Below, piece after piece: positions 1-64,000 of a stretch of DNA of 64,000 nt; position 1 is the stretch's first letter; every line of letters begins with the position of its first letter. Source of the DNA: Armatimonadia bacterium (GTDB lineage Bacteria; Armatimonadota; Zipacnadia; Zipacnadales; JABUFB01); assembly GCA_039679385.1 (NCBI GenBank), contig JBDKVB010000050.1, forward strand, positions 1 to 64,000, written 5' to 3'. The notes under the pieces were generated by a model. That model searched no databases, had not been told where the DNA came from, and saw only the letters and a program-made list of their open reading frames with translations. Both the position numbers and the translations under genes were made by a program.

Positions 1-947
1 TGCACCCTGAGGTCGCCGGAATCGGCCTGTACGAGTACTGCGACCAGTGGGCCCGCGCAGGAAAGCCGGAGGTGCAGGAGGATACGGACGCACGCGAGTT
101 CTGGGGACTGGTCACGGCGGAGCGAACGCCGAAGCAGACCTATCGAGCTGCCACCGAGATGTTCCGGCTCATCCTGCGGAATGAGGAGCTGATCCTGCGC
201 TGGAAATCACCGGCGAGAGTGCTGGTGAGCCAGCAGGACCTGGACTGGTGGAAGCTGGGGATCGCCGATTCGCAGTACCACGAGCGCATCGCTGCCGAGC
301 TGTATCGCAGCGGGGTGTCCTTCCGGTTCGTGGACTCGGACGGACTGCTGTCTCTCGACCCGCAGACGACTCCGCGCCTGGTGCTGTGTGACAGTATTCT
401 GGGCAGCAATCCGGACGGCAGTGCGGACGCTGTGGGGCGCCTCATCAGCTATGTCGAGAACGGTGGGAATCTGCTGTACATCTCACGGATGCCCTGGCAG
501 CAACTCTACGGGAAGACGGGACTGCCCCCAGAGTTCGTACCCGGTGGCGAGACGACCCCTGTGGCACGAGGTTACGGGCACGGTCAGATCGGCCTCCTTC
601 CGGTGTATGAGGCAGACCCGGGCAAGCTGCGCTACTACCTGCTGGACTACCTGGCGGAGGCGCTGAAGGATCGGCCGGTAGCCTCGGTGGACTACCCAGA
701 GGGCGACGGGCCGGTGTACTGGCGGGTGTTTGAGGACGGCGACGACCGCTGGCTGCTGATGGTCAATGTCGGCGGGAAGCCAATCCAGCGGCTCAAGCTC
801 ATCCTGGGGCCGAAGGTGGCCCTGGGGCAGCTCAACCGGACGGAAAGTGACGGTGGAGGCCTTCGCGCCGAAGGCAAGGACGTGGTCTACGACGGGCTGA
901 ACGTGTACGCGCTGATCAAGATCCGAGCGCCGAAGGGCGGTTGGTAG
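1..947 (+). CDS. glycoside hydrolase-like protein, 3' part (partial)
   Basis: The reading frame is open from the window edge (first full codon at base 3) to a TAG at 945-947, so the 5' part lies outside. The first 35-40 residues (GLYEYCDQWARAGKP...) look like the end of a TIM-barrel catalytic domain with an acid-rich active-site strand. Next comes a Rossmann-like region (about residues 70-160) ending in YVENGGNLLYISRMPW, as in the trimerisation/GATase-like domain of GH42-type beta-galactosidases. A C-terminal beta domain follows. I infer a carbohydrate-active enzyme; the exact family cannot be fixed without the catalytic half. An internal GTG at 72 is not the true start, because conserved sequence continues upstream of it. 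A strong hairpin terminator follows 38 bases after the stop. Confidence 0.6.
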   Translation, partial: HPEVAGIGLYEYCDQWARAGKPEVQEDTDAREFWGLVTAERTPKQTYRAATEMFRLILRNEELILRWKSPARVLVSQQDLDWWKLGIADSQYHERIAAELYRSGVSFRFVDSDGLLSLDPQTTPRLVLCDSILGSNPDGSADAVGRLISYVENGGNLLYISRMPWQQLYGKTGLPPEFVPGGETTPVARGYGHGQIGLLPVYEADPGKLRYYLLDYLAEALKDRPVASVDYPEGDGPVYWRVFEDGDDRWLLMVNVGGKPIQRLKLILGPKVALGQLNRTESDGGGLRAEGKDVVYDGLNVYALIKIRAPKGGW

Positions 948-982
948 ACCGGGAGCGGCATCACCAAACACCAAGGATGGAA

Positions 983-1014
983 AAGGGCCCGACGGTACGC
1001 CGTCGGGCCCTTCG
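983..1014. terminator. bidirectional intrinsic terminator
   Basis: A perfect 11-bp stem (985-995 with 1000-1010) closes on the tetraloop TACG. It is preceded by AAAA and followed by TTCG. It lies between the convergent hydrolase (+) and purS (-) genes and can serve both strands. Confidence 0.85.
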
Positions 1015-1048
1015 TGTGTGTGGCTAAGGGTGTGCGTGGATCAGGCGA

Positions 1049-1576
1049 CTACCAGATCTCGCACTCCTGGAAATGCGGGTTCAGCAGGAGGCCCTGATCG
1101 CGGGCGGTCGTGACGGCGATCTCGCGGGCAAGCTCCTCGGCACGCGCGCGACTCTCGCAGGCCAGCTCGAGCGTCCACAGGACGCCCTTGACGAGACCGG
1201 TAACGCGCTCGCCGTAACCCAGCCGTCCCTGCAGAGCCGAGAGGGCACCTTCGGCCGAACCGTCGGTTGGATCGGTGACGAGAACCTGGACCACGTGACG
1301 TCCATCCGACTCGGCGACAGCCTGATGGCTGCCTGCACGGAGCTCGTAGACGTGCTTGTTGGGGTTGACGAAGACGTTCGTCTTCTCGGCCAGCTCCGTA
1401 GCCAACTCGATCGCAGCGGCCGAGTCGGGAACGTTGAGTTGTAGCCGGAAGTAGTCTGCACGCTTGAGTGACTTGAGTACCTCGGCGTATCCCATGCGGC
1501 GGCGGAGAGCACCGGCAGCGGTGAGAGCTGTGACATCGGGTATCTTGAGGCGAACCAGCAGTTCGACGGACTCCAT
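1049..1576 (-). CDS. purS: tandem two-domain PurS-like FGAM synthase subunit
   Basis: PurS is the small dimeric subunit that bridges PurL and PurQ in formylglycinamidine ribonucleotide synthase (purine step 4) and is normally about 80 residues. This 175-residue protein contains two consecutive PurS-like units. Domain 1 (about 3-79) has the RRRMGYAEVL helix-turn and ends in VNPNKHVYEL. Domain 2 (about 94-175) has GRLGYGERV and ends in LLNPHFQECEIW. The second copy is clearly diverged. The ATG at 1576 is preferred because AGAGGA lies 8 bases upstream; a frame extension to 1663 would overlap purQ and has no such site. It lies 70 bases downstream of purQ on the same strand, and no purL is visible. 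Its assignment rests on the fold pattern and the purQ neighbour. Confidence 0.8.
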   Translation of the reverse strand: MESVELLVRLKIPDVTALTAAGALRRRMGYAEVLKSLKRADYFRLQLNVPDSAAAIELATELAEKTNVFVNPNKHVYELRAGSHQAVAESDGRHVVQVLVTDPTDGSAEGALSALQGRLGYGERVTGLVKGVLWTLELACESRARAEELAREIAVTTARDQGLLLNPHFQECEIW

Positions 1577-1646
1577 GGTCAACATCCTCTGGGTGTGAGA
1601 TGCAGAAACCTGTGCGGATCGAAACAGAAGCGAGACGGCTGCAGGG

Positions 1647-2480
1647 CTACTGCAGCAGCGCACGCAGAGACTCGAACACAGCGCGGCCAGGACCGGGCTT
1701 CAGGGACGCCTCGGCATCGCCGTAGGCCTCAGCCTTGCACTCCGCCCAGGTGCCGCCGAGTTCACCGGGCACCTGTCGCAGGAAGCTGGCCCGCTCGGGG
1801 TGCGGCATCATGGCCAGGACATTCCCCTCGGGGTTGCACAGGCCGGCGATGTTGGCGAGGGCACCGTTCGGGTTCACATCGCGGCTCTCGTCGAGCTCGC
1901 CTTCGGCGTCGCAGTACTGGAACACGATCTGATCGTTGGCGCGCAGAGTGTCCAGCAGGCCCTCGATCCTGGTCGTGAAGCGCCCTTCGCCGTGGGCGAT
2001 CGGAACCGGCCAGACAAGACCGGGCTCCATGGCCGAGGTGAGCTTGCAGCGCGACGAGGAATGTCGCAGGTAGAGCCAACGGCAGCAAAAGCCGGCGATG
2101 CGTCCCTCAGGGTCATGGAAGTTGGGAGCCAGGGCCATCTCAACCTTGCCGGGCTGGATACCGGGGATGAGGCCGGCCTCGACCAGAACCTGGGCGCCGT
2201 TGCAGATGCCCAGGCAGGGCTTGCCTTTGTCCATGACTTCGGAGAAGACGCGCTTGACGATGGGCTCTTTGGCAGCGATGGCTCCGCTGCGGACACGGTC
2301 CTGGTAAGAGAACCCGCCGCCGATGATGTAGCCATCGTAATCGGCCAGGATATCGGGATCGCGGTTCCAGCGGAAGACGTCGCAGGCCATACCCGCGACC
2401 TCCGCGGCACGCTTGCTCTCCCACTCGCAGTTCGAGCCAGGAAACTGAATCAGGGCAACACGGGGGGCATCCGACGGCAT
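1647..2480 (-). CDS. purQ: phosphoribosylformylglycinamidine synthase, glutaminase subunit
   Basis: This is the class I glutamine amidotransferase subunit that supplies ammonia to PurL in purine synthesis. At 277 residues it is of the longer PurQ type. Visible motifs are the N-terminal VALIQFPGSNCE, the oxyanion/nucleophile strand GICNGAQVL with catalytic Cys93, and the His-Glu pair in MMPHPERA near the C-terminus. The start at 2480 (ATG, MPSDAP) sits 8 bases after GAGGAG; a GTG nine bases upstream is too close to that site. A TTGAGT-17-TATGAT promoter lies just upstream with a 16-base palindrome over its -35, so purQ-purS is likely its own regulated unit. Confidence 0.93.
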   Translation of the reverse strand: MPSDAPRVALIQFPGSNCEWESKRAAEVAGMACDVFRWNRDPDILADYDGYIIGGGFSYQDRVRSGAIAAKEPIVKRVFSEVMDKGKPCLGICNGAQVLVEAGLIPGIQPGKVEMALAPNFHDPEGRIAGFCCRWLYLRHSSSRCKLTSAMEPGLVWPVPIAHGEGRFTTRIEGLLDTLRANDQIVFQYCDAEGELDESRDVNPNGALANIAGLCNPEGNVLAMMPHPERASFLRQVPGELGGTWAECKAEAYGDAEASLKPGPGRAVFESLRALLQ

Positions 2481-2519
2481 GAGTGGCACTCCTCAAAGCA
2501 GGCAATCTTGACGGCTGTT

Positions 2520-2548
2520 ATCATAGCAGGCTCCGGCGCCGGACTCAA
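2520..2548 (-). promoter_or_regulatory. purQS promoter with overlapping palindrome
   Basis: On the minus strand TTGAGT (2543-2548) and TATGAT (2520-2525) are separated by exactly 17 bases, about 35 bases before the purQ start codon. CCGGACT-CA-AGTCCGG, a 16-base inverted repeat with perfect 7-base arms (2539-2554), covers the -35. This suggests a repressor operator. The regulator is not identifiable here. Confidence 0.65.
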
Positions 2549-2618
2549 GTCCGGGGCGAGGAAGAACCTGCCGGGTGGCCCGACGATGCTTGCGGAGAGT
2601 GCAGCAAGGGCCGGGTGA

Positions 2619-3896
2619 TCAGGTCTTCCGCTCCCTGGTCTTGGCGGCTGGGAACAGGACGTTGTTGAGGATCAAACGATAGCCCGGCGAGTGGCGATGC
2701 TGCGTGAGGTCGGTAGGCGGCTCGCCCACCACATGGGCGTAATCCTCCGGGTCATGACCCGCCAGGAAGGTGTAAGTGCCCTTCCCGAAGTCGCCGTGGA
2801 TGTACTTGACCTTGAGGTCGCCGGGGAAGTCGCCCAGCACGATCGCGGTGCTCTTCAGCAGCGACCGGCGGAAAGCCGTCGTCAGCCCCAGGAAATCGGG
2901 CACAGCCTTGACGTGGCACTGGTTGAGCATGGTCGCGATCGGGTCCTGCTTGGCAGAGAACTCGAAGAGCTCGAAGGTCTGGCCACGATAGACCAGGTCA
3001 CCGGGGGCCGGCGGAACGTCGATGTCCGACAGCTCGGGCACGAAGGGGTTCTTGGCGAGGTGGAACCCGCGGAAGGCCAGCGTCGCAGCGTAGTTGAGGT
3101 TCGCATCGGCTGCGGGGTCGACGGGCGTGCCGTCGATCTCGGCCGGCACGATGTCTCTGCCCCGAGCCGATAGAGCGATGTCGAGGCTGTCGGGCGCACT
3201 GCACATGGCGAACAGGAAGCCTCCGGCGGCGGTCCAGTCGGCAAGGCGCCCGGCGACAGCACCCTTCTCCTCCTGAACCGAGGTGTACCCCAGTTCCTGC
3301 GCCACCGCTCGTGAGCTCATCACCATGCGCCGGTACCACGGCTGATTCTGAAAGGTGGAGAAGAACCGTCCGAACTGGCCGGTGAAGTCCTCGTGGTGCA
3401 GGTGCAGCCACTCGTAGTCGGCGAGCTTTCCGGCCAGGACCTCCCGGTCCCAGAGCTTGACGTACTCGATCTGGGCGTATTCGAGGGCCAGGCGCACGGC
3501 ATCGTCCCAGGGCTCGGCATCGGGCGGGACGTAGACGGCGATCTTGGGCGCCTTGGTGAGCTGCACGCGCTCCATGTTGGCGGTGCGGATCGTGGCGTAG
3601 ATCGACTGACGGGCAGCATCGCCGAGGGGCTCGACGGCGACCCCCATGGTATTGGCGTGATCTCGCACGGCCGGCGAGTCGGGCAGGAGGAAGGAGCCGC
3701 CACGATAGTTGAGCAGCCACTCGCACTCGAGGCCACGAGGCTCCTGCAGGCACCAGTAGGTGAGGCCGTAGGCCCGCAGATGGTCGCTCTGTGCAGCGTC
3801 CATGGGGACGAGTAGGGACTGCGCCCCGACCGGGAGACACAGCAGCAGGGCGACAGCGAGAGCCCAGAAGGTTCTGAGGCCGAGGTTGATGGGCAT
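2619..3896 (-). CDS. exported protein of the family often mislabelled asparagine synthetase B
   Basis: The 425-residue protein begins with a clear signal peptide (INLGLRTFWALAVALLLCLP then GAQS). Its body matches a family I know from Bacteroidetes and relatives: LLVPMDAAQSDHLRAYGL, then WLLNYRGGSFLL, YEWLHLHHEDFTGQFG, and GGFLFAMCSAPDSLDIAL. These proteins are often annotated asparagine synthetase B, but no glutaminase Cys2 or PP-loop is visible, so that name is not supported. The C-terminus (KVKYIHGDFGKGTYTFLAGH) suggests a GATase-like or carbohydrate-binding fold. The function is unknown and probably periplasmic. The ATG at 3896 has TTGAGG 6 bases upstream; a TTG 12 bases earlier is inside that site. 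It is transcribed alone, ending about 70 bases before the purQ promoter. Confidence 0.7.
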   Translation of the reverse strand: MPINLGLRTFWALAVALLLCLPVGAQSLLVPMDAAQSDHLRAYGLTYWCLQEPRGLECEWLLNYRGGSFLLPDSPAVRDHANTMGVAVEPLGDAARQSIYATIRTANMERVQLTKAPKIAVYVPPDAEPWDDAVRLALEYAQIEYVKLWDREVLAGKLADYEWLHLHHEDFTGQFGRFFSTFQNQPWYRRMVMSSRAVAQELGYTSVQEEKGAVAGRLADWTAAGGFLFAMCSAPDSLDIALSARGRDIVPAEIDGTPVDPAADANLNYAATLAFRGFHLAKNPFVPELSDIDVPPAPGDLVYRGQTFELFEFSAKQDPIATMLNQCHVKAVPDFLGLTTAFRRSLLKSTAIVLGDFPGDLKVKYIHGDFGKGTYTFLAGHDPEDYAHVVGEPPTDLTQHRHSPGYRLILNNVLFPAAKTRERKT

Positions 3897-4019
3897 GGAG
3901 TGCCTCAAGAGTCGGACCGGACCACACGAAGTGAACTAGATGATACACCAGCGGGCGGAGGAAGGGAACGGACAAGAGGTGCGATTGGTGAAGCGGGAAC
4001 TCCTGGGTTCGGCGAGGTG

Positions 4020-4048
4020 TTGCTTTATTGGAAGATATGCATTATGCT
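4020..4048 (+). promoter_or_regulatory. hsp20 promoter
   Basis: TTGCTT (4020-4025), a 17-base spacer and TATGCT (4043-4048) lie in the only AT-rich stretch nearby, 57 bases before the hsp20 start. The rimP promoter at 7990 shares the same TTGCTTTA -35 region. No CIRCE or HAIR-like inverted repeat is seen. Confidence 0.65.
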
Positions 4049-4104
4049 TTAGCGCATTGCACTAAGGGTTCTTTCTATTTCGAAGGCAACAGTGGGAGTG
4101 CGCC

Positions 4105-4509
4105 ATGCCCTCTTACCGACTCACGATGTACAGAGTGACCAACCATACGCCGACCCCCTCCGGCGAGCCGCAGAACCAGTTCGGGCCCCCGACCGATGTG
4201 CTCGAGACGGAAGCGGGCTTCGAGATCCGCATGGAGCTTGCCGGGATCGATCCGGCGCAGACCCAGGCAGAAGTGGGCCCCGACAACCGCACGGTCACAG
4301 TTACGGGAGTGCGACTGGCCCCGGATTCGGGTCCTGTCCGCCTGCTGAATCTGGAGATCCAGTACGGTCCCTTCACGCGACAGGTATGCCTACCGGTCGA
4401 AGTGGAGGGGCAGGGCGCTGAGGCTTCCTACGTGGATGGCTTCCTGGTGATCCGCCTCCCGAAGAAGGAGCGGCCGGTGGAGCGCAGGCGGATCCCGATC
4501 GACGACTGA
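4105..4509 (+). CDS. Hsp20 / alpha-crystallin small heat-shock protein
   Basis: A small ATP-independent chaperone of 134 residues, expected to form cytoplasmic oligomers that hold unfolding proteins. The alpha-crystallin domain runs from about residue 28 (PPTDVLETEAGFEIRMELAG) to about 122, with the typical DGFLVIRLPKKE strand that normally precedes the C-terminal IXI motif. Here the tail is RRRIPIDD, which provides an IPI version of that motif. The N-terminal arm is short. The ATG has GGGAG 6-7 bases upstream. It precedes lon by 67 bases, so chaperone and protease may be co-expressed from the promoter at 4020. Confidence 0.92.
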   Translation: MPSYRLTMYRVTNHTPTPSGEPQNQFGPPTDVLETEAGFEIRMELAGIDPAQTQAEVGPDNRTVTVTGVRLAPDSGPVRLLNLEIQYGPFTRQVCLPVEVEGQGAEASYVDGFLVIRLPKKERPVERRRIPIDD

Positions 4510-4576
4510 AGGATGAGTGGGCTAGGTGGAATTGTCTGGGGCATGAGGCGCGCGCCCCTTACGGGAGTGGTACCCG

Positions 4577-6934
4577 ATGGTAGACGTTTCGACGAAGGAT
4601 AGCGGGACGCAGAGCGAACAGACTACGCCGACAGTGGTCCCGGTGCTTCCCCTGCGCGGGATGGTCGCCTTTCCGCAGATGGTGATCCCAATAGCGGTCG
4701 TGGAAGAGGCCGACCTGCTGGCGGTTGACCGGGCCGTGTCGGCGGATCGCACGCTGATGCTGGTGGCCGCCAAGGAGGGCGAGGAGGAAGCCGGCCCGGA
4801 GACGCTGTACGACCTGGGCACCCTGGCAAGCGTGCAGAAGATGATTCAGATGCCCGATGGGTCGCGCCGCCTGGTACTGCGAGGCATGGGGCGGATGAGA
4901 GTGGTCGGCTACGAGGAGACAAAGCCGGTACTTGTGGCCCGGGTGGAGTCGGTGGCCGAAGTCGGGCAGGAGACAGCCGAGACCGAGGCGCTCTTCCACA
5001 CCGTCCTACGCATCTTCCAGCAGATCGTGCAGTTGTCGCCGTACCTGCCGGAGGAGGCCTACGTCCAGGCGCTCAACGTGGACTCGGCCGCTACCCTCTG
5101 TGACCTGGTGGCGGCGGCCCTGCCGCTCAAGGTGGAGGACCAGCAGGCGGTGCTGGCGGAACTGAGCATTGAGGCACGCCTCAAGCTGGTCAGCCGGCAG
5201 GCCCAGGAAGTGCTGACGAAGCTTGAGCTCGCCGACCGAGTGGGAACCGATGCCCGGGAGGAGATCGAGAAGAACCAGCGCGAGTACATCCTCCGGGAGC
5301 AACTGCGGGCCATCCGCAAGGAGCTTGGCGAGGAGGACGAGGAGCAGAAGGAGGTTGAGCGGCTGCGGGAGCGGCTGACCGAGGCCCAGCTTCCCGAGCA
5401 GGCCCAGAAGGCAGCCGACCGCGAACTCGACCGCCTGGCGCAGATGAACCCGGCGGCGGCCGAGTATGGTGTGGTGCGGACGTACCTGGAGTGGATGGCC
5501 GACCTTCCCTGGAGCAAATCCAGCGAGGACAAGCTCGACGTGAAGGCCGCCCAGAAGGTGCTCGATGAGGACCACTACGGCCTCGAGGAGATCAAGGACC
5601 GGATCGTCGAGTACCTGGCGGTGCGCAAGATCAGGAAAGACGCGAAGGGGCCGATTCTGTGCTTCGTCGGCCCTCCGGGTGTTGGCAAGACCTCGCTGGG
5701 ACGCAGTGTTGCCCGGGCAACGGGGCGACAGTTCATGCGGATGTCCCTGGGTGGTCTTCATGACGAGGCGGAGATTCGCGGACACCGGCGGACCTATGTT
5801 GGGGCCATGCCGGGGCGGATCGTGCGCGCCCTCCGGGATGCCGGCACGAACAACCCGGTGATCATGCTCGACGAGGTAGACAAGGTGGGTCAGGATTACC
5901 GGGGCGACCCGACCTCCGCCCTACTGGAGGTGCTGGACCCGGAGCAGAACTTCTCCTTCAGCGACAACTACCTGGAGGTCGCCTTCGACCTGTCGCGGGT
6001 ACTGTTCATCTGCACCGCGAACGTGCTGCAGACGATTCCGGCGCCGCTCCTGGACCGCATGGAGGTCATCCAACTTGCGGGCTATACGGAGGAGGAGAAA
6101 CTGCATATCGCCAAGCGGTTCCTTGTCCCCCGCCAGCGGGAGGAGCACGGTCTGAACGCAAAGCAGGTGAGGATCACCGACGCAGCCCTGCGCGGCGTGA
6201 TCGGCAAGTACACTCGCGAGGCCGGCGTGCGCAATCTGGAGCGCGAGATCGGCACCATCTGCCGGAAGGTCGCGCGGAAGGTAGCCGAAGGAGCCGAGGA
6301 CCTGCCAACCGTCGGAGTCGATAACCTCGAGGACTTCCTCGGGCGGCAGAAGGTCTTCCCCGAGGCCTGCGAGCGGGTGACCCAGCCCGGCGTCGTGACC
6401 GGTCTCGCCTGGACGCAGGTCGGCGGTGAGATTCTGTTCATCGAGGCCACCAAGATGCCGGGTAAGGGGCGGTTCAAGCTCACGGGGCAAGTCGGCGACG
6501 TGATGAGCGAATCGGCAGAGGCGGCGCTCAGCTACGTCCGGGCGAACGCAGCCCAACTGGGGATTGAGGAGGACTTCTTTGAGCACTACGATATACACAT
6601 CCATGTGCCGAGTGGGGCGGTGCCGAAGGACGGTCCCTCGGCCGGTGTGGCGATGGTGACTGCACTGGTGTCCCTGCTGACGAACCGACGCGTGAAGTGC
6701 AGTGTGGGGATGACCGGCGAGATCACGCTGCGAGGGCGAGTGTTGCCGATCGGCGGCCTGAAGGAGAAGAGCCTGGCAGCTCGCCGGGCCGGCCTCGACA
6801 CGATCATCGTCCCCGAGCAGAACAAGGGCGATGTGGAAGAGCTGCGCGATGATCTGGGCAGTGACGTGCACTTCGTCCTGGCCTCGACGATCGACGACGT
6901 GCTTGAGGCGGCGCTGGAGCCCGCTCCGCAGTAG
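4577..6934 (+). CDS. lon: ATP-dependent Lon protease
   Basis: A soluble hexameric AAA+ serine protease that degrades misfolded and regulatory proteins. At 785 residues it matches the family length. The LON substrate-binding domain spans about 18-205, with a charged coiled-coil region about 220-290. The AAA+ module carries Walker A GPPGVGKT (365-372) and Walker B VIMLDEVDK. The C-terminal protease domain has PKDGPSAGVAM with Ser688 and GGLKEKSLAARRAG with Lys731. Their 43-residue spacing equals that of the known catalytic dyad. No membrane segment is present, so it is a LonA. GGGAG lies upstream of the ATG. A terminator follows at 7005. Confidence 0.97.
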   Translation: MVDVSTKDSGTQSEQTTPTVVPVLPLRGMVAFPQMVIPIAVVEEADLLAVDRAVSADRTLMLVAAKEGEEEAGPETLYDLGTLASVQKMIQMPDGSRRLVLRGMGRMRVVGYEETKPVLVARVESVAEVGQETAETEALFHTVLRIFQQIVQLSPYLPEEAYVQALNVDSAATLCDLVAAALPLKVEDQQAVLAELSIEARLKLVSRQAQEVLTKLELADRVGTDAREEIEKNQREYILREQLRAIRKELGEEDEEQKEVERLRERLTEAQLPEQAQKAADRELDRLAQMNPAAAEYGVVRTYLEWMADLPWSKSSEDKLDVKAAQKVLDEDHYGLEEIKDRIVEYLAVRKIRKDAKGPILCFVGPPGVGKTSLGRSVARATGRQFMRMSLGGLHDEAEIRGHRRTYVGAMPGRIVRALRDAGTNNPVIMLDEVDKVGQDYRGDPTSALLEVLDPEQNFSFSDNYLEVAFDLSRVLFICTANVLQTIPAPLLDRMEVIQLAGYTEEEKLHIAKRFLVPRQREEHGLNAKQVRITDAALRGVIGKYTREAGVRNLEREIGTICRKVARKVAEGAEDLPTVGVDNLEDFLGRQKVFPEACERVTQPGVVTGLAWTQVGGEILFIEATKMPGKGRFKLTGQVGDVMSESAEAALSYVRANAAQLGIEEDFFEHYDIHIHVPSGAVPKDGPSAGVAMVTALVSLLTNRRVKCSVGMTGEITLRGRVLPIGGLKEKSLAARRAGLDTIIVPEQNKGDVEELRDDLGSDVHFVLASTIDDVLEAALEPAPQ

Positions 6935-7004
6935 CCCAGCACCTCCGGCCGAGAGCCTCGCCTGGGAGAGCGTGTCCAAGGAAATCGGACGACCTGTGAC
7001 CAAG

Positions 7005-7036
7005 ACGCCGACCTCCTTACTGAGGTCGGCGTTTCG
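7005..7036 (+). terminator. intrinsic terminator after lon
   Basis: A perfect 11-bp stem (7005-7015 with 7022-7032) with a six-base loop is followed by TTCG. The stretch from lon to the prepilin gene (6935-7235, about 300 bases) otherwise holds a single DnaA-box-like TTATCCACA (7073-7081) and a small hairpin (ACGC-CCCC-GCGT near 7121). I see no clear promoter in it. Confidence 0.8.
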
Positions 7037-7235
7037 CCTGTGCGGGGTGCGGGTATGAGTCTGGTGTTACGGTTATCCACAACATTTTGCGCAGCAGGGC
7101 GAGCCGGCGAAAGGATGGCACGCCCCCGCGTCGAAAGATCACAGGTAGGTCGCTAAGGAGGGGCACTGCAAAGGGCAGAGAGAGGTGCAAGCGCGCCTTC
7201 GGCTTCAGTCTGGGGACCCCAAGGAGATGACCGAG

Positions 7236-7886
7236 ATGAGAGGGCACGGAAGGGGCTTTACGCTGATTGAGCTGTTGGTTGTCATCGCCATCATTGCGAT
7301 CCTGGCGGCGATCTTGTTTCCAGTCTTTGCGCGGGCTCGTGAGAAGGCCCGGCAGACGAGTTGCCTGAGCAACCTCAAGCAGATCGGCCTGGCCAACAAC
7401 ATGTACATGCAAGACTACGACCAGATGTTCCCCTACGCCGCAGATAACGTGACGCTGGACACGCCCACGAGCTTCGTGTTCCGGCTCACCCCCTACATCA
7501 AGAACACACAGATCTGGCGCTGCCCCTCGGCCAGTGTGGTGAGCAACATCAACGGCGTGTCCTGCAGCTACTTCGGCAACGGCGTGATCTTCCAGAACTA
7601 CCCGAACGATGCGCGGCTGTCGAACCCGGCGGGCAGCGTAGTGTTCTGGGAGTTCATTGAGGCTCGGAACACCAGCTATCGGCGCCCCACAAGTTCGGGC
7701 ACACCGGCGCTGTGGGGCGGCTCCGTCTCGGCAGGACGGTACGGGGCCATGCACAACGGCGGGGGCAACTGCGCCTTTGCGGACGGCCACGCGAAGTGGC
7801 TCACCGAGGACAAGCACAGTGCAGGTATCTTCATGCTGACGCCGGATGACCGGGACAACGCGTATACACACTCGATCTCGTGGTGA
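7236..7886 (+). CDS. type IV prepilin-like secreted protein (H-X9-DG family)
   Basis: The 216-residue protein starts with a class III prepilin signal: short basic leader, then [20 protein letters not shown], cleaved after the Gly and methylated on Phe by a prepilin peptidase in other systems. After the helix comes [20 protein letters not shown] and near the end [16 protein letters not shown], the H-X9-DG motif common in large pseudopilin-like families of Planctomycetes and Armatimonadota. Four to five Cys suggest disulfides outside the membrane. The start at 7236 is chosen because AAGGAG lies 9 bases before it; the ATG at 7227 abuts that site. No assembly ATPase or peptidase gene is nearby. 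Its biological role is not known. Confidence 0.9.
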
Positions 7887-7989
7887 GGCGGCACCTCATC
7901 CCCTGCTTCCTCTCCACTCGCAGGAACGGGGGCGCGGGACGGTCAGACCTCGGCCGAGGGGTGCGTGAAGGGCAAGTCGGCGAAAGGGC

Positions 7990-8018
7990 TTGCTTTACTG
8001 GGGGCTTGTGGATATAAT
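7990..8018 (+). promoter_or_regulatory. rimP-nusA-infB operon promoter
   Basis: TTGCTT (7990-7995) and a perfect TATAAT (8013-8018) are separated by 17 bases. The predicted start near 8025 gives a leader of about 90 bases before rimP, and that leader contains a terminator-like hairpin. The 7887-7989 stretch upstream shows nothing else. Confidence 0.8.
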
Positions 8019-8050
8019 CATATCGTTGTCGTTGTTATCTCAGGGTTGCA

Positions 8051-8090
8051 ACTCCTGGGAGTGGGTGATTTCACCCACTCCCATTTGTTT
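8051..8090 (+). promoter_or_regulatory. attenuator-like hairpin in the rimP leader
   Basis: A perfect 12-bp stem (8057-8068 with 8071-8082) is followed by ATTTGTTT, the form of an intrinsic terminator. It lies between the promoter and the first gene of the operon. An alternative small hairpin, ACTCC(8051-8055)/GGAGT(8058-8062), would use the 5' arm and exclude the terminator. This fits feedback control of an operon that encodes NusA, but the mechanism is inference. The two-base loop is tight and would open by a pair or two. Confidence 0.6.
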
Positions 8091-8115
8091 GGGCGCAGGG
8101 GTTTGAGGTTTGCCG

Positions 8116-8601
8116 ATGAAGCGCAAGATCGATCCTGTCAGCGAGAGACTCATGCCGGAGTTCGAGAAGACCCTCGACGCCTTCGGCTATGAACTGGTGC
8201 AGATGAAGCTTGGGGGCAGGCCGGGGAACCGGACGCTGACGGTATCCATCGACAAGGCAGGCGGAGTGACGGCCGACGATTGCCGATACGCGGCAAGCCG
8301 GCTGTCGGTGTTGCTGGATGCCCTTGACCCAATAGAGGGGCACTATACGCTCGTTGTTTCATCGCCGGGAGTGAACCGGCCGCTGACGAGGGACACCGAC
8401 TTTGAACGGTTCAGCGGCCAGAAAGCGGCCCTTCGGTGGTCAGCACCGGAGCAAGGGCCTCGGACCGTGCGGGGCATTCTACTCGGGGTGGAGCAGGACA
8501 AGGTGCGACTGGATGTCGATGGTACAGAGGTGCTGGTTCCACTGGCAGACATCGAGACCGCCAACATCGTGTACGACTGGGAGCGAGACAATGAGCAATA
8601 A
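8116..8601 (+). CDS. rimP: ribosome maturation factor RimP
   Basis: RimP helps assemble the 30S subunit and is the usual first gene before nusA-infB. The 161-residue product has the N-terminal alpha-beta domain with FGYELVQMKLGG and VSIDKAGGVTADDC, then the signature VVSSPGVNRPLTRDTDFERF, and a C-terminal SH3-like barrel ending in the ETANIVYDWE strand. ATG at 8116 has TTGAGG 7 bases upstream and is preferred over the TTG at 8110. It is separated from nusA by 22 bases. Confidence 0.95.
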   Translation: MKRKIDPVSERLMPEFEKTLDAFGYELVQMKLGGRPGNRTLTVSIDKAGGVTADDCRYAASRLSVLLDALDPIEGHYTLVVSSPGVNRPLTRDTDFERFSGQKAALRWSAPEQGPRTVRGILLGVEQDKVRLDVDGTEVLVPLADIETANIVYDWERDNEQ

Positions 8602-8623
8602 GAGCAGGGAGCTGAGTTAATCG

Positions 8624-10036
8624 ATGAACGGCGAGTTTATCGAGGCTCTGGAGCAGATTCAGAAGGCAAAGGGCATCCCCATGGCCTCGCTGAAGGCGAC
8701 GATCGAGGCCGCCATGCAATCTGCTTACCGCAAGCATTACGGGGTCAGCGAGGAAGTACGGCTGGAGATCGATGAGCAGCGGGGCACGGTGCGGATGTTT
8801 GCGCGCAAACCGATCCTGCCCGAGGGCGTCACGGAGCTTGAGGAGGACTCGGCTCCCGTGGCTTCCGGTGCTGTGGTGGAGGGCCAACTGGTCGCCGGTA
8901 TCCCTGAGGTGGAAACCCAGTACGAAGAGCACGAGATCGATGCCAACGATTTCGGGCGCATCGCGGCTCAGACGGCCAAGCAAGTCATCATGCAGCGCAT
9001 CCGCGAAGCGGAGCGCGAGATCGTGTACGACGAGTTCAGCCATCGCGTCGGCGAGGCTGTTACGGCGGAAGTGCAGCGCCGCGACCGCAACAACGTGATC
9101 GTGCAACTGGGTCGCGTCGAGGCCCTTCTCCCGGCTCACGAGCAGATCCCCGGTGAGCCCTATCGGTTCAACGACCGGGTGAAGATCTATATCCTGGACG
9201 TGCGCAAGACCACCAAGAACCCGCAGATCATCGTGTCGCGCACGCATCCGGGCCTCGTCCTACGGCTCTTTGAGCTGGAGGTGCCGGAGGTCTACGATGG
9301 CATCGTGCAGATTAAGTCGGTGGCACGCGAACCCGGCGCCCGGTCCAAGGTCGCCGTGCTGTCAAGAGACCCGCAGATCGACCCGGTAGGCGCTTGCGTC
9401 GGTCACCGTGGTGCGCGCGTCCAGGCGATTGTGGACGAGCTCCGGGGCGAGAAGATCGACATCGTCCGGTACAATGACACCGTTGAGGAGTACCTGCGCA
9501 GCGCCCTGTCGCCAGCGAAGGTGAGTCAGGTCCTGGTCAATGAGCCGGAGCGGTCGGCGGTTGTGATCGCCCCGGATAACCAGCTTTCGCTGGCTATCGG
9601 CCGTCGCGGGCAGAACGTGCGCCTGGCGGCTCAGTTGACGGGCTGGCGGATCGACATCCGGAGCGAGACGCAGTGGGCTGAGGCGCCCATCGAGATCCCG
9701 GTCACTGCCAAGCCGGCGGCTGCCGCTGTTGGGGCCCCCGCACAGGCTGAGGAAGTCCTGATCCAGGGCGACCGCATCCGCATCTACGAACTGGCGCGGC
9801 AACTGGGTGTCGAGAGCAAGGACCTCGTCGAGATCCTGCAGGAAGAGGGCGTGGAGGTAACCAGTCACGCCAGCAGCATCACGGCTCAGCAGGCGAAGAC
9901 AGTGCGAGACTTGCTGCTGGGTGGCGAGGGGACGCTGGAGGAACTCGAAGCCGGAGCGATCCTAATCGCGGCGAAGCCGGAAGACGAGGCGTCCGAGGAC
10001 GCTGTACCTTCAGGCGACGACGCATCGACGAAGTAA
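8624..10036 (+). CDS. nusA: transcription factor NusA with a C-terminal IF2_N-like domain
   Basis: NusA binds RNA polymerase and modulates pausing, termination and antitermination. In this 470-residue protein the N-terminal polymerase-binding domain (1-130), S1 domain (about 133-200), KH1 (GACVGHRGARVQAI) and KH2 (LAIGRRGQNVRLAAQLTG) are in the usual order. The extra part is at residues about 384-433: RIRIYELARQLGVESKDLVE followed by a helix, which is the IF2_N fold normally found at the start of initiation factor IF-2. An acidic tail ends the protein. It replaces the helix-hairpin-helix acidic repeats of proteobacterial NusA. No ylxR or ylxQ gene stands between nusA and infB. Confidence 0.95.
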   Translation: MNGEFIEALEQIQKAKGIPMASLKATIEAAMQSAYRKHYGVSEEVRLEIDEQRGTVRMFARKPILPEGVTELEEDSAPVASGAVVEGQLVAGIPEVETQYEEHEIDANDFGRIAAQTAKQVIMQRIREAEREIVYDEFSHRVGEAVTAEVQRRDRNNVIVQLGRVEALLPAHEQIPGEPYRFNDRVKIYILDVRKTTKNPQIIVSRTHPGLVLRLFELEVPEVYDGIVQIKSVAREPGARSKVAVLSRDPQIDPVGACVGHRGARVQAIVDELRGEKIDIVRYNDTVEEYLRSALSPAKVSQVLVNEPERSAVVIAPDNQLSLAIGRRGQNVRLAAQLTGWRIDIRSETQWAEAPIEIPVTAKPAAAAVGAPAQAEEVLIQGDRIRIYELARQLGVESKDLVEILQEEGVEVTSHASSITAQQAKTVRDLLLGGEGTLEELEAGAILIAAKPEDEASEDAVPSGDDASTK

Positions 10037-10063
10037 GGCAAGAACAGACAACGTAACAGGAAG

Positions 10064-10140
10064 CCGTTCCGTGCGAGACGGGAACGGCAGTAGCGGGGCA
10101 CGGAGCCAGAAGTCCGTGCAAATGAAGCGGGATTTCCCGC
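10064..10140 (+). other. two hairpins between nusA and infB
   Basis: Stem 1 pairs CCGTTCC (10064-10070) with GGAACGG (10081-10087). Stem 2 pairs GCGGG (10127-10131) with CCCGC (10136-10140) and abuts the GGAGG ribosome site of infB. Neither has a T-run, so they are not terminators. The second could tune infB translation (inference). Confidence 0.45.
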
Positions 10141-10154
10141 GGAGGTGTCCCCCT

Positions 10155-12257
10155 TTGGGTAAGGTTCGGGTGTTTTCACTTGCCAAGCGACTAGGTCTTC
10201 GGAGCGAGGCCCTCGTCGCTGCGCTGGCGGAGCTCGGGATTCAGAACGTCACTTCGGCAACTGCCATTGAGGATGAGACCGCAGCTGCAGCCACAGAGCT
10301 GCTGGCCGAACAGGCCCGGCAGGCTCGGGAGGCTGCTGCACAGGCGGAGAAGGCAGCGGCCACCGCAGCGGCAAAGGTAGCAGAGCCGACACCGGCTGTT
10401 GCGGCCGTGACAGAGCTCGAAGCGCCAGGCGCAGCCGAGGAACAGCCTGCGGAGGAGCCCGCTGGCGAGCCAGCACCGGCGTCCGTGGTGACACCGGCGG
10501 AGCCGGCAGCGACCAGAGAGGACAAGGAGACGGAGAAGTACTTCCGTCGCCGTGGCCCGTCGCGGCTGGATGAGTCCGACGGTCTGGCCGAGCTGGAGCG
10601 ACAGCTTGCCGCCCTGGCCGCCCAGGAGGAAGAGGAGCGCGCCCGCAAGGCCAAGCAGGGCGAAGTCGTTCCGCTACCCGAACTGGTGCGCCGCCCGACT
10701 GGTGACAGACCCGAAGGCGCGGTCACAGTGCCGCCGGTGGTAACCGTCCTGGGACACGTCGACCACGGGAAGACCACGCTGCTGGACGCCATCCGTAACA
10801 CCCATGTGGCTGACGGCGAGAGCGGCGGCATCACCCAGCACATTGGCGCGTCTGAAGTAACCGTCGGCGAGAAGCGGATTGTCTTCATCGACACGCCCGG
10901 TCACGAGGCCTTTACGGCCATGCGTGCCCGGGGGGCGATGGTGACCGATGTCGCCATCCTGATCGTCGCCGCCGACGACGGCATCATGCCGCAGACGGTT
11001 GAAGCGATCAAGCACGTGAAGGCCGCCAAGGTGCCGATCATTGTGGCCGTCAACAAGTGCGACCTCCCCGACGCCAACGTCGATCGTGTCAAGCAGCAGC
11101 TCCTTGAGCATGAGCTGGTCCCGGAGGAGTGGGGCGGCGACACGATCGTCGTGCCGGTCTCGGCCGTCAAGAAGGAAGGCCTCGACACACTGCTGGAGAT
11201 GATCCTCCTGGTGGCCGAGGTGCAGGACTTGTGGTCCGATCCGAAGGCCGATTTTACGGGTATCATCATCGAGAGCAGCGTCGACGCGAGTCAGGGCCCG
11301 TTGTGCACCGCCCTGATACGCAATGGGACGATCCGCGTGGGCGATTCGGTGGTCTGTGGCACGACGCACGGACGCGTCCGACGGCTGCGTGACTGGCAGG
11401 GCAAGTCGATCAAGGAGATGGGGCCGGGCTCGCCCGTGGAGGTCATCGGTCTGACCGGCGCTCCTGAGCCGGGCGAAGTGATGACACGCGTCAAGACGCC
11501 CAAGGAAGCGCGTCAGATCGCCGAGGAACGAGCGCAGACAGAGCACAGGGCCGAACTGGCCGGTCACACCACGGGTGTCTCGCTGCGCAACCTGTATGAT
11601 GAGAGCAGGAGCGGTCATGCTGCACTCAACATCGTGCTGAAGGGCGACGTCTGGGGCACCGTCCAGGCTCTTGAGGCCAAGCTCCTGCAACTTGACCGCC
11701 AACTCGACGAGCTGGACATCAACATCATCAGCACCGGCGTCGGCGACGTGAACGAGTCCGACATCCTGCTGGCCAAGGCCTCCGGCGCTATCGTGTTGGG
11801 GTTCAACGCCGGTGCCGATGCTCACATCCGTCAGGCCGGCCAGAACGAGGGCGTCGAGATCCGTCTCTACAGCATCATCTACCAGGCCCTGGAGGACATC
11901 CAGAAAGCCCTTCTCGGCTTGCTGGCTCCTGCCTACGAAGATGTCCTGATCGGCCGCGCCGAGGTGCTACAGCTCTTCCGCGTTTCGCGCATCGGCGTCA
12001 TTGCCGGTTGCCGGATCACCGACGGCCGTGTGGAGCGCGGCGCCGAACTGCGCATCATCCGCAACCGCGAGGAGATCTGGCGTGGTCCATTGCAGGCCCT
12101 GCGCCACTTCGATCAGGACGTGCGCAGCCTGGACGCTCCCAACGAGTGCGGCATCTCGACCACTGCCTTCCGCGGCTGGGAGATCGGTGACCAGGCCGAG
12201 ATCTGGACCCGCGTGCAGGTAGAGCGGACGCTGCCGCTCAAGCAGGAAGTGTCCTAG
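10155..12257 (+). CDS. infB: translation initiation factor IF-2
   Basis: The GTPase that places initiator tRNA on the 30S subunit; 700 residues. The IF2_N module lies at 2-50 (GKVRVFSLAKRLGLRSEALV). An Ala/Glu/Pro-rich linker runs to about 140, then an acidic segment. The G domain has GHVDHGKTT (200-208), DTPGHEAFT and NKCDL, and domains II-IV follow. I place the start at the TTG at 10155 because GGAGG lies 9 bases upstream and IF-2 proteins usually begin at this module. An ATG at 10122 in frame would add 11 unconserved residues and lacks a good ribosome site. Part of the rimP operon. Confidence 0.95.
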   Translation: MGKVRVFSLAKRLGLRSEALVAALAELGIQNVTSATAIEDETAAAATELLAEQARQAREAAAQAEKAAATAAAKVAEPTPAVAAVTELEAPGAAEEQPAEEPAGEPAPASVVTPAEPAATREDKETEKYFRRRGPSRLDESDGLAELERQLAALAAQEEEERARKAKQGEVVPLPELVRRPTGDRPEGAVTVPPVVTVLGHVDHGKTTLLDAIRNTHVADGESGGITQHIGASEVTVGEKRIVFIDTPGHEAFTAMRARGAMVTDVAILIVAADDGIMPQTVEAIKHVKAAKVPIIVAVNKCDLPDANVDRVKQQLLEHELVPEEWGGDTIVVPVSAVKKEGLDTLLEMILLVAEVQDLWSDPKADFTGIIIESSVDASQGPLCTALIRNGTIRVGDSVVCGTTHGRVRRLRDWQGKSIKEMGPGSPVEVIGLTGAPEPGEVMTRVKTPKEARQIAEERAQTEHRAELAGHTTGVSLRNLYDESRSGHAALNIVLKGDVWGTVQALEAKLLQLDRQLDELDINIISTGVGDVNESDILLAKASGAIVLGFNAGADAHIRQAGQNEGVEIRLYSIIYQALEDIQKALLGLLAPAYEDVLIGRAEVLQLFRVSRIGVIAGCRITDGRVERGAELRIIRNREEIWRGPLQALRHFDQDVRSLDAPNECGISTTAFRGWEIGDQAEIWTRVQVERTLPLKQEVS

Positions 12258-12330
12258 CTGCCGTACGCGCACTCGTGAAGCGGAGGTCGAGAGCCACAGG
12301 TCGCACGGCTCACGGCCCGGGTGTGAAGCG

Positions 12331-12618
12331 ATGGCTGCACGAGTTGGTCTGCTGACAATCTCGCTGTGTGTGACCGAGGCGATGACGCTGAAGGACAAGC
12401 GCCAGGTCGTTCGCAGCGTCCTGGACCGGGCTATCGACCGGTTCAATGTGGCGGCCGCCGAAGTCGGCAAGCTGGATAGCGTCCGACGTGCCGAACTCGC
12501 CTTCGCCTGTGTGTCCAATGACTTCCAGCATGTGACGCAGATGCTGGAGTCCGTCTTGGCTTTCGTCGAGGGAGAGCCGCGAGCCGTAGTGGAGGACAGC
12601 AGCCTGGAGCTGCTCTGA
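12331..12618 (+). CDS. YlxP-like DUF503 protein
   Basis: This 95-residue protein has the DUF503 pattern: VGLLTISLCVTEAMTLKDKR, then VVRSVLDRAIDRFNVAAAEV and ELAFACVSNDFQHV. Members commonly sit between infB and rbfA, as here (73 bases after infB, 55 before rbfA). The fold is a small alpha-beta ferredoxin-like unit. A link to ribosome assembly or translation is suggested by the constant neighbourhood, but no reaction is established. The ribosome site is weak. Confidence 0.88.
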   Translation: MAARVGLLTISLCVTEAMTLKDKRQVVRSVLDRAIDRFNVAAAEVGKLDSVRRAELAFACVSNDFQHVTQMLESVLAFVEGEPRAVVEDSSLELL

Positions 12619-12673
12619 GGACCTGCGGGGCTCGCGTCTCCCCTCCTTCCTGTCGTACCCTAACCTTAACCCT

Positions 12674-13048
12674 ATGCCTACACAACGTCAGCTTCGAGTG
12701 AACAATCTGTTGCAGCAGGAGATCGCCTCCATCCTGCGCCGTGAGATCACGGACCCACACCTGGGGTTCGTGACGCTCACCGGTGTCGAGGTGGCGGCGG
12801 ACCTGCGCCATGCCAGGGTCTTCGTCAGCGTTCTCGGCGACGAGGCGGCGAAGAAGGAGAGCATGTCGGCCCTCATCCGGGCCCGCAACTTCATCCGGGG
12901 TCTCCTGGGCGACCGGCTCGATCTGCGCAACATCCCGGAACTGCGGTTCGTGCTGGATGAGACGGCCGAGAAGGCTCAGCGCATGGAGATCCTGCTGAAC
13001 AAGGTCGCTGAGAACCCCGGTGACGAGGAGGAGGGTGCTGTTGGGTAG
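12674..13048 (+). CDS. rbfA: ribosome-binding factor A
   Basis: A cold-shock 30S maturation factor of 124 residues with a type II KH fold. Signature segments are QRQLRVNNLLQQEIASILRR, ITDPHLGFVTLTGVEVAADL and the VFVSVLGD strand; LRNIPELRFVLDETAEKAQR marks the C-terminal helix. The C-tail is acidic and contains a GAGGAGGAGG stretch that serves as the ribosome site for the next gene, which overlaps it. No strong ribosome site precedes its own ATG. Confidence 0.95.
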   Translation: MPTQRQLRVNNLLQQEIASILRREITDPHLGFVTLTGVEVAADLRHARVFVSVLGDEAAKKESMSALIRARNFIRGLLGDRLDLRNIPELRFVLDETAEKAQRMEILLNKVAENPGDEEEGAVG

Positions 13049-14048
13049 CGCGTCTTGTGGCTCCAACGACACCTCCGCCGACCCGGTGAGCCTCCTTGTC
13101 CGTGAGTTGCGAGCCTGCTCACGGATTCTGCTTCTGACCCACGAGAACCCCGATGGCGACGGCATCGGGAGCGTCCTGGCCCTGCGACTCGGGCTGGTTG
13201 CTCTCGGTAAGGACGTCACCTGTGTTGCCCCTGAGGGGTGTCCCCGCAAGTACCTGTTCCTCCCGGGCGCTGAAACGCTCCTCGCCCAGGCACCTGCCGA
13301 TTCCTATGATTGCGCCGTGGCCCTGGACTGTGACGGGGAAGGTCGCATGGCCGACCTGAGTGCGTCCTTCCGTTCGGCCCCACTGCGGCTGAGCATCGAC
13401 CATCACCAGGCGGAGTGCCGTTTCGCAGACCACAACTGGTGCGATGGCCGCCGTCCGGCGACGGGGCTGATGATCTGGGAACTGCTTGGCGCACTCGGAG
13501 TCGCCGTCACGCCGGAGATCGCCACCTGCCTGTACACCGCCATCGCGACCGACACCGGTATCTTCCGGTTCCAGAACACCACGGCTGAGGCGCTGCGGGT
13601 CGGCGGCGAACTGGTTGCACTCGGAGCAGACGCCAGTGACATCGCCCGTCGCTGCGCCGACCGATTGCCGGCTCCCAAGGCGCGCCTGCTGGGCCGAGCG
13701 CTGACTTCGCTGCGGCTGGTGAAGGGAGGCGCGGTTCTGGTCGCGGTCCTCACCGAGGAGGATTTCGATGCCGCCGAGGCACTCCCCGAGCATACCGACG
13801 GAGTGATCGATGAGCTCAAGCGCGTCGAGGGCGCACAGGTGATCGTGCTCCTGCGAGAGCAGGCGCCGGAGACCTGGCGAGTGAGCCTGCGGTCGCTGGA
13901 GGCGGATGTCGCAGCTATCTGTCGCGAGCACGGTGGAGGCGGCCATCGCCTCGCCGCCGGTTGTGAGATGACCGGCTCGCTGGAGGCTGTCGTCGGGCAG
14001 TTGGGTAGCGAGGCCGCTTCCGCGCTGGAGGCGCCGGCCAGCAGATGA
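13041..14048 (+). CDS. nrnA: DHH/DHHA1 phosphoesterase, NrnA-like
   Basis: NrnA proteins hydrolyse nanoRNAs (2-5 nt) and pAp. The 335-residue product has the DHH motifs in order: THENPDGDGIGS, the ALDCDG strand, SIDHHQAE (the DHH triad), and ATDTGIFRFQN. A C-terminal DHHA1 domain follows with GGGGHRLAAGC, the substrate-binding glycine loop. It sits between rbfA and truB, as in many bacteria. The start is most likely the TTG at 13041, 6 bases after AGGAGG; GTG codons at 13020 and 13035 are out of register with that site. It overlaps rbfA by 8 bases and truB by ATGA. Confidence 0.92.
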   Translation: MGSASCGSNDTSADPVSLLVRELRACSRILLLTHENPDGDGIGSVLALRLGLVALGKDVTCVAPEGCPRKYLFLPGAETLLAQAPADSYDCAVALDCDGEGRMADLSASFRSAPLRLSIDHHQAECRFADHNWCDGRRPATGLMIWELLGALGVAVTPEIATCLYTAIATDTGIFRFQNTTAEALRVGGELVALGADASDIARRCADRLPAPKARLLGRALTSLRLVKGGAVLVAVLTEEDFDAAEALPEHTDGVIDELKRVEGAQVIVLLREQAPETWRVSLRSLEADVAAICREHGGGGHRLAAGCEMTGSLEAVVGQLGSEAASALEAPASR

Positions 14049-14998
14049 ACGGCCTCCTGAACGTCCTGAAGCCACCGGGCATGACCTCGCACGATGTGGT
14101 CTACTACGTGCGGCACCTGGTTGACGGCAAGGTCGGTCACACCGGGACGCTCGATCCGCTCGCGGCAGGAGTACTGATTGTCACCATCGGCGCGGCGACG
14201 AAGCTGACGGACTACTTCGCAGGCTGGGACAAGGCGTACCGCGCCGAGCTGATCCTGGGTCTCGAGACGGACACGCTGGACCTCGAAGGCACCGTCCTGC
14301 GACGCGCCGAGGATGTGCAGCTTGGCCGAGAACAGGTCGTCAGGGCGCTTGAGAGCCTCACCGGCATCCTGGAGATGGAGCCACCGATGTTCTCGGCCGT
14401 GAAGCACGACGGCCGGAGACTTTATGAACTGGCGCGCGAGGGCAAGCAGGTGGAGCGCAAGCTCCGGACGGTCACGGTGACGCGGTTTGACCTCCTCGAG
14501 ATGTGGGAGGGAGAGCCCGGCTCATCCCGCTCCGAGTATCCGGAGCAGGGCCTGCCACGGGTGCTGTGCGAGGTGGAGTGCTCCAAGGGGACCTATGTGC
14601 GGAGTCTGGCGCAGATGCTCGGAGAGCGTCTGGGCTGCGGTGCATGCCTGGGGTTCCTTCTGCGGACAGTCCAGGGGCCGCATCGGCTTCAGCACTCTCA
14701 CACCCTCGAGGAAGTGCAGGCGCTTGTGCGCAGAGGCGAGCTCGCGGGTGCTCTGACCCCGATGACGGAGGCACTGCCTCACATGCCCTCGGTGAGCGTC
14801 GGAGCGTCCGAGGTGACGAAGGTGCAGCACGGGAATCGTGTGCCCGCACCTCCAGAGCTGGAGCCGGGGACGATGTGCCTGGTGCTGCATGAGGAAGAAG
14901 CCGTGTGCCTGGCCGAAGTGACCCATCGGGGCGGGTCACTGTGGCTCCAGCCGAAGCGAGTCTTCATCCCCGAAGGGCGCACCGACCGCGAGGCCTGA
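14045..14998 (+). CDS. truB: tRNA pseudouridine-55 synthase
   Basis: TruB makes pseudouridine at position 55 in the T-loop of tRNAs. The 317-residue protein begins NGLLNVLKPPGMTSHDVV and carries GHTGTLDPLAAGVL with catalytic Asp37, then KAYRAELILGLETDTLDLEG, and the second core motif CEVECSKGTYVRSLAQMLG. A C-terminal PUA-like region of about 60 residues follows (VQHGNRVPAP... GTMCLVLHEEEAVCLAE). It overlaps nrnA by four bases (ATGA), so they are translationally coupled. Confidence 0.96.
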   Translation: MNGLLNVLKPPGMTSHDVVYYVRHLVDGKVGHTGTLDPLAAGVLIVTIGAATKLTDYFAGWDKAYRAELILGLETDTLDLEGTVLRRAEDVQLGREQVVRALESLTGILEMEPPMFSAVKHDGRRLYELAREGKQVERKLRTVTVTRFDLLEMWEGEPGSSRSEYPEQGLPRVLCEVECSKGTYVRSLAQMLGERLGCGACLGFLLRTVQGPHRLQHSHTLEEVQALVRRGELAGALTPMTEALPHMPSVSVGASEVTKVQHGNRVPAPPELEPGTMCLVLHEEEAVCLAEVTHRGGSLWLQPKRVFIPEGRTDREA

Positions 14999-15010
14999 AC
15001 AGGACGACCT

Positions 15011-15982
15011 ATGCGCATTTTCCGTGGGCTCGACGAACCGGACCTGAAGCGTACCGAGCGCGTGCTGGCGGTCGGGGCCTTCGACGGCGTACACCGTGGG
15101 CACCAGCGGTTGCTGGCCCATGTCTGCCGCACGGCCGCGGACTACGGCGTCGAATCAAGCATCATGGCCCTGGAGCCGATCCCGGCGCAGGTCTTCCGGT
15201 CCGGGGGCTCCCGCAACGTCCGACTCACGCTGGCCGATGAGCGTGAGCGCGAGCTGACCAAGTACTGCGTGGACAGCGCGATCGTCATCGACTTCAACGA
15301 GCGGTTCCGCAATCTGTCGGCGCTGGAGTTTGCCCGCGATGTCCTCGTCGGGAGGCTGGGCGTCGTCGCGCTCATTGCCAGCAAGACGCACACCTTTGGA
15401 CGCCGCGCCGAGGCCGACGTGCGCCGCATTGCCGAACTGGGCATGGACCTGGGTTTTGAGGTGCACGTGCTGCCGCCGATTCTGGTCGGCGGTGTGCAGA
15501 TCAACAGCACCCAGATCCGCAGGCTGATAGGCGAAGGCGATGTGGTGGGAGCTCGTGACCGCCTGGGGCGGTTCTTCGACCTCGCCGGCGAGGTGGTGCA
15601 TGGACACGGCATCGGCAAGGGTATCGGCTTCCCGACTGCGAACCTGCGGCCTACTCCGGAGAAGCTTGTTCCCGGCGACGGCGTCTACGCCTGTGCCGCC
15701 CGTGTCGAGGCGCCGGGGACCAATCCCGGACCCTGGCTTCCCGCTGCTGTGAATGTTGGCGCAACACCCACCGTCGATGCCTCACGGCGGACACTCGAGG
15801 CACACCTGCTGGACGTGGAGGACCTGAACCTCGACGGCAAGTCGGTGCGCCTGGTGTTCCTGCGAAGGCTGCGGGACATCCGCAAGTTCGGCGATGTGCA
15901 GGCCCTGGCTGCGCAGATTGGCCGCGACGTAGAACTCGTGCGTGACGAGTACCAGAGAGCGCACGACGAGCTCTGGGACTAG
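15011..15982 (+). CDS. ribF: bifunctional riboflavin kinase / FAD synthetase, divergent
   Basis: RibF phosphorylates riboflavin and adenylates FMN. The N-terminal nucleotidyltransferase domain (about 15-170) has the binding loop GAFDGVHRGHQRLL. Its usual DPHP segment reads ALEPIPAQVF, and the FGRxRxGD loop reads TFGRRAEADV, so FMN adenylylation may be altered. The C-terminal kinase domain (about 185-310) keeps GKGIGFPTANL, GVYAC, NVGATPTVD and LEAHLLD. At 323 residues it is of normal length. It follows truB by 12 bases, as in many genomes, and ends the operon. Confidence 0.9.
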   Translation: MRIFRGLDEPDLKRTERVLAVGAFDGVHRGHQRLLAHVCRTAADYGVESSIMALEPIPAQVFRSGGSRNVRLTLADERERELTKYCVDSAIVIDFNERFRNLSALEFARDVLVGRLGVVALIASKTHTFGRRAEADVRRIAELGMDLGFEVHVLPPILVGGVQINSTQIRRLIGEGDVVGARDRLGRFFDLAGEVVHGHGIGKGIGFPTANLRPTPEKLVPGDGVYACAARVEAPGTNPGPWLPAAVNVGATPTVDASRRTLEAHLLDVEDLNLDGKSVRLVFLRRLRDIRKFGDVQALAAQIGRDVELVRDEYQRAHDELWD

Positions 15983-16012
15983 CATCGGCGATCCCCCTCT
16001 GCCCTCTCCCCC

Positions 16013-16708
16013 TCAACGATCCAGATCCACTGCAATCCTTCCGACCGGCGTGACAGCGCGACGGGTGACCTTGCAGGTGAGCGCGAAGACCTGCACTCCC
16101 TCGCCGGCGGCTCGACGTAGGGCGGCCGCGAAGACCGGGTCGGTGTCCGCCTTGGGTGCGAAGACCGTCGCATCGGGCCGCTGAATCACGAAAGCGACCG
16201 CCGGGGTGTGGCCCTGCTTGCCGGCCTCGATCAGCTCCTCCATATGCCGGGCTCCGCGCAGAGTCGGCGCATCCGGGAAGCGGGCGACACCATCAATCGT
16301 CAGCGTGCAGGACTTCGTCTCGATCAGCCAGTGGCCGGTATCGCAGGCCAGGGCAAGGTCAAGTCGGCTCCTGCCGAAGGGGACCTCCCGACGCACTTCG
16401 AGACATGCCCCAAGCTCAGGCAGCAGACCGGATTCCAGGGCTTCGAGGAACAAAGAGGGTGGAAGGCGCGTGTCGAGGCACACCAGTGACTGCGGGTGGC
16501 GGACCAGCACCACCTCATGGCTCGTGTGGCGTCCGTCGGCCGGGCTGTGCTTCAGCCACATCTCAGCGCCGGGATGGAGGAGCTCGTGCATCCGGCCGGG
16601 GTTGGGCATGTAGCAGTAGACCGCCTCGGCGTCGAGCTCAGCCCAGGCAGCGAAGCGATTAGGGCGACTGAGGAACTTGGCGCGGAGAAGGTTCGGCGGG
16701 AGACGCAT
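16013..16708 (-). CDS. sfsA: SfsA family nuclease-like protein
   Basis: SfsA was named from an effect on maltose use in E. coli; the fold is a DNA-binding N-terminal OB-like domain plus a PD-(D/E)XK nuclease-like domain. The 231-residue protein shows CYMPNPGRMHELLHPGAEMW at the start and RSRLDLAL...LIETKSCTL in the catalytic core, with VFAPKADTDPVFAAALRRA near the end. The biochemical role is still unsettled in the family. Its start overlaps the stop of the upstream peptidase gene by one base (TGATG). It converges with ribF, 30 bases apart. Confidence 0.93.
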   Translation of the reverse strand: MRLPPNLLRAKFLSRPNRFAAWAELDAEAVYCYMPNPGRMHELLHPGAEMWLKHSPADGRHTSHEVVLVRHPQSLVCLDTRLPPSLFLEALESGLLPELGACLEVRREVPFGRSRLDLALACDTGHWLIETKSCTLTIDGVARFPDAPTLRGARHMEELIEAGKQGHTPAVAFVIQRPDATVFAPKADTDPVFAAALRRAAGEGVQVFALTCKVTRRAVTPVGRIAVDLDR

Positions 16709-17694
16709 CAGGTCTTCTGCGCACCTCGACGGCCGACGCGCACAAGCGCCAGGACGAAAAGCCCGGCGACGAAGAGTGCGAGGCTCGCAGGTTCGGGCGT
16801 GACAGCGTTCTCGGCCATGTAGCCGACGACGCCTCGGGTGACGCGAGTGGCGTAGTTGTAGTCGATGTAGTTCAAGGTGTCGGTGCTGTCCTGGGCGGTG
16901 TGGTAGTACGGGTTCGAGGAGAAGGAGTCCTCGATGAGCAGGCAGGCGGGCTTACCGACCTCCTGGAAGCTCTGATGGTCGCTGGCGCCGATGGCGCCCC
17001 GATCCACGGCCTGCAGCCCCTGCCCATAGGTGTTGATCGCGTAGGCCAGTTCCGTCTTGAGGGCCGCATCGCCGGGCAGGCTGCCGGTGCCCTTGTAGAG
17101 GGCGACCCTATCATGGCTGCTGGTCGCCGGGTTGTAGGCAATCATGTCGAGATCGACCATACCGAGTATCTGGTCGAGGCTGTGGGCAGCGGCGTAGCCC
17201 CGACTGCCGTGGAGGCCCTGCTCCTCGCGGTCGAAGGCGATGAAGACCAGCGTAGCCTCGAAGTCGTACTGGCTGAGTACCCGGGCCGACTCAAGCACTC
17301 CCGCAACGCCGCTGGCGTTGTCGTCGGCTCCCGGGTTGCTGACGGAATCGTAGTGAGCGCCCACGACGAAGATGTCATTAGGCCGTCGCGTTCCGCCCCA
17401 GACGCCGACCACGTTGTAGCCGGTGTAGCCCCCGTGGGAGAAGTACTCCAGGCTGGTCGTGAGTCCGAAGCTCGAGAAGGCGTTGTAGATGGCGGTGCGC
17501 GCCAGGTCGTGCTCGGCACCGTAACCGCGGTTGTCGCCGGTCTCGGTGTAGAGCATGTCCTGCAGGTAGTAGGTGTAGCTGGTCTCACTGACGTCATCCA
17601 CGATGGTTGAGATCGAGGCGGCCAGGCAGGGGGCGACGGGAAGCGCCGCGTAGAAGACGACAAGGCATACCCATGGGCGGACACTGCAAACCAC
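16708..17694 (-). CDS. secreted M28 zinc aminopeptidase with PEP-CTERM anchor
   Basis: A signal peptide (about residues 5-27, VCLVVFYAALPVAPCLAAS) leads into an M28 peptidase domain. The two-zinc site is visible as GAHYDSV (His), PGADDNASGVAGVLE (Asp), DREEQGLHGS (Glu-Glu), MVDLDMIAYN (Asp) and the ASDHQSF His. The C-terminus is TPEPASLALFVAGLFVLALV followed by RVGRRGA: a PEP motif, membrane helix and basic tail typical of exosortase substrates. GAGGTGAT lies so that a GTG at 17694 is best placed (8 bases from GAGG); an ATG at 17700 is only 2 bases away. No exosortase gene is in the window. Confidence 0.9.
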   Translation of the reverse strand: MVCSVRPWVCLVVFYAALPVAPCLAASISTIVDDVSETSYTYYLQDMLYTETGDNRGYGAEHDLARTAIYNAFSSFGLTTSLEYFSHGGYTGYNVVGVWGGTRRPNDIFVVGAHYDSVSNPGADDNASGVAGVLESARVLSQYDFEATLVFIAFDREEQGLHGSRGYAAAHSLDQILGMVDLDMIAYNPATSSHDRVALYKGTGSLPGDAALKTELAYAINTYGQGLQAVDRGAIGASDHQSFQEVGKPACLLIEDSFSSNPYYHTAQDSTDTLNYIDYNYATRVTRGVVGYMAENAVTPEPASLALFVAGLFVLALVRVGRRGAQKT

Positions 17695-17849
17695 GGCCAT
17701 CACCTCGAACCAATCGAGGATAGAAACTGCTGCGGCACGAAGGTCTGTCGCCCCGGGTGCTATGAGTATACTGAGGAGCGCCGCCCGCCTCAAGACCAGG
17801 GTGGGGCGGAAGCAAGCGATCGACCTCGGTCCCGGCTTCCTTCGCGAAG

Positions 17850-18911
17850 TCAGACGGCGGCGTAGAGTGCGGCGTGGTCGGCGAACTGCTGCGCGACCTG
17901 CTGCGGCTTAGCGGTGCCCGTGGTGCCAAGCTGCTGGATCGTCAGCGACGCGACGCAGTTGCCCATGACGGCAGCCTCCTGCAAGGTAGCTCCCGCGCAG
18001 AGGGCACTGACGATACCGGCCGTGGTGCTGTCACCGGCGCCGACGATGTCGATGGGACCGGAGACCGGGATGCCTGGGATGTGTGTGGAGCGCCCTGCCT
18101 CGAAGACTACAATCCCCTCCGCGCCGGCGGTCACGAAGGCTGGTCGATTGTTGCGGGCGACGATCTGAGCGCCGAACCTGGCCGCGTCTGCGGCGGTCAG
18201 GGCTTCCTCTTCCCCCTCGTAACCACAGGACCGCGCAGCCTCCAGCTTGTTGGGCTTGATGATGACGTCGCGGAAGCGGGAGATGCAGGCCCGTGAGTCC
18301 GCGAAGAAGACGACCTGCGGGTGACTGCGCGCCAGGGCGGACAGCTCTGCGCGAACTGTGTCGGTGACTACGCCCAGCTCAGGCTCGGCAATCTGGTCGG
18401 CGATGACGACTGCCTGCACCTGCGGCAGCAGGTCGCCAAGCTCCTGCAGCAGCCTCTCCTGCAGGCTCGCAGCGAGTGGCTCGCGGTTCTTGATGTCCAG
18501 GCGGTTCAACTCGCGCTCGACGCCGGCGGCGTTTCGCAGCATTGGCTTAATGTAGGTCGGGGTCGCCACGTCCGCACAGGTCAGCAGATGGGTACTGTCA
18601 GCACCGGTGCGGTCGAGGCCCTGGCGCAACTCGTACCCTTCGCCATCTTCGCCGGTGAAGCCGACGGCGTAGACTTTCCCCACCTCCAGGGCGGTCAGGT
18701 TGTTGGTCACAGTCCCTGCGGCACCGGGGCTGCAGCGACGGCCGACGACCTGGTAAGCGTCCAGCCCGGTCTCCAGGGACACCTCGGTGAGCGCCTCCTC
18801 CAGCGTCAGGTACTTATCCAGGAAGAAGTCACCGAAGACAGCGACGGAAGCACTGCGGAAGCCGGTCAGGAGCTCTTGGAGGTGGTTCAAATCCATGGTA
18901 TCTGGTCCCAT
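17850..18911 (-). CDS. PfkB family sugar kinase, RfaE1/HldE-like
   Basis: A ribokinase-fold kinase of 353 residues. The start of the fold (SASVAVFGDFFLDKYL) and the order of motifs resemble the kinase half of HldE, which makes heptose-1,7-bisphosphate for lipopolysaccharide core. The phosphate/anion loop and catalytic base are in DIVGAGDSTTAGIVSAL. GGRRCSPGAAGTVTNNL-type substrate region is VVGRRCSPGAAGTVTNNLTA. There is no adenylyltransferase domain and no other heptose gene next to it, so the sugar cannot be named. It is followed on the same strand by the M28 peptidase after 155 bases and preceded by ptb. Confidence 0.82.
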   Translation of the reverse strand: MGPDTMDLNHLQELLTGFRSASVAVFGDFFLDKYLTLEEALTEVSLETGLDAYQVVGRRCSPGAAGTVTNNLTALEVGKVYAVGFTGEDGEGYELRQGLDRTGADSTHLLTCADVATPTYIKPMLRNAAGVERELNRLDIKNREPLAASLQERLLQELGDLLPQVQAVVIADQIAEPELGVVTDTVRAELSALARSHPQVVFFADSRACISRFRDVIIKPNKLEAARSCGYEGEEEALTAADAARFGAQIVARNNRPAFVTAGAEGIVVFEAGRSTHIPGIPVSGPIDIVGAGDSTTAGIVSALCAGATLQEAAVMGNCVASLTIQQLGTTGTAKPQQVAQQFADHAALYAAV

Positions 18912-18986
18912 GAGGCCTCACGTCGGCAGTCAAGGACCGACCGGACAGGAGGCGGCTGTGAGCTGTGAGCTTCAGGGCCACGTGGC

Positions 18987-19928
18987 TCAGAAGTGCACGC
19001 GGCCGATCTTCAGGCGACCGCTGCGCTGCATCCCGGCCATCAGCACGGCGGCGGCGATGGAGTAGAGCTTGGACTCGGCGCTGTCGGCCCGCGAGGTCAG
19101 CACCACCGGAGCGGCTGCGCCGACAAGCACGCCTGCAGTGCGGCCGCCTGCGAGGAAGGCGAAGGTCTTGGAGAGGATGTTGCCGGACTCGATGTCGGGC
19201 GTCAGCAGGACATCACAGTCGCCGGCGACCTCTCCCGGAATCCGCTTGATGACCGCAGCCTCCTTCGAGACCGCGTTGTCCAGGGCCAGAGGACCGTCGA
19301 CCTGGCAAGTCGGGAACTGGTTGCGGTGGGACATGGCATGAAGAGCGGCGGCATCCAGCGTTGCCTGCATCTTTGGGTTGATCTGCTCGGTGGCCGCCAG
19401 CACGCCGATCTTGGGCCGGTCGATCCCCAAGACGTTTGCAAGGTACACGGCGTTGAGGATGATCTCGGCCTTGCCCTCCAGGTCGGGGGCGATATTCATG
19501 GCCCCGTCGGTGACCAGGGTGAGCTTGCCTCGCGCCGTGGTCTCCAGGATGAAGACGTGGGACATGATGCTCTCAGTGCGCAGGCCGGTCTCCTTGTCGA
19601 GGATTGACCGGAGGAAGTCGTCGGTATGGATCAGGCCCTTCATCAGAAGGTGGGCCGACCCGGAGCGCACCAACTCGCAAGCCATCCGAGCCGCCTTCAG
19701 GTCATCAGGCTCGTGGAGGATCTGCAGGCCGACGGGATCGAGACCGACCTCGGCGGCCAGGCTCTCGATCTGCGGCCGGTCACCAACCAGGACCGCGTCG
19801 GCGATATCCTGAGTGCGGGCATCGCGGACCGCCTCCAGCAGGTTGCCTTCCTGGGCGACTGCCACGGCTACGGTCTGGCGCGGCACGTCACGGACGGCAT
19901 CGAGGATCCCCTGGAAGTTGGTGATCAT
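18987..19928 (-). CDS. ptb: phosphate butyryltransferase / phosphate acyltransferase
   Basis: A PTA/PTB-family enzyme that swaps CoA and phosphate on short-chain acyl groups. The 313-residue protein has LLMKGLIHTDDFLRSILDKE, the LVTDGAMNIAPDLEGK core, GVLAATEQINPKMQATLDA and GDCDVLLTPDIESGNILSK, all typical of Ptb rather than the longer Pta. No butyrate kinase partner is adjacent; the neighbour is a PfkB sugar kinase. Substrate could be butyryl-, branched-chain- or propionyl-CoA. It lies 75 bases upstream of the kinase on the same strand. Confidence 0.88.
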   Translation of the reverse strand: MITNFQGILDAVRDVPRQTVAVAVAQEGNLLEAVRDARTQDIADAVLVGDRPQIESLAAEVGLDPVGLQILHEPDDLKAARMACELVRSGSAHLLMKGLIHTDDFLRSILDKETGLRTESIMSHVFILETTARGKLTLVTDGAMNIAPDLEGKAEIILNAVYLANVLGIDRPKIGVLAATEQINPKMQATLDAAALHAMSHRNQFPTCQVDGPLALDNAVSKEAAVIKRIPGEVAGDCDVLLTPDIESGNILSKTFAFLAGGRTAGVLVGAAAPVVLTSRADSAESKLYSIAAAVLMAGMQRSGRLKIGRVHF

Positions 19929-19978
19929 GGTGGCCTCCGGGCGGTAGAGTGAGTGGCGCGTTGCCGGCCAGGCGTGAC

Positions 19979-21049
19979 TTAGCCCTGACGGCGGGCTCGC
20001 AGTTGTCCGCAGGCTGCGTCGATCTCAACGCCCTTGCTGTGGCGCAAGCTGACGTTAAGACCGAACTGACGGCAGTGATGGATGAAGGCGTTGATCCGCT
20101 CCTTGCTCGGGGCCCGCAGGTTCGCGTGACTCACCGGGTTGAGGGGGATCACGTTGACATGGTGAGGCTGGTGACGCAGGAGCTTCCCCAGCTCTCGCGT
20201 GTGGTCAAGGAGGTCGTTGACGCCCTCGATGATCACGTAGGCGAAGGTCACCGGTTGGCCGCCAGTGGCTTCGCTGTACTCCTTGCAGGCGGCGACGACC
20301 TCGGAAAGGGGCCACTTGGACGCGCCGGGCATGAGCCGCTGCCGGACCTCATCGTTGGAGGCATTCAGCGAAATGGTCAACTCGGTGCGCAGCCCCTCCT
20401 GGGTGTAGCGCCGGATCATCGGCACGACGCCCGAAGTAGAGACCGTGATCCGTGAGGGTGACATCCCGAAGGCGCGCTTGTCCGTGAGCATGCGCACAGC
20501 CGCCACAGTCCCCGGGTAGTTGTGGAAGGGCTCGCCCATGCCCATGAAGACCACGTTCGAGACCGGGTAGAAGGGCTCGTCGGCGGTCGCAGGCTCCTCA
20601 CCGGTGAGGCCCTTGGCGCGCAGGCTGATGAGCTGGAGGAGGATTTCCCCCACGGACAGGTTGCGCTCGCACTGCTGCTGACCGGTGGCGCAGAAGGTGC
20701 AGCGGACGTTGCAGCCGATCTGGGTCGAGAGGCAGGCGGTGTAGGTGTTGCCCATGCGGATCCGCACGCACTCCACCGAACCGCCCTTCTCATGGGGCAG
20801 GTTCAGCAGGAGTTTGGTGGCCTCAGCACCGGCAGAGACAGCCGCAGGCTGCAAGGGTCCCACGCGGAAGGTCTCGGCGAGGTCGAGGCGTAGCTCCTTG
20901 CTGAGGTTCGTCATGTCCTCGAAGGAGGCGGCGTTGTGCCGGTACGCCCACTCGAAGACCTGGCGGGCATGGAAGGGCTTTTCGCCGTGCTTGTTCATCC
21001 AGGCGGCGAACTCATCGAAGGTCAGGTTATACAGGAGCCGTTCGGGCAA
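19979..21049 (-). CDS. rlmN: dual-specificity rRNA/tRNA adenine-C2 methyltransferase RlmN
   Basis: A radical-SAM enzyme that methylates A2503 of 23S rRNA and A37 of some tRNAs. In this 356-residue protein the N-terminal helical region (KPFHARQVFEWAYRHNAASF) precedes the cluster motif CNVRCTFC (Cys113, 117, 120). The central segment NVVFMGMGEPFHNYPGTVAA and the C-terminal AACGQLRARR carry the second catalytic Cys. The C-terminus keeps RHSKGVEIDAACGQL. It is divergent from trpB, so the 260-base gap holds promoters for both. Confidence 0.96.
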   Translation of the reverse strand: MPERLLYNLTFDEFAAWMNKHGEKPFHARQVFEWAYRHNAASFEDMTNLSKELRLDLAETFRVGPLQPAAVSAGAEATKLLLNLPHEKGGSVECVRIRMGNTYTACLSTQIGCNVRCTFCATGQQQCERNLSVGEILLQLISLRAKGLTGEEPATADEPFYPVSNVVFMGMGEPFHNYPGTVAAVRMLTDKRAFGMSPSRITVSTSGVVPMIRRYTQEGLRTELTISLNASNDEVRQRLMPGASKWPLSEVVAACKEYSEATGGQPVTFAYVIIEGVNDLLDHTRELGKLLRHQPHHVNVIPLNPVSHANLRAPSKERINAFIHHCRQFGLNVSLRHSKGVEIDAACGQLRARRQG

Positions 21050-21118
21050 GAGCAGTCACATCATTTCGTGGAAGAGGGATACGCGAAGGCCAGATCTGGA
21101 CCCGCCTGAGGCGGCGTG

Positions 21119-21148
21119 TTGACGCTAAGCGTGTGCAGCAGGTATCTT
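21119..21148 (+). promoter_or_regulatory. candidate trpB promoter
   Basis: TTGACG (21119-21124) and TATCTT (21143-21148) are 18 bases apart, about 160 bases before trpB. A second TTGACA lies at 21147-21152 without a good -10. The long leader to 21310 shows no Trp-rich leader peptide. Confidence 0.4.
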
Positions 21149-21309
21149 GACAGACGGGGTAGAATAAGTCAATTCTCGCTGGTTCCTATTGGCCGGCAAG
21201 GTGGGCCGGTTGCGGAAGGGAGAGCCGCGACCGCGCTGGAGAGCAGGGCCACGTCAAGAGGCAGACGCAGCCCAAGAGTTGCGCGGCTGCCGAAAGGGGA
21301 GACGTACCT

Positions 21310-22665
21310 GTGAGCGAACGACGAATCGACCTGCCGATATCCGAGATCCCTGACAAGTGGTACAACGTCGCCGCAGACTTGCCGACGCCGCTGCAGCCGC
21401 CGCGGAACCCGGTGACAGGTCAGCCCTTGACCGCAGCGGACATGGCGCCGCTGTTCCCCATGGCGCTGCTGGCACAGGAGATGAGCGCGGAGCGCTGGCA
21501 CGAGATTCCGGACGAGGTCCGCGAGGTCTACAAGATTTGGCGGCCGACGCCCGTGTTCCGCGCCTACGCCCTCGAAAAGGCCCTGGACACCCCGGCGCAC
21601 ATCTACTACAAGAACGAGGGTGTAAGTCCGGCGGGGAGCCACAAGCCCAATACCGCCGTGGCGCAGGCGTACTACAACAAGGCAGAAGGCATCAACCGTC
21701 TGACGACTGAGACCGGCGCGGGGCAGTGGGGCGCATCGCTGGCGATGGCCTGCAGCATGTTCGACATGGAATGCATCGTGTACATGGTCAGGGTCAGCTA
21801 CGAGCAGAAGCCCTACCGCCGGCTGCAGATGAAGACCTGGGGAGCAACCTGCTACTCCAGCCCGAGCGAACAGACCGAGTTCGGCCGCAAGATCCGTGCC
21901 GAGATGCCGGACACACCCGGCTCGCTGGGGATGGCTATCTCTGAGGCCGTCGAGGACGCCGTCAAGCGTGACGACACGCACTACTCCCTCGGGAGCGTGC
22001 TGAACCACGTCATGCTGCATCAGACGGTCATCGGTCTTGAGGCCAAGAAGCAGATGGAGATCGCGGGCGAGTACCCGGATGTGGTCATCGCCTGCCACGG
22101 TGGCGGGTCCAACTTCGCCGGCATGTCCTTCCCCTTTGCCTACGACAAGCTGACCCAGGGCAAGCAGGTTCGGATCATCGCCGCAGAGCCAACAGCCTCG
22201 CCGACCCTGACCCGCGGCCCGCTTGCTTACGACTTCGGCGACACGGCCGGCATGACCCCGCTGCTGCGGATGTACACCCTGGGGCACAACTTCGTCCCGG
22301 CACCGGTTCACGCCGGTGGTCTGCGGTACCACGGCTCTTCGCCGCTGGTCTCGGCACTGCTCAAGGACAAGGTCATCGAGGCCCAGGCCTTCAACCAGTT
22401 GGAGTGCTACGAGGCCGCCGTGCAGTTCGCCCGCAGCGAGAGCTGGATTCCGGCGCCGGAGACCTCCCACGCAATCCGCTGCGCTATCAACCAGGCTCTC
22501 GAGGCGAAGGAGGCCGGGGAGAAGCGCGTCATCCTGCTCAACTGGAGCGGTCACGGCCTGCTGGACCTCCCGGGCTACGACGCCTACTTCGAGGGCAAGC
22601 TCACGGACCAGCCCATGGCCGACGCCGACCTGGAGAAGTCCCTGGCAGAGCTCCCGAAGCTGTAG
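21310..22665 (+). CDS. trpB: TrpB2-type tryptophan synthase beta chain-like enzyme
   Basis: A PLP enzyme joining indole and serine. At 451 residues with an N-terminal extension and the order [20 protein letters not shown] ... [15 protein letters not shown], it belongs to the TrpB2 clade rather than the standard 400-residue TrpB1. PLP Lys112 is in [25 protein letters not shown] and [14 protein letters not shown] are the substrate and phosphate-binding loops. TrpB2 enzymes often act without a tightly bound TrpA; none is nearby, and trpF follows. The GTG start has GGGGAG 8 bases upstream. Confidence 0.94.
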
Positions 22666-22694
22666 CTTGCCGGACAGAACGCACCGACGCCCTT

Positions 22695-22731
22695 GCGGGC
22701 GAGAGGGTTCAGTTGCCTCTCGCCCGCTTTT
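22695..22731 (+). terminator. intrinsic terminator after trpB
   Basis: A perfect 12-bp stem (22695-22706 with 22716-22727), loop of nine, then TTTTCG. It separates trpB from trpF, so trpF needs read-through or its own promoter in the following 94 bases. Confidence 0.88.
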
Positions 22732-22761
22732 CGTACCCGGACTACGCCGGAATTCAGCCAA

Positions 22762-22804
22762 GGGGCCGCGAGGCCCCGGGGCGGAACTGGGTTCTGCAGA
22801 ACCC
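22762..22804 (+). other. two palindromic hairpins in the trpF leader
   Basis: GGGGCC-GCGA-GGCCCC (22762-22777) is a stable GNRA-loop hairpin. Twelve bases on is a 16-base perfect palindrome, GGGTTCTGCAGAACCC (22789-22804), which ends 21 bases before the trpF ATG. It could be an operator or an RNA element. No T-run follows. Confidence 0.5.
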
Positions 22805-22825
22805 CTGCAAGGAGTGCCGAGCAGC

Positions 22826-23536
22826 ATGTTCCAGCGGAGACTGCTGAAGGTCTGCGGGCTGACACGAGTGACGGACCTCCGGCTCGCCCAGCGCCTCGGG
22901 GTGGACTACCTGGGCGCCATCCTGGAGGTCGAGCGGTCGCCACGCAGCCTGTCGCGCGAGACGCTGCCAAAGCTCCTGCGTTGCGCTCCCCGGCAGGGAG
23001 TCGTGGTGACGGTCTCCGAGGACCTGAGCCTGCTGGAGCAGGTCGCAAGGACTGCGCAGGCTGCTGCCGTGCAACTCCATGGCGGGCAAAGCCCCGAGTT
23101 GGCACACAAGCTCGCACAGCGTCTCCCCTCCCCCACCGAGATCTGGGGCGTGCTGGCCATGCCTGCGGACAGCGATGAAGCCCGGCGGAGAATCGGCGAA
23201 CTGGCCGCGGAAGCTGAGGAACTCGCGCAGGCCGGAGTGGCGAAGGTGATTCTCGACTCGAAGGTGAAGGGCATCAGCGGCGGCACTGGCGTCCCTATGA
23301 ACTGGGAGCTTGCCGCGCAGGTCGTCACAAGCTGCCGGGTACCAGTCCTACTCGCGGGAGGCTTAACCCCGGCGAACGCCGCGGAAGCACTGTCCGTGAG
23401 CGCTGCTGCCGGCCTGGATGTCTCTTCCAGCGTGGAGGCGAGTCCGGGGGTCAAGTCGCCGCAGGCAGTGCGAGCACTGGCGTTGGCAGTGGCGAACTGG
23501 GAACCCGGCGAGGACTCGCCGCGAGAGATAAGCTGA
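22826..23536 (+). CDS. trpF: phosphoribosylanthranilate isomerase
   Basis: TrpF does the Amadori rearrangement of phosphoribosylanthranilate in tryptophan synthesis. The TIM barrel of 236 residues has LLKVCGLTRVTDLRLAQRLG (catalytic Cys), VDYLGAILEVERSPRSLS, AAAVQLHGGQSPE, and the phosphate site LLAGGLTPANAAEA with AAGLDVSSSVEASPGVKS at the end (catalytic Asp). The frame is open far upstream, but the ATG at 22826 is the first that fits: conservation begins there and AAGGAG is 11 bases upstream. The other trp genes are not in view. Confidence 0.94.
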   Translation: MFQRRLLKVCGLTRVTDLRLAQRLGVDYLGAILEVERSPRSLSRETLPKLLRCAPRQGVVVTVSEDLSLLEQVARTAQAAAVQLHGGQSPELAHKLAQRLPSPTEIWGVLAMPADSDEARRRIGELAAEAEELAQAGVAKVILDSKVKGISGGTGVPMNWELAAQVVTSCRVPVLLAGGLTPANAAEALSVSAAAGLDVSSSVEASPGVKSPQAVRALALAVANWEPGEDSPREIS

Positions 23537-23558
23537 CCCCTGACCACAGGAGGCCGTC

Positions 23559-24644
23559 ATGCGCACCGAGCCACAACCCGACTTCAAGCCCAGCTTCCAT
23601 TGTCAGCATCCGGCCTTCTGGGCCGGTGACCTGACCACCATCTGCGCGCGCGTGAAGGCTTACCAGAAGGGCTCGGTGCGGCAGATCGCGACGTCACCCG
23701 GTGGCCGTCCGCTCTTCGTGGCGGAGTACAACGACAGAGAGCCCTTTGTCTCGAAGGCCAACTTCAACTCCGCGGTCGGCGCCCGCGACCTCACGGCCTA
23801 TGCGGACAAGACGCACCGGACACGGCCGGTGGTCATGATCCTGGGGCCGGTGCACGGGGAGGAAACCACCGCCAGCACCGGCTGCGTGAACCTGCTGCAG
23901 GTGCTGGAGACAGGCAAGGATCTGAGGGGAAAGCTGTGGCCAGAGCTTACGGAGTTGGCGCAGTCGTGCCGACTACTGGTCATCCCGGTGGGCAACCCGG
24001 ATGGGCTGGCGCGGTTCGGCCCGGGATGCGTCATGAACTGCGACTTCTATGAGTTCCGCTACTGGGCGCAGGGGAGTTACAAGGACGGCCGACTGTGCGA
24101 CTGGCCGGAGTGCAAGGCCCAGCACCCGATGGTCGGCGACAACGTCGGCCATCGGGGCGCCTACTTCAACGACGCCGGAGTGAACCCGATGCACGACGAG
24201 TTCACCGCGCCGATGAGCACCGAGGCACCGGCGATCCTGAAGGTCGCCCGCGAGGAGGCGCCGGAGCTGATCCTTGGCCTGCACTCGCATGAAGCGGCGC
24301 CGGCGATACTGCAGCCGGCCTATGTTCCGCTGCACATCAAGAGGGAAGCGGCGGAGTTCGCCCGGCGAGTACAGGTGGCCTTCGAAGCGGCGGGGCTTCC
24401 AAACTCGCGCCCCTTCACGCCCAGAGCAGACGGCGAGAGCGGAGCCATCGAGCCCCTGAACCTGACCGGCGCACTCTATCATGTGAGCGGTGCACTCTCG
24501 ATGACCTTCGAATCACCCTCAGGAATCGCCGGGAAACTCCAGGTCACCCACGAGGACATGCTGGACATCCAACTGACGCTGTACCAGGAAGCCCTCAAGT
24601 TCGCCCACGAACGGCTGAACGCCTGGCCTGCCGCCGCAGTCTAG
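23559..24644 (+). CDS. M14 family zinc carboxypeptidase-like protein
   Basis: A metallocarboxypeptidase-type protein of 361 residues. The zinc ligands are in LGPVHGEETTAS (HxxE) and the downstream GLHSHEAAP His. NPDGLARFGP is the substrate-carboxylate region, and MTFESPSG near the C-terminus carries the expected catalytic Glu. No signal peptide or membrane helix is seen, so it is probably cytoplasmic, unlike most M14 enzymes. It follows trpF by 22 bases with AGGAGG before its ATG. Substrate unknown: murein peptide, glutamyl or succinylglutamate-like substrates are all possible. Confidence 0.85.
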   Translation: MRTEPQPDFKPSFHCQHPAFWAGDLTTICARVKAYQKGSVRQIATSPGGRPLFVAEYNDREPFVSKANFNSAVGARDLTAYADKTHRTRPVVMILGPVHGEETTASTGCVNLLQVLETGKDLRGKLWPELTELAQSCRLLVIPVGNPDGLARFGPGCVMNCDFYEFRYWAQGSYKDGRLCDWPECKAQHPMVGDNVGHRGAYFNDAGVNPMHDEFTAPMSTEAPAILKVAREEAPELILGLHSHEAAPAILQPAYVPLHIKREAAEFARRVQVAFEAAGLPNSRPFTPRADGESGAIEPLNLTGALYHVSGALSMTFESPSGIAGKLQVTHEDMLDIQLTLYQEALKFAHERLNAWPAAAV

Positions 24645-24662
24645 GGCAGCAGGCCCGAACCG

Positions 24663-24676
24663 CTTGCCGCGGCAAG
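24663..24676. terminator. palindrome between convergent genes
   Basis: CTTGCCGCGGCAAG, a 14-base perfect palindrome, lies in the 40-base gap between two convergent genes. It may form a hairpin for either strand, but no T-run follows. Confidence 0.4.
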
Positions 24677-24684
24677 AGGCTCGC

Positions 24685-25833
24685 CTAGTCGGCGCGAGTG
24701 CCGATCTTGCGCGTGTAGGTGAAGCGGACCTCGGATTCCGTCTGTGGCTCGACGGTCAGTGTCCAGCGCGACTCATTGGCGGTCTTGGTGGTCGGTGCGA
24801 GCTTGCCGGCGATGACGGCCTTCCCCGGCGTCTTCTCGACCAACTCGACGGTTGCCGCGGTGTCCAGGTGGTTGCGGAACAGGGCCGAGGTCTCCTCGAC
24901 GACGTCGTACCCCGACACGCGCCCCGTCTTGTCCATCTCAAGGCTGGTCTTGCTGCGCGAGAGCGTCTTGCGCTCGAAGACCAGGTTGCGCTCCACGCCC
25001 AGATCGAACTCGGTCACCTTGTCGCTCTGCTGTTCAAGATCGTCGGCACCGACCCAGGCCCGCACATCATCGCGGATCTGCTCGATCTCGACGTGACCCT
25101 TGGGGAGGATGCCGGCTCCCGGCAGGTTGCGCAGGTCCAGGAGCACGAGCCGGTGGACGTCCTGCTTGAAGGCATCCGTATCGGCCCGGTAGAGGGTGCT
25201 CGCGGGCAGGTCCTGAAGTCTCACGAACACGAAGCGACGCTGCCAACCCGGCAGGATCTCCGCTGAGTCGGCGATGGAGTAGGTGCCCTCGCGAGCGACA
25301 TCGGCGTCCTGGCTCAGCGCCACCGTGGGCGCTACACACAGGTCAAGGGAGGCGTTGCGCAGGGCCAGCTTGCTGTCGTTGGTCAGGTGGATCCGACCGG
25401 TGAGCGAAGCCGTCTTTCCGTCCGCGCTGAGCGTGAGGCGGTAGGTGGGCGTCCAGGTCAGGCCCTTGAGGAAGTAGGAGATGGTGAAGTCGCGGGCACC
25501 CGCGGTCGGGCAGTCCACGGGCCAAGCGTAGGTGTTCGTCTCGCCCACCGGCTGCCGGACCCCGCCGATCTTGGCCTCCGCCGGACCACGCAGGTCCAGC
25601 GAGGCTGCGTCGATCTGCTCGTCAGTCCAGCGGAACCGCACCTCGCTCCTACCGGCAGGAAGGAGCACCGAGCAGCTCTCGCGCACCAGCGCACGATCGG
25701 AACCTGCTGACAAGGTTACGTGCAGCGCCTGTGCCGAGGAGATCAGCGACAGGGGTACGGGGTTGTCGGCGGAGCACAGGCAGACGACGCCCAGGGTCAG
25801 CAGGACCGGCAGCAAGAGACGGACACGCTTCAT
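24685..25833 (-). CDS. exported DUF4139-like protein
   Basis: After a signal peptide (MKRVRLLLPVLLTLGVVCLC) the 382-residue protein is nearly all beta-sheet. The stretch SYFLKGLTWTPTYRLTLSAD followed by LTGRIHLTNDSKLALRNASL is the DUF4139 signature seen in mucoidy-inhibitor MuiA-like proteins. C-terminal repeats of beta strands (VVEETSALFRNHLDTAATVE) end in RFTYTRKIGTRAD. No catalytic site is evident. ATG at 25833 is preceded by AAGGAC 10 bases upstream. It is the last of a minus-strand group of exported proteins. Confidence 0.72.
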   Translation of the reverse strand: MKRVRLLLPVLLTLGVVCLCSADNPVPLSLISSAQALHVTLSAGSDRALVRESCSVLLPAGRSEVRFRWTDEQIDAASLDLRGPAEAKIGGVRQPVGETNTYAWPVDCPTAGARDFTISYFLKGLTWTPTYRLTLSADGKTASLTGRIHLTNDSKLALRNASLDLCVAPTVALSQDADVAREGTYSIADSAEILPGWQRRFVFVRLQDLPASTLYRADTDAFKQDVHRLVLLDLRNLPGAGILPKGHVEIEQIRDDVRAWVGADDLEQQSDKVTEFDLGVERNLVFERKTLSRSKTSLEMDKTGRVSGYDVVEETSALFRNHLDTAATVELVEKTPGKAVIAGKLAPTTKTANESRWTLTVEPQTESEVRFTYTRKIGTRAD

Positions 25834-25909
25834 GGTCGGAAGTCCTTTCCGCAAGGCGAGTGCCGGTGGGAGCGCAGCAAGCTTCCGCAGGTGCGCTCCC
25901 GGAGAGTCA

Positions 25910-26791
25910 CTACTTGGCGGGAACGAACACGCAGCGGAAGCCGCCGTGCTTGTAGCCGGCGAAGGGCAGGTAGTAGCTACGCACGGAGGTCAGACACAGG
26001 TTGCCGAAGTTCAGCCAGCCGCCACCACGAACCACGTGATAGGTGCCCTTAGGCTGTCCCGCAGGGTCGTTGGCCGGGCACTTGCCGTAGTACTTCGCGT
26101 CGTACCAGTCAGAGCACCATTCCCAGACATTGCCTGCCATGTCCAGCGCACCACACCAGCTTGCGCCGGTCGGGAAGCTACCCACGGGATAGGTCGCGCC
26201 GTTCGGACCGACGTTCTGCTTGGAGCAGAACTTGCTCGGGTCGTAGTCGTTGCCCCAGGGGTACTTGCGATTCTCCGGACCCCGGGCGGCCCACTCCCAC
26301 TGCGCCTCGGTGGGCAGTGACAGACCAAAGCGCTTGCAGTAGGCCATGGCGTCGTCCCAGTTCACATAGGCTACCGGGTGATCGTCGCCCTGATCGCTGC
26401 GCGCCGGGAAAGTGTATTTGGCTTGCTGACAGAAGGCCTTGTACTGAGCATTGGTGACTTCGCACTTACCCAGCCAGAATCCTCTGCTGATACTGACACA
26501 ATGTGTCGGTCGGGCGTCGGGGTTGGCACCCTCCATGCCCATCTGGAACTGGCCGGCCGGCACCCAGACCAGGGTGGCCCCGTCCGGGCCAACGATCTCC
26601 TGACCGGCTGCCATGCCCGGTACGAGCCAGGGCTTCACCGGGGCTACCGGCGTCGTCGGCAAGGTGGTCTGGGTACCAGAAGTCGCCGGCATGGTGGTCG
26701 GGGTATCGGGCTCGGCCTGCACGAGGCCTACAGTCAGAAGCAGGGCGAGTGCGGAGAGCACCGTCGCGAGTCTGTGGAGGATAGGGTTCAT
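25910..26791 (-). CDS. exported SUMF1/FGE-sulfatase domain protein
   Basis: A signal peptide (LATVLSALALLLTVGLVQA) and a Thr/Pro-rich linker lead to a formylglycine-generating-enzyme-type domain: VWVPAGQFQMGMEG, GFWLGKCEVTNAQYKAFC, PVAYVNWDDAMAYCKRFG, LPTEAQWEWAARG, and WEWCSDWYDAKYYG. The last motif is RGGGWLNFGNLCLTSVRS. In true FGE the two copper-binding Cys are in GGSYxCxxSYC; here the first is Asn, so sulfatase-activating chemistry is unlikely. A binding or structural role is more likely. Start at 26791: AAGGAG lies 10 bases before the ATG. It sits between the DUF4139 and the POP-like genes. Confidence 0.9.
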   Translation of the reverse strand: MNPILHRLATVLSALALLLTVGLVQAEPDTPTTMPATSGTQTTLPTTPVAPVKPWLVPGMAAGQEIVGPDGATLVWVPAGQFQMGMEGANPDARPTHCVSISRGFWLGKCEVTNAQYKAFCQQAKYTFPARSDQGDDHPVAYVNWDDAMAYCKRFGLSLPTEAQWEWAARGPENRKYPWGNDYDPSKFCSKQNVGPNGATYPVGSFPTGASWCGALDMAGNVWEWCSDWYDAKYYGKCPANDPAGQPKGTYHVVRGGGWLNFGNLCLTSVRSYYLPFAGYKHGGFRCVFVPAK

Positions 26792-26916
26792 CTTTCTGAG
26801 CTCCTTCGATGGAGGGAATTGTGCGGTACTACGATGAGTAGGAAGTCCACTCACAAGTGAAGCGTCGGAGGACGCTTCTGGTCGCATCACTTCGGCTCCC
26901 GGTTTTCGAAGGTCTG

Positions 26917-29865
26917 CTAGTCGAGCGAAGCATGGACTTGGAAGGTCGCGGCCTCGGAGATTCCAACAGCCCCCAGCACCGTCACGCGCGCGTTGTACTC
27001 TCCCTGGGGCAAGGGGTCTTCGTCGGGCTCCGGATTCCAGGTGAACTCAAGGGCCTGTCCGGGCCCCAGGGTGGCTTGCTGCAAGGCCAGGTGTCGGAAG
27101 CCCTGCACAAGAGTGCACACAACTTGTACAGTCACAGGGCTACGCGTGTCAAGGTTGCGCACTTTGGCCTTCACCTGGTAGGACTCGTCCGTGGCGATTG
27201 ACTTGGCGCTGACCGAAGTGATGCGGACCGGCGCCGATGGTGGGCGTGCTACCAGGAACTCGACGGGACACTGAAGGACTTCGCCGTCGCCCCAGGCCTG
27301 AGCAAGTCCTTTGTACCGACCCGAAGGAAGGGGGCCCCCGGGTAGCCAACGGATCGTTCGCAGAGCGGACTTGCCTGGATCCAGAGGGAGGGGCTCTTCA
27401 GGTGTGGTCACTTCACCCGTCGGTCCCACAAGGTTGGACAGAACCGAGGCCGGTTTGTCGCACAGGTTCGCGACCTCCAGCGTCACGTTTACAGGGAGAT
27501 CGCCCTCAACGCACTGCACCTGCGGCTTCGGTCGCAAGGCCAGCATCCCGTCGGCGGATGCCCAGCAACTGCCCGGCAGGGCATCGGCCTCGAAGTCATA
27601 CTCCGCCGCCGTCGCCATCACATTGAGCACCTGGAACCGTGGCAGCGGCGTGCCCCAGGTGGCAGCAGGATACGGGAAGTAGGCAACACCCGTGGTAAGC
27701 GTCGGCCGGGAGAGAGCGTCACTATCCAGCCCGAGCCATCTGCCTGTGACTCTCGCCTGGCGCACCGGGCTCCCCACGCTGTCGACGACCTTCACCGTGG
27801 CGCAAAGCACTGGCGTTCGAAGTGCCGTCCGGGGAGGATCCACCGGGGTGCCGTCCACCGCGGAGATCACGGGCAAGGACTGGCTCGTGCTCTCGACCTT
27901 CACCTCGGCCACGTGAATCAGACGTACGCCGTCCGGTTTTGTGCGACGAACCCGCTCCAAAGTGAGTCGCCGATCCGGCTGCCAGTCCTGGTCGAAGTAC
28001 CCGCCCTCGACGAAGTAGCCCGCCTCATAGCAGGTGACCGGCGGCTTGTTGTTGACGTTCATAACGTGCGGCAAGTCGGCCTGCGAGGTGTTGAGGACCA
28101 GGTAGTCGGGATAGCCCCAGCACAGCTTCTCCAGGTCGTACTCGAGTCCGCGCAACTCGGTGCCGTCCGCCTTGCTCGCGTAGCGGCCCGTGCAGACTAC
28201 GAGGTAGCTGCGGCCTTCGGTCAGCGGGTTCGGGTAGACGACGAAGGCTCCGAACTTTCGCCCCAGGTACTCGCGGTCGCCGGTAAGCGGATCGCGGACG
28301 ACAATCCTATCGTTGTGGACCTCGACCGGCATGGGCCGACAGGCCTGGGCCTGGCTGAGGAGCCGACTCGTTTCGAGCGAGCCAAAGACCACCAGGGTCG
28401 TGCGCTCCAGGTCAGCCTCGGAGAGGTCTTCCTCAGGCACTGGCTCGATGCCCGGGCCGTGGACCATGAAGTCGTTCCAGCCCTTGGCGAAGGCCGTGGC
28501 CTCCTCCCGATGCCGGCGCTGATCCTCCTCAGGCCCGATGGTTCCGTAGCAGACCCGGAAAGCTGTCAGAAAGGCGTGCCCAAGCGGACCGCACAGGTCA
28601 GGCGTCTTGACCAGGTTCGCCGAGGAGTGCCCGGCTGCTGACGCAGGGACGTCCTCGACGGGCTCCCAGCCCATGATTCTGCCGTCCACGTCGCGCATAC
28701 TTCCGAAGGACAGGTTGCGGGCTGGACCCAGGTAGGAGGGAATGCCGTCGACGTAGACCTGTACCTGCGGCGCCTCGGCCGCGGGACTCAGCGGCAGGTA
28801 GAGCGTAAAGGTGTCGAGGTTGTCGGTGATGACTTCCACGGTCGGCGTTCCCTGCGTCCTTTCCGGACAGGCAGCCTCCAGCAGCGCTCTCTCGCCCTGG
28901 AAGTGGAAGCGGTCGATGCGTCCCCAGTACATCTCGCCGAACTCCAGGAGCGGTGTGACGATGCGGAAGCTCCGCTGCTGCGGCTGAGCCGCCCGGGTGA
29001 GGAAGTAGTTGTAGATCCAGGGGAGGTCATAGCCGCCGCCATGGCCCTTGCCGGCGTTGAAGGTCATACCCGAGTCGTAGGTGTGCCGCTGTGCCCCCTT
29101 GAGGTCGAGGAAGCGGGCGTACAGGTTGGACTCCTGCCACGGATACACCACGTTGTCCAGGGCATCGGCGATGATGTAGACGTCGCCCCAGAGTGCGCGG
29201 TCGGCCCAGTACAGCGGCGAAGCGGCCTCCAGGAGCGGGCGACGGAACTCCTCGATGTCGTCGGGCTGGTCCTTGCGGGAGTAGTAGTGCCAGTGCCACT
29301 CGCGGAAGTCGGTCCAGCCATCGACACCCACAGCTGCAGCAATCCGCTCCGGGTGCGCTATGCCCTGACGATAGGCTCCGGTGCCACCCATTGACCCGCC
29401 GGTGATGTACACCCGCTGACGGTCGATGCCGAAGCGCTGATCGAGGTCGTCGATGACCTCCTTGGTCGCGATATCGCCAATGCCCCAGTAGAACTGCGGC
29501 CCGCGGGCATTCAGCTGCACGAGAAGCCAGCCCTTGGTATCGGCCCAGTCCTTCTGCCAGTCGGAGAAGTTGGCATTCACTGACCAGCCGTAGCCGTGGG
29601 CATGGAGGACAACCGGGTACCCACCACGGGGCCTTTGCTTCCCGGGGACGTAGACACCATAGCTCTGGTCGGTACTGTCGATGGGAGAGCGATAGGTCTC
29701 AAGCTGGGCATAGCCGGTGATCGGCGTCGTGTCGCCGGCGTCGTCCAGCGTCACCCGCGTGGGGCCGATCGTGAGAGCAGGAGGGTCAGCGGGCTGTCCG
29801 CAGCAGACCCCTGCCGAGGCTAGCAGCAGGGAGAGGAGGACAGACCAGCGTCGGCGAGTTGCCAT
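26917..29865 (-). CDS. large exported alpha/beta-hydrolase with C-terminal beta domains
   Basis: A 982-residue protein with a signal peptide (WSVLLSLLLASAGVCCGQ). Residues about 65-300 form an alpha/beta-hydrolase of the prolyl-oligopeptidase/esterase type: YGVYVPGKQRPRGGYPVVLH, then the nucleophile elbow YITGGSMGGTGAYRQG (Ser158), and a later TFNAGKGHGGGYDLPW segment that can supply the His. The long C-terminal part (about 640-980) is made of Ig-like and CARDB-like beta modules ending in VTVLGAVGISEAATFQVHAS. Secreted peptidase or esterase is likely; substrate not clear. GGGAG precedes the ATG. Neighbours on the strand are also exported. Confidence 0.82.
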   Translation of the reverse strand: MATRRRWSVLLSLLLASAGVCCGQPADPPALTIGPTRVTLDDAGDTTPITGYAQLETYRSPIDSTDQSYGVYVPGKQRPRGGYPVVLHAHGYGWSVNANFSDWQKDWADTKGWLLVQLNARGPQFYWGIGDIATKEVIDDLDQRFGIDRQRVYITGGSMGGTGAYRQGIAHPERIAAAVGVDGWTDFREWHWHYYSRKDQPDDIEEFRRPLLEAASPLYWADRALWGDVYIIADALDNVVYPWQESNLYARFLDLKGAQRHTYDSGMTFNAGKGHGGGYDLPWIYNYFLTRAAQPQQRSFRIVTPLLEFGEMYWGRIDRFHFQGERALLEAACPERTQGTPTVEVITDNLDTFTLYLPLSPAAEAPQVQVYVDGIPSYLGPARNLSFGSMRDVDGRIMGWEPVEDVPASAAGHSSANLVKTPDLCGPLGHAFLTAFRVCYGTIGPEEDQRRHREEATAFAKGWNDFMVHGPGIEPVPEEDLSEADLERTTLVVFGSLETSRLLSQAQACRPMPVEVHNDRIVVRDPLTGDREYLGRKFGAFVVYPNPLTEGRSYLVVCTGRYASKADGTELRGLEYDLEKLCWGYPDYLVLNTSQADLPHVMNVNNKPPVTCYEAGYFVEGGYFDQDWQPDRRLTLERVRRTKPDGVRLIHVAEVKVESTSQSLPVISAVDGTPVDPPRTALRTPVLCATVKVVDSVGSPVRQARVTGRWLGLDSDALSRPTLTTGVAYFPYPAATWGTPLPRFQVLNVMATAAEYDFEADALPGSCWASADGMLALRPKPQVQCVEGDLPVNVTLEVANLCDKPASVLSNLVGPTGEVTTPEEPLPLDPGKSALRTIRWLPGGPLPSGRYKGLAQAWGDGEVLQCPVEFLVARPPSAPVRITSVSAKSIATDESYQVKAKVRNLDTRSPVTVQVVCTLVQGFRHLALQQATLGPGQALEFTWNPEPDEDPLPQGEYNARVTVLGAVGISEAATFQVHASLD

Positions 29866-29956
29866 GCGCAGGCTCCCGGGCAGTGGGTATCGGGCCCCAA
29901 GGGTTGCGTCAGAAGATTGCTGCGACCGGCTTGCGGACCAGACCCCTCAGCCAGGC

Positions 29957-31747
29957 TCAGGAGGGAGGCTGGCCGAAAACGAGAAGCGCGTTGGAGACGG
30001 GGCGCTCAGAGCCGTCAGCGGGACTGTTCAGCACCCGATCTCCGGAGACGACGGTGGTCGACCCGCCGCCGTCAAGAGCCATGGCGTCGCGGCATCCGAG
30101 TTTGAGCATGATCTGCCCCATCTCGGTGCAGGAGACGCCCCTGGCTTCTTCGGCCTCCGCAGCGGCGACAATGATGTTACCCGTGGCATCAATGCCGACA
30201 GCCGGCCGGGAACTGATACGGGTGACGTCGCCGCGGAAGGACTCCTCAGCCGACGTGACACACAACTGACCGTTCCTCACGAGCTGCGGGCCCGCACCGA
30301 GAGCATGCCGGACCTTCGGCCACTCGGGAAGCGTACCGAGGCTGATGGAGACGGACATTCCGGGACGGGCGGAACGAATCTTGTCGGCGGCGATTCCTGA
30401 GGCCGAGAGGACATAGCCGTCGGCCGGGATCGCCATGTAGCTGCCGTCGAGGTCTACGCGGGTGATGCTGCCGCCCTGCGAGACGGCGAGGCGCACCTTC
30501 CCTGGAGCTGCAGGGACTTCCTGACCCCAGCGCCGCGTGTACAGGACGGTCCCGTTCGTGGCCTGGTGTCCGGTGTTGATCCCCTCGAGCGTGAGAGTCC
30601 CCAGGGCGCCCACTTGTACGTAACCGGAGAAGCGGACACGGCCCATGAGGGCCTGCCCGGACTCGGTGATCGCCAAAGCACACCGGCTCAGCATCGGGTG
30701 CTTGATCCACTCACCGTCGATCACGAGCCAGCCGAGGGCTGGGCCGGGCCAGTCGAAGTAGCCGCCATTGACAGCGGCCGGTGCCTTCTCGCGACGAGCG
30801 ATGGCACTGGTGCGCGAGCGCTGGCGGAGCGTCGAGGCGGCCAGGGCCGGGCGCAGAGACGTAGGCAAGGCCTTCAGCACATACACGCGAACCGGCCCGC
30901 GCTCTGTCGAGAAGTTGCGCACAGCCCACGGCGTGGCTGAAGCCAGGGTAGGTTCGGGCAGAGGCTGCACAGCCGGCGTCTGCGCCGCGACCGTCGGCGA
31001 GGGCGTGACCAGCGGCGCCGTACGTGGTATGTCCACCACCAGACGATAGGGCTCGCCGAGCGTGAAGAGACGTGGCTGGGTGTTCGCGGCGTAGCTGATC
31101 GTGAGACGTGTCCAGCCGGCGTCCGTGATTGAGGCCTTCACCCGCGGCTGCAGCGAGTCGGTGAAGGTGAAGAGCCGCAGGGCGCCCCAGTCTCGCGGCA
31201 GAGGCGAGGGTGGAGCGATGTCCACGGTCAACTCGCCGGCGGACCAGGCCGACCAGTAGACGGCCGAGGCCGAAAGGTCGACCACTAAGCGCAGATAGTC
31301 GTTGTAGCAACCTTCGCGGACCTCGTCCACAGCGCCGCCGAGGGGACGCAGGTCGTAGGTGTCGCCCGACTTGTCCCACAGCAAGGAGAAGCCCCGCGAG
31401 AGGATCTCCAGCGGAACAAAGAGGCGCCCGCCGATGACGCGCGGAGCCTGGATTGAGCGCGCGCTGAAGCTGCCCACCAGGAAGCTTGTCGAGTCACGGC
31501 GCACGGTCACGACTCGCCCGTAGGCGGAGAGGCACCAGGAGCTCGCGTCGGAGCCCGGATCGATGCGAAGACCCAGCCGGTCGGTGAGAAAGCTGGAGGG
31601 TAACAGGAGCTGCCCAGAGGACTCAACGGGTGCGGGGTCTGAGCTTGCGAGTCGACCGGCGACCCGCACAGTCACCGCAAAGGCCGACGGGGACAGTCCC
31701 AGAATCAGAAGCAGGATGGCAACGGATAGGGTTCGTTTGGCAATCAT
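29957..31747 (-). CDS. exported phosphodiester glycosidase-like protein with stalk and AMIN domains
   Basis: About 596 residues. After a signal peptide (LSVAILLLILGLSPSAFA) comes a copper-amine-oxidase-N/stalk domain (LLLPSSFLTDRLGLRID, RLFVPLEILSRGFSLLW), then an AMIN-like segment (DYLRLVVDLSASAVYWSAW), a Pro-rich linker, and from about 285 the NAGPA phosphodiester-glycosidase domain: APAAVNGGYFDWPGPALGW, GIDATGNIIVAAAEAEEARG and AMALDGGGSTTVVSGDRV. This combination suggests a peptidoglycan- or polysaccharide-binding enzyme outside the cell. An upstream GTG (31756) is possible; the ATG at 31747 is used, with only a weak ribosome site. Confidence 0.9.
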   Translation of the reverse strand: MIAKRTLSVAILLLILGLSPSAFAVTVRVAGRLASSDPAPVESSGQLLLPSSFLTDRLGLRIDPGSDASSWCLSAYGRVVTVRRDSTSFLVGSFSARSIQAPRVIGGRLFVPLEILSRGFSLLWDKSGDTYDLRPLGGAVDEVREGCYNDYLRLVVDLSASAVYWSAWSAGELTVDIAPPSPLPRDWGALRLFTFTDSLQPRVKASITDAGWTRLTISYAANTQPRLFTLGEPYRLVVDIPRTAPLVTPSPTVAAQTPAVQPLPEPTLASATPWAVRNFSTERGPVRVYVLKALPTSLRPALAASTLRQRSRTSAIARREKAPAAVNGGYFDWPGPALGWLVIDGEWIKHPMLSRCALAITESGQALMGRVRFSGYVQVGALGTLTLEGINTGHQATNGTVLYTRRWGQEVPAAPGKVRLAVSQGGSITRVDLDGSYMAIPADGYVLSASGIAADKIRSARPGMSVSISLGTLPEWPKVRHALGAGPQLVRNGQLCVTSAEESFRGDVTRISSRPAVGIDATGNIIVAAAEAEEARGVSCTEMGQIMLKLGCRDAMALDGGGSTTVVSGDRVLNSPADGSERPVSNALLVFGQPPS

Positions 31748-31764
31748 TAAGGTCACAGTCTACC

Positions 31765-31829
31765 GGTCCAGGCAAGAAGGTTGCTTGCGGGTGGTGCTCA
31801 CGTGAATCGGAGGACCGCAAGCCTGGACC
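31765..31829. repeat. nested inverted repeats between pyk and the glycosidase gene
   Basis: GGTCCAGGC (31765-31773) pairs with GCCTGGACC (31821-31829). Inside it GCTTGCGG (31783-31790) pairs with CCGCAAGC (31815-31822). Together they form one long bulged stem that fills most of the 89-base gap. It may be a terminator or a processing site for pyk mRNA; no T-run is present. Confidence 0.5.
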
Positions 31830-31836
31830 CTCGCGG

Positions 31837-33288
31837 CTACTTGACGACCAGGAGCCGCATCAAGTTCGTGGTTCCACGCTGGCCAACGGGTGTGCCGGCG
31901 GTGACGACAATCACATCCCCCGGCTGCGCCAGGCCCTCCTGGCACAGATGACGCTCGATGCCGTCAAACATCTCATCCGTATGTTGCACGGGAGCGATCA
32001 GGACCGGGTGTACGCCCCAGTAGAGGGTACACCGTCGCGCCGTCCGAGGCAAGGGTGTTGCGGCGATTATCGGAACGCGAGGGCGGCATTTCGACGCCAA
32101 TCGGGCCGTACTGCCGGTCTGTGTGAAGGCGACGATGGCCACGGTTTTGAGGTCCTCGGCAATCCGTGCAGCGGCCCGGCTGAGAGCGTCATCAATGCTA
32201 AGGTAGTCCTCGCCCTCCATCCGGGTCTCCAGGTGCGGTCCGAGGAACAGCTCTTCCTCGGCAGCCTGAGCGATCCGGCGCATCATCTCCACGGACTCGA
32301 CCGGGTACCGCCCCGCCGCCGTCTCACCGGAAAGCATCACGGCGTCGGTGCCGTCAAGGATCGCGTTCGCAACATCGGAAGCTTCCGCGCGCGTCGGCCG
32401 GGGATGCTCGCGCATCGAATCCAGCATCTGCGTCGCCGTGATGACCGGAATCCGTCGCGCGGCACACTCCCGAATGATCCGCTTCTGCAGGATCGGCACC
32501 CGGTCCGGCGATAGCTCCACGCCGAGGTCGCCCCGGGCGATCATGATGGCGTCGGCATGGTCGAGGATGCCGGGCAGGTCCTCGATGGCCTCCGGCTTCT
32601 CCAGCTTGGCGATGACCGGCGCGTCGCTGTCGAGGGCGGCGATGGCGTCCTTTGCCACAGCCACATCGACGGCGGAGCGCACGAAACTGAGCGCGATGTA
32701 GTCGACGCCGAGCTTAAGGGCAAACTCCAGGTCGGCGCGGTCCTTGGCTGTGAGGGCTGGTGCGGTGACCTTGACGCCCGGCAGGTTGATCCCCTTGTGC
32801 TCACCAAGTGGCCCGCCGGTGACGACCTCGCAGCGGACCTCGGGACAGGCAACCTCCACCACGCGCAGCTCCAGGAGGCCGTCATCCATGAGGATGCGGT
32901 CGCCGGGCTTAACGTCCTCCGGGAGTGCCCGGTAGGTCGTGCTGACGCGTTCGCAGGTCCCCTGGACTTCCTCGGTGGTGATGGTCAGCGAGTGACCGGC
33001 CACGAGATCAACGGGGCCACCGCCGACCAGGCAGCCGGTGCGGATCTTGGGGCCCTGGAGATCGGCGATCGTGCCCAGATAGCGTCCCGTCTGCTTCTCG
33101 AGGCGGCGAAGGCGCTCAAAGGTCTCGCGATGGGAGTCGTGGTCACCATGAGAGAAGTTCAGGCGGAAGACGTCTGCGCCGGCTGCGATCATGCCCAGGA
33201 CGACGTCCTCCTCCGCAGAGGCCGGGCCAAGGGTGGCAATGATCTTGGTAGGGCTTTCCGTACTCAGGATCGGGGCTCGTTCGCGCAT
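31837..33288 (-). CDS. pyk: pyruvate kinase
   Basis: The last glycolytic step: PEP + ADP to pyruvate + ATP. The 483-residue tetramer-type enzyme has SPTKIIATLGPAS, LNFSHGDHDSH, the B-domain region VDLVAGHSLTITTEEVQGTC, YIALSFVRSAVDV, AKLEKPEAIED, ARGDLGVELSPDRVP and TATQMLDSMREHPRPTRAE. The C-terminal allosteric domain has VAFTQTGSTARLASKCRPRV. It lacks the extra PEP-utiliser domain of some bacilli. Its 5' side faces a divergent unknown gene. Confidence 0.97.
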   Translation of the reverse strand: MRERAPILSTESPTKIIATLGPASAEEDVVLGMIAAGADVFRLNFSHGDHDSHRETFERLRRLEKQTGRYLGTIADLQGPKIRTGCLVGGGPVDLVAGHSLTITTEEVQGTCERVSTTYRALPEDVKPGDRILMDDGLLELRVVEVACPEVRCEVVTGGPLGEHKGINLPGVKVTAPALTAKDRADLEFALKLGVDYIALSFVRSAVDVAVAKDAIAALDSDAPVIAKLEKPEAIEDLPGILDHADAIMIARGDLGVELSPDRVPILQKRIIRECAARRIPVITATQMLDSMREHPRPTRAEASDVANAILDGTDAVMLSGETAAGRYPVESVEMMRRIAQAAEEELFLGPHLETRMEGEDYLSIDDALSRAAARIAEDLKTVAIVAFTQTGSTARLASKCRPRVPIIAATPLPRTARRCTLYWGVHPVLIAPVQHTDEMFDGIERHLCQEGLAQPGDVIVVTAGTPVGQRGTTNLMRLLVVK

Positions 33289-33455
33289 CAGACAACATCC
33301 TTGCTGTGGGTGCCGCCGGGGCTAGTGTCCCTCGGGCGTCAACAAGCGAAAGCCAGGGAGCGAGACACAAGGCGAGGCTCGCCCTCAGGGCCACAGACGG
33401 GGCCGGGTGGTCTTTGCCGGCCGTTCCTGCGAGACTTCCGCATTCCCCCGGGTTG

Positions 33456-33464
33456 TGTTATAAT
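33456..33464 (+). promoter_or_regulatory. extended -10 promoter
   Basis: TG-T-TATAAT (TATAAT at 33459-33464) is a perfect extended -10; the -35 position (TTCCGC, 33436-33441) is weak. It is 127 bases before the next + strand gene. The pyk-to-33591 gap (about 300 bases, 33289-33590) shows nothing else I recognise. Confidence 0.6.
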
Positions 33465-33590
33465 CTGCAGACGTTGCTTGGTCGTTTCGGCCGAGCGAGT
33501 TGTCGTGGTGCGTGCTGCGGTTTGGCCAGGGGCATGGTACAAGGGGCAGGGCGGAAAGTCAACGCGCCAGGAAGCCGGGAGGCATCATCG

Positions 33591-34235
33591 ATGGCTGACG
33601 GTCTTGACCTTGAGGCACTGTGGCAACAGGTTAATGAGGCGATACGACGGGGCCCGATCAACCGTCCGTTCTGGGAGGCGGCCGCCGCCGCGAAACCGCT
33701 GGCACTGGAAGACGATACGCTCATCATCGGCTTCGAGCCGCGGGACATGCGCCACGCCAGCTACATTGAGACCCAGATCAACAAGACCCGCATTCTGGAG
33801 GTTCTCCAGGCGCGCACCGGTCGGCGTCTCGACATCAAGTGCATTGAGGGCGCGACCCCAGAGGCCTGGGAGAGCACTAAGCGACGCGAGGCCGAGAACG
33901 AAGACAAGCTGCGGGCCCAGGTAGAGCAGCTTCAGGCCCATCGCACGAGTATGTCCGCCTGGGCGGACCTCCACCAGCGTCTGGTCGTCCTCTTCTCCGC
34001 AACCGAGGCACGCCGGATGCCCGCCGTACTGGCGAACCTGCTGGTCAAGTCGCTCCCGATGCTGTACGAAGTCGACACCCAGGTCCGCACCAGTGACCCG
34101 GGCGGCGAAGCACTTCACAACCGCGAACTCAACCGCGTCTTCGACAAGGTCGGGACCTTCTGCGACCTGTCGTCCACCCAGGTGGCGCTGGAGTACATGC
34201 GGTACAAGGCGTCGCGACGCGCCCAGAAGCAGTGA
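33591..34235 (+). CDS. conserved protein with DnaA-N / tau-like domain
   Basis: The 214-residue protein begins DGLDLEALWQQVNEAIRRGP, then FWEAAAAAKPLALEDDTLII. The pattern (helix, short strand, LEDDTLIIGF) resembles domain I of DnaA and the C-terminal domain of DNA polymerase III tau, both protein-interaction folds. Residues about 95-125 look like a charged coiled coil (STKRREAENEDKLRAQVEQL); the C-terminal half is helical with no motif I know. It may bind a replication protein; this is a weak inference. GGGAGG lies 8 bases before the ATG. DUF366-queE follows after 184 bases. Confidence 0.6.
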   Translation: MADGLDLEALWQQVNEAIRRGPINRPFWEAAAAAKPLALEDDTLIIGFEPRDMRHASYIETQINKTRILEVLQARTGRRLDIKCIEGATPEAWESTKRREAENEDKLRAQVEQLQAHRTSMSAWADLHQRLVVLFSATEARRMPAVLANLLVKSLPMLYEVDTQVRTSDPGGEALHNRELNRVFDKVGTFCDLSSTQVALEYMRYKASRRAQKQ

Positions 34236-34347
34236 GGTCCCCGGCGTCGGGGAGGTCCAGGTCGATGAGGCTCACGCAGTCTCCTCCATCGTCGACCGGC
34301 TTGACGCGACCCCTCGACCCGGAGGTAACGAACCCAGGGAAGTGATT

Positions 34348-34371
34348 GCGACCGGCCCACGGGCCGGTCGC
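34348..34371 (+). terminator. terminator-like hairpin before the DUF366-queE genes
   Basis: GCGACCGGCCC (34348-34358) pairs perfectly with GGGCCGGTCGC (34361-34371) around an AC loop, followed by TGTGCTTTGG. About 50 bases upstream is an imperfect stem (34256-34299). This could terminate the previous gene or be the switch part of a leader. I see no recognisable preQ1 aptamer. Confidence 0.5.
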
Positions 34372-34419
34372 TGTGCTTTGGCTGAAGGAACTTCCTGTCG
34401 CCGTGGAGCAAGTCATACC

Positions 34420-34977
34420 ATGAAGTCCCACTTGTCCAGTCAGTCGATCGCCTACACCGGCCAGGAGTTGCGCTCCCACTGGGCCTTCGAGACCTTCGGG
34501 ATCCTCGGCGATGCGATCGTGAGTTTCGCCGGGCCCTGTGAGGTGGCGCTGCAGCACATGGTAGACCTAGCCGACGTGGCCGCCTCCGAGTCGATCCGGG
34601 CGCGGCTGATGCAGCACTTCCTGGTCGAGTTCTTTGACACCGACCTGGAAAGGGCGGTACTGCGTCAGCGGCTTCTGGTGGCTCTGGCCGGCGAAGTTCT
34701 GCAGACTCACTTCCAGGTGGCCGACCTGCAGCGCAAGGGCGATGATCTGTTCGTCCGGGAGCGAAAGCTGTCGGTGTCCATCGCCACAGCTTCAGCCGTG
34801 TCGACACTGATCCACCTGGGCATCAACATCGACCCCACCGGCGCCCCGGTGGCGGCAATCGGTCTGGCTGAGCTGGGCGTTGACCCGTCGCAGTTCGCCC
34901 AGGAGCTGATGGCGGCCTACCTCGCGGAGCTGGACAGCGCTCGAGTCGCCCGCTGCAAGGTGAGGCCGGTACCATGA
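34420..34977 (+). CDS. DUF366 family protein
   Basis: The 185-residue protein matches DUF366 (COG2029), known mainly from archaea and some bacteria: IAYTGQELRSHWAFETFGIL, GDAIVSFAGPCEVALQHMVD, LERAVLRQRLLVALAGEVLQ, and KLSVSIATASAVSTLIHLGI near the middle. The fold has conserved His, Arg and Asp but no catalytic scheme is established. It overlaps queE by four bases (ATGA) and is therefore translated with it, which ties it to 7-deazaguanine (queuosine) synthesis. The start is the first ATG after which conservation begins; GGAG is 11 bases upstream. Confidence 0.85.
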   Translation: MKSHLSSQSIAYTGQELRSHWAFETFGILGDAIVSFAGPCEVALQHMVDLADVAASESIRARLMQHFLVEFFDTDLERAVLRQRLLVALAGEVLQTHFQVADLQRKGDDLFVRERKLSVSIATASAVSTLIHLGINIDPTGAPVAAIGLAELGVDPSQFAQELMAAYLAELDSARVARCKVRPVP

Positions 34978-35744
34978 GTGCGGTCGCGCCGCTGGCCGAA
35001 GTCTTCACCTCCTTCCAGGGGGAGGGGCCACTGGTGGGAGTCAGGCAGTTGTTCGTGCGGGTACGAGGCTGCGACCTCACCTGCCGCTACTGCGACACAA
35101 GGGCCGCCAGGCAGCTTACGGGAGCCTGTCGTGTCGAGCAGCAGGCAGCCTCCGGGGACTGGCTGGAGCTACCTGGATCGTTGACGGCGGAAGAGGTGCT
35201 GTCGGCAGCAGGGCTCGACGTCACCGCGGAGTCGCCGACCCGTCCGCTTCCTCTCCACTCGATGGCGCTGACCGGTGGCGAGCCGCTCCTTTACCCTGAC
35301 TTCGCCCTCTCCCTCGCCCAGGCAGCAAGGCGACTGGGACTTGGCGCCTATCTGGAGACTGCAGGCCACCGTCCCGAGGAGCTGGAGGCGGTGATCGGCG
35401 CCTTCGACTACGTTTCGATGGACTTCAAGCTGGCCTCGACCTTGCAGGTTCCCGTGCCGGCCGAGCGGTTCGTCCACAGCTACGAGGTTGCCCAGAAGAC
35501 CCAGGTCTGGCTCAAGATGGTGGTGACGGGCGACACCTGCGCCTGCGAGGTCGCCGAGGCCTGTGCAGCGCTGGCCCAAGTCTCGCCACGGGGCCCGCTG
35601 ATCCTGCAACCGGTGACGCCCCTGGACTGCGGTCTCCCGGCGCCGAACCCGGCGAAGCTACATGAGTTGTACGAAGCCGCCGCCTCCTTCCTGGAGGACG
35701 TACGTGTGATTCCTCAGTGTCACCGATTGCTGGGGATCCTCTAG
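34974..35744 (+). CDS. queE: 7-carboxy-7-deazaguanine synthase
   Basis: A radical-SAM enzyme that converts carboxytetrahydropterin to 7-carboxy-7-deazaguanine on the way to preQ0 and queuosine. The 256-residue protein begins APLAEVFTSFQGEGPLVGVR and has the cluster motif GCDLTCRYCDT (Cys33, Cys37, Cys40: CX3CX2C), then ALTGGEPLLYP and YLETAGH and the YVSMDFKLAS strand. No queD, queC or queF is adjacent; they must be elsewhere. It overlaps DUF366 upstream and is 37 bases from the HgdB-like gene downstream. Confidence 0.95.
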   Translation: MSAVAPLAEVFTSFQGEGPLVGVRQLFVRVRGCDLTCRYCDTRAARQLTGACRVEQQAASGDWLELPGSLTAEEVLSAAGLDVTAESPTRPLPLHSMALTGGEPLLYPDFALSLAQAARRLGLGAYLETAGHRPEELEAVIGAFDYVSMDFKLASTLQVPVPAERFVHSYEVAQKTQVWLKMVVTGDTCACEVAEACAALAQVSPRGPLILQPVTPLDCGLPAPNPAKLHELYEAAASFLEDVRVIPQCHRLLGIL

Positions 35745-35781
35745 AGCCGCTGCGCCGGAGTCTCACAAGACCAGGTGGGCT

Positions 35782-36780
35782 ATGCAAGACCGTGTCGGGC
35801 TGACGACAACTGTCCCTGTGGAGGTGCTGCTGGCGGCCAAAGTGACGCCGGTCGACCTCAACAACCTGTTCATCAGCGACCTGCAGCGCGACGGTCTGGT
35901 GGCCCGTGCCGAGATGGACGGCTATCCACGGAATGTGTGCGGGTGGATCAAGGGGATCTACGCGACGGTGCTGGAGCGCGGCATCGACCGGGTGATTGCG
36001 GTCACCCAGGGCGACTGCAGCCAGACTCACGCGATGGTTGAGACCCTTCAGGCAGCGGGCGTCGAGGTCATCCCCTTCGCCTACCCCTATGACCGCGACC
36101 GCGAGTTGCTGCGCCACCAGATCCAGCGACTGGCCGAGCGTCTCGGCACAACCTGGGAGGCTGCGGAGCAGGCACGGGAGAGTCTCGTCCCCCTTCGTCG
36201 TCGACTGGCCGAGTTGGACCGGCTGACCTGGGAGGAGGAACTCGTCACCGGGGCTGAGAATCAGTACTACCTGGTGAGTGCGAGCGACTTTGCTTCAGAC
36301 GTGGAGGGCTTTGCAGTACAGGTGGAGAAGACTATTGCACAGGCGCAGACGCGGCAGCCCTCACGGGGCCGGGTTCGCCTGGGTGTGATTGGCGTCCCGA
36401 CCATCATCAGCGACCTGTACCCGGCGCTCGAGAAGCTCGGCGTGCAGGTAGTATTCAATGAGATCCCGCGGCAGTTCGCGATGCTTCCGTATCTGGGCTG
36501 CAAGCTGCTGGAGCAGTATGCACGGTATACCTATCCTTATGACGTCTTTGGGCGCATCACCGATGTACGTCAGGAGATCGAGCGGCGGCGCCTGGACGGG
36601 GTTGTCCATTACGTCCAGACTTTCTGCTTCCGCCAGATTCAGGACCTGCTGATCAAGCGCGAACTGCCGGTGCCGGTGCTGACGCTGGAGGGCGACAAGC
36701 CCGCAGTTTTGGACGCGCGGAATCGGCTGCGGATCGAGGCCTTCGTGGAGATGCTGGAGGCCCGACGGCGGAGAGGTTGA
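35782..36780 (+). CDS. 2-hydroxyacyl-CoA dehydratase (HgdB/BcrC)-like iron-sulfur protein
   Basis: The 332-residue protein resembles the D component of 2-hydroxyglutaryl-CoA dehydratase and the single-chain double-cubane cluster proteins. Cluster cysteines are visible in NVCGWIKGIY (Cys53), TQGDCSQTHAM (Cys79) and QTFCFRQIQD (Cys282), with another in YLGCKLLEQY (Cys240). Such proteins normally need an ATP-dependent activator (HgdC/FldI type), which is absent nearby. Its place 37 bases after queE suggests a reduction step tied to deazaguanine metabolism rather than CoA dehydration, but that is inference. Confidence 0.82.
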   Translation: MQDRVGLTTTVPVEVLLAAKVTPVDLNNLFISDLQRDGLVARAEMDGYPRNVCGWIKGIYATVLERGIDRVIAVTQGDCSQTHAMVETLQAAGVEVIPFAYPYDRDRELLRHQIQRLAERLGTTWEAAEQARESLVPLRRRLAELDRLTWEEELVTGAENQYYLVSASDFASDVEGFAVQVEKTIAQAQTRQPSRGRVRLGVIGVPTIISDLYPALEKLGVQVVFNEIPRQFAMLPYLGCKLLEQYARYTYPYDVFGRITDVRQEIERRRLDGVVHYVQTFCFRQIQDLLIKRELPVPVLTLEGDKPAVLDARNRLRIEAFVEMLEARRRRG

Positions 36781-36796
36781 GGGATCAGGAAGAGCT

Positions 36797-36859
36797 CTTG
36801 TGCGTTCTGTTGTCGAGGAGTACGCACAAGGATGCACCCTTCCCCGGCACCGACCGGGG
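36797..36859 (+). other. two inverted repeats after the HgdB-like gene
   Basis: CTTGTGCG (36797-36804) and CGCACAAG (36823-36830) form an 8-bp stem. CCCCGG-CACCGA-CCGGGG (36842-36859) forms a second. Neither has a T-run. They may close the upstream operon or form the leader of the next gene. Confidence 0.45.
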
Positions 36860-36928
36860 TGTCCGACAGATCAGTCCGGTTGCACAGCAAGGTAAGCCTG
36901 AACCATCTCTCCAAGCGAGGTGACCGAC

Positions 36929-38386
36929 GTGAAACGAGCAGCGTGGGGAGCCAGAGCGGCAGTCGTGTGTCTGCTTCTGGCCCTGACTATCCCGGTACTG
37001 GCCCAGGAGGCGGGGAGCGACTTCGTCGGAACCGTAACACTGCGCAATGGTCAGTCCTTCTCCGGGGTCATCAAGCTTGCGGAGTTGGGCGTCGTGCTCG
37101 GCTCCGGTGTAGGCAACCTACTCCCCGGCTACGGCCAGATGAACCTTCAGGCCGGCGATCAGCAGGTCAGCATTCAGGCCCGCGACATCGCCAGCATTGA
37201 GGCAGACTGGGGCGACGGGGCCACCGGTTCCGATGCCCAGTGGAAGCTCAAGCAGGTCACCGTCCTGCGCAAGGATGGCACGAAGGTTACCGGTCAGCCG
37301 ACCTGGCCCTTCCACTCCAGCACCCTCAGCATGGTCCTCGATAGTGGCGACGCGAAGCGCATCTGGGCCATCCCTCTCGAGCCCAAGAGCTTCTCCCCCG
37401 ACAACCTGATCGCCACCATCACGATTGGCAAGGGAGCGGCACCAGTCGCACCGGCAGCACCTGCGGCACCCGCAGCTCCGGCGGAACCCGCGAAGCCAGC
37501 GGAACCTGCTGCTCCGGCGGCAACGACTCCGGCAGCGCCTGCGGCACCGGCAGCTCCAGTAGAACCCGCGAAGCCTGCAGAGCCCGCTGCGCCGGCGGCA
37601 ACGACCCCGGCAGCACCCGCTGCACCGGCAGCTCCGGCAGAACCCGCGAAGCCTGCGGAGCCCGCTGCTCCGGCCGCCACGACCCCGGCAGCATCCGCGG
37701 CACCGGCAGCTCCGGCAGCTCCGGCAGAGCCCGCCAAGCCTGCGGAACCCGCTGCTCCGGCGGCAACGACTCCGGCAGCACCTGCGGCACCGGCAGCTCC
37801 AGCGGAACCGGCCAAGCCTGCAGAACCCGCCATCCCGCCGGTATCGGTCAAGAGCTCGCTGTCCTTCTCCAGCCTCACCGACGAGGCAGAGCAAAACCGC
37901 ATCAAGGAGCTCGTGGCAGGCTATGCTCTGGACAAGGCTGTCGAGGTCACGAAGCAGGAGGACGGCGGCGTGGCGATGAGCTTCACTCTCGAGGACGTCT
38001 CGAAGTTCCCGGCGCTGGTCGAGGCCCTGCGGTACCGCGCCACCCCCGATGGCGGCAAGCAGTTGGTCTATGAGGAGCTCGGTCGCCAGGTCAGCGCAAG
38101 CTTCCGCACAGCGACCCTCAGCGGCGCAGTCAAGATGTCCATCACCTTCATGGTGACCCCGGGCGCCCAGTTGTTCGTCTCGCCGAAGGCGGGCGAAGAG
38201 CAGCAGGTAGCGCAGGACAAGATCGCCGCCGACGGCACGGTCGCCATGGATGTCCCGATCGTACGCGGCCAGGAATCCGTCTACGCGCGAACGGTGCTGG
38301 GCGAGGTCGAGAAGTGCATCAAGATCGACCTGTTCACCGGCGCAATCACAGAGGTTACCAAGGCCAACTACCAGGCCCAGAAGTAG
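36929..38386 (+). CDS. exported Ala/Pro-repeat protein
   Basis: A 485-residue protein with a signal peptide ([17 protein letters not shown]), a beta-rich N-terminal domain (about 30-160; [20 protein letters not shown]), then a long Ala/Pro/Glu linker in tandem repeats (about 165-305), and a C-terminal alpha-beta domain ([20 protein letters not shown]) with no family I know. The linker is a probable periplasm- or wall-spanning stalk. The best start is the GTG at 36929: GAGGTGA precedes it by 8 bases, and the GTG at 36920 is inside that site. A terminator follows at 38414. Confidence 0.7.
37484..37831 (+). repeat. tandem Ala/Pro/Glu coding repeat
   Basis: The segment EPAKPAEPA occurs five times, starting at 37484, 37562, 37640, 37727 and 37805. 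Spacings are 78, 78, 87 and 78 bases, so the unit is 26 residues (one 29). The bases differ at third positions, so it is a diverging in-frame duplication. Confidence 0.9.
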
Positions 38387-38413
38387 CCTCTCTGACGAAA
38401 GTTGAGACAAGAG

Positions 38414-38446
38414 GGCCGGGCAGCACGTGCGTCTGCCCGGCCTTCT
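38414..38446 (+). terminator. intrinsic terminator
   Basis: A perfect 10-bp stem (38414-38423 with 38433-38442) is followed by TTCTGTGT. It ends the repeat-protein gene before the membrane protein gene. Confidence 0.8.
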
Positions 38447-38530
38447 GTGTCTGGCGCATGCAGGCACTCCCCCGGCGTGCAGTCGCAGGACTGACGGCAC
38501 GTACTCCCAACGCACCGCGATCCCGATTCC

Positions 38531-40513
38531 ATGAAGACAGCAGCCTCCGCCTCTTCTGAGTCCTCCCGGGCCCTGACCGGCCGGGTCATCGTTCTCTTCG
38601 TCGTCCTCATGACCGTGATGGTCCTGTGGATCGAGACCTCGACCCTGGTCGTCGACAGCACCAGCTTCAACAGCCTCCAGCCCTCCATCAGCGCCGTGTT
38701 CATGCTCTTCGTGGTGGTAGCGGTTCTGAACCCGCTCCTGCGAGCGCTATGGCCCTCCGTGGCGCTGCGGGGACGGCAGTTGGTGATGCTGTACACCATG
38801 CTCATGGTGGGTTCGCCGATTGCCGACATCGGACTGGTCCACTTCCTGCTTCCCTCGATCTCCTCGTCGTACTACTTCCAGCGCCCGGAGAACAAGTGGG
38901 AGGATATGTTCGGGGAGTTCCGACCCGCGTGGGCAGCACCACAGGACGCAAAGGCCGTGCGCGAGTTCTGGGAATCAGGGGTGTCCGGGGTGCCCTGGGA
39001 GGTGTGGTGGCGTCCGCTGTCGCTGTGGCTGCTGTACAGTTTGAGCATGTTCGCGGTGATGGTGTGCCTGAACTTGATCATCCGCAAGCAGTGGGTGGAC
39101 CGCGAACGCCTCACCTTTCCTCTGGTGTATCTACCACTGGAGATGGCCAAGGACGAAGAGGGTGAAGATGGGCGCTTGCGTCTCATCAACGGCTTCCTGC
39201 GCAACCCCTATACCTGGATTGGCGTGCTGATGGCAGCCATCCCCCACACCTTCCAGGGGTTGCATGTGTACAACCCGCAGATCCCCTTCATGGAGATCAA
39301 GTCCATCCCGATGAACAAGTACTTCCGGGAGCCGCCCTGGAACGCCATGGGGACTCTCACTCTCAACCTGTACCCGTGTCTGATCGGCTTCAGCTACCTG
39401 CTGACCACCGAGGTCGCCTTCTCCGTCTGGTTCTTCTACCTCTTCGGGAAGTTTGAGCGGGTGATTGGGCGAGCCCTTGGCTGGACCGGTGTCGGCCAGG
39501 CGGGGATGTCCATGTTCCCCTTCGAGGAGCAGCAGGGCATCGGCGCCTGGATCGTGCTGATCGTCTTCGGCCTGTGGATCAGTCGGCGCTACTACGCCGA
39601 TGTGTTCCGAGCGGCCTTCGGCGGCACGGTCTCCTGGATGTCACGCGAGGATGCGGCTACCTATCGGTGGGCACTTCTCGGGGCCCTTGTCGGAATGGTC
39701 GCGATGCTGGTGTTCGCAGCCTACCTCGGCATGGGGCTCGTGGTGGGTGCAGTGTTCTTCATCCTCTACTTCGTCTTCGCAATGGCGCTGACCAGGATTC
39801 GCGCGGAGGCCGGTCTCGGATGTATCAGCGGCCCCTCGACGGTGCAAGAGTTCCTGGTGACGCTCGTCGGCACCAGCGGCTTCGGCCCGCGGAACCTGAC
39901 TGCCCTGCAGCATTTTCACTGGCAGACGGTGGAGTTCCGAGGACCGGCAACACTCATGCCCTGCCAGCTTGAGGGGCTGAAACTTGCCGGGGAGAGCAAG
40001 ATCAGCACACGTGAGACGGTGGCCGGAATGGGCATGGCCATCCTGTATACGGCGATCCTCGCAACCTACGTAATGATGACCGTGGTCTACCAGCACGGCG
40101 GCATCTCGATGAACAACTGGCGGTTCATGGATGTGCCGGTGACGCCCTACAAGCGCCTGGCTTCCTGGCTGACGACGCCCCAGCCGACCAATTGGCTGTC
40201 CCTGGGCTTCACGCTGCTCGGCGGCGCCTTCATGGCCTTCCTCACCTACATGCGCATCAGCCAGGTCTGGTGGCCCTTCCACCCCATCGGTTTTGCGGTG
40301 ACCATGAGCAAGCGGACCGTCCATTGGACGTGGTTCCCGGCTTTCCTCGCCTGGCTGCTCAAGACCAACATCCTGCGCTACGGTGGCTACAAGCTCTACC
40401 GCAAGCTGCTGCCGCTGTTCCTCGGCCTCGTGCTGGGCGACTTCTTCATCGGCGGCGTCTTCGGTATCGCCGGGGCACTCATCCCACGACCCGGGTACTG
40501 CGTGTTCCCGTAG
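38531..40513 (+). CDS. DUF6785-like polytopic membrane protein
   Basis: A 660-residue integral membrane protein with about 12-14 hydrophobic segments, starting at VIVLFVVLMTVMVLWIET (18-35) and ending at LFLGLVLGDFFIGGVFGIAG. Segments such as RLTFPLVYLPLEMAKDE, FAMALTRIRAEAGLGCISGP and WWPFHPIGFAV are the kind seen in OPT-like transporters and in the DUF6785/DUF6784 families of Planctomycetes and Armatimonadota. It is probably a transporter, substrate unknown. The downstream mtnP starts 40 bases later. Confidence 0.75.
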   Translation: MKTAASASSESSRALTGRVIVLFVVLMTVMVLWIETSTLVVDSTSFNSLQPSISAVFMLFVVVAVLNPLLRALWPSVALRGRQLVMLYTMLMVGSPIADIGLVHFLLPSISSSYYFQRPENKWEDMFGEFRPAWAAPQDAKAVREFWESGVSGVPWEVWWRPLSLWLLYSLSMFAVMVCLNLIIRKQWVDRERLTFPLVYLPLEMAKDEEGEDGRLRLINGFLRNPYTWIGVLMAAIPHTFQGLHVYNPQIPFMEIKSIPMNKYFREPPWNAMGTLTLNLYPCLIGFSYLLTTEVAFSVWFFYLFGKFERVIGRALGWTGVGQAGMSMFPFEEQQGIGAWIVLIVFGLWISRRYYADVFRAAFGGTVSWMSREDAATYRWALLGALVGMVAMLVFAAYLGMGLVVGAVFFILYFVFAMALTRIRAEAGLGCISGPSTVQEFLVTLVGTSGFGPRNLTALQHFHWQTVEFRGPATLMPCQLEGLKLAGESKISTRETVAGMGMAILYTAILATYVMMTVVYQHGGISMNNWRFMDVPVTPYKRLASWLTTPQPTNWLSLGFTLLGGAFMAFLTYMRISQVWWPFHPIGFAVTMSKRTVHWTWFPAFLAWLLKTNILRYGGYKLYRKLLPLFLGLVLGDFFIGGVFGIAGALIPRPGYCVFP

Positions 40514-40553
40514 CCGGCGAAGCGGCGCGTGAAGGAAGACAGGTGGATCTGCT

Positions 40554-41309
40554 ATGAGAATCGGAATCATCGGCGGAACGGGCGTGTACCAACTCGGGGA
40601 CTCGGCGGTCGCTCCGGTCGCCGTCGAGACACCCTACGGTACAGCCCTTTTGGCACGAGTATCCCTGGGAGATCGGGAGCTTCTCTTCGTGCCGCGCCAC
40701 GGTTCTCACCACCAGATTCCGCCTCATCGCGTGAACTACCGGGCTAACGTTATGGCGCTGAAGCAGGAGGGCTGCCGCTGCGTCCTTGCCACCAATGCGG
40801 TTGGCTCGATTCGCCGCGACCTCCCTCCGGGCCATCTTGTCCTTCCCGACCAGTTCCTCGATTTCACCCGGGCGCGCCCGCTCACGTTCTATGATGGTGA
40901 GGACAGCGGAGTGCGCCATGTGGATGTGACCGAGCCCTATTGCCCGGTCCTGCGCGACAAGACCGTGCAGGTCGTGACAGGCAAGGGCGAGCCCATCGAG
41001 AACGGGGCTGTCTATGTCTGCACCGAGGGGCCACGCTTCGAAACACCGGCCGAGATCCGCATGTTCAAGCAACTCGGAGGCGATCTCGTCGGGATGACCG
41101 GCGTTCCGGAGGTCGTGCTGGCTCGGGAGGCAGGCCTGTGCTACGCCACGATCTGCGTGGTCACAAACTACGCAGCGGGCATCGCAGACCAGCCGCTCAC
41201 CGGCGGCGAAGTCGGCGAGTTGATGAGCCGACGTCTGCCCTTCCTGCGTGAGGTCCTCGTCGAGGTCGCACGGACGCTTGAGGAGGACTGGGAGTGCTCC
41301 TGCCCCTGA
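40554..41309 (+). CDS. mtnP: MtnP family phosphorylase, probably 5'-methylthioinosine type
   Basis: A purine-nucleoside phosphorylase of the MTAP/MTIP type, 251 residues: RIGIIGGTGVYQLG, VPRHGSHHQIPPHRVNYRAN, LATNAVGSIRRDLPPG, YVCTEGPRFETPAEIRMFKQ and GMTGVPEVVLAREAGLCYA. The base-binding strand reads VVTNYAAGI. Adenine-specific MTAP has Asp at that Asn position, so 6-oxopurine (methylthioinosine or inosine/guanosine) specificity is likely. Function: salvage of the purine and methylthioribose after polyamine or AdoMet use. Confidence 0.9.
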   Translation: MRIGIIGGTGVYQLGDSAVAPVAVETPYGTALLARVSLGDRELLFVPRHGSHHQIPPHRVNYRANVMALKQEGCRCVLATNAVGSIRRDLPPGHLVLPDQFLDFTRARPLTFYDGEDSGVRHVDVTEPYCPVLRDKTVQVVTGKGEPIENGAVYVCTEGPRFETPAEIRMFKQLGGDLVGMTGVPEVVLAREAGLCYATICVVTNYAAGIADQPLTGGEVGELMSRRLPFLREVLVEVARTLEEDWECSCP

Positions 41310-41355
41310 CCTGCTGTCACTCGGCCCGTAGCCCAAAGGGAGACCGACGGATCCC

Positions 41356-42144
41356 GTGAGAACACCGCACGACTACCAGGCCTACCTGTTTGACCTCGAC
41401 GGCACGATCTACCTCGGACCGGAACTGATCCCCGGGGCAGAGGCGGCTGTCGCTTCCCTGCGTGCAGCCGGGCGCAAGGTCATGTTCCTGTCCAACAAGC
41501 CCATCGCCACCCGGCGCTCCTATGCGGCGAAGCTGTCTGCGCTCGGAATTGCAGCAAGCGAGGACGAGGTGCTGAACTCCTCCGGTGCGATGGCCCACTA
41601 CCTGGCGCAGGAGATGCCTGGTGCACGCGCCTACGTCATTGCCGAGGCCCCGGTGATTGAGGACCTGACGGCAGTCGGAATCCGACTGGTGAACGAGCCC
41701 GAGGAGGCCGAGGTCGTCGTGCTCTCCTGGGACCGCGACTTCACCTACCGCAAGCTCGACATAGCACTCCATGCGCTACGGAAGGGTGCGCGACTGCTGG
41801 CGACGAACCCCGATGTTGCCTGCCCGATGAAGGGTGGCGACTTCGTTCCCGACTGCGGGTCGATCGCTGCAGCGGTCGAGGCCTGCAGTGGCAGGAAGGT
41901 CGAGCTGTACTCCGGCAAGCCCTCACCTGTCATGGCCCGGCTGGCTCTGGACCGACTCGGCGTCCCTGCGGCGGAATGCCTCATGGTTGGCGATCGCCTG
42001 GAGACGGACATCGCCTTCGGACGGAACAATGGCATGGGGTCGGCCCTGGTCCTGACGGGGGCAGGTAGTCGCAGCAATCTCGGTGAATCAGCCCTGCAGC
42101 CGGATTTCGTGCTCGAGAGTGTGGGCGAGCTTACGCTCCCCTGA
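41356..42144 (+). CDS. HAD-IIA (NagD-like) phosphatase
   Basis: A 262-residue HAD hydrolase with a class IIA cap. Motif I LFDLDGTIYLG has both catalytic Asp; motif II is MFLSNKP; motif III Lys is in SGKPSPVMARL; motif IV is MVGDRLETDIAFGRNNGM. NagD-like enzymes hydrolyse nucleotide or sugar phosphates; the substrate cannot be read. GTG start with GGGAG 13 bases upstream. It follows mtnP by 46 bases. Confidence 0.9.
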   Translation: MRTPHDYQAYLFDLDGTIYLGPELIPGAEAAVASLRAAGRKVMFLSNKPIATRRSYAAKLSALGIAASEDEVLNSSGAMAHYLAQEMPGARAYVIAEAPVIEDLTAVGIRLVNEPEEAEVVVLSWDRDFTYRKLDIALHALRKGARLLATNPDVACPMKGGDFVPDCGSIAAAVEACSGRKVELYSGKPSPVMARLALDRLGVPAAECLMVGDRLETDIAFGRNNGMGSALVLTGAGSRSNLGESALQPDFVLESVGELTLP

Positions 42145-42175
42145 TAGTCCGTTTCCTCTGAGGAGGCAAATTCCC

Positions 42176-42577
42176 ATGCGAGGATTCATCATCGCACTTG
42201 CGCTGGCGCTGGCATCTGTTTGCGCCTGGGCGGCGCCGGCAGACACGGCTGTCGTCGGCATCGGCAGCGACACGCTGTTCACCGTGGCTTCGGGTGGCGG
42301 CATGACCGCGGCCGAACGTCAGCAGGTCGTTGCCCACCGTCTGGTCGAAGTGCTCAGCATTCTGCGGGCGGGGCAGGACCCCAAAGTGGAGATCAGGACC
42401 GAAGCAGGGGCACCCGTCCTCTATGCCGCCGGTCTGCGCCTGATATGTGTCACCCAACAGGACGCCAAGCTCCACCGTAGCACGATGGAGGGTATCGCCT
42501 TGGTGTGGTCGAAACACGCGGACATGCTGCTGCGGAAGGTCGCACCGGTCCAACAGCCGACTGTGGCCCCGCACTAG
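42176..42577 (+). CDS. small exported protein, MscS-periplasmic-domain-like
   Basis: A 133-residue protein: signal peptide (FIIALALALASVCAWAAP), then VGIGSDTLFTVASGGGMTAA with helix ERQQVVAHRLVEVLSILRAG. This pattern resembles the extracytoplasmic segment of some MscS-type channels (G-x-x-LF-x-V then an AER...R-L helix), here without any channel. GAGGAGG lies well placed before the ATG. Function unknown. Confidence 0.6.
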   Translation: MRGFIIALALALASVCAWAAPADTAVVGIGSDTLFTVASGGGMTAAERQQVVAHRLVEVLSILRAGQDPKVEIRTEAGAPVLYAAGLRLICVTQQDAKLHRSTMEGIALVWSKHADMLLRKVAPVQQPTVAPH

Positions 42578-42641
42578 CTGCTTCCAGAGTCCTTGCGACA
42601 CGCTGTTGTGTCGCCAGCGCTGAGTCCAGGAGAGTCCTGCC

Positions 42642-43472
42642 ATGCTGATCGATTTCCATGTCCATCTCGCTGATACCGTGCCAGTGGGGTCGCTGAGGCG
42701 TCTGGAGATCTCGGTACACCAACTCATCGACCGCATGAACCGCGAGGGCATCGACAAAACGGTGCTGCTGCCGCTGGAGAGCCCGGAGGCCATCTCGGGG
42801 TACTACCTCACCCGCGATGCACTCAAGGACTGGGCCACGTACCCCGAGCGGCTCATCCCCTTCGTCAGCATCGACCCGCGGATGCCGAACATGTCGGCCC
42901 TGGTGAAGCTGTACGAGTCCCGGGGCTGCGTCGGCTTCGGAGAGCTCAAGAACGGTCTGGCCTTCGATGATCCGCTGAACAAGGCCATCTACCGCGAGTG
43001 CGACGAGCGTGGTTGGGCACTGGTGTTCCACAGCGACCCAACGCTCTGCTGGGACGAGGTCGGCCTGCCCCGACTCGAGGCCTGCCTCAAGGAGTTCCCG
43101 AACTGCAAGTTCGTGGCGCACGGTCCCGGCTGGTGGGCGGCCTTGTCCGGCGACGATGAGCGCAAGGGCGGCTACCCCAAGGGACCGATCGCTCCTGGTG
43201 GCGCCGCGGACCGACTGCTGGGCGAGTACCCGAATCTCTACGCCGACCTCTCGGCGGGCTCGGGCTACAACGGTCTCACTCGCGACCTGGACTTCACCCG
43301 CAAGTTCATCGACAACCACTGGCAGAAGCTACTGTTCGCCACAGACCTCATGTTCTGCGGGCAGCACCTGCCGCAAGTGCACTGGATCAACGAAGAGATC
43401 GAGCTGACGCCCGAGCAGTTCGACGCCATCAGCGGCAGCAACGCTCTGCGGGTCATTGGTATGGAAGCCTAG
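42642..43472 (+). CDS. amidohydrolase family protein (copy 1)
   Basis: A metal-dependent hydrolase of the amidohydrolase-2 (COG2159) type, 276 residues, TIM barrel. LIDFHVHLAD is the HxH motif; VFHSDP, FVAHGPGW and FATDLMFC supply the later His, His and Asp. No signal peptide. It is followed 58 bases later by a close paralogue. Likely reactions are hydrolysis or decarboxylation of a small substrate; the gene context does not identify it. Confidence 0.88.
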   Translation: MLIDFHVHLADTVPVGSLRRLEISVHQLIDRMNREGIDKTVLLPLESPEAISGYYLTRDALKDWATYPERLIPFVSIDPRMPNMSALVKLYESRGCVGFGELKNGLAFDDPLNKAIYRECDERGWALVFHSDPTLCWDEVGLPRLEACLKEFPNCKFVAHGPGWWAALSGDDERKGGYPKGPIAPGGAADRLLGEYPNLYADLSAGSGYNGLTRDLDFTRKFIDNHWQKLLFATDLMFCGQHLPQVHWINEEIELTPEQFDAISGSNALRVIGMEA

Positions 43473-43530
43473 CACCCGCCGCCAAGGGCGCACGAAGACT
43501 TCCGCAAGCGACTGACCAGGGGGGCGAGAC

Positions 43531-44370
43531 ATGCTGATCGACTTCCACGTTCATCTCGGCGACACGGTCCCTCACGCCCTCAGCGGACGACGTGAGATGT
43601 CGGTGCACCAGTGGATTGACCGCATGGACCGCGAGGGCATCGACAAGGCTGTCCTGCTTCCCCTGGAAAGCCCGGAGGTCTGTCCGGGTTACTGGCTCAC
43701 TCGTGAGGCGCTGGCGGCCTACGAGATGTACCCCGAGCGCCTGATTCCCTTCGTGAACATCGACCCGCGGATGCCCCAGATGCCGGAGCTGATCCGCCTC
43801 TATGAGAGCCGCGGCTGCTGCGGCTTCGGCGAGATGTACAACGGGCTGGCCTTCGACGATCCGCTCAACCGGGCGATCTATGCCGAGTGTGCCGACCGCG
43901 GCTGGGCGATGGTCTTTGACATGGGGCCGACCTACCTGTGGGACGAAGTCGGTCTGCCCCGGCTGGAGAGGTGCCTGAAGGAGTTCCCCGACTGCACCTT
44001 CGTCGGCCATGGCCCGGGCTTCTGGACGGCCATCTCGGGCGATGACAACCGCAAGGGTGGCTATCCGCCCGGCCCGATCACACCAGGCGGGGCTGTCGAC
44101 CGGCTCATGATGCAGTATCCCAACATGTGGGCGGATATCTCAGCGGGATCGGGGTACAATGCCCTTACGAGGGACAAGGGCTACACACCGGGGTTCCTGG
44201 AGCGGCACTGGCAGAAGCTGCTTTTCGCGACGGATTTCATGTACGCCGGCCACCCCTTGCCACAGGTCGAGTGGCTGCGTCACGATGCACCGCTGGAGGA
44301 GAGTCAACGAGAAGCCATCGCCAGTGGGAACGCGATGAGGCTGCTGCGGCTGGAGTCAGTGGCTTGGTAG
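43531..44370 (+). CDS. amidohydrolase family protein (copy 2)
   Basis: The 279-residue paralogue of the preceding gene, clearly similar along its whole length: LIDFHVHLGDTVPHALSGRR, DREGIDKAVLLPLESPEVCP, ERLIPFVNIDPRMPQMPELI. The metal motifs are kept, but the segment VFHSDP of copy 1 reads VFDMGP here, so one metal-ligand His is Asp or moved. This may change activity. It ends just before the strong promoter at 44417. Confidence 0.88.
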   Translation: MLIDFHVHLGDTVPHALSGRREMSVHQWIDRMDREGIDKAVLLPLESPEVCPGYWLTREALAAYEMYPERLIPFVNIDPRMPQMPELIRLYESRGCCGFGEMYNGLAFDDPLNRAIYAECADRGWAMVFDMGPTYLWDEVGLPRLERCLKEFPDCTFVGHGPGFWTAISGDDNRKGGYPPGPITPGGAVDRLMMQYPNMWADISAGSGYNALTRDKGYTPGFLERHWQKLLFATDFMYAGHPLPQVEWLRHDAPLEESQREAIASGNAMRLLRLESVAW

Positions 44371-44416
44371 ACGGTCTGCATCCCTTGAACTCAAGGGCTG
44401 GGATCGACAGATTCTG

Positions 44417-44445
44417 TTGACAAAGGCCAGAGGCGTTGCTATACT
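44417..44445 (+). promoter_or_regulatory. near-consensus promoter before guaA
   Basis: TTGACA (44417-44422), a 17-base spacer and TATACT (44440-44445). It is the strongest promoter match in the window. The predicted start is near 44452, about 300 bases before guaA. Confidence 0.85.
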
Positions 44446-44451
44446 CGCGGT

Positions 44452-44665
44452 GACTTCAGCGGATCCCCCAGCGTTCCTACGCACTTCCCAGGATGTCGTT
44501 AGCCCTGATTCATTCCGAGGACACGAACCTCCCGAGCGCCGTCGCGCGCTCTTGTGAGACTTCAGGCATGCTCCGGCCTACACGCGGATTGCCCTCGCTA
44601 ACCGGTGGTTCCGGATAGGGAGGCTTGGCCCTTTGGCAACGGAGGGCGCGTCGAGCTGGGCCCGC
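44452..44665 (+). ncRNA. structured RNA: guaA leader or stand-alone small RNA
   Basis: The 379-base stretch 44371-44749 has no gene with a ribosome site. Nested helices can be drawn: CCCAGC (44467-44472) with GCTGGG (44655-44660); CCC/GGG (44487-44489, 44618-44620); GGA/TCC (44491-44493, 44610-44612); GTTAGC (44498-44503) with GCTAAC (44597-44602); CCTGA/TCAGG (44504-44508, 44562-44566); CACGA/TTGTG; and hairpin GAGCGC/GCGCTC (44534-44551). A separate hairpin is at 44628-44647. The long rod with a large one-sided central bubble recalls 6S RNA, but I could not match a known class. No terminator is seen before guaA. Confidence 0.5.
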
Positions 44666-44749
44666 TCCCCGGTATGAGGCGGCGGACAGGAACCTATACC
44701 CCAATTCACCCGTAACAATGAACCCTCTTTGGGACAGGAATGAGCGTCA

Positions 44750-46303
44750 GTGACACAACGCCACGGGCATCGCGGCGAGCGCGTTCTCGTGCTCGACTTC
44801 GGCGCGCAGTATGTGCAATTGATCGTGCGCAAAGTTCGGGCTCAGAAGGTGTACGCCGAGGTCATCCCCTTCAACACTCCCACTGCCGAGATTCTCGCTC
44901 AGCAGCCAAAGGGCATCATTCTGTCGGGCGGCCCTGCCAGTGTCTACGAGGCAGGCGCACCGACCCTTGATCCCAAGCTGCTGGAGGCCGGTATCCCGGT
45001 GTTGGGGCTGTGCTACGGTCAGCAACTAATGGCACACCTGTTGGGGGGCACGGTCTCGCCTGGTGGCAGCCGGCGTGAATACGGCCGGCAGACGGCCCAG
45101 GTTCGGCAGGAGGACCTGCTGCTCAAAGGCTGCGGGCCCGAGATGCAGGTCTGGATGAGCCACGGCGACAAGGTCACGCAGACCCCGCCTGGGTTCGAAG
45201 TTCTTGCTTCCACGGAGCATTCGCCGGTCGCCGCGATGGCCGATCCCAAGCGCCACCTCTACGGCGTTCAGTTCCACCCCGAGGTCCAGCACACGCCCAT
45301 GGGCGAGAAGCTGCTGGCCAACTTCCTGCTGGAGGTCTGCGGCTGCACGCAGGACTGGCAGACTGAGAACTTCATCGAGGAATCCGTCGCGTGGCTGCGG
45401 GAGACCGTCGGCCCGGACCGGGTTCTGTGCGCTCTCTCCGGCGGCGTCGACTCCTCGGTCTGTGCGGCTCTGCTCGACCGGGCCGTCGGCGACCACCTGC
45501 TGTGCATGTTCATCGACCACGGCCTGATGCGCAAGAACGAGCCGGAGGGCGTGCGCGAGCACTTCGGGAAGCTGCTGGGCGACCGCTTCGTTGGCATCGA
45601 CGCCCGCGAACGTTTTCTGAAGCGGCTTGAGGGCGTCGAGGACCCGGAGCAGAAGCGCAAGATCATCGGCGAGACCTTCATCCGCACCTTCGAGGAGGAG
45701 AGCGCCAAGCTCGGCGACTTCAAGTACATCGCCCACGGCACGCTCTATCCTGACGTGATCGAGAGCGGCGGCGGCGCCACGGCCACCATCAAGACTCATC
45801 ACAACGTCGGCGGCCTGCCCAAGGACATGAAGCACACGAATCTGGAGCCCCTCCGCTGGCTGTTCAAGGACGAGGGACGCGAGATTGGGTTGCGCCTCGG
45901 GCTCCCTGAGGAGATCGTGTGGCGTCAGCCCTTCCCCGGCCCGGGACTTGCAGTGCGGATTGTTGGCGCTATAACCCCGGAGCGGATAGAGATCGTCCGA
46001 GAGGCGGATGCGGTGGTTCGCGAGGAGCTGAAGGCAGCCGGCCTCGACCGTCAGATCGCCCAGAGCTTCGCAGTGTTCACCTCGATGCATACCGTCGGGG
46101 TCATGGGAGACGGCCGCACCTACGGCCATCCAGTTGTCGTTCGCGCGGTCGAGACCGATGACTTCATGACCGCCGACTGGGCCCGCATCCCCTACGAGGT
46201 GCTGGCCAGGATCTCCAACCGCATTACCAATGAGATCAGGGGCGTCAGCCGGGTCGTCTACGACATCACCTCCAAGCCCCCAGGCACCATCGAGTGGGAG
46301 TAG
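44750..46303 (+). CDS. guaA: GMP synthase (glutamine-hydrolysing)
   Basis: Makes GMP from XMP, ATP and glutamine; 517 residues. The class I glutaminase has [15 protein letters not shown] with Cys88 and [10 protein letters not shown] with His and the catalytic Glu. The ATP pyrophosphatase part has [14 protein letters not shown], and the C-terminal dimerisation domain ends PGTIEWE as in other GuaA. The GTG start at 44750 follows AGGA by 10 bases. hpt starts 3 bases after its stop. Confidence 0.97.
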
Positions 46304-46305
46304 CT

Positions 46306-46863
46306 ATGCCGGACGACTCATGTCCCTGGAAGAACGACATCGGCGACGTGCTGCTGACCGAGGGCCAGATTCGGCAACGGGTCCAGGAGCTGGCCGCCGA
46401 GGTTTCCGCCGACTATGCGGGGCAGCACCTTGTGCTGGTAGTTGCGCTTAAGGGTGCTGTTGTGTTCGCAGCGGACCTGATGCGAGCCTTGCAGGTGCCG
46501 CTATGCTTGGATTTCGTGGCCGCCTCCAGCTACGGCAGCGGCACCGTGTCCTCAGGTGAAGTGCGTGTGGGCTACGAGACCTGTGGTGACCTGAAGGGTC
46601 GCCACGTGCTGGTGGTGGAGGACATCGTCGACAGCGGCCGAACCCTGTCCGTCCTCGTTGCGTCCCTGAGGTCAAGAGGCGCTGCCTCGGTGAAGACGTG
46701 CTGCCTGCTCGATAAGCCCTCCCGCCGCGCTGTAGATTTCCGTCCCGAATATGTGGGCTTCGAGATACCCGACCACTTTGTGGTTGGCTACGGCCTGGAC
46801 TATGCGGAGAGGTACCGCAGTCTTCCCTTCGTGGCAGTGCTCAGGCCGGAAGCGTATCAGTGA
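46306..46863 (+). CDS. hpt: hypoxanthine phosphoribosyltransferase
   Basis: Salvages hypoxanthine and guanine with PRPP. The 185-residue protein has LVVALKGAVVFAADL, FVAASSYGSGTVSSGEV and the PRPP motif VLVVEDIVDSGRTLS; FEIPDHFVVGYGLDYAERYR is the C-terminal signature. It starts 3 bases after guaA, whose end supplies the GGGAG ribosome site; coupling to guaA fits guanine metabolism. Confidence 0.96.
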   Translation: MPDDSCPWKNDIGDVLLTEGQIRQRVQELAAEVSADYAGQHLVLVVALKGAVVFAADLMRALQVPLCLDFVAASSYGSGTVSSGEVRVGYETCGDLKGRHVLVVEDIVDSGRTLSVLVASLRSRGAASVKTCCLLDKPSRRAVDFRPEYVGFEIPDHFVVGYGLDYAERYRSLPFVAVLRPEAYQ

Positions 46864-46960
46864 AGCCCTGTAGACAAACCCCATAAGGCGTATCTCGCCC
46901 TGGGCCGGGGATAGGTTCCTCGTGCCGAGGGAGGCAGCAAACGCACCCGCGTTGCCAGGA

Positions 46961-46974
46961 CGGCACGTGTGCCG
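46961..46974 (+). other. palindrome in the rho leader
   Basis: CGGCACGTGTGCCG (46961-46974) is a 14-base palindrome in the 140-base leader of rho. Rho is autoregulated in many bacteria; a role here is only suggested. Confidence 0.4.
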
Positions 46975-47003
46975 CCCCACCCTACACAATGTGATGTGAG
47001 AAC

Positions 47004-48269
47004 ATGCTCGAACTGGCAGACCTGCAGCGAAAGACGGTTGACGAACTCCGCAGCATCGCCTCGGACATGCAGATTCCGGGCTACTCCACGGCGCGCAAGC
47101 ACGATCTGTGCATGAGGATCCTTGCGGGCCAGAGCGAAAAGAACGGCCACAGCTACCGCTATGGCGTTCTGGAGACCCTCTCTGATGGCCGTGGCATCCT
47201 GCGCACCAGCGGCTACACGCCCGATCCGGAGCAGGACGTCTACGTGGCCGACACGCAGATCAAGCGCTTCGATCTGCGCCACGGCGACCTGGTCAGTGGT
47301 CCGGTGCGCCCACCGAAGGACACGGAGCGATACTGGTCCCTGCTGCGCGTCCAGACGATCAACGGAATGCCGCCCGAGGCAGTGCGCGGTCGGCCCCACT
47401 TCGAAGACCTGACCCCGATCTACCCCATGGACCGTCTTCGGTTTGAGACCGAGAACCCAAGCAACACCACGGGGCGTATGCTGGACTTGGTGACCCCGGT
47501 AGGACGAGGGCAGCGCGGTCTCATCGTTGCGCCCCCGAAGGCCGGCAAGACGACAATCATCAAGCAGGTCGCCAACTGCCTCACCCAGAACTACGACGAC
47601 ATTCGGCTCATGGTGCTGCTCATCGACGAACGCCCTGAAGAGGTCACGGACATCGCCCGCTCGGTCGACGGCGAGGTCATTAGCTCGACCTTCGACGAGA
47701 TGCCGGAGAACCACATGCGGGTCGCCGAGCTGGTCCTGGCACGCGCAAAGCGTCTCGTCGAGCAGGGCGAGGATGTCGTGATCCTGATGGACAGCATCAC
47801 GCGTCTGGCCCGTGCGAGCAACCTGACCATTGAGCCCAGCGGCCGAACGCTGTCCGGCGGTCTTGACCCGGCGGCTCTGTATCGACCCAAGCGTTTCCTG
47901 GGCGCTGCCCGCAACATCGAAAACGGCGGCAGCCTGACCATCCTTGCGACTATCCTCATCGACACCGGCAGCCGAATGGACGAGATGATCTTCGAGGAGT
48001 TCAAGGCGACCGGCAACATGGACCTGGTGCTCTCCCGCGACCTGGCGAACCGTGGCACCTTCCCGGCCGTCGATATCGCCAAGTCCAACACGCGCCATCA
48101 GGAGCTGCTGTTCTCCGACGAAGAGATGCAGAGCGTGTGGCAGTTGCGCCGCGCTCTGAACGCGATGGAGACCGTGGACGCTACCGAGACCCTCATCCAG
48201 GGCCTGCGACGCACGAAGACAAACCAGGAATTCCTGAGCATGGCGATGGGGTCCTTCAAGCGCCGCTAG
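47004..48269 (+). CDS. rho: transcription termination factor Rho
   Basis: A hexameric RNA helicase that ends transcription; 421 residues. The N-terminal helix and RNA-binding domain are present (LADLQRKTVDELRSIASDMQ, YRYGVLETLSDGRGILR). Walker A is PPKAGKTTII (Lys182). Walker B and the Q- and R-loops follow (VMVLLIDERPEEVTDI, DSITRLARASN). ILIDTGSRMDEMIFEEFKAT and ATYLIQGLRRTKTNQEFL-type ends are present (ETLIQGLRRTKTNQEFL). It is of short-insert type, without the N-terminal extension of actinobacteria. Confidence 0.97.
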   Translation: MLELADLQRKTVDELRSIASDMQIPGYSTARKHDLCMRILAGQSEKNGHSYRYGVLETLSDGRGILRTSGYTPDPEQDVYVADTQIKRFDLRHGDLVSGPVRPPKDTERYWSLLRVQTINGMPPEAVRGRPHFEDLTPIYPMDRLRFETENPSNTTGRMLDLVTPVGRGQRGLIVAPPKAGKTTIIKQVANCLTQNYDDIRLMVLLIDERPEEVTDIARSVDGEVISSTFDEMPENHMRVAELVLARAKRLVEQGEDVVILMDSITRLARASNLTIEPSGRTLSGGLDPAALYRPKRFLGAARNIENGGSLTILATILIDTGSRMDEMIFEEFKATGNMDLVLSRDLANRGTFPAVDIAKSNTRHQELLFSDEEMQSVWQLRRALNAMETVDATETLIQGLRRTKTNQEFLSMAMGSFKRR

Positions 48270-48305
48270 ATGGCCGGACCTCCGGCCAGACGGGTGGGCA
48301 GACAG

Positions 48306-49184
48306 ATGCTGAAGTTCTGGAAGTCCAGGCTCTTCAACCCCAGGTCAGTCACTGGCGTGCTCTGCCTTACGGCCTTGGCGGCCCTCTGTCTGGTCGGCTG
48401 CCAGCCAGCCCCCAAGAAGGACCCGGCGACGAGCGTGACCGAGCTTCGTCAGCAGATCGAGGCACTGCAGTTCGTCAACTCGCTGCAGTTGGATAGCAAG
48501 CAGCTTCCGGGCCTCGCCAAGGTCCTGCAGCAAGCCTCCGTCGACCGCCAGAAGAGCGAGGACGAGAAGGGCAAGCTTCTGAGCCAACTCGTGCCGCTGC
48601 TGCAGCGCCGCCGGCAGGAACTGCTGTCGGATACAGCCGATGCCGCTCCCAAGCATGAGGCAGCGCCAACCAGCGACCGGGGCGGCGCAGCGAAGACCAA
48701 CTCGCCCGGGGCCGTCTCCCTGGATGACGAGATTCGCGGCCTTGAGGCGAAGATGTCTGATCTTGAGTGGCCCACTGCCGAAGCCGTGAAACGGATTGCC
48801 GCGCAGTTGCGAGGCGTCCTGAACGAACAGCAGATCGCCCTTGCGGCCGGCGAGCTCGACGCTCGCATCCAGGCCACACAGATGCTTGAGGGGTACCGGC
48901 AACTGCCGCAGGAAGAGTTCAGCTCCGAGATTCGGCCCTTCGCGGAGGAACTGGTGTCGCGCGGTTCGAGCATGACGGCCGAGCAGGTTCAGGCGCTGTT
49001 CACAGAGGCACGGTCCCTGACGGAGCCGGAGTACAAGGCGAACAAGGACAAGCTGGTGCGCCAGTTGGAGCCGCTCTTCGCGCCGGCCGGCGAGGCGCAG
49101 GACCAACTGCTGGTCGATGTGTTCGCCCATCCGCAGGTGCTGCAAGTTCTCGAGATGAAGGCCAAGGGAACGCCCAGCAAATAG
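48306..49184 (+). CDS. lipoprotein of unknown function
   Basis: The 292-residue protein has a lipobox: RSVTGVLCLTALAALCLVGC with Cys as the lipid site, so it is probably anchored in a membrane. The rest is mostly helical and charged (ELRQQIEALQFVNSLQLDSK, then LSQLVPLLQRRRQELLSD and DDEIRGLEAKMSDLEW), with an Ala/Pro-rich patch in the middle. No domain recognised. The ATG at 48306 is used; an ATG at 48270 abuts the rho stop codon and only lengthens the basic leader. Confidence 0.7.
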   Translation: MLKFWKSRLFNPRSVTGVLCLTALAALCLVGCQPAPKKDPATSVTELRQQIEALQFVNSLQLDSKQLPGLAKVLQQASVDRQKSEDEKGKLLSQLVPLLQRRRQELLSDTADAAPKHEAAPTSDRGGAAKTNSPGAVSLDDEIRGLEAKMSDLEWPTAEAVKRIAAQLRGVLNEQQIALAAGELDARIQATQMLEGYRQLPQEEFSSEIRPFAEELVSRGSSMTAEQVQALFTEARSLTEPEYKANKDKLVRQLEPLFAPAGEAQDQLLVDVFAHPQVLQVLEMKAKGTPSK

Positions 49185-49243
49185 GGACCGGCGGAGAACA
49201 CCGTCAGGCACCGCCCGATCTGCTCTACCGGAGACCGCCCGCC

Positions 49244-50440
49244 GTGCGCATCGCGATTTTCACGAACACCTACCATCCGACCCTCAACGGCGTCGCCAAC
49301 TGCGTCGATGCCTATCGACGTGGTCTGGAGTCCCGTGGGCACGAGGTCTACATCTTCGCGCCCTGCCCCGGCGACTATGACCCCGAGACCGACCCACCGC
49401 GGGTGCTACGCTTCCCGGCCGTCCCAATGCCCGGCGACTGGGACTATGACATCGCCTTCCCCTACTCGAAGCCCGTGCTGAGCGCTCTGCGCGAGACCGG
49501 CTTCGACCTGGTGCACACCCAGCACCCGATGTGGGTGGGCGTCTGGGGAGGCTGGTTTGCTCGCTGGGCAGGTCTCCCGCTGGTCACCACTGTGCATACC
49601 GAGTACGAGCTCTACGCTCGCCTTGTTCCGCTCCCTGAAGCCCTCGTCGATGCCTACCTGAAGACCAGCGTCACCAGCTACCTGAACAAGGCCCAGGTTG
49701 TGACTACACCCGTGGCCTCGGCACGGCAACGTCTGCGAGCCCAGGGCGTTGTCTCCCCCATCGAGATCGTCCCAAACCCGATCGAACTCGATAGGCTACC
49801 ACAACCCGAGGGGCCGCGGATTCGGCAACAACACAACCTCGCCCCCGACAGCTTCGTCATGGGCTTCATCGGACGGCTGTCGCCGGAGAAGGACCTGCCG
49901 ACAGTGCTGGAGGCAGCGGCCAAGGTGATGGCCCAGAACCCGCGCGCCGTGTTCCTGATGGTGGGAGATGGAGCCGAACGCCGGGAGCTGCAGACCTTCG
50001 TCGACGACCTGGGGATCGCCGACCGTGTGACCTTCACCGGCGTCGTGGAGCATGAGGACGTCCCACACTATCAGGCAGCCTTGGACGTGTTTATGACCGC
50101 CAGCATGAGCGAGACCCAGCCGCTGTCGTACACTGAGGCGATGGCGGTCGGCACCCCGGTGGTGGCGGTTCGAGCGCCGGGCGCGCAGGACATGATTGAG
50201 CATGGGCAGACGGGGCTGTTGAGTGATGCGGAGGAGGGTGCCGAGGGCCTTGCGACCCAGGTGCTGCGCCTCATGGAGGACCCGTCTCTGAGCTCGGGGA
50301 TTACACAGCGGGCCCTGCAGCATGTTCGCAGCTATGACCTGTCGGTGGTCACCGACCGGCTGCTCGCAGTCTACGCCCTGGCGCAGGAACGGCACAAGGC
50401 TGAGGAAGAGCCACCCCGCCGCAAGCGCCGCACGTCCTGA
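49244..50440 (+). CDS. GT4 family glycosyltransferase
   Basis: A retaining GT-B enzyme of 398 residues. The N-lobe begins RIAIFTNTYHPTLNGVANCV with DLVHTQHPMWVGVWGG and VTTVHTEYELYARL; the linker IEIVPNPIELDRL leads to the C-lobe, with FIGRLSPEKDLPTVLEAA and MTASMSETQPLSYTEAMAVG (the EX7E region). It resembles diacylglycerol or phosphatidylinositol sugar transferases of the GT4 type, but the acceptor is unknown. The GTG start has GGAG 10 bases upstream. Confidence 0.9.
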   Translation: MRIAIFTNTYHPTLNGVANCVDAYRRGLESRGHEVYIFAPCPGDYDPETDPPRVLRFPAVPMPGDWDYDIAFPYSKPVLSALRETGFDLVHTQHPMWVGVWGGWFARWAGLPLVTTVHTEYELYARLVPLPEALVDAYLKTSVTSYLNKAQVVTTPVASARQRLRAQGVVSPIEIVPNPIELDRLPQPEGPRIRQQHNLAPDSFVMGFIGRLSPEKDLPTVLEAAAKVMAQNPRAVFLMVGDGAERRELQTFVDDLGIADRVTFTGVVEHEDVPHYQAALDVFMTASMSETQPLSYTEAMAVGTPVVAVRAPGAQDMIEHGQTGLLSDAEEGAEGLATQVLRLMEDPSLSSGITQRALQHVRSYDLSVVTDRLLAVYALAQERHKAEEEPPRRKRRTS

Positions 50441-50472
50441 CTCCCCTGTTGTCCCTCACTCTCGCCGAGGTA

Positions 50473-52026
50473 TCACGGCGCTCGCTTCTGCGTGGGCTCC
50501 GGTGGCGTGAACAGGTACACCCTCACGTAAGCCTCTTCGACTGGCCGGTGCAGGACCGCCTCGCGGATTCTGCGGTCCAGGGTCTCGTAGGGCATGAAGG
50601 AGAGCACCTCAACGCGCGACGCCCGCGGCGTAAGCTGCTCGATCGTCTCACCTTGCAGACGCCGCGCCTCCCCTGAACCACGATCCCTGGCGATAAGCCA
50701 CAGTCGAGTCCCGCAGCGTGGCCACTCCTGTACAGGCACCAACGCCTCCGGGAAGAAGTCCGGACGCCCGACGATGAGGTTGGGAAGGCTCCCGTAACGC
50801 TGCGGCGTGCTGTCGAAGTAGGAGAGGACCAGGTCGGAGGGTTGCTGCCGGGCCTCGATCGCCCCCACGATCTCGCGCCAGGGCACCGCATAGGCGGGGT
50901 TGAGGAACTGGCGCCCGAGGTAGTAGTTCGCCAGCCCGTAGACATCCGCTACCAGGAACAGGGCGATCGCAAAGGCACGAAGGCCTCGGCGCTGCAGACC
51001 CGTGAGTCCGACGGCGAGCACCAGATAGGCCAGGGGTGCGGCGAAGATGGCCGAACGGGCGGTGCTGTTCAGCGGCTCGCTGCGGGCCACGAAGGCGACG
51101 ACCAGCGACACCGTGACCACGGCCAGAGGCCAGGCCCACACCACCAGTGGCCAGCCCTCGACACTCGACGTGCCCTCCCGCCTGATCCCACGCAGAAGGG
51201 CAAGCAAACCCACCAGCAACGCCGGAACAGTCAGGTAGATCCGCCAGGGGTCGGTGGTCTCCCCCATCAGAAGCGAGTAGACAGGGAAACCGAGCATGAC
51301 AACGAGGTTGCGCAGGAAGTTGGCATGACCGGCCGCCTCAATCGTCGAGATGCGCTGGGCCGTCGCCGGCAGATGCAAGCAGAGGTAGACGAGGAAGGGC
51401 AGATAGGGCAGTGCACAGATGATCAGCCGAGGGAGCTGACGGCGCTGCCAGGCCCGCCAGGCGCAGAGCAGCATCAGCGGCGCCAGTAGCACTGAGGCCG
51501 AGTAGCTGACCGTCAGCAGCCCCAGGCAGGAGAACCCCAACAGCAGCCAGTGGCGCCAACGGCCCTGCTGCAGGACCAGCAACGCGGCGTAAGCGACCAA
51601 CAAGGCAGCGGCCGTCACCAGCGAGTAGAACCGCGCCATCCGGAAGTAGAGCACGACGAAGGGCGACAGCACGAAGAGCCATTGCCCCAGCAGGGCCTCA
51701 GGCGCTGGGACGATCAGCCTGGAGAGGCGCAGGAGCAGGAACCAGGCCAGGAACGCCCAGGGCAAGGAGAAAGCTCGCAGAGCCAGGTCAGAGTCCCCAA
51801 AGAGCTGCTTCCACTCGAACAGGAGAAGATAGTACGCGCGGGGGTGAAAGGCGTCGTAGGTGTTGTTGAGGGCGACCACATGACCGGCGGTGACGACCTC
51901 GTCAGTCCAGAACTCGCGGCTGCCCAGAGCAGGGATCAGGAGGAGGGCAAAGACGACCAGGGAGCCCAGGCTCAGCAGGGCTCCCAGACGAGAGGGCGGG
52001 CCAAGGGGCGACGGTTCAGCCTGCAT
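50473..52026 (-). CDS. GT39-like polytopic membrane glycosyltransferase
   Basis: About 517 residues with some ten transmembrane segments from residue 15 (LLSLGSLVVFALLLIPALG). REFWTDEVV directly after the first helix is the Asp-Glu motif of PMT/ArnT-type (GT39/GT83) transferases, which use lipid-phosphate sugars. The C-terminal 150 residues are soluble (VGAIEARQQPSDLVLSYFD). The ATG at 52026 lies inside the end of the upstream gene by 11 bases. Acceptor unknown. Confidence 0.8.
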   Translation of the reverse strand: MQAEPSPLGPPSRLGALLSLGSLVVFALLLIPALGSREFWTDEVVTAGHVVALNNTYDAFHPRAYYLLLFEWKQLFGDSDLALRAFSLPWAFLAWFLLLRLSRLIVPAPEALLGQWLFVLSPFVVLYFRMARFYSLVTAAALLVAYAALLVLQQGRWRHWLLLGFSCLGLLTVSYSASVLLAPLMLLCAWRAWQRRQLPRLIICALPYLPFLVYLCLHLPATAQRISTIEAAGHANFLRNLVVMLGFPVYSLLMGETTDPWRIYLTVPALLVGLLALLRGIRREGTSSVEGWPLVVWAWPLAVVTVSLVVAFVARSEPLNSTARSAIFAAPLAYLVLAVGLTGLQRRGLRAFAIALFLVADVYGLANYYLGRQFLNPAYAVPWREIVGAIEARQQPSDLVLSYFDSTPQRYGSLPNLIVGRPDFFPEALVPVQEWPRCGTRLWLIARDRGSGEARRLQGETIEQLTPRASRVEVLSFMPYETLDRRIREAVLHRPVEEAYVRVYLFTPPEPTQKRAP

Positions 52027-52558
52027 TGGCACCGGCTCGCTCGAGTTGCTCGACCAGGGAGCGGTAGCGAGGGTTCTCGGGCTCAAGCTGGAGTGCACGA
52101 CGAGCCGACGCGAGGGCCTCCGAGACCCGTCCCAGCCGCGCCCTGCAGAGGGCCAGTCGAGCGTGGACATCGGCGAGGTCGGGCAGGGCCTCAGCCACGG
52201 TCACCAGCTCTGTCTCGGCCTGCTGCCATTGCCCTGCGTACAGGTAGGCCAGCGCGAGCGAGAAGCGCGTCTCATGGTCCTCGGGCTTGTCGACGAGGTG
52301 GTTGCGGTATTCGAGCACGATGTCCTGCACGGCCTGCGTAAGCGGTCGCGGCTCAGCAGAGGGTGCACCGGACGTCGCAGCGTGGGTCGGGGCACGTCGG
52401 GTGCCCTGGAAGCCACCACGTGAGCCCAAGCCGTCGTAGGGCCCCGGGCGCGGAAGCTTCCCGCGCTCGTTCGGAACCGGCTCGCCGCATCGGGCGCAGT
52501 ACATAATGTACCGCGGGTTGTAGGACTGCCCGCAGTTCGGGCAGATCAGCAAGGGCAT
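52016..52558 (-). CDS. zinc-ribbon and TPR protein
   Basis: A 180-residue protein. MPLLICPNCGQSYNPRYIMY continues with CARCGEP, giving two CxxC knuckles (about 6-26) of a zinc ribbon. A Pro/Gly-rich linker follows, then TPR helices from about 75 to 175 (TRFSLALAYLYAGQWQQAET, DVHARLALCRARLGRVSEAL). Probably a protein-interaction scaffold; no enzyme. It is just upstream of and overlaps the GT39-like gene. Confidence 0.85.
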   Translation of the reverse strand: MPLLICPNCGQSYNPRYIMYCARCGEPVPNERGKLPRPGPYDGLGSRGGFQGTRRAPTHAATSGAPSAEPRPLTQAVQDIVLEYRNHLVDKPEDHETRFSLALAYLYAGQWQQAETELVTVAEALPDLADVHARLALCRARLGRVSEALASARRALQLEPENPRYRSLVEQLERAGANAG

Positions 52559-52585
52559 AGTGCCCTCTCCGGTCCGTGGTAGGCC

Positions 52586-53512
52586 TCAGCGTGTCCGCAG
52601 GACGTACTGCCAGGCCGAGTAAGCAGCAATCGACGCGTCTCCGACCGCCGTGGTGATCTGCCGCAGCGGTGTGTTGCGGATGTCCCCGGCGGCGAAGATG
52701 CCCGGCGCCGAAGTCGCCATGTTACAGTCGGTCACGATGAACCCGTTCTCGAGCGCAACCACGCCGGCAAGCCAGTCAGTCTGCGGCTCGTGACCGATGG
52801 CGACGAAGACACCGTCGAGCGGGATGTCGCGCTCCTCCAGGGTGTTCTTGTTCTGCACCCGCAGACCACTGACCTCGCCGCTGCCCAGGACCTGCGTGGG
52901 AACCGAGTCCCAGACGAATTCCAGGTTCGGGCGAGCGAAGGCGCGCTCCTGCAGAAAGGCCTCGGCACGGAGCTCCTTGCGACGGTGAACCAGGTAGACC
53001 TTCTCGCACAGGTCGGACAGGTAGACGGCCTCGTCGACTGCGGTGTTTCCGCCACCGATCACGGCCACGGTTTTGCCGCGATAGAACATCCCGTCACAGG
53101 TGGCGCAGTATGAGACACCCATCCCGAAGAGCTCACGCTCACCAGGGACCTTGAGATGCCGTGGCGATGCTCCGGTCGCGACGACAAGCGCCGTCGTCAG
53201 GATCGGGCCCTTCGAGGTCGAGAGCAGCCAGCCCTTGTCCTCGCGCTGAGCGCCCTGGGCGACACCGAGAAGGAAATCCACCTCGAGGTTCTGGGCTTGC
53301 TGGTGCACTCGCTCTGCCAGCTCGATACCACTGATGCCCTCGGGAAAGCCCGGGTAGTTTTCGATGTGCGACGCCGTAGCCGTCTGCCCACCTGGAGCAG
53401 CCTTTTCGAGCAGAACCAGGTCGAGGTTGTAGCGCTTCGCATAGATCGCTGCGGTGCAGCCGGCCACACCGCCGCCGACTACCACCAGCTCTTTGGTCAT
53501 GTTCGTGGCCAC
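52586..53512 (-). CDS. trxB: thioredoxin reductase
   Basis: An FAD/NADPH enzyme reducing thioredoxin; 308 residues. FAD site VVVGGGVAGCTAAIYAKR; redox motif SYCATCDGMFYRG (CATC); NADPH site VAVIGGGNTAVDEAVYLSD; FAD-binding end IFAAGDIRNTPLRQITTAVG. The start is the GTG at 53512 with GGAGGG 8 bases upstream, rather than the ATG at 53500. It shares a 200-base divergent region with the next gene. Confidence 0.95.
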   Translation of the reverse strand: MATNMTKELVVVGGGVAGCTAAIYAKRYNLDLVLLEKAAPGGQTATASHIENYPGFPEGISGIELAERVHQQAQNLEVDFLLGVAQGAQREDKGWLLSTSKGPILTTALVVATGASPRHLKVPGERELFGMGVSYCATCDGMFYRGKTVAVIGGGNTAVDEAVYLSDLCEKVYLVHRRKELRAEAFLQERAFARPNLEFVWDSVPTQVLGSGEVSGLRVQNKNTLEERDIPLDGVFVAIGHEPQTDWLAGVVALENGFIVTDCNMATSAPGIFAAGDIRNTPLRQITTAVGDASIAAYSAWQYVLRTR

Positions 53513-53718
53513 GCTGCAGGCCCTCCACGTTCACTCCCGGCCGGCGGTCCACTGCAAGCACGGCCCTCGCACACGATCGACCAGACGGCGATGATGGCGA
53601 CGGGGAGCTACGGTTAGTGTATGATATGGGGGAGTTTAGCACACCGCTTGCCGCGCGGCAACTTGCACGCCGTCCAGAGCGACCTGTGCCCCCGGCACTA
53701 CCTCCAGGGAGTGAGCCC

Positions 53719-54459
53719 ATGCCCCGATTTGTGATCTTGTCCGGCCCGTCGTGCATCGGCAAGAGCCCGCTTACCAAGGCCCTCGCCAGGCTGTACCCCG
53801 GGCTGTGGGAGACACTGCAAGCACCCGTTCTGTACAACTGCCGCGAACCACGACCGGGCGAGCGGGACGGAGTGGACTATCATTTCCGGTCGCGCGAGTT
53901 CCTCGAGAGCCTGCGCGGTCGCGACGGCTACGTAGTGCTGGAGGTGCGAAAGGACATCCAGGCACTGGCCCTGCAAGACCTCCAGGCCGTTCTTGCCTCG
54001 GGCAAGGATGCCTTCTTCGAGGGCAACCCGTACATCGCCTCGGCGCTGATGGAGGCTCCAGAGCTTCGCGAGACACCGATCGTGTCCTGCTTCCTGTCTC
54101 CCCTGTCGCGTGAAGAGCTGGTGATGCTCCAGGAGCGGGCACCTGAGGAGGTATCGCGCATCGTCACAGACGTGATGCGCCGCAAGCTGCTGCGCCGCAC
54201 TCAGCGGCAGAAGGGGATACTCTCGCTGCGAGACCTGGAGGACATCGAGGCGCGTTGTGGGGCCGCCTACAAGGAACTGGCGTATGCCTGGCGCTTCGAG
54301 TGGGTGCTGCCGAACCATGACGGGGAAGACAGCGAGAACTGGGACGCCTTCTACTACCCACTGGGGGATGCACGCCGCTGCCTGGAGGACTTCGTCGCAC
54401 TGATCCGCCAGGAGACGCCGCGACATGGCGAGAAGTGGGAGGGAACCCTCCTTCGCTGA
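53719..54459 (+). CDS. guanylate-kinase-like protein
   Basis: A 246-residue P-loop protein. FVILSGPSCIGKSPLTKAL is a Walker A; CREPRPGERDGVDYHFRSRE and FLESLRGRDGYVVLEV closely match the guanylate-kinase GMP-binding lid. The C-terminal part (after about 170) is longer than Gmk and lacks its usual end. It could be an active nucleotide kinase with altered specificity or a regulatory homologue. GGGAG is 7 bases from the ATG. Its terminator is at 54495. Confidence 0.75.
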   Translation: MPRFVILSGPSCIGKSPLTKALARLYPGLWETLQAPVLYNCREPRPGERDGVDYHFRSREFLESLRGRDGYVVLEVRKDIQALALQDLQAVLASGKDAFFEGNPYIASALMEAPELRETPIVSCFLSPLSREELVMLQERAPEEVSRIVTDVMRRKLLRRTQRQKGILSLRDLEDIEARCGAAYKELAYAWRFEWVLPNHDGEDSENWDAFYYPLGDARRCLEDFVALIRQETPRHGEKWEGTLLR

Positions 54460-54494
54460 GTGCCCGGCGCGGCAACGCCATCCCGGAAACCAAA

Positions 54495-54518
54495 GAGACG
54501 CCCCGCAAGGGGCGTCTC
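54495..54518. terminator. bidirectional hairpin terminator
   Basis: A perfect 10-bp stem (54495-54504 with 54509-54518) on a GCAA loop, with AAA before it and CGCGTTTG after. It lies between convergent genes. Confidence 0.8.
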
Positions 54519-54555
54519 CGCGTTTGCCATGGTAGGTCGCCGGCCAGTGGTCAGC

Positions 54556-55704
54556 CTAGCGCTGCTCTTTGTCCAGGGTCATGCCGCCGACCGTGATATC
54601 GAAGTGCTCGTGGATGCCGGAGACGACGGACACGTAGGTCTCGAAGTCCTCGCCCTGCCGTGACCAGACGGTAGCCCGGTAGGTTCCTGCCGGCAGGTAG
54701 ACTGGCCCCATGCCACTGAGACCGCGGACCTGGAAGTCAGCGCGGAAGCCGTTGCCCTGGAAGAGAATGTGGATGGGCAGGCCACTATGGTTGTCGAAGC
54801 TCAGTCGTCCCGGCTCGGCACCGAAGGTCGTGCGATAGCCGGCCGCGTTGGTCATCCAGGGGTAATCGCGTCGCTCGATAGCGTAGCCCGGCTGCGGAGC
54901 GTAGACGTACGCTCGGTTCTCCGGCTTGCTCCACTCGACGTAGATGTTGAAGAGGCCGCAGAAGGCTCGCGCCGGAACGTAAGCCAGGCCGCCGCGGGTG
55001 ATGACCGGGTCCTTGAGGTCAACGGGGACGTTGTTGACCTTGACGATCTTGCTGCCGGGGACTACGCGCACGGTCTTGTCGTTGCGGTAGACCTCGACGT
55101 AGTCCGACTTCGGCCCCCAGACGAGCCGGCCACCGATGTGGCGCAGCAGGTCGGTGAGGGTTACGTACATGCGGTCGCTGCTGATGAAGGGATGACGCTC
55201 GACGTCTCCCTCCTGACCGTTGAACCAGATGGCCTCCTGCGAGAGCCGGGCACGATACAGCTTCTCGAAGGGCGGCGCCGGTTCGTCGGGCGTGACCTTA
55301 TCAAAGGCGCCCAGGACAGCAGAGCCTCCCTTGTTTGCTACCTGAATCTGCAGGGAGCCGGTGCTGATGAAGAGCCCGCCCTTGCGATGGGCCTCGATAC
55401 GCAGGGCGTGCTCACCATCTTCGAGCTTGGTGGTATCCAGCGCGAAGGTGGGGTTGGCCTCTGTGGACTCGAGCTTGACCTGGTCGTCGACAAAGAACAG
55501 CAGCTTGTCGCAGGCAGGCTTGAGGGGTGCGGGAGACAGGACGAGAGTCCCGCGCACCGCCGGTCCTGCTGCAGTGTCGAGGATGGCGTCGTCGGCTTGG
55601 AGCTGGATCGCCAGCGGCGCGCCGCTGTCCAGAATCCTGGAGTCGGCGAAGCTGGGGACGACCAAAGCAACGGCGCAGAGGCAGAGAATGAGGTGCTTGG
55701 GCAC
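54556..55704 (-). CDS. exported stalk-domain protein
   Basis: A 382-residue exported protein. Signal peptide LILCLCAVALVVPSFADS; N-terminal beta domain (PLAIQLQADDAILDTAAGPA); then a copper-amine-oxidase-N/stalk domain: MYVTLTDLLRHIGGRLVWGP, KTVRVVPGSKIVKVNNVPVD, GGLAYVPARAFCGLFNIYVE. The C-terminal part has YLPAGTYRATVWSRQGEDFE. Such domains bind envelope polymers in Firmicutes and Armatimonadota; no enzyme. The GTG start has GGGAGG 9 bases upstream. Its promoter is at 55764. Confidence 0.85.
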   Translation of the reverse strand: MPKHLILCLCAVALVVPSFADSRILDSGAPLAIQLQADDAILDTAAGPAVRGTLVLSPAPLKPACDKLLFFVDDQVKLESTEANPTFALDTTKLEDGEHALRIEAHRKGGLFISTGSLQIQVANKGGSAVLGAFDKVTPDEPAPPFEKLYRARLSQEAIWFNGQEGDVERHPFISSDRMYVTLTDLLRHIGGRLVWGPKSDYVEVYRNDKTVRVVPGSKIVKVNNVPVDLKDPVITRGGLAYVPARAFCGLFNIYVEWSKPENRAYVYAPQPGYAIERRDYPWMTNAAGYRTTFGAEPGRLSFDNHSGLPIHILFQGNGFRADFQVRGLSGMGPVYLPAGTYRATVWSRQGEDFETYVSVVSGIHEHFDITVGGMTLDKEQR

Positions 55705-55763
55705 GGTTGGGTTCCTCCCGGGCACGGCGCACCGAGGCTCAAGATGCCTTGGGCTTTGTTGTG

Positions 55764-55793
55764 AGTATAGCATACGGCCGAATCGGATGTCAA
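55764..55793 (-). promoter_or_regulatory. promoter of the stalk-domain gene
   Basis: On the minus strand TTGACA (55788-55793) and TATACT (55764-55769) are separated by 18 bases, 60 bases before the GTG start. It begins only 20 bases after the end of the upstream peptidase gene. Confidence 0.75.
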
Positions 55794-55813
55794 AAAAGGT
55801 GCGAAGATCAACT

Positions 55814-56881
55814 CTATCGGAGCTGGTACTTCGATGCCTGAGTCAGCACCTCACAGCCCGACTTCGTGATCACAACGCTGTCCTCGATCCTCACGCCGCC
55901 CCAGCCCTCGAGGTACACCCCCGGCTCGATGGTGATGACCATCCCCGGTTCCAGCACGTCTTCGCTGCGAGGGCTCACTCTGGGCAGCTCGTGCACTTCC
56001 AGCCCGACCCCGTGTCCGAGGCCGTGGCTGAACTCGTTCACGAACCCGCTCCGACTGAGGCTCTCGCGAGCGATTGCGTCCAGCTCGGCCGCTCGCATTC
56101 CAGCCCGTGCAGCCTTCACGGCCGCCTGCTGCGCGTCATACACCGCCTGGTACACTTCGCGCGTCGTCTTGTCCGGCTTGCCGACCACGTAGGTTCGCGT
56201 GATGTCCGAGCAGTACCCGCCGGCCTTCGCGCCGCAGTCGATAGTGACGACCTGGCCACTCTCCAGTACACGGTCGCCCGGGCGCGCATGCGGAAGAGCA
56301 GCGGATGGTCCGAAGGCCAGAATGGTCTCGAAAGCCATGCTCTCTGCGCCGTCGGTGAGGGCCAGGTGCTCCAGCTCCCTGGCCATGTCTCGCTCGACCT
56401 TCCCGGCCTTGAGCTTCCGCGCCACGCGCTCGAGAGCGCCGTCCATGATCTGTGCCGCATGAGCCATCTGGGCGATCTCAGCGCGATCCTTCACGGCCCG
56501 CAGGCGCTCGATGACCTGGCGAGTGGGCACCGGGTCAAGCCCGCCCACCTGGCCGGCCAAAGTCTCGAAGCCCGAGTATACCAGGTGGTTCGCTTCGAAG
56601 GCTACACGCTTGGCCTCGAGCTTCCGCAGGTGCTCGGCGGCGCCGCTCAGGTGTCCCTCGCGATGGTGATAGACCTGCCAGCGCCCGGGAACGGAGGCTG
56701 CCTCGATCTCATAGCGACGATCGGTGCTCAGACCATCGCGGGCACCGATCACCAGCACTCCCTCGCCGCGGAAGCCTGACAGGTAGAACACGTTCGCCGA
56801 CGAGGTGACAACGAAGGCGTCGCAGTTGTTCTCGGCGAGCCACTGGCGCAGCCGCCGTCTCCGGGGCGCGCAAGTCGTCAT
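55814..56881 (-). CDS. Xaa-Pro aminopeptidase-like M24 peptidase
   Basis: A creatinase/aminopeptidase-fold enzyme of 355 residues. The two-metal site is complete: VTIDCGAKAGGYCSDITRTY (two Asp), HGLGHGVGLEVHE (His), VITIEPGVYLEGWGGVRIED (two Glu). N-terminal domain RRLRQWLAENNCDAFVVTSS is of PepP/PepQ type. The ATG at 56881 overlaps the aroQ stop (ATGA), and that pairing is common. It should cleave the bond before Pro in short peptides. Confidence 0.94.
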   Translation of the reverse strand: MTTCAPRRRRLRQWLAENNCDAFVVTSSANVFYLSGFRGEGVLVIGARDGLSTDRRYEIEAASVPGRWQVYHHREGHLSGAAEHLRKLEAKRVAFEANHLVYSGFETLAGQVGGLDPVPTRQVIERLRAVKDRAEIAQMAHAAQIMDGALERVARKLKAGKVERDMARELEHLALTDGAESMAFETILAFGPSAALPHARPGDRVLESGQVVTIDCGAKAGGYCSDITRTYVVGKPDKTTREVYQAVYDAQQAAVKAARAGMRAAELDAIARESLSRSGFVNEFSHGLGHGVGLEVHELPRVSPRSEDVLEPGMVITIEPGVYLEGWGGVRIEDSVVITKSGCEVLTQASKYQLR

Positions 56882-57324
56882 CGAGACCCTCGCTCGACCA
56901 GCGAAACGGCAGCCCGAAGCGCCAGCACGTAACTCATGGACTGGAAGCCCGCGATGACTCCCACGCAAGCCGGAGCAGTGACCGACTTCTCCCGCCACTC
57001 CTCTCGCGCCCAGATGTTGCTCAGGTGTACCTCAATAGTCGGGAGCCTAACGGTCATCAGTGCATCGCGCAGGACGACACTGGTGTGCGTGTAGCCGGCA
57101 GGGTTAAGGATGATGGCGTCCGCCCAGCCATGGGCCTTGTGGATCGCCTCGACCAGCTCACCCTCGAAGTTCGACTGCATGATGCGCAACTCCACGCCAA
57201 GCTCCTCAGCCACTTCGCGCAGCATTGCGTTGATCTCTTCCAGGGTGTGGCTTCCGTAGATCTGCGGCTCACGCATCCCCAGCATATTGAGGTTGGGGCC
57301 GTGTACGACCAACACTCGCGGCAT
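56878..57324 (-). CDS. aroQ: type II 3-dehydroquinate dehydratase
   Basis: Third step of the shikimate pathway, 148 residues, normally a dodecamer. VLVVHGPNLNMLGMREPQIY carries the Asn and catalytic Tyr region; NFEGELVEAIHKAHG and ILNPAGYTHTSVVLRDAL and IEVHLSN (catalytic His) follow. It is translated into the peptidase gene downstream by ATGA overlap. Confidence 0.95.
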   Translation of the reverse strand: MPRVLVVHGPNLNMLGMREPQIYGSHTLEEINAMLREVAEELGVELRIMQSNFEGELVEAIHKAHGWADAIILNPAGYTHTSVVLRDALMTVRLPTIEVHLSNIWAREEWREKSVTAPACVGVIAGFQSMSYVLALRAAVSLVERGSR

Positions 57325-57431
57325 GTGCGCCCTCCCTCCGAATCACGAGAGACCGGGACAGGTGGGCTGCTTGGCTTCGGTCCAGCCTGACCTCGGGCAG
57401 CGGTATTTCGACGCCCTCTCCGCCCATACCT

Positions 57432-59516
57432 TCAGGGGCGAGCGGATTGTTTGCTCCGAGCGGAGTCCTGCAGTTCGTGTGCCTCTTCGGCCGCCCTTTG
57501 GACCTTCTCAAGGCGCTGCGGGTCATACTGCCCGGCCATACCGAGGACTTCCTGGAAGCCCTTCTGCGCGTTCAGGTAGGCGTCTGCGGTCTCGATGGCC
57601 TTCTGAGCCTCCTGCGCAGTTCGCCGGTAGTCGCCATGCTCTGCGGCATCCCGACCAAGGGCCAGCCACGCGAAGACATAGCTCTCATCGATGAAGAACT
57701 CCACCGCCTGCGCGGTACGGACCGGAGTGTCGTACAGGTCGGCGAGACGGCGGTAGGTCGCCAGTGCCTCCTCGTGCTTGCCCTGACGGTCCAGGGTCTC
57801 GGCCAGGGCGGCCAGAGCGATCGTCGAGGTCGGCTGGAGCTCCAGGCAATGGCGATAGGTCTCTTCCGCCGCCTTGAGGTCGTTGGCGTCCAGCTGCAGG
57901 CGACCCAGACTCAGCCAGTGACTGGGCTCGGTGGGTTGAAGCGCAGCGGCATGGCGTCGCAGGTCCAGGGCCCGCTGCAGGCTTTGCGGGTCGCCGGCCT
58001 GCGCATCCCGTTCCTCCAGACGCGACAGCTCTGCCCAGCGGTAGGCATTGAGAGGCAGCACCCGCTCCAGTCGCTGCCGGGCAAGTCCTGTGGCTCCCAT
58101 GCGGGCCAACTCGCGACCTGCGGCGAGGTTGATCTCGGAGGCGAGGCCAATCCCGGCGGCAAGTGTCAGGAGTACGGAGACCACGGCCACGGACCAGGCA
58201 GTCGCAGAGCTCACCGGGGCCTCCTGCTCAGCCGGTGAGTCGGCGGCGGACTCGGTCATGGCAAGCCCGAGCACTCCCCAGAACCCCACCTGGAAGGCGG
58301 CAAGATAGAAGGTGTAGTCAACCAGGTTGTGCACCCAGAAGCCTACGGCGGCCCCCACCGCAGCGCCAACGAGAAGCCGGGGAGCCAACTCGCACCGTCC
58401 AGCGCGTCGACCTAGGATCCACAGCGTGGCAGCAATACCGCCCAGGAACAGGGCCGTCGCCGGGATGCCGTTCTCGGAGGCCAACTGCAGCGGCGTCTGG
58501 TGTGCCTGACGGGTGTAGCCTGCCAGCGCATAGGCCGGCAGCGCCCGGGAGAAGGTACCGGGGCCGAAGCCCAGGAGAGGACGTGCGGCGACCATGTGTA
58601 GCGCAGCCTTCCAGGTCCACACACGGAAAGAACTGGAGGACTGCTGAGACGAGAAAGCCGTAACGAGGCGGTTGTGGATTGGTGGGAAGAACAGAGCCGC
58701 AAGGATCGCCGCCAGGACGACGCCGAGACTGGCCCAGCGAAGCAGGCGTCCCATGCGAGTGTCTCGACCGGCGCCCAGGAGCGCAAACAGCAGAACGCCG
58801 ACCAGCGCCGCCAGGAGACCGCCCTTTGAGCCGGTGACCAGCAGTCCGAGGCCGAGAATCAGCGTGGCCGAAGCGAAGATGATCTCCGGGTACCGCGGAG
58901 CAGGCTCAGGCTCGGGCTCAGGTTGACGCTTGCGCTTGCCCGGGCTCGCAGCCGGTGGCGCCGGGGTTCGTGACCGTGTCTGTGCACCCAGAACCAGGGC
59001 AATCGGAACCGGCAAGAGGAGAGCGAGGTAGCCGCCGAGGCAGTTCGGGTTGTAGAAGGAGCCGAAGGCGCGCCAGCTCGTCTGACCGGCGAGATGCGCC
59101 TGGGCCAGGTACTCACGCAGTCCCCACAGGCCGGCGGCAGCGGCCCCGGCCACCAGGCAGTACCACCCCAGACGACGCCAGAAGTCCTCAGCAAGAGCCT
59201 GACGGGCCAGCGCGAACACCAGCAGACCGGACAGCATCAAGGCCAGTGCCAGCAGGGACTCGTACAGGGATACAGAACGCCAACAGGCCGCCACGCAGAG
59301 CAGCAGACCTGCCCAGAGAAGGTAGTCGGCCGGGTTCTGCAGCAGGTGCAGCCGCCGACGAGCCACTACAACCCAGAGGAACACGGACACGGAGACCGTC
59401 AGCAGGAGGGCCAGGGTCTCCCAGGGCTGCAACCGTCCAAGGGCAACCGGGGCAAGCGCCATCAGCGCCAGGAGAAGAACCCGGGAGAGCGTCATGGCTA
59501 CCTGTGAGGAGCGCAT
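57432..59516 (-). CDS. O-antigen ligase/polymerase-like membrane protein with TPR tail
   Basis: About 694 residues. The first 450 form some 12 membrane segments; the Wzy/WaaL core is visible in GSFYNPNCLGGYLALLLPVP and in the loop LLGFGPGTFSRALPAYALAG with ENGIPATALFLGG. Residues about 520-680 are TPR helices (LWLSLGRLQLDANDLKAAEE-type). It polymerises or ligates a lipid-linked glycan, the last step of the locus. The ATG at 59516 has GGAGGAG 13 bases upstream and begins 10 bases after the GT2 stop. Confidence 0.85.
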   Translation of the reverse strand: MRSSQVAMTLSRVLLLALMALAPVALGRLQPWETLALLLTVSVSVFLWVVVARRRLHLLQNPADYLLWAGLLLCVAACWRSVSLYESLLALALMLSGLLVFALARQALAEDFWRRLGWYCLVAGAAAAGLWGLREYLAQAHLAGQTSWRAFGSFYNPNCLGGYLALLLPVPIALVLGAQTRSRTPAPPAASPGKRKRQPEPEPEPAPRYPEIIFASATLILGLGLLVTGSKGGLLAALVGVLLFALLGAGRDTRMGRLLRWASLGVVLAAILAALFFPPIHNRLVTAFSSQQSSSSFRVWTWKAALHMVAARPLLGFGPGTFSRALPAYALAGYTRQAHQTPLQLASENGIPATALFLGGIAATLWILGRRAGRCELAPRLLVGAAVGAAVGFWVHNLVDYTFYLAAFQVGFWGVLGLAMTESAADSPAEQEAPVSSATAWSVAVVSVLLTLAAGIGLASEINLAAGRELARMGATGLARQRLERVLPLNAYRWAELSRLEERDAQAGDPQSLQRALDLRRHAAALQPTEPSHWLSLGRLQLDANDLKAAEETYRHCLELQPTSTIALAALAETLDRQGKHEEALATYRRLADLYDTPVRTAQAVEFFIDESYVFAWLALGRDAAEHGDYRRTAQEAQKAIETADAYLNAQKGFQEVLGMAGQYDPQRLEKVQRAAEEAHELQDSARSKQSARP

Positions 59517-59526
59517 GGCTTGCTCG

Positions 59527-60423
59527 TCACTCCTCCGCGGGCGGCGGCGTCCCGCCCAAGAGTCGGAGGCGAAGCACTCCCAGACCATGCTGCAAGGTCA
59601 GCACGCCCGCGCGAGCCCAGACGCCGAGCCAGACAAGAGCGCCGCTCACGGGACCGCGTGCCAGGTGCTTGCGGTAGAGCCGGTACATGCTTCGGTGGGT
59701 GCGCGCGATCGTGCGGAGGACCGCCTGATCGGTGCTGCGTCCGACGAAGTGGGTGATCACGGGTGTCGGGGTGTACAAGACGTCCCAGCCGGTTTTGTGC
59801 ATCCGCCAGCAGTAGTCCACATCCTCCGAGCCCCAGTAGAAGCTGGTGTCGAGGGTTCCGACCTGTTCCAGGGCTTCGCGTCGGATCATCATGCAGGCGC
59901 CCGAGACCCAGTCGACCGGCCGGACCTCGTCGTGTGCCCAGTCCTCCATCAGATAGCAGCTACTGGCTCGTGCCCGAGGAAACAGCGCGCCGAGCCAGGT
60001 ATTGCGAAACAAGGCTGCGGAGATCGTGGGGAAGCACCGGCAGCTATACTGCAGCCGACCGTCGCCGTATACGAGCTTCGGTCCAATCACTCCGGCAGTG
60101 GAATGGGCGTCAGCGAAGGCCACCAGCTCGGCCAGGGCTCCCGGCGGCACAAGCGTATCCGGGTTCAGGAGCAGGACATAGCGACCATGAGCGGAGGCCA
60201 TCCCCTGCACGTTGGCCGCGGCGAACCCCGCGTTGGTGTCGTTGCGGACAATCAGGACCTCGGGATACCGCTCACCGACCATGTCGAGCGACCCATCAGT
60301 GGAGGCGTTGTCGACCACGATGATCTCGTGCGCGAGGCCACCCACTCCGGCGCGCAGAGAGTCCAGACACCGCGAGAGGTCCTCTCTGACGTTCCAACTG
60401 ACGATGCAGACTGTGAGGTCCAT
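59527..60423 (-). CDS. GT2 glycosyltransferase (A)
   Basis: An inverting GT-A enzyme of 298 residues: LTVCIVSWNVREDLSRCLDS, IIVVDNASTDGSLDMV, LLLNPDTLVPPGA and WGSEDVDYCWRMHKTGW. C-terminal hydrophobic-basic helices suggest membrane association. This rhamnosyl-transferase-like pattern is common in surface-glycan loci. The ATG at 60423 is the start of the conserved domain. Confidence 0.92.
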   Translation of the reverse strand: MDLTVCIVSWNVREDLSRCLDSLRAGVGGLAHEIIVVDNASTDGSLDMVGERYPEVLIVRNDTNAGFAAANVQGMASAHGRYVLLLNPDTLVPPGALAELVAFADAHSTAGVIGPKLVYGDGRLQYSCRCFPTISAALFRNTWLGALFPRARASSCYLMEDWAHDEVRPVDWVSGACMMIRREALEQVGTLDTSFYWGSEDVDYCWRMHKTGWDVLYTPTPVITHFVGRSTDQAVLRTIARTHRSMYRLYRKHLARGPVSGALVWLGVWARAGVLTLQHGLGVLRLRLLGGTPPPAEE

Positions 60424-60576
60424 GAAGAGAGTAGGTGCCGCCAATCAGCCAGTCTCGGTCACTGCAGCGTCAGCAATCCCGGCAGGATAGCGCTGCCCTG
60501 AGACCGGTGCGTGAGGGACAGGCCGTCGTCTGCCTTCCCCATCGGAGACCCCAAGAGCAATCCCGCCCGTGGCGGC

Positions 60577-60759
60577 TCAGGACTTCTCCGGCGTCTCGGT
60601 GTTCAGCTTCTCGGCCTCGTCGATCAGCATGATGGGGATGTCGTCACGGATCGGGTAGGCCAGCGCGCAGGCTCGGCAGATCAGCTTCTCCCCCGTGTAC
60701 TCAAGGTCGCCTTTGCACTTGGGGCAAGCCAGGATTGCCAGAAGCTTTGGATCAAGCAT
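60577..60759 (-). CDS. Trm112-like (YcaR/UPF0434) zinc protein
   Basis: A 60-residue protein: [40 protein letters not shown], with two CxxC pairs for a zinc. Trm112 homologues activate methyltransferases; bacterial ones are less known. It lies between two glycosyltransferase genes, an unexpected but typical place for this small family next to kdsB or lpxK-like genes. Confidence 0.93.
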
Positions 60760-60792
60760 GCTCGGACTCCTCCAATTCCGTCGCCGGGCGCC

Positions 60793-61674
60793 TCAGGAGC
60801 GAAGCGAAGCCATCAGGCGGCGCACTCCGTAGGCGATTCGCAGAAGTGTCGTGGCGCCCACATAGGAAAGCCACGGGACCTTGCCCCGGTAGTGTTTGCG
60901 GTAGAAGCGCAGGAAGCTGCGGCCCGACTCCGCCACCATCTCACGACGGACCTGACGGGTCGCTGCCCCGTGGTGATGCACGAAGGTTGTGACCGGCGTG
61001 TACCAGATCGGCCATCCGGCCTCCCACAGCCGAAGGCACAGATCGACGTCGTTGAAAAACATCGGGAAGGCCTCGTCAAACAGGCCGACTTGCTCCAGCG
61101 CCTCGGTGCGAAGCAGCAGCGCTGAAGCCATCGGCTGCTCCACTGCACGCTCCTCGGCGTAGTCCCACCAGGTCATCCGGTACTTGCCGAAGCGCTTCGA
61201 CTGCGGCCACAGACGGCTTAGTCCCAGGACCTCGTATAACACGACCTCGGGATCCGGGAAGCTGCGGCAACTGGTCTGCAAGCGGCCGTCCGGGTAGACC
61301 AGCCGAGGCGCTACCCCGCCGGCGGTAGGATGCCTGTGCATCCATTCCACCAGCGCCACCAGCCCCTCGGGCGGCACCCGGATATCACTGTTGAGCAGCA
61401 GCTTCAGCGGCGCCGTTGCCGCCTCAAGCGCCTGGTTGTTACCCGCTGCGTAGAAGCGGTTCTCCTTGTTCGCCTGCAACTGGACCTGCGGGAACTGCTC
61501 GCGCACCATCTCCGCGCTTCCGTCGGCGGAGGCGTTGTCGATGACAAGTACCTGCAGCGCAAGATCGCCCTGCGCAGCGAAGATGCTGGTCAAGGCCTCG
61601 CGCAGGAGCTCCCGCGTGTTCCAGGTGACGATGCAGATCGATAGATCCGGTTCGGCAGTGGCGCTCAGGCTCAG
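60793..61674 (-). CDS. GT2 glycosyltransferase (B), probable CTG start
   Basis: The first in-frame ATG/GTG/TTG is a TTG at 61593 and would delete the first conserved strand. Upstream, in the same frame, the codons read EPDLSICIVTWNTRELLREA, just like the starts of its two neighbours. The only start-like codons there are CTG at 61674 and 61668, and GAGAGG is 5 bases before 61674; an in-frame stop (TGA) lies at 61684-61686. The 293-residue enzyme has VLVIDNASADGSAEMVREQF, LLLNSDIRVPPEG, and FFNDVDLCLRLWEAGW. Likely transfers a sugar in the same glycan. Confidence 0.85.
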   Translation of the reverse strand: MSLSATAEPDLSICIVTWNTRELLREALTSIFAAQGDLALQVLVIDNASADGSAEMVREQFPQVQLQANKENRFYAAGNNQALEAATAPLKLLLNSDIRVPPEGLVALVEWMHRHPTAGGVAPRLVYPDGRLQTSCRSFPDPEVVLYEVLGLSRLWPQSKRFGKYRMTWWDYAEERAVEQPMASALLLRTEALEQVGLFDEAFPMFFNDVDLCLRLWEAGWPIWYTPVTTFVHHHGAATRQVRREMVAESGRSFLRFYRKHYRGKVPWLSYVGATTLLRIAYGVRRLMASLRS

Positions 61675-61737
61675 CGCACCCTCTCAAGGCCCTGGGAAGA
61701 CGTGTGAATCGCTCTACGTTGTGCGGACGCCACGACC

Positions 61738-62676
61738 TCAGTGTCCACGAGGGGCGACTCCCAGCGCGGTCCGCAGCAGCAGCCACTCCGTTGACGCTCG
61801 CCGCGCGGTCTGTTCCTTGCGCGACCACAGCACCGAGGCCAGACCATACCACACAGCCTTCGGCAACGCTGCGATCGTGGCCATGGCTCGCAGAACGAAG
61901 GAGCTCAGCGGCCCGTGATGCTTCCGGAAGTAGCGGAAGGCGGCCCGATGGACCGGGACGACCTCATCGGCTTCCTTGCTGGTCCAGGAGCGCCCGGGAT
62001 GGTGCAGAATCGTTGCGGTCGGCAGGTACCAGCGCTCGAAGCCCTGCCGCGCCAGCCGCTTCTGCCAATCCAGTTCGGCGCCCTGCAGGAAGAAGCCCTC
62101 ATCGAGCGGCCCGACCTTCTCCCAGGCAGTACGAGTGAACATGACGGCAGCGCCGCTGAGCCAATCGACCGCCCGGGGCTCAGCATGGTCCCACCAGGAC
62201 ATCTCGAGGTGCCCGAAGACCTTGCTGCCGCTGAAGGCCGTCGACAGGCCGGTGAGATTCCACAGGGCGTTCATCAGCGTAGGGAACTCACGGCAGGACA
62301 TCTCCGGCTGAGCGTCCGGCTGGAGTAGTTTCGGGCCGACCGCACCGATCCACGGTCGCTCACGCACGAACCGCAGCAGGCCGTCGAAGGCGTCATGGGT
62401 CAAGAGGGTGTCGGGGTTCAGCATCATCAGGGTCTTCCCCGAACTCGCCTCGAAGCCCTGGTTGCAGGCGACCGAGAAGCCCCGGTTATCGGGGTTCAGT
62501 ATGCTACGCGCCCAGTAGAGCTCGGAGCGCAGCATCTCCGGCGTCCCGTCTGTCGAACCGTTGTCGACGACGATCACCTCATGCTCAACCGTCGGGCGGT
62601 GAGCACGAAGGCTCTCGAGACACTCCCGGAGCTTGTCCTTGCACTGGTAGCTGACGATGCAAATCGATAGATCCAT
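61738..62676 (-). CDS. GT2 glycosyltransferase (C)
   Basis: A third GT2, 312 residues: DLSICIVSYQCKDKLRECLE, VIVVDNGSTDGTPEM, MMLNPDTLLTHDAFDGLL, and GAELDWQKRLARQGFERWYL. It starts directly after the KdsC stop codon, and the next GT2 is 63 bases downstream. The three are paralogous but diverged, so each probably adds a different sugar. Confidence 0.93.
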   Translation of the reverse strand: MDLSICIVSYQCKDKLRECLESLRAHRPTVEHEVIVVDNGSTDGTPEMLRSELYWARSILNPDNRGFSVACNQGFEASSGKTLMMLNPDTLLTHDAFDGLLRFVRERPWIGAVGPKLLQPDAQPEMSCREFPTLMNALWNLTGLSTAFSGSKVFGHLEMSWWDHAEPRAVDWLSGAAVMFTRTAWEKVGPLDEGFFLQGAELDWQKRLARQGFERWYLPTATILHHPGRSWTSKEADEVVPVHRAAFRYFRKHHGPLSSFVLRAMATIAALPKAVWYGLASVLWSRKEQTARRASTEWLLLRTALGVAPRGH

Positions 62677-63192
62677 CTACTCTGCACTAACCCCCTGGAA
62701 CCTCTCGTTCCATGTCATGATCAGTTCGCAGATCTCACGGATGGCCCCGTGCCCGCCGTTGCGGCTGAGGACGAGACTGGCAGCCTCTCGCACCTCGGGC
62801 ACGGCATCGGCAGGACACGCGCTGAACCCCGCCGCAGACATCCCCGGCAGGTCATTGAGGTCGTCGCCCATGTATACGATCTCGTCCGGACAAAGGCCAT
62901 GCTCCTTCAGCACTGCCTGCACACAGGCCCCCTTCTCCTCAACGCCCGAACATACCTGATCAATTCCCAGGCGGCGAGCGCGGGCACGGGTGATGTCCGA
63001 GTCGTCGCCCGTCACCCACACTACCCGGACGCCCGACTCGCGCACCAGGGCCACAATATAACCATCCTTCACATCAAACCGCTTCATGGCCTGGCCCCGC
63101 TGGTCGAAGTACATGCCGCCATCGGTCCAGACGCCATCGACGTCAGTAAGCAGAGCGCGAATCCTGGCTTTCGGACAAGCAATCTCGGGCAA
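62677..63192 (-). CDS. kdsC: KdsC-type HAD phosphatase
   Basis: A C0-type HAD phosphatase of 171 residues: LLTDVDGVWTDGGMYFDQRG, FDVKDGYIVALVRESGV, GDDSDITRARARRLGIDQV, and YMGDDLNDLPGMSAAGFSA. KdsC removes the phosphate from KDO-8-P; close relatives act on other nonulosonic sugars. With no kdsA or kdsB here, substrate is KDO-8-P or a related sugar phosphate. It abuts GT2 (C). Confidence 0.9.
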   Translation of the reverse strand: MPEIACPKARIRALLTDVDGVWTDGGMYFDQRGQAMKRFDVKDGYIVALVRESGVRVVWVTGDDSDITRARARRLGIDQVCSGVEEKGACVQAVLKEHGLCPDEIVYMGDDLNDLPGMSAAGFSACPADAVPEVREAASLVLSRNGGHGAIREICELIMTWNERFQGVSAE

Positions 63193-63266
63193 GGAACAGA
63201 CCTCTTTCAGACCGGGGCCGGCTCGCGATCAGCAGCACAGTCCCACCGGTAGAAGCTCAAAGGCAG

Positions 63267-64000
63267 TCAAGGCGTCTGACTGCCGCGAAGCCGGAAGACG
63301 TAGATCAGCGGCACCCCGTCCACGCCGTCGGTGTAGACCGGCTGCTGTGTCGCAATCAGGTTGCGGGTGAGGTCGCTGAGCTCCGTCGGTTTGTTTTGGG
63401 TCACAGCAAAATCGGAGCTTGCAGAGCCCTGCGGCCCCGACGAGAAGTGCAGATCCGGTCGCAGTGGCCCCAGCTCAAAGAGCCGGAAGGCACTCTCATA
63501 CCCCATCGGCTCAACCCAGACCGTGGCGCCCTGAGGCGCGTTGCCCGCCAGCCACAGGGCCGCGCTGCGGTAGCTGTCGCCCCAGTAGGTCGGCTCCATC
63601 CCCAGTCGCGTGGCTCCCGGCAATCCTCCGACAAGGGCATTATAGTATGACAAGTGGAAGGGTGTGAACCTCCCCGTTGCCGCCAGGGGGCCGATCAGAG
63701 CCAGAAACAGCGCCAGGGCCACCACTTTGGGGCGCTGTTCGGCCTGACCAAAGCGCGCCACCAAGGGCCGCAACAGACTGCTGAATCCTACCGCGGCAAG
63801 CGTCGCCATAAACGGAAAAATCGGCAGGAACAGCCGCACACCGTTGTACTTGGGCGAAGTGGGCAGGCAACTGGGCACGAGGTTGACCACCAGGCTCCAG
63901 GCCGCGAGGACCAGGAAGGACCGGTGCATAGGCTCCAGCCGGCGCACTCTGAACAGCACCGCCAGACCAACCAGCGCCAGCAGCAAGGTGACCGGCGGCG
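63267..64000 (-). CDS. GT39-like membrane protein, C-terminal part (partial)
   Basis: The reading frame runs off the window at 64000. The visible part has several membrane segments (FLVLAAWSLVVNLVPSCLP, LALFLALIGPLAATGRF) followed by a soluble C-terminal region (GMEPTYWGDSYRSAALWLAG, VTQNKPTELSDLTRNLIATQ). This form matches the C-terminal half of GT39-type or dolichyl-phosphate-mannose-like transferases, and an adjacent role in glycan assembly is likely. The N-terminal DE motif is not in view. Confidence 0.7.
   Translation of the reverse strand, partial: PPVTLLLALVGLAVLFRVRRLEPMHRSFLVLAAWSLVVNLVPSCLPTSPKYNGVRLFLPIFPFMATLAAVGFSSLLRPLVARFGQAEQRPKVVALALFLALIGPLAATGRFTPFHLSYYNALVGGLPGATRLGMEPTYWGDSYRSAALWLAGNAPQGATVWVEPMGYESAFRLFELGPLRPDLHFSSGPQGSASSDFAVTQNKPTELSDLTRNLIATQQPVYTDGVDGVPLIYVFRLRGSQTP

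Follow-up and report, generated by a model that had tools for sequence, protein, structure and literature searches.

The HgdB-like gene that follows queE in the window (the whole 64,000-nucleotide stretch of DNA analysed here) is predicted from its sequence to encode a non-orthologous counterpart of QueF, namely a single-cluster, activase-driven preQ0 reductase. We give this reading a probability of about 0.8. PreQ0 (7-cyano-7-deazaguanine) is the product of QueC, QueF converts it to preQ1, and preQ1 is the base that bacterial TGT places into tRNA. A preQ0 reductase function is suggested by a hole in the queuosine pathway, by operons and by mutual exclusion with QueF. The term "Q-type" is used here for the sequence clade to which the window's HgdB-like PF06050 protein belongs. 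The features concerned are the following:

34348 to 34371, no strand assigned: 11-bp inverted repeat in the leader, GCGACCGGCCC / GGGCCGGTCGC, terminator-like, without a strong T-run.
34420 to 34977, plus strand: DUF366 gene (PF04017), ATG at 34420, TGA ending at 34977, 185 aa.
34974 to 35744, plus strand: queE, 7-carboxy-7-deazaguanine synthase (divergent radical SAM enzyme, CX3CX2C), ATG at 34974, TAG ending at 35744.
35782 to 36780, plus strand: HgdB-like PF06050 (Q-type) gene, ATG at 35782, TGA ending at 36780, 332 aa, proposed preQ0 reductase.

The open reading frames and the sequence confirm the ATGA overlap between DUF366 and queE and the 37-base gap before the HgdB-like gene, both described in an earlier note on this DNA. 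That note would have counted a lack of conserved co-occurrence of PF06050 with DUF366-queE in related genomes against its idea of a link. Co-occurrence was found to be conserved: according to the gene coordinates of whole-genome matches, DUF366, queE and the PF06050 gene are intact, on one strand and in that order in 32 of the 41 genomes of the order, a recurrence that puts the arrangement far beyond chance. Whole-genome searches found DUF366 in 37 of the 41. Most of the genomes of the order without an intact trio carry pieces of it at contig ends, and the trio was undetected by whole-genome searches in G264 and G278. Downstream of the trio, the window encodes an Ala-Pro-Glu-Lys-rich repeat protein without a Pfam match (36920-38386). 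A long antisense open reading frame over this region (37118-38515) is probably a composition effect.

The queE product is divergent, as its scores against the NCBIfam QueE models (42-49 bits on four and 28 on a fifth) lie below every curated cut-off (200-300). Pfam gives a Radical_SAM match (PF04055, 38 bits), and the CX3CX2C motif reported in the earlier note is read in the translation as C33-x3-C37-x2-C40. The best PDB match is QueE 6nhl (E 3e-8), and the product is the sole full-length QueE relative in the window genome. In relatives, queE adjoins QueD/QueC. This linkage and the PDB QueE matches point to a QueE role, which is a prediction from sequence.

Other genes of the pathway were then located in the window genome. 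QueD-QueC is found on contig C157, QueH on C53, and QueA directly upstream of TGT on C96. The presence of QueA and TGT implies that preQ1 is needed. No match to QueF (PF14489) was found in the window genome. Among the 59 genomes first compared, QueF occurred only in family f35 (three genomes), all of which lack the Q-type gene. Of 14 named control genomes, 8 gave a positive QueF result, indicating that the search is sensitive. It was then extended to another 72 phylum genomes, as well as to the genomes behind eight loci that had come from outside searches. The Q-type clade is present in 57 of the 291 phylum genomes searched (E < 1e-50), including 15 genomes of families f43-f45. When 131 phylum genomes were tested for both, 57 had only the Q-type gene, 34 had only QueF, 40 had neither and none had both (Fisher p = 7e-11 by genome). 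Since these genomes are related and not independent, the genome-level p is too small, and the family-level value is safer: 12 of 36 families have the Q-type gene and 11 have QueF, with no overlap (p = 0.006). Weak PF14489 matches (21-28 bits) were rejected as QueF; the four that were read are FolE sequence, with CEHH and RRLQ.QER motifs.

Two observations count against replacement. The Q-type gene is unlinked to queE in three genomes (G192, G193 and G247), and both QueF and the Q-type gene are absent from seven genomes with a complete pathway (six of f32, and G246), which suggests that some organisms cope without both candidates. In G263, an eighth genome without either reductase, a contig end interrupts the trio. 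Nearly all of the f32 and f7 genomes (G195-G201 and G246; loci L100, L102 and L109-L111) have QueC, QueE, TGT and QueH, and QueD is present in all except G195. With both candidates absent, these genomes perhaps use a third preQ0 reductase or have preQ0 as an end product. In two f32 genomes, a PaaK-like adenylate-forming enzyme (assigned by inspection) is encoded between DUF366 and queE (L110:9409-10749, minus strand; L111:9257-10603, minus strand).

The link to queuosine genes is also seen with other gene orders. Families f43-f45 lack DUF366, and the order queD, queE, Q-type was present in all 14 loci examined. In G248, the Q-type gene comes immediately after queE. In relatives that carry QueF, it adjoins QueD, QueC or QueE in four of the loci inspected. 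Outside the phylum, plasmid pILYOP01 of the cultured Ilyobacter polytropus DSM 2926 (Fusobacteriota) has a Q-type-activase-queD-queE-folE-queC operon. Its Q-type protein (WP_013388700.1) is 42% identical to the window protein, and its companion is an acyl-CoA dehydratase activase. No queF was found inside this operon, and pILYOP01 is absent among the QueF matches listed (60 of 62 records). The Ilyobacter operon is the full preQ1 set, except that the Q-type gene and the activase stand in queF's place. In some f43/f44 loci, genes assigned by inspection to a homocysteine-methyltransferase-like protein and a MetF-like reductase lie between queD and queE (L196:6131-7902, minus strand; L197:1392-3150, plus strand). 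At another locus (L213:866-1756, minus strand; G238:C53), FolE apparently carries a phosphoribosyltransferase-like domain fused at its N-terminus, again by inspection.

The earlier note considered the activator of the HgdB-like protein to be missing. It is absent locally, but a stand-alone HgdC/BcrAD-type activase is encoded elsewhere in the window genome (G000:C48:63392-64144), scoring 249 bits, with 203 bits for PF01869. This activase would be the partner of the window's Q-type protein. A stand-alone activase is present in 37 of 42 Q-type genomes compared to 9 of 17 others (p = 0.006). Two MAGs that lie outside the phylum search, one of them Zixibacteria (L067/L068), show an ATGA overlap between the Q-type gene and an activase gene, and no QueF was found in the genome of either. 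In family f6, queH and the stand-alone activase are separated by about 4-10 kb (G276:C62, G281:C15, G282:C25, G283:C139, G285:C134, G289:C47 and G290:C53), a proximity that weakly suggests a further activase link to queuosine genes. A separate open frame of about 1400 aa with two activase domains (G000:C69:68608-70308) belongs to the same superfamily and is nearly universal in the phylum.

The Q-type protein of the window matches PF06050 (HGD-D) over its full length (123 bits against a cut-off of 28.4, profile positions 2-342). It is the only PF06050 protein encoded in the window genome, and the partner subunit is absent. Six cysteines mark the canonical PF06050 proteins of the phylum (positions 8, 27, 53, 79, 251 and 282, numbered as in the window's protein), and the Q-type clade is split from these proteins with full split support. 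C53, C79 and C282 are invariant in 36 homologues and in the Ilyobacter protein and align with cysteines of DCCP. At positions 8, 27 and 251, the Q-type proteins have invariant T8, N27 and Y251 instead of the distal cysteines. With three of the six ligand cysteines kept, one predicted [4Fe-4S] cluster is expected. The potential double-cubane protein of the earlier note is not supported by this cysteine count, which argues against double-cubane chemistry. A search for phage or viral copies found none.

Comparison with known systems places the Q-type protein among the activase-dependent enzymes. From the PDB, a profile of 36 Q-type proteins retrieved a 2-hydroxyacyl-CoA dehydratase subunit as well as DCCP, which scored 55 bits. 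The AlphaFold model has moderate confidence (pLDDT 63) and resembles HadB, DCCP and benzoyl-CoA reductase subunits. DCCP (PDB 7yyl/6eno) is the best PDB sequence relative by profile and has the fold and a partner activase in common with the Q-type protein. It differs in having cluster cysteines in the places of T8, N27 and Y251; the Q-type protein is also about 90 residues shorter and reaches 43 bits on NCBIfam NF040772, whose cut-off is 350 bits. HadBC/HgdAB and class I benzoyl-CoA reductase (BzdNO) likewise share the fold (3o3m_B, Foldseek E 2e-13), PF06050 and an activase of the HgdC/BcrAD type. These enzymes have two subunits and act on CoA esters, whereas the Q-type protein is encoded by one gene in queuosine operons. 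BzdO has a three-cysteine [4Fe-4S] site formed by Cys95/128/380 (PMC11971306). The Q-type cysteine set matches such a BzdO-like single site. QueF (PF14489) is an NADPH-dependent T-fold enzyme that works with NADPH and a catalytic cysteine thioimide (PMC5372742). It shares with the Q-type protein the proposed reaction and the place in the pathway, beside queD/queE/queC, and is never found in the same genome. However, the two are unrelated in sequence and fold, and the Q-type protein has an iron-sulfur cysteine set and accompanies an ATP-dependent activase.

For the Q-type protein, we infer the substrate, the electron route, the need for ATP and the chemistry as follows. The ATP-dependent HgdC/BcrAD-type activase would deliver low-potential electrons singly to the cluster. 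The electron acceptor would be one site-differentiated [4Fe-4S] cluster on C53, C79 and C282. This cluster and an acid/amide-rich pocket would then take the nitrile through the imine to the amine with four electrons. It is likely that the clade constitutes a second nitrile-to-amine reductase, unrelated to QueF, in which an HgdB-like protein with a single [4Fe-4S] cluster, recharged by an activase that depends on ATP, turns preQ0 into preQ1 in bacteria where QueF has been lost or was never present. The deazaguanine pocket may have formed where the distal cubane is missing, at T8, N27 and Y251. To our knowledge, QueF is the only enzyme that reduces a nitrile to a primary amine. We also know of no relative of the Q-type protein that reduces a base-borne nitrile; their substrates are CoA thioesters or small molecules. 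It is also not obvious that low-potential electrons driven by ATP would be needed to reduce preQ0, which counts against the proposal. The PF06050 family does carry out ATP-driven reductions, and DCCP reduces acetylene, azide and hydrazine (PMC11971306).

One possible alternative is that the HgdB-like protein serves another queuosine step, for example the reduction of epoxyqueuosine (a reductive deoxygenation), for which it would be an alternative enzyme, or helps to make some other 7-deazaguanine product. The PF06050 family performs reductive dehydrations, and the Q-type gene is tied to queE/queD and not to tgt/queA. However, 56 of the 59 genomes first compared carry QueH, whether or not they have the Q-type gene, so the epoxyqueuosine step is filled, and the role of epoxyqueuosine reductase was rejected on this ground. 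The Q-type gene also sits with the genes of preQ1 synthesis (queD, queE, folE and queC), the sole step lost alongside it is QueF, and QueA and TGT in the window genome indicate that preQ1 is required. We regard this alternative as unlikely. Another explanation, which seems quite improbable, is that the protein assists QueE, either as a redox helper or in its maturation, while preQ1 comes from salvage or an undetected reductase. The Q-type gene does directly follow queE in most genomes, and a low-potential iron-sulfur protein could supply QueE, a radical SAM enzyme that needs such electrons. Yet homologous QueE occurs without a Q-type protein in QueF-bearing relatives (L166 and L192), mutual exclusion with QueF is left unexplained, and de novo QueD/QueE/QueC would be pointless under preQ1 salvage. 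The elimination of other pathway steps puts the Q-type protein in QueF's place. The earlier note had placed the HgdB-like gene in deazaguanine metabolism. The queuosine link and a reductive role are well supported, but the further step or archaeosine-like base suggested there is not, as the evidence points to the preQ0-to-preQ1 step.

The neighborhood could also be due to chance or lineage inheritance, with a gene from acyl-CoA or amino-acid fermentation that happens to adjoin queE in a single clade. Most of the order descends from one ancestor, and the majority of characterised PF06050 proteins are CoA-ester dehydratases or reductases (PMC11971306 and general knowledge). This is highly improbable given that the link recurs in another phylum and in separate families with other neighbors (queD-queE-HGD without DUF366). 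The distinctness of the fully supported Q-type clade and the lack of a partner PF06050 subunit in the genome argue against it as well. The reading of the earlier note, in which DUF366 and the HgdB-like protein jointly form one new branch, agrees with their proximity in the order and with a distance of about 2 kb in two MAGs outside it. We consider it very unlikely, since DUF366 accompanies QueD-QueC-QueE in QueF-bearing genomes that lack the Q-type gene (G206-G208), and the Q-type gene occurs without DUF366 in the 15 genomes of f43-f45 and in G248. The queuosine link that the earlier note saw for the three genes stands, but DUF366 is not an obligate partner.

DUF366 was therefore considered separately from the proposed reductase. 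The protein scores 218 bits against PF04017, its sole Pfam match, with no recognisable ligase sequence family, and matches PDB 2ddz, a DUF366 protein, at E 3e-39. Its model (pLDDT 89) retrieved 2ddz in Foldseek, followed by LipL1/BirA/BPL/LplA at E ~1e-6. The model suggests a fold shared with biotin/lipoate ligases (Foldseek probability 1.0 to BirA/BPL/LplA), and an invariant lysine, K116 in an RKLS motif, is placed by inspection like the ligase lysine. DUF366 differs from these ligases in its low identity (~12-18%, TM-score ~0.5-0.6) and in its genomic company, which is queuosine genes. In other lineages, it adjoins QueD, QueC and QueE with or without QueF. Its association with QueC/QueE regardless of QueF suggests a separate accessory of queuosine operons and of the preQ0 branch that is independent of the reductase. 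A part in the reductase was rejected because of this separate distribution, and a replacement of QueD or QueC was rejected since both are present in the same genomes, often beside DUF366. As a guess from the fold, DUF366 would perhaps bind or activate a carboxylated intermediate. We found nothing on DUF366/PF04017 in the literature searched, which covered few subscription papers.

A terminator-like hairpin leader had also been described upstream of the trio. The hairpin is real, with arms at 34348-34358 and 34361-34371. Folding of the 190-nt leader is somewhat more stable than that of shuffled sequences (z = -2.7), but a strong T-run is absent and no known riboswitch is matched. No Rfam family reached the gathering threshold in the leader and none was credible at E ≤ 1. 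A riboswitch leader was rejected, as Rfam families matched neither the window nor the region upstream of the Ilyobacter operon. The hairpin may just end an upstream dnaX-like transcript.

In the literature searched, no paper was found that links PF06050 to queuosine or describes such a QueF replacement; this literature covered few subscription papers, and an earlier description elsewhere is possible. The proposal is directly testable: the operon is complete in the cultured I. polytropus, and a simple complementation assay is available in E. coli queF mutants. Annotations of the "2-hydroxyacyl-CoA dehydratase" type would be corrected for the Q-type clade. If the proposal is true, the PF06050 family would have a role in tRNA modification, and its chemistry would be akin to the side reactions of nitrogenase, acting on a defined physiological substrate. 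The pathway hole in many uncultured bacteria would then be closed by a member of the ATP-driven iron-sulfur dehydratase/benzoyl-CoA reductase superfamily.
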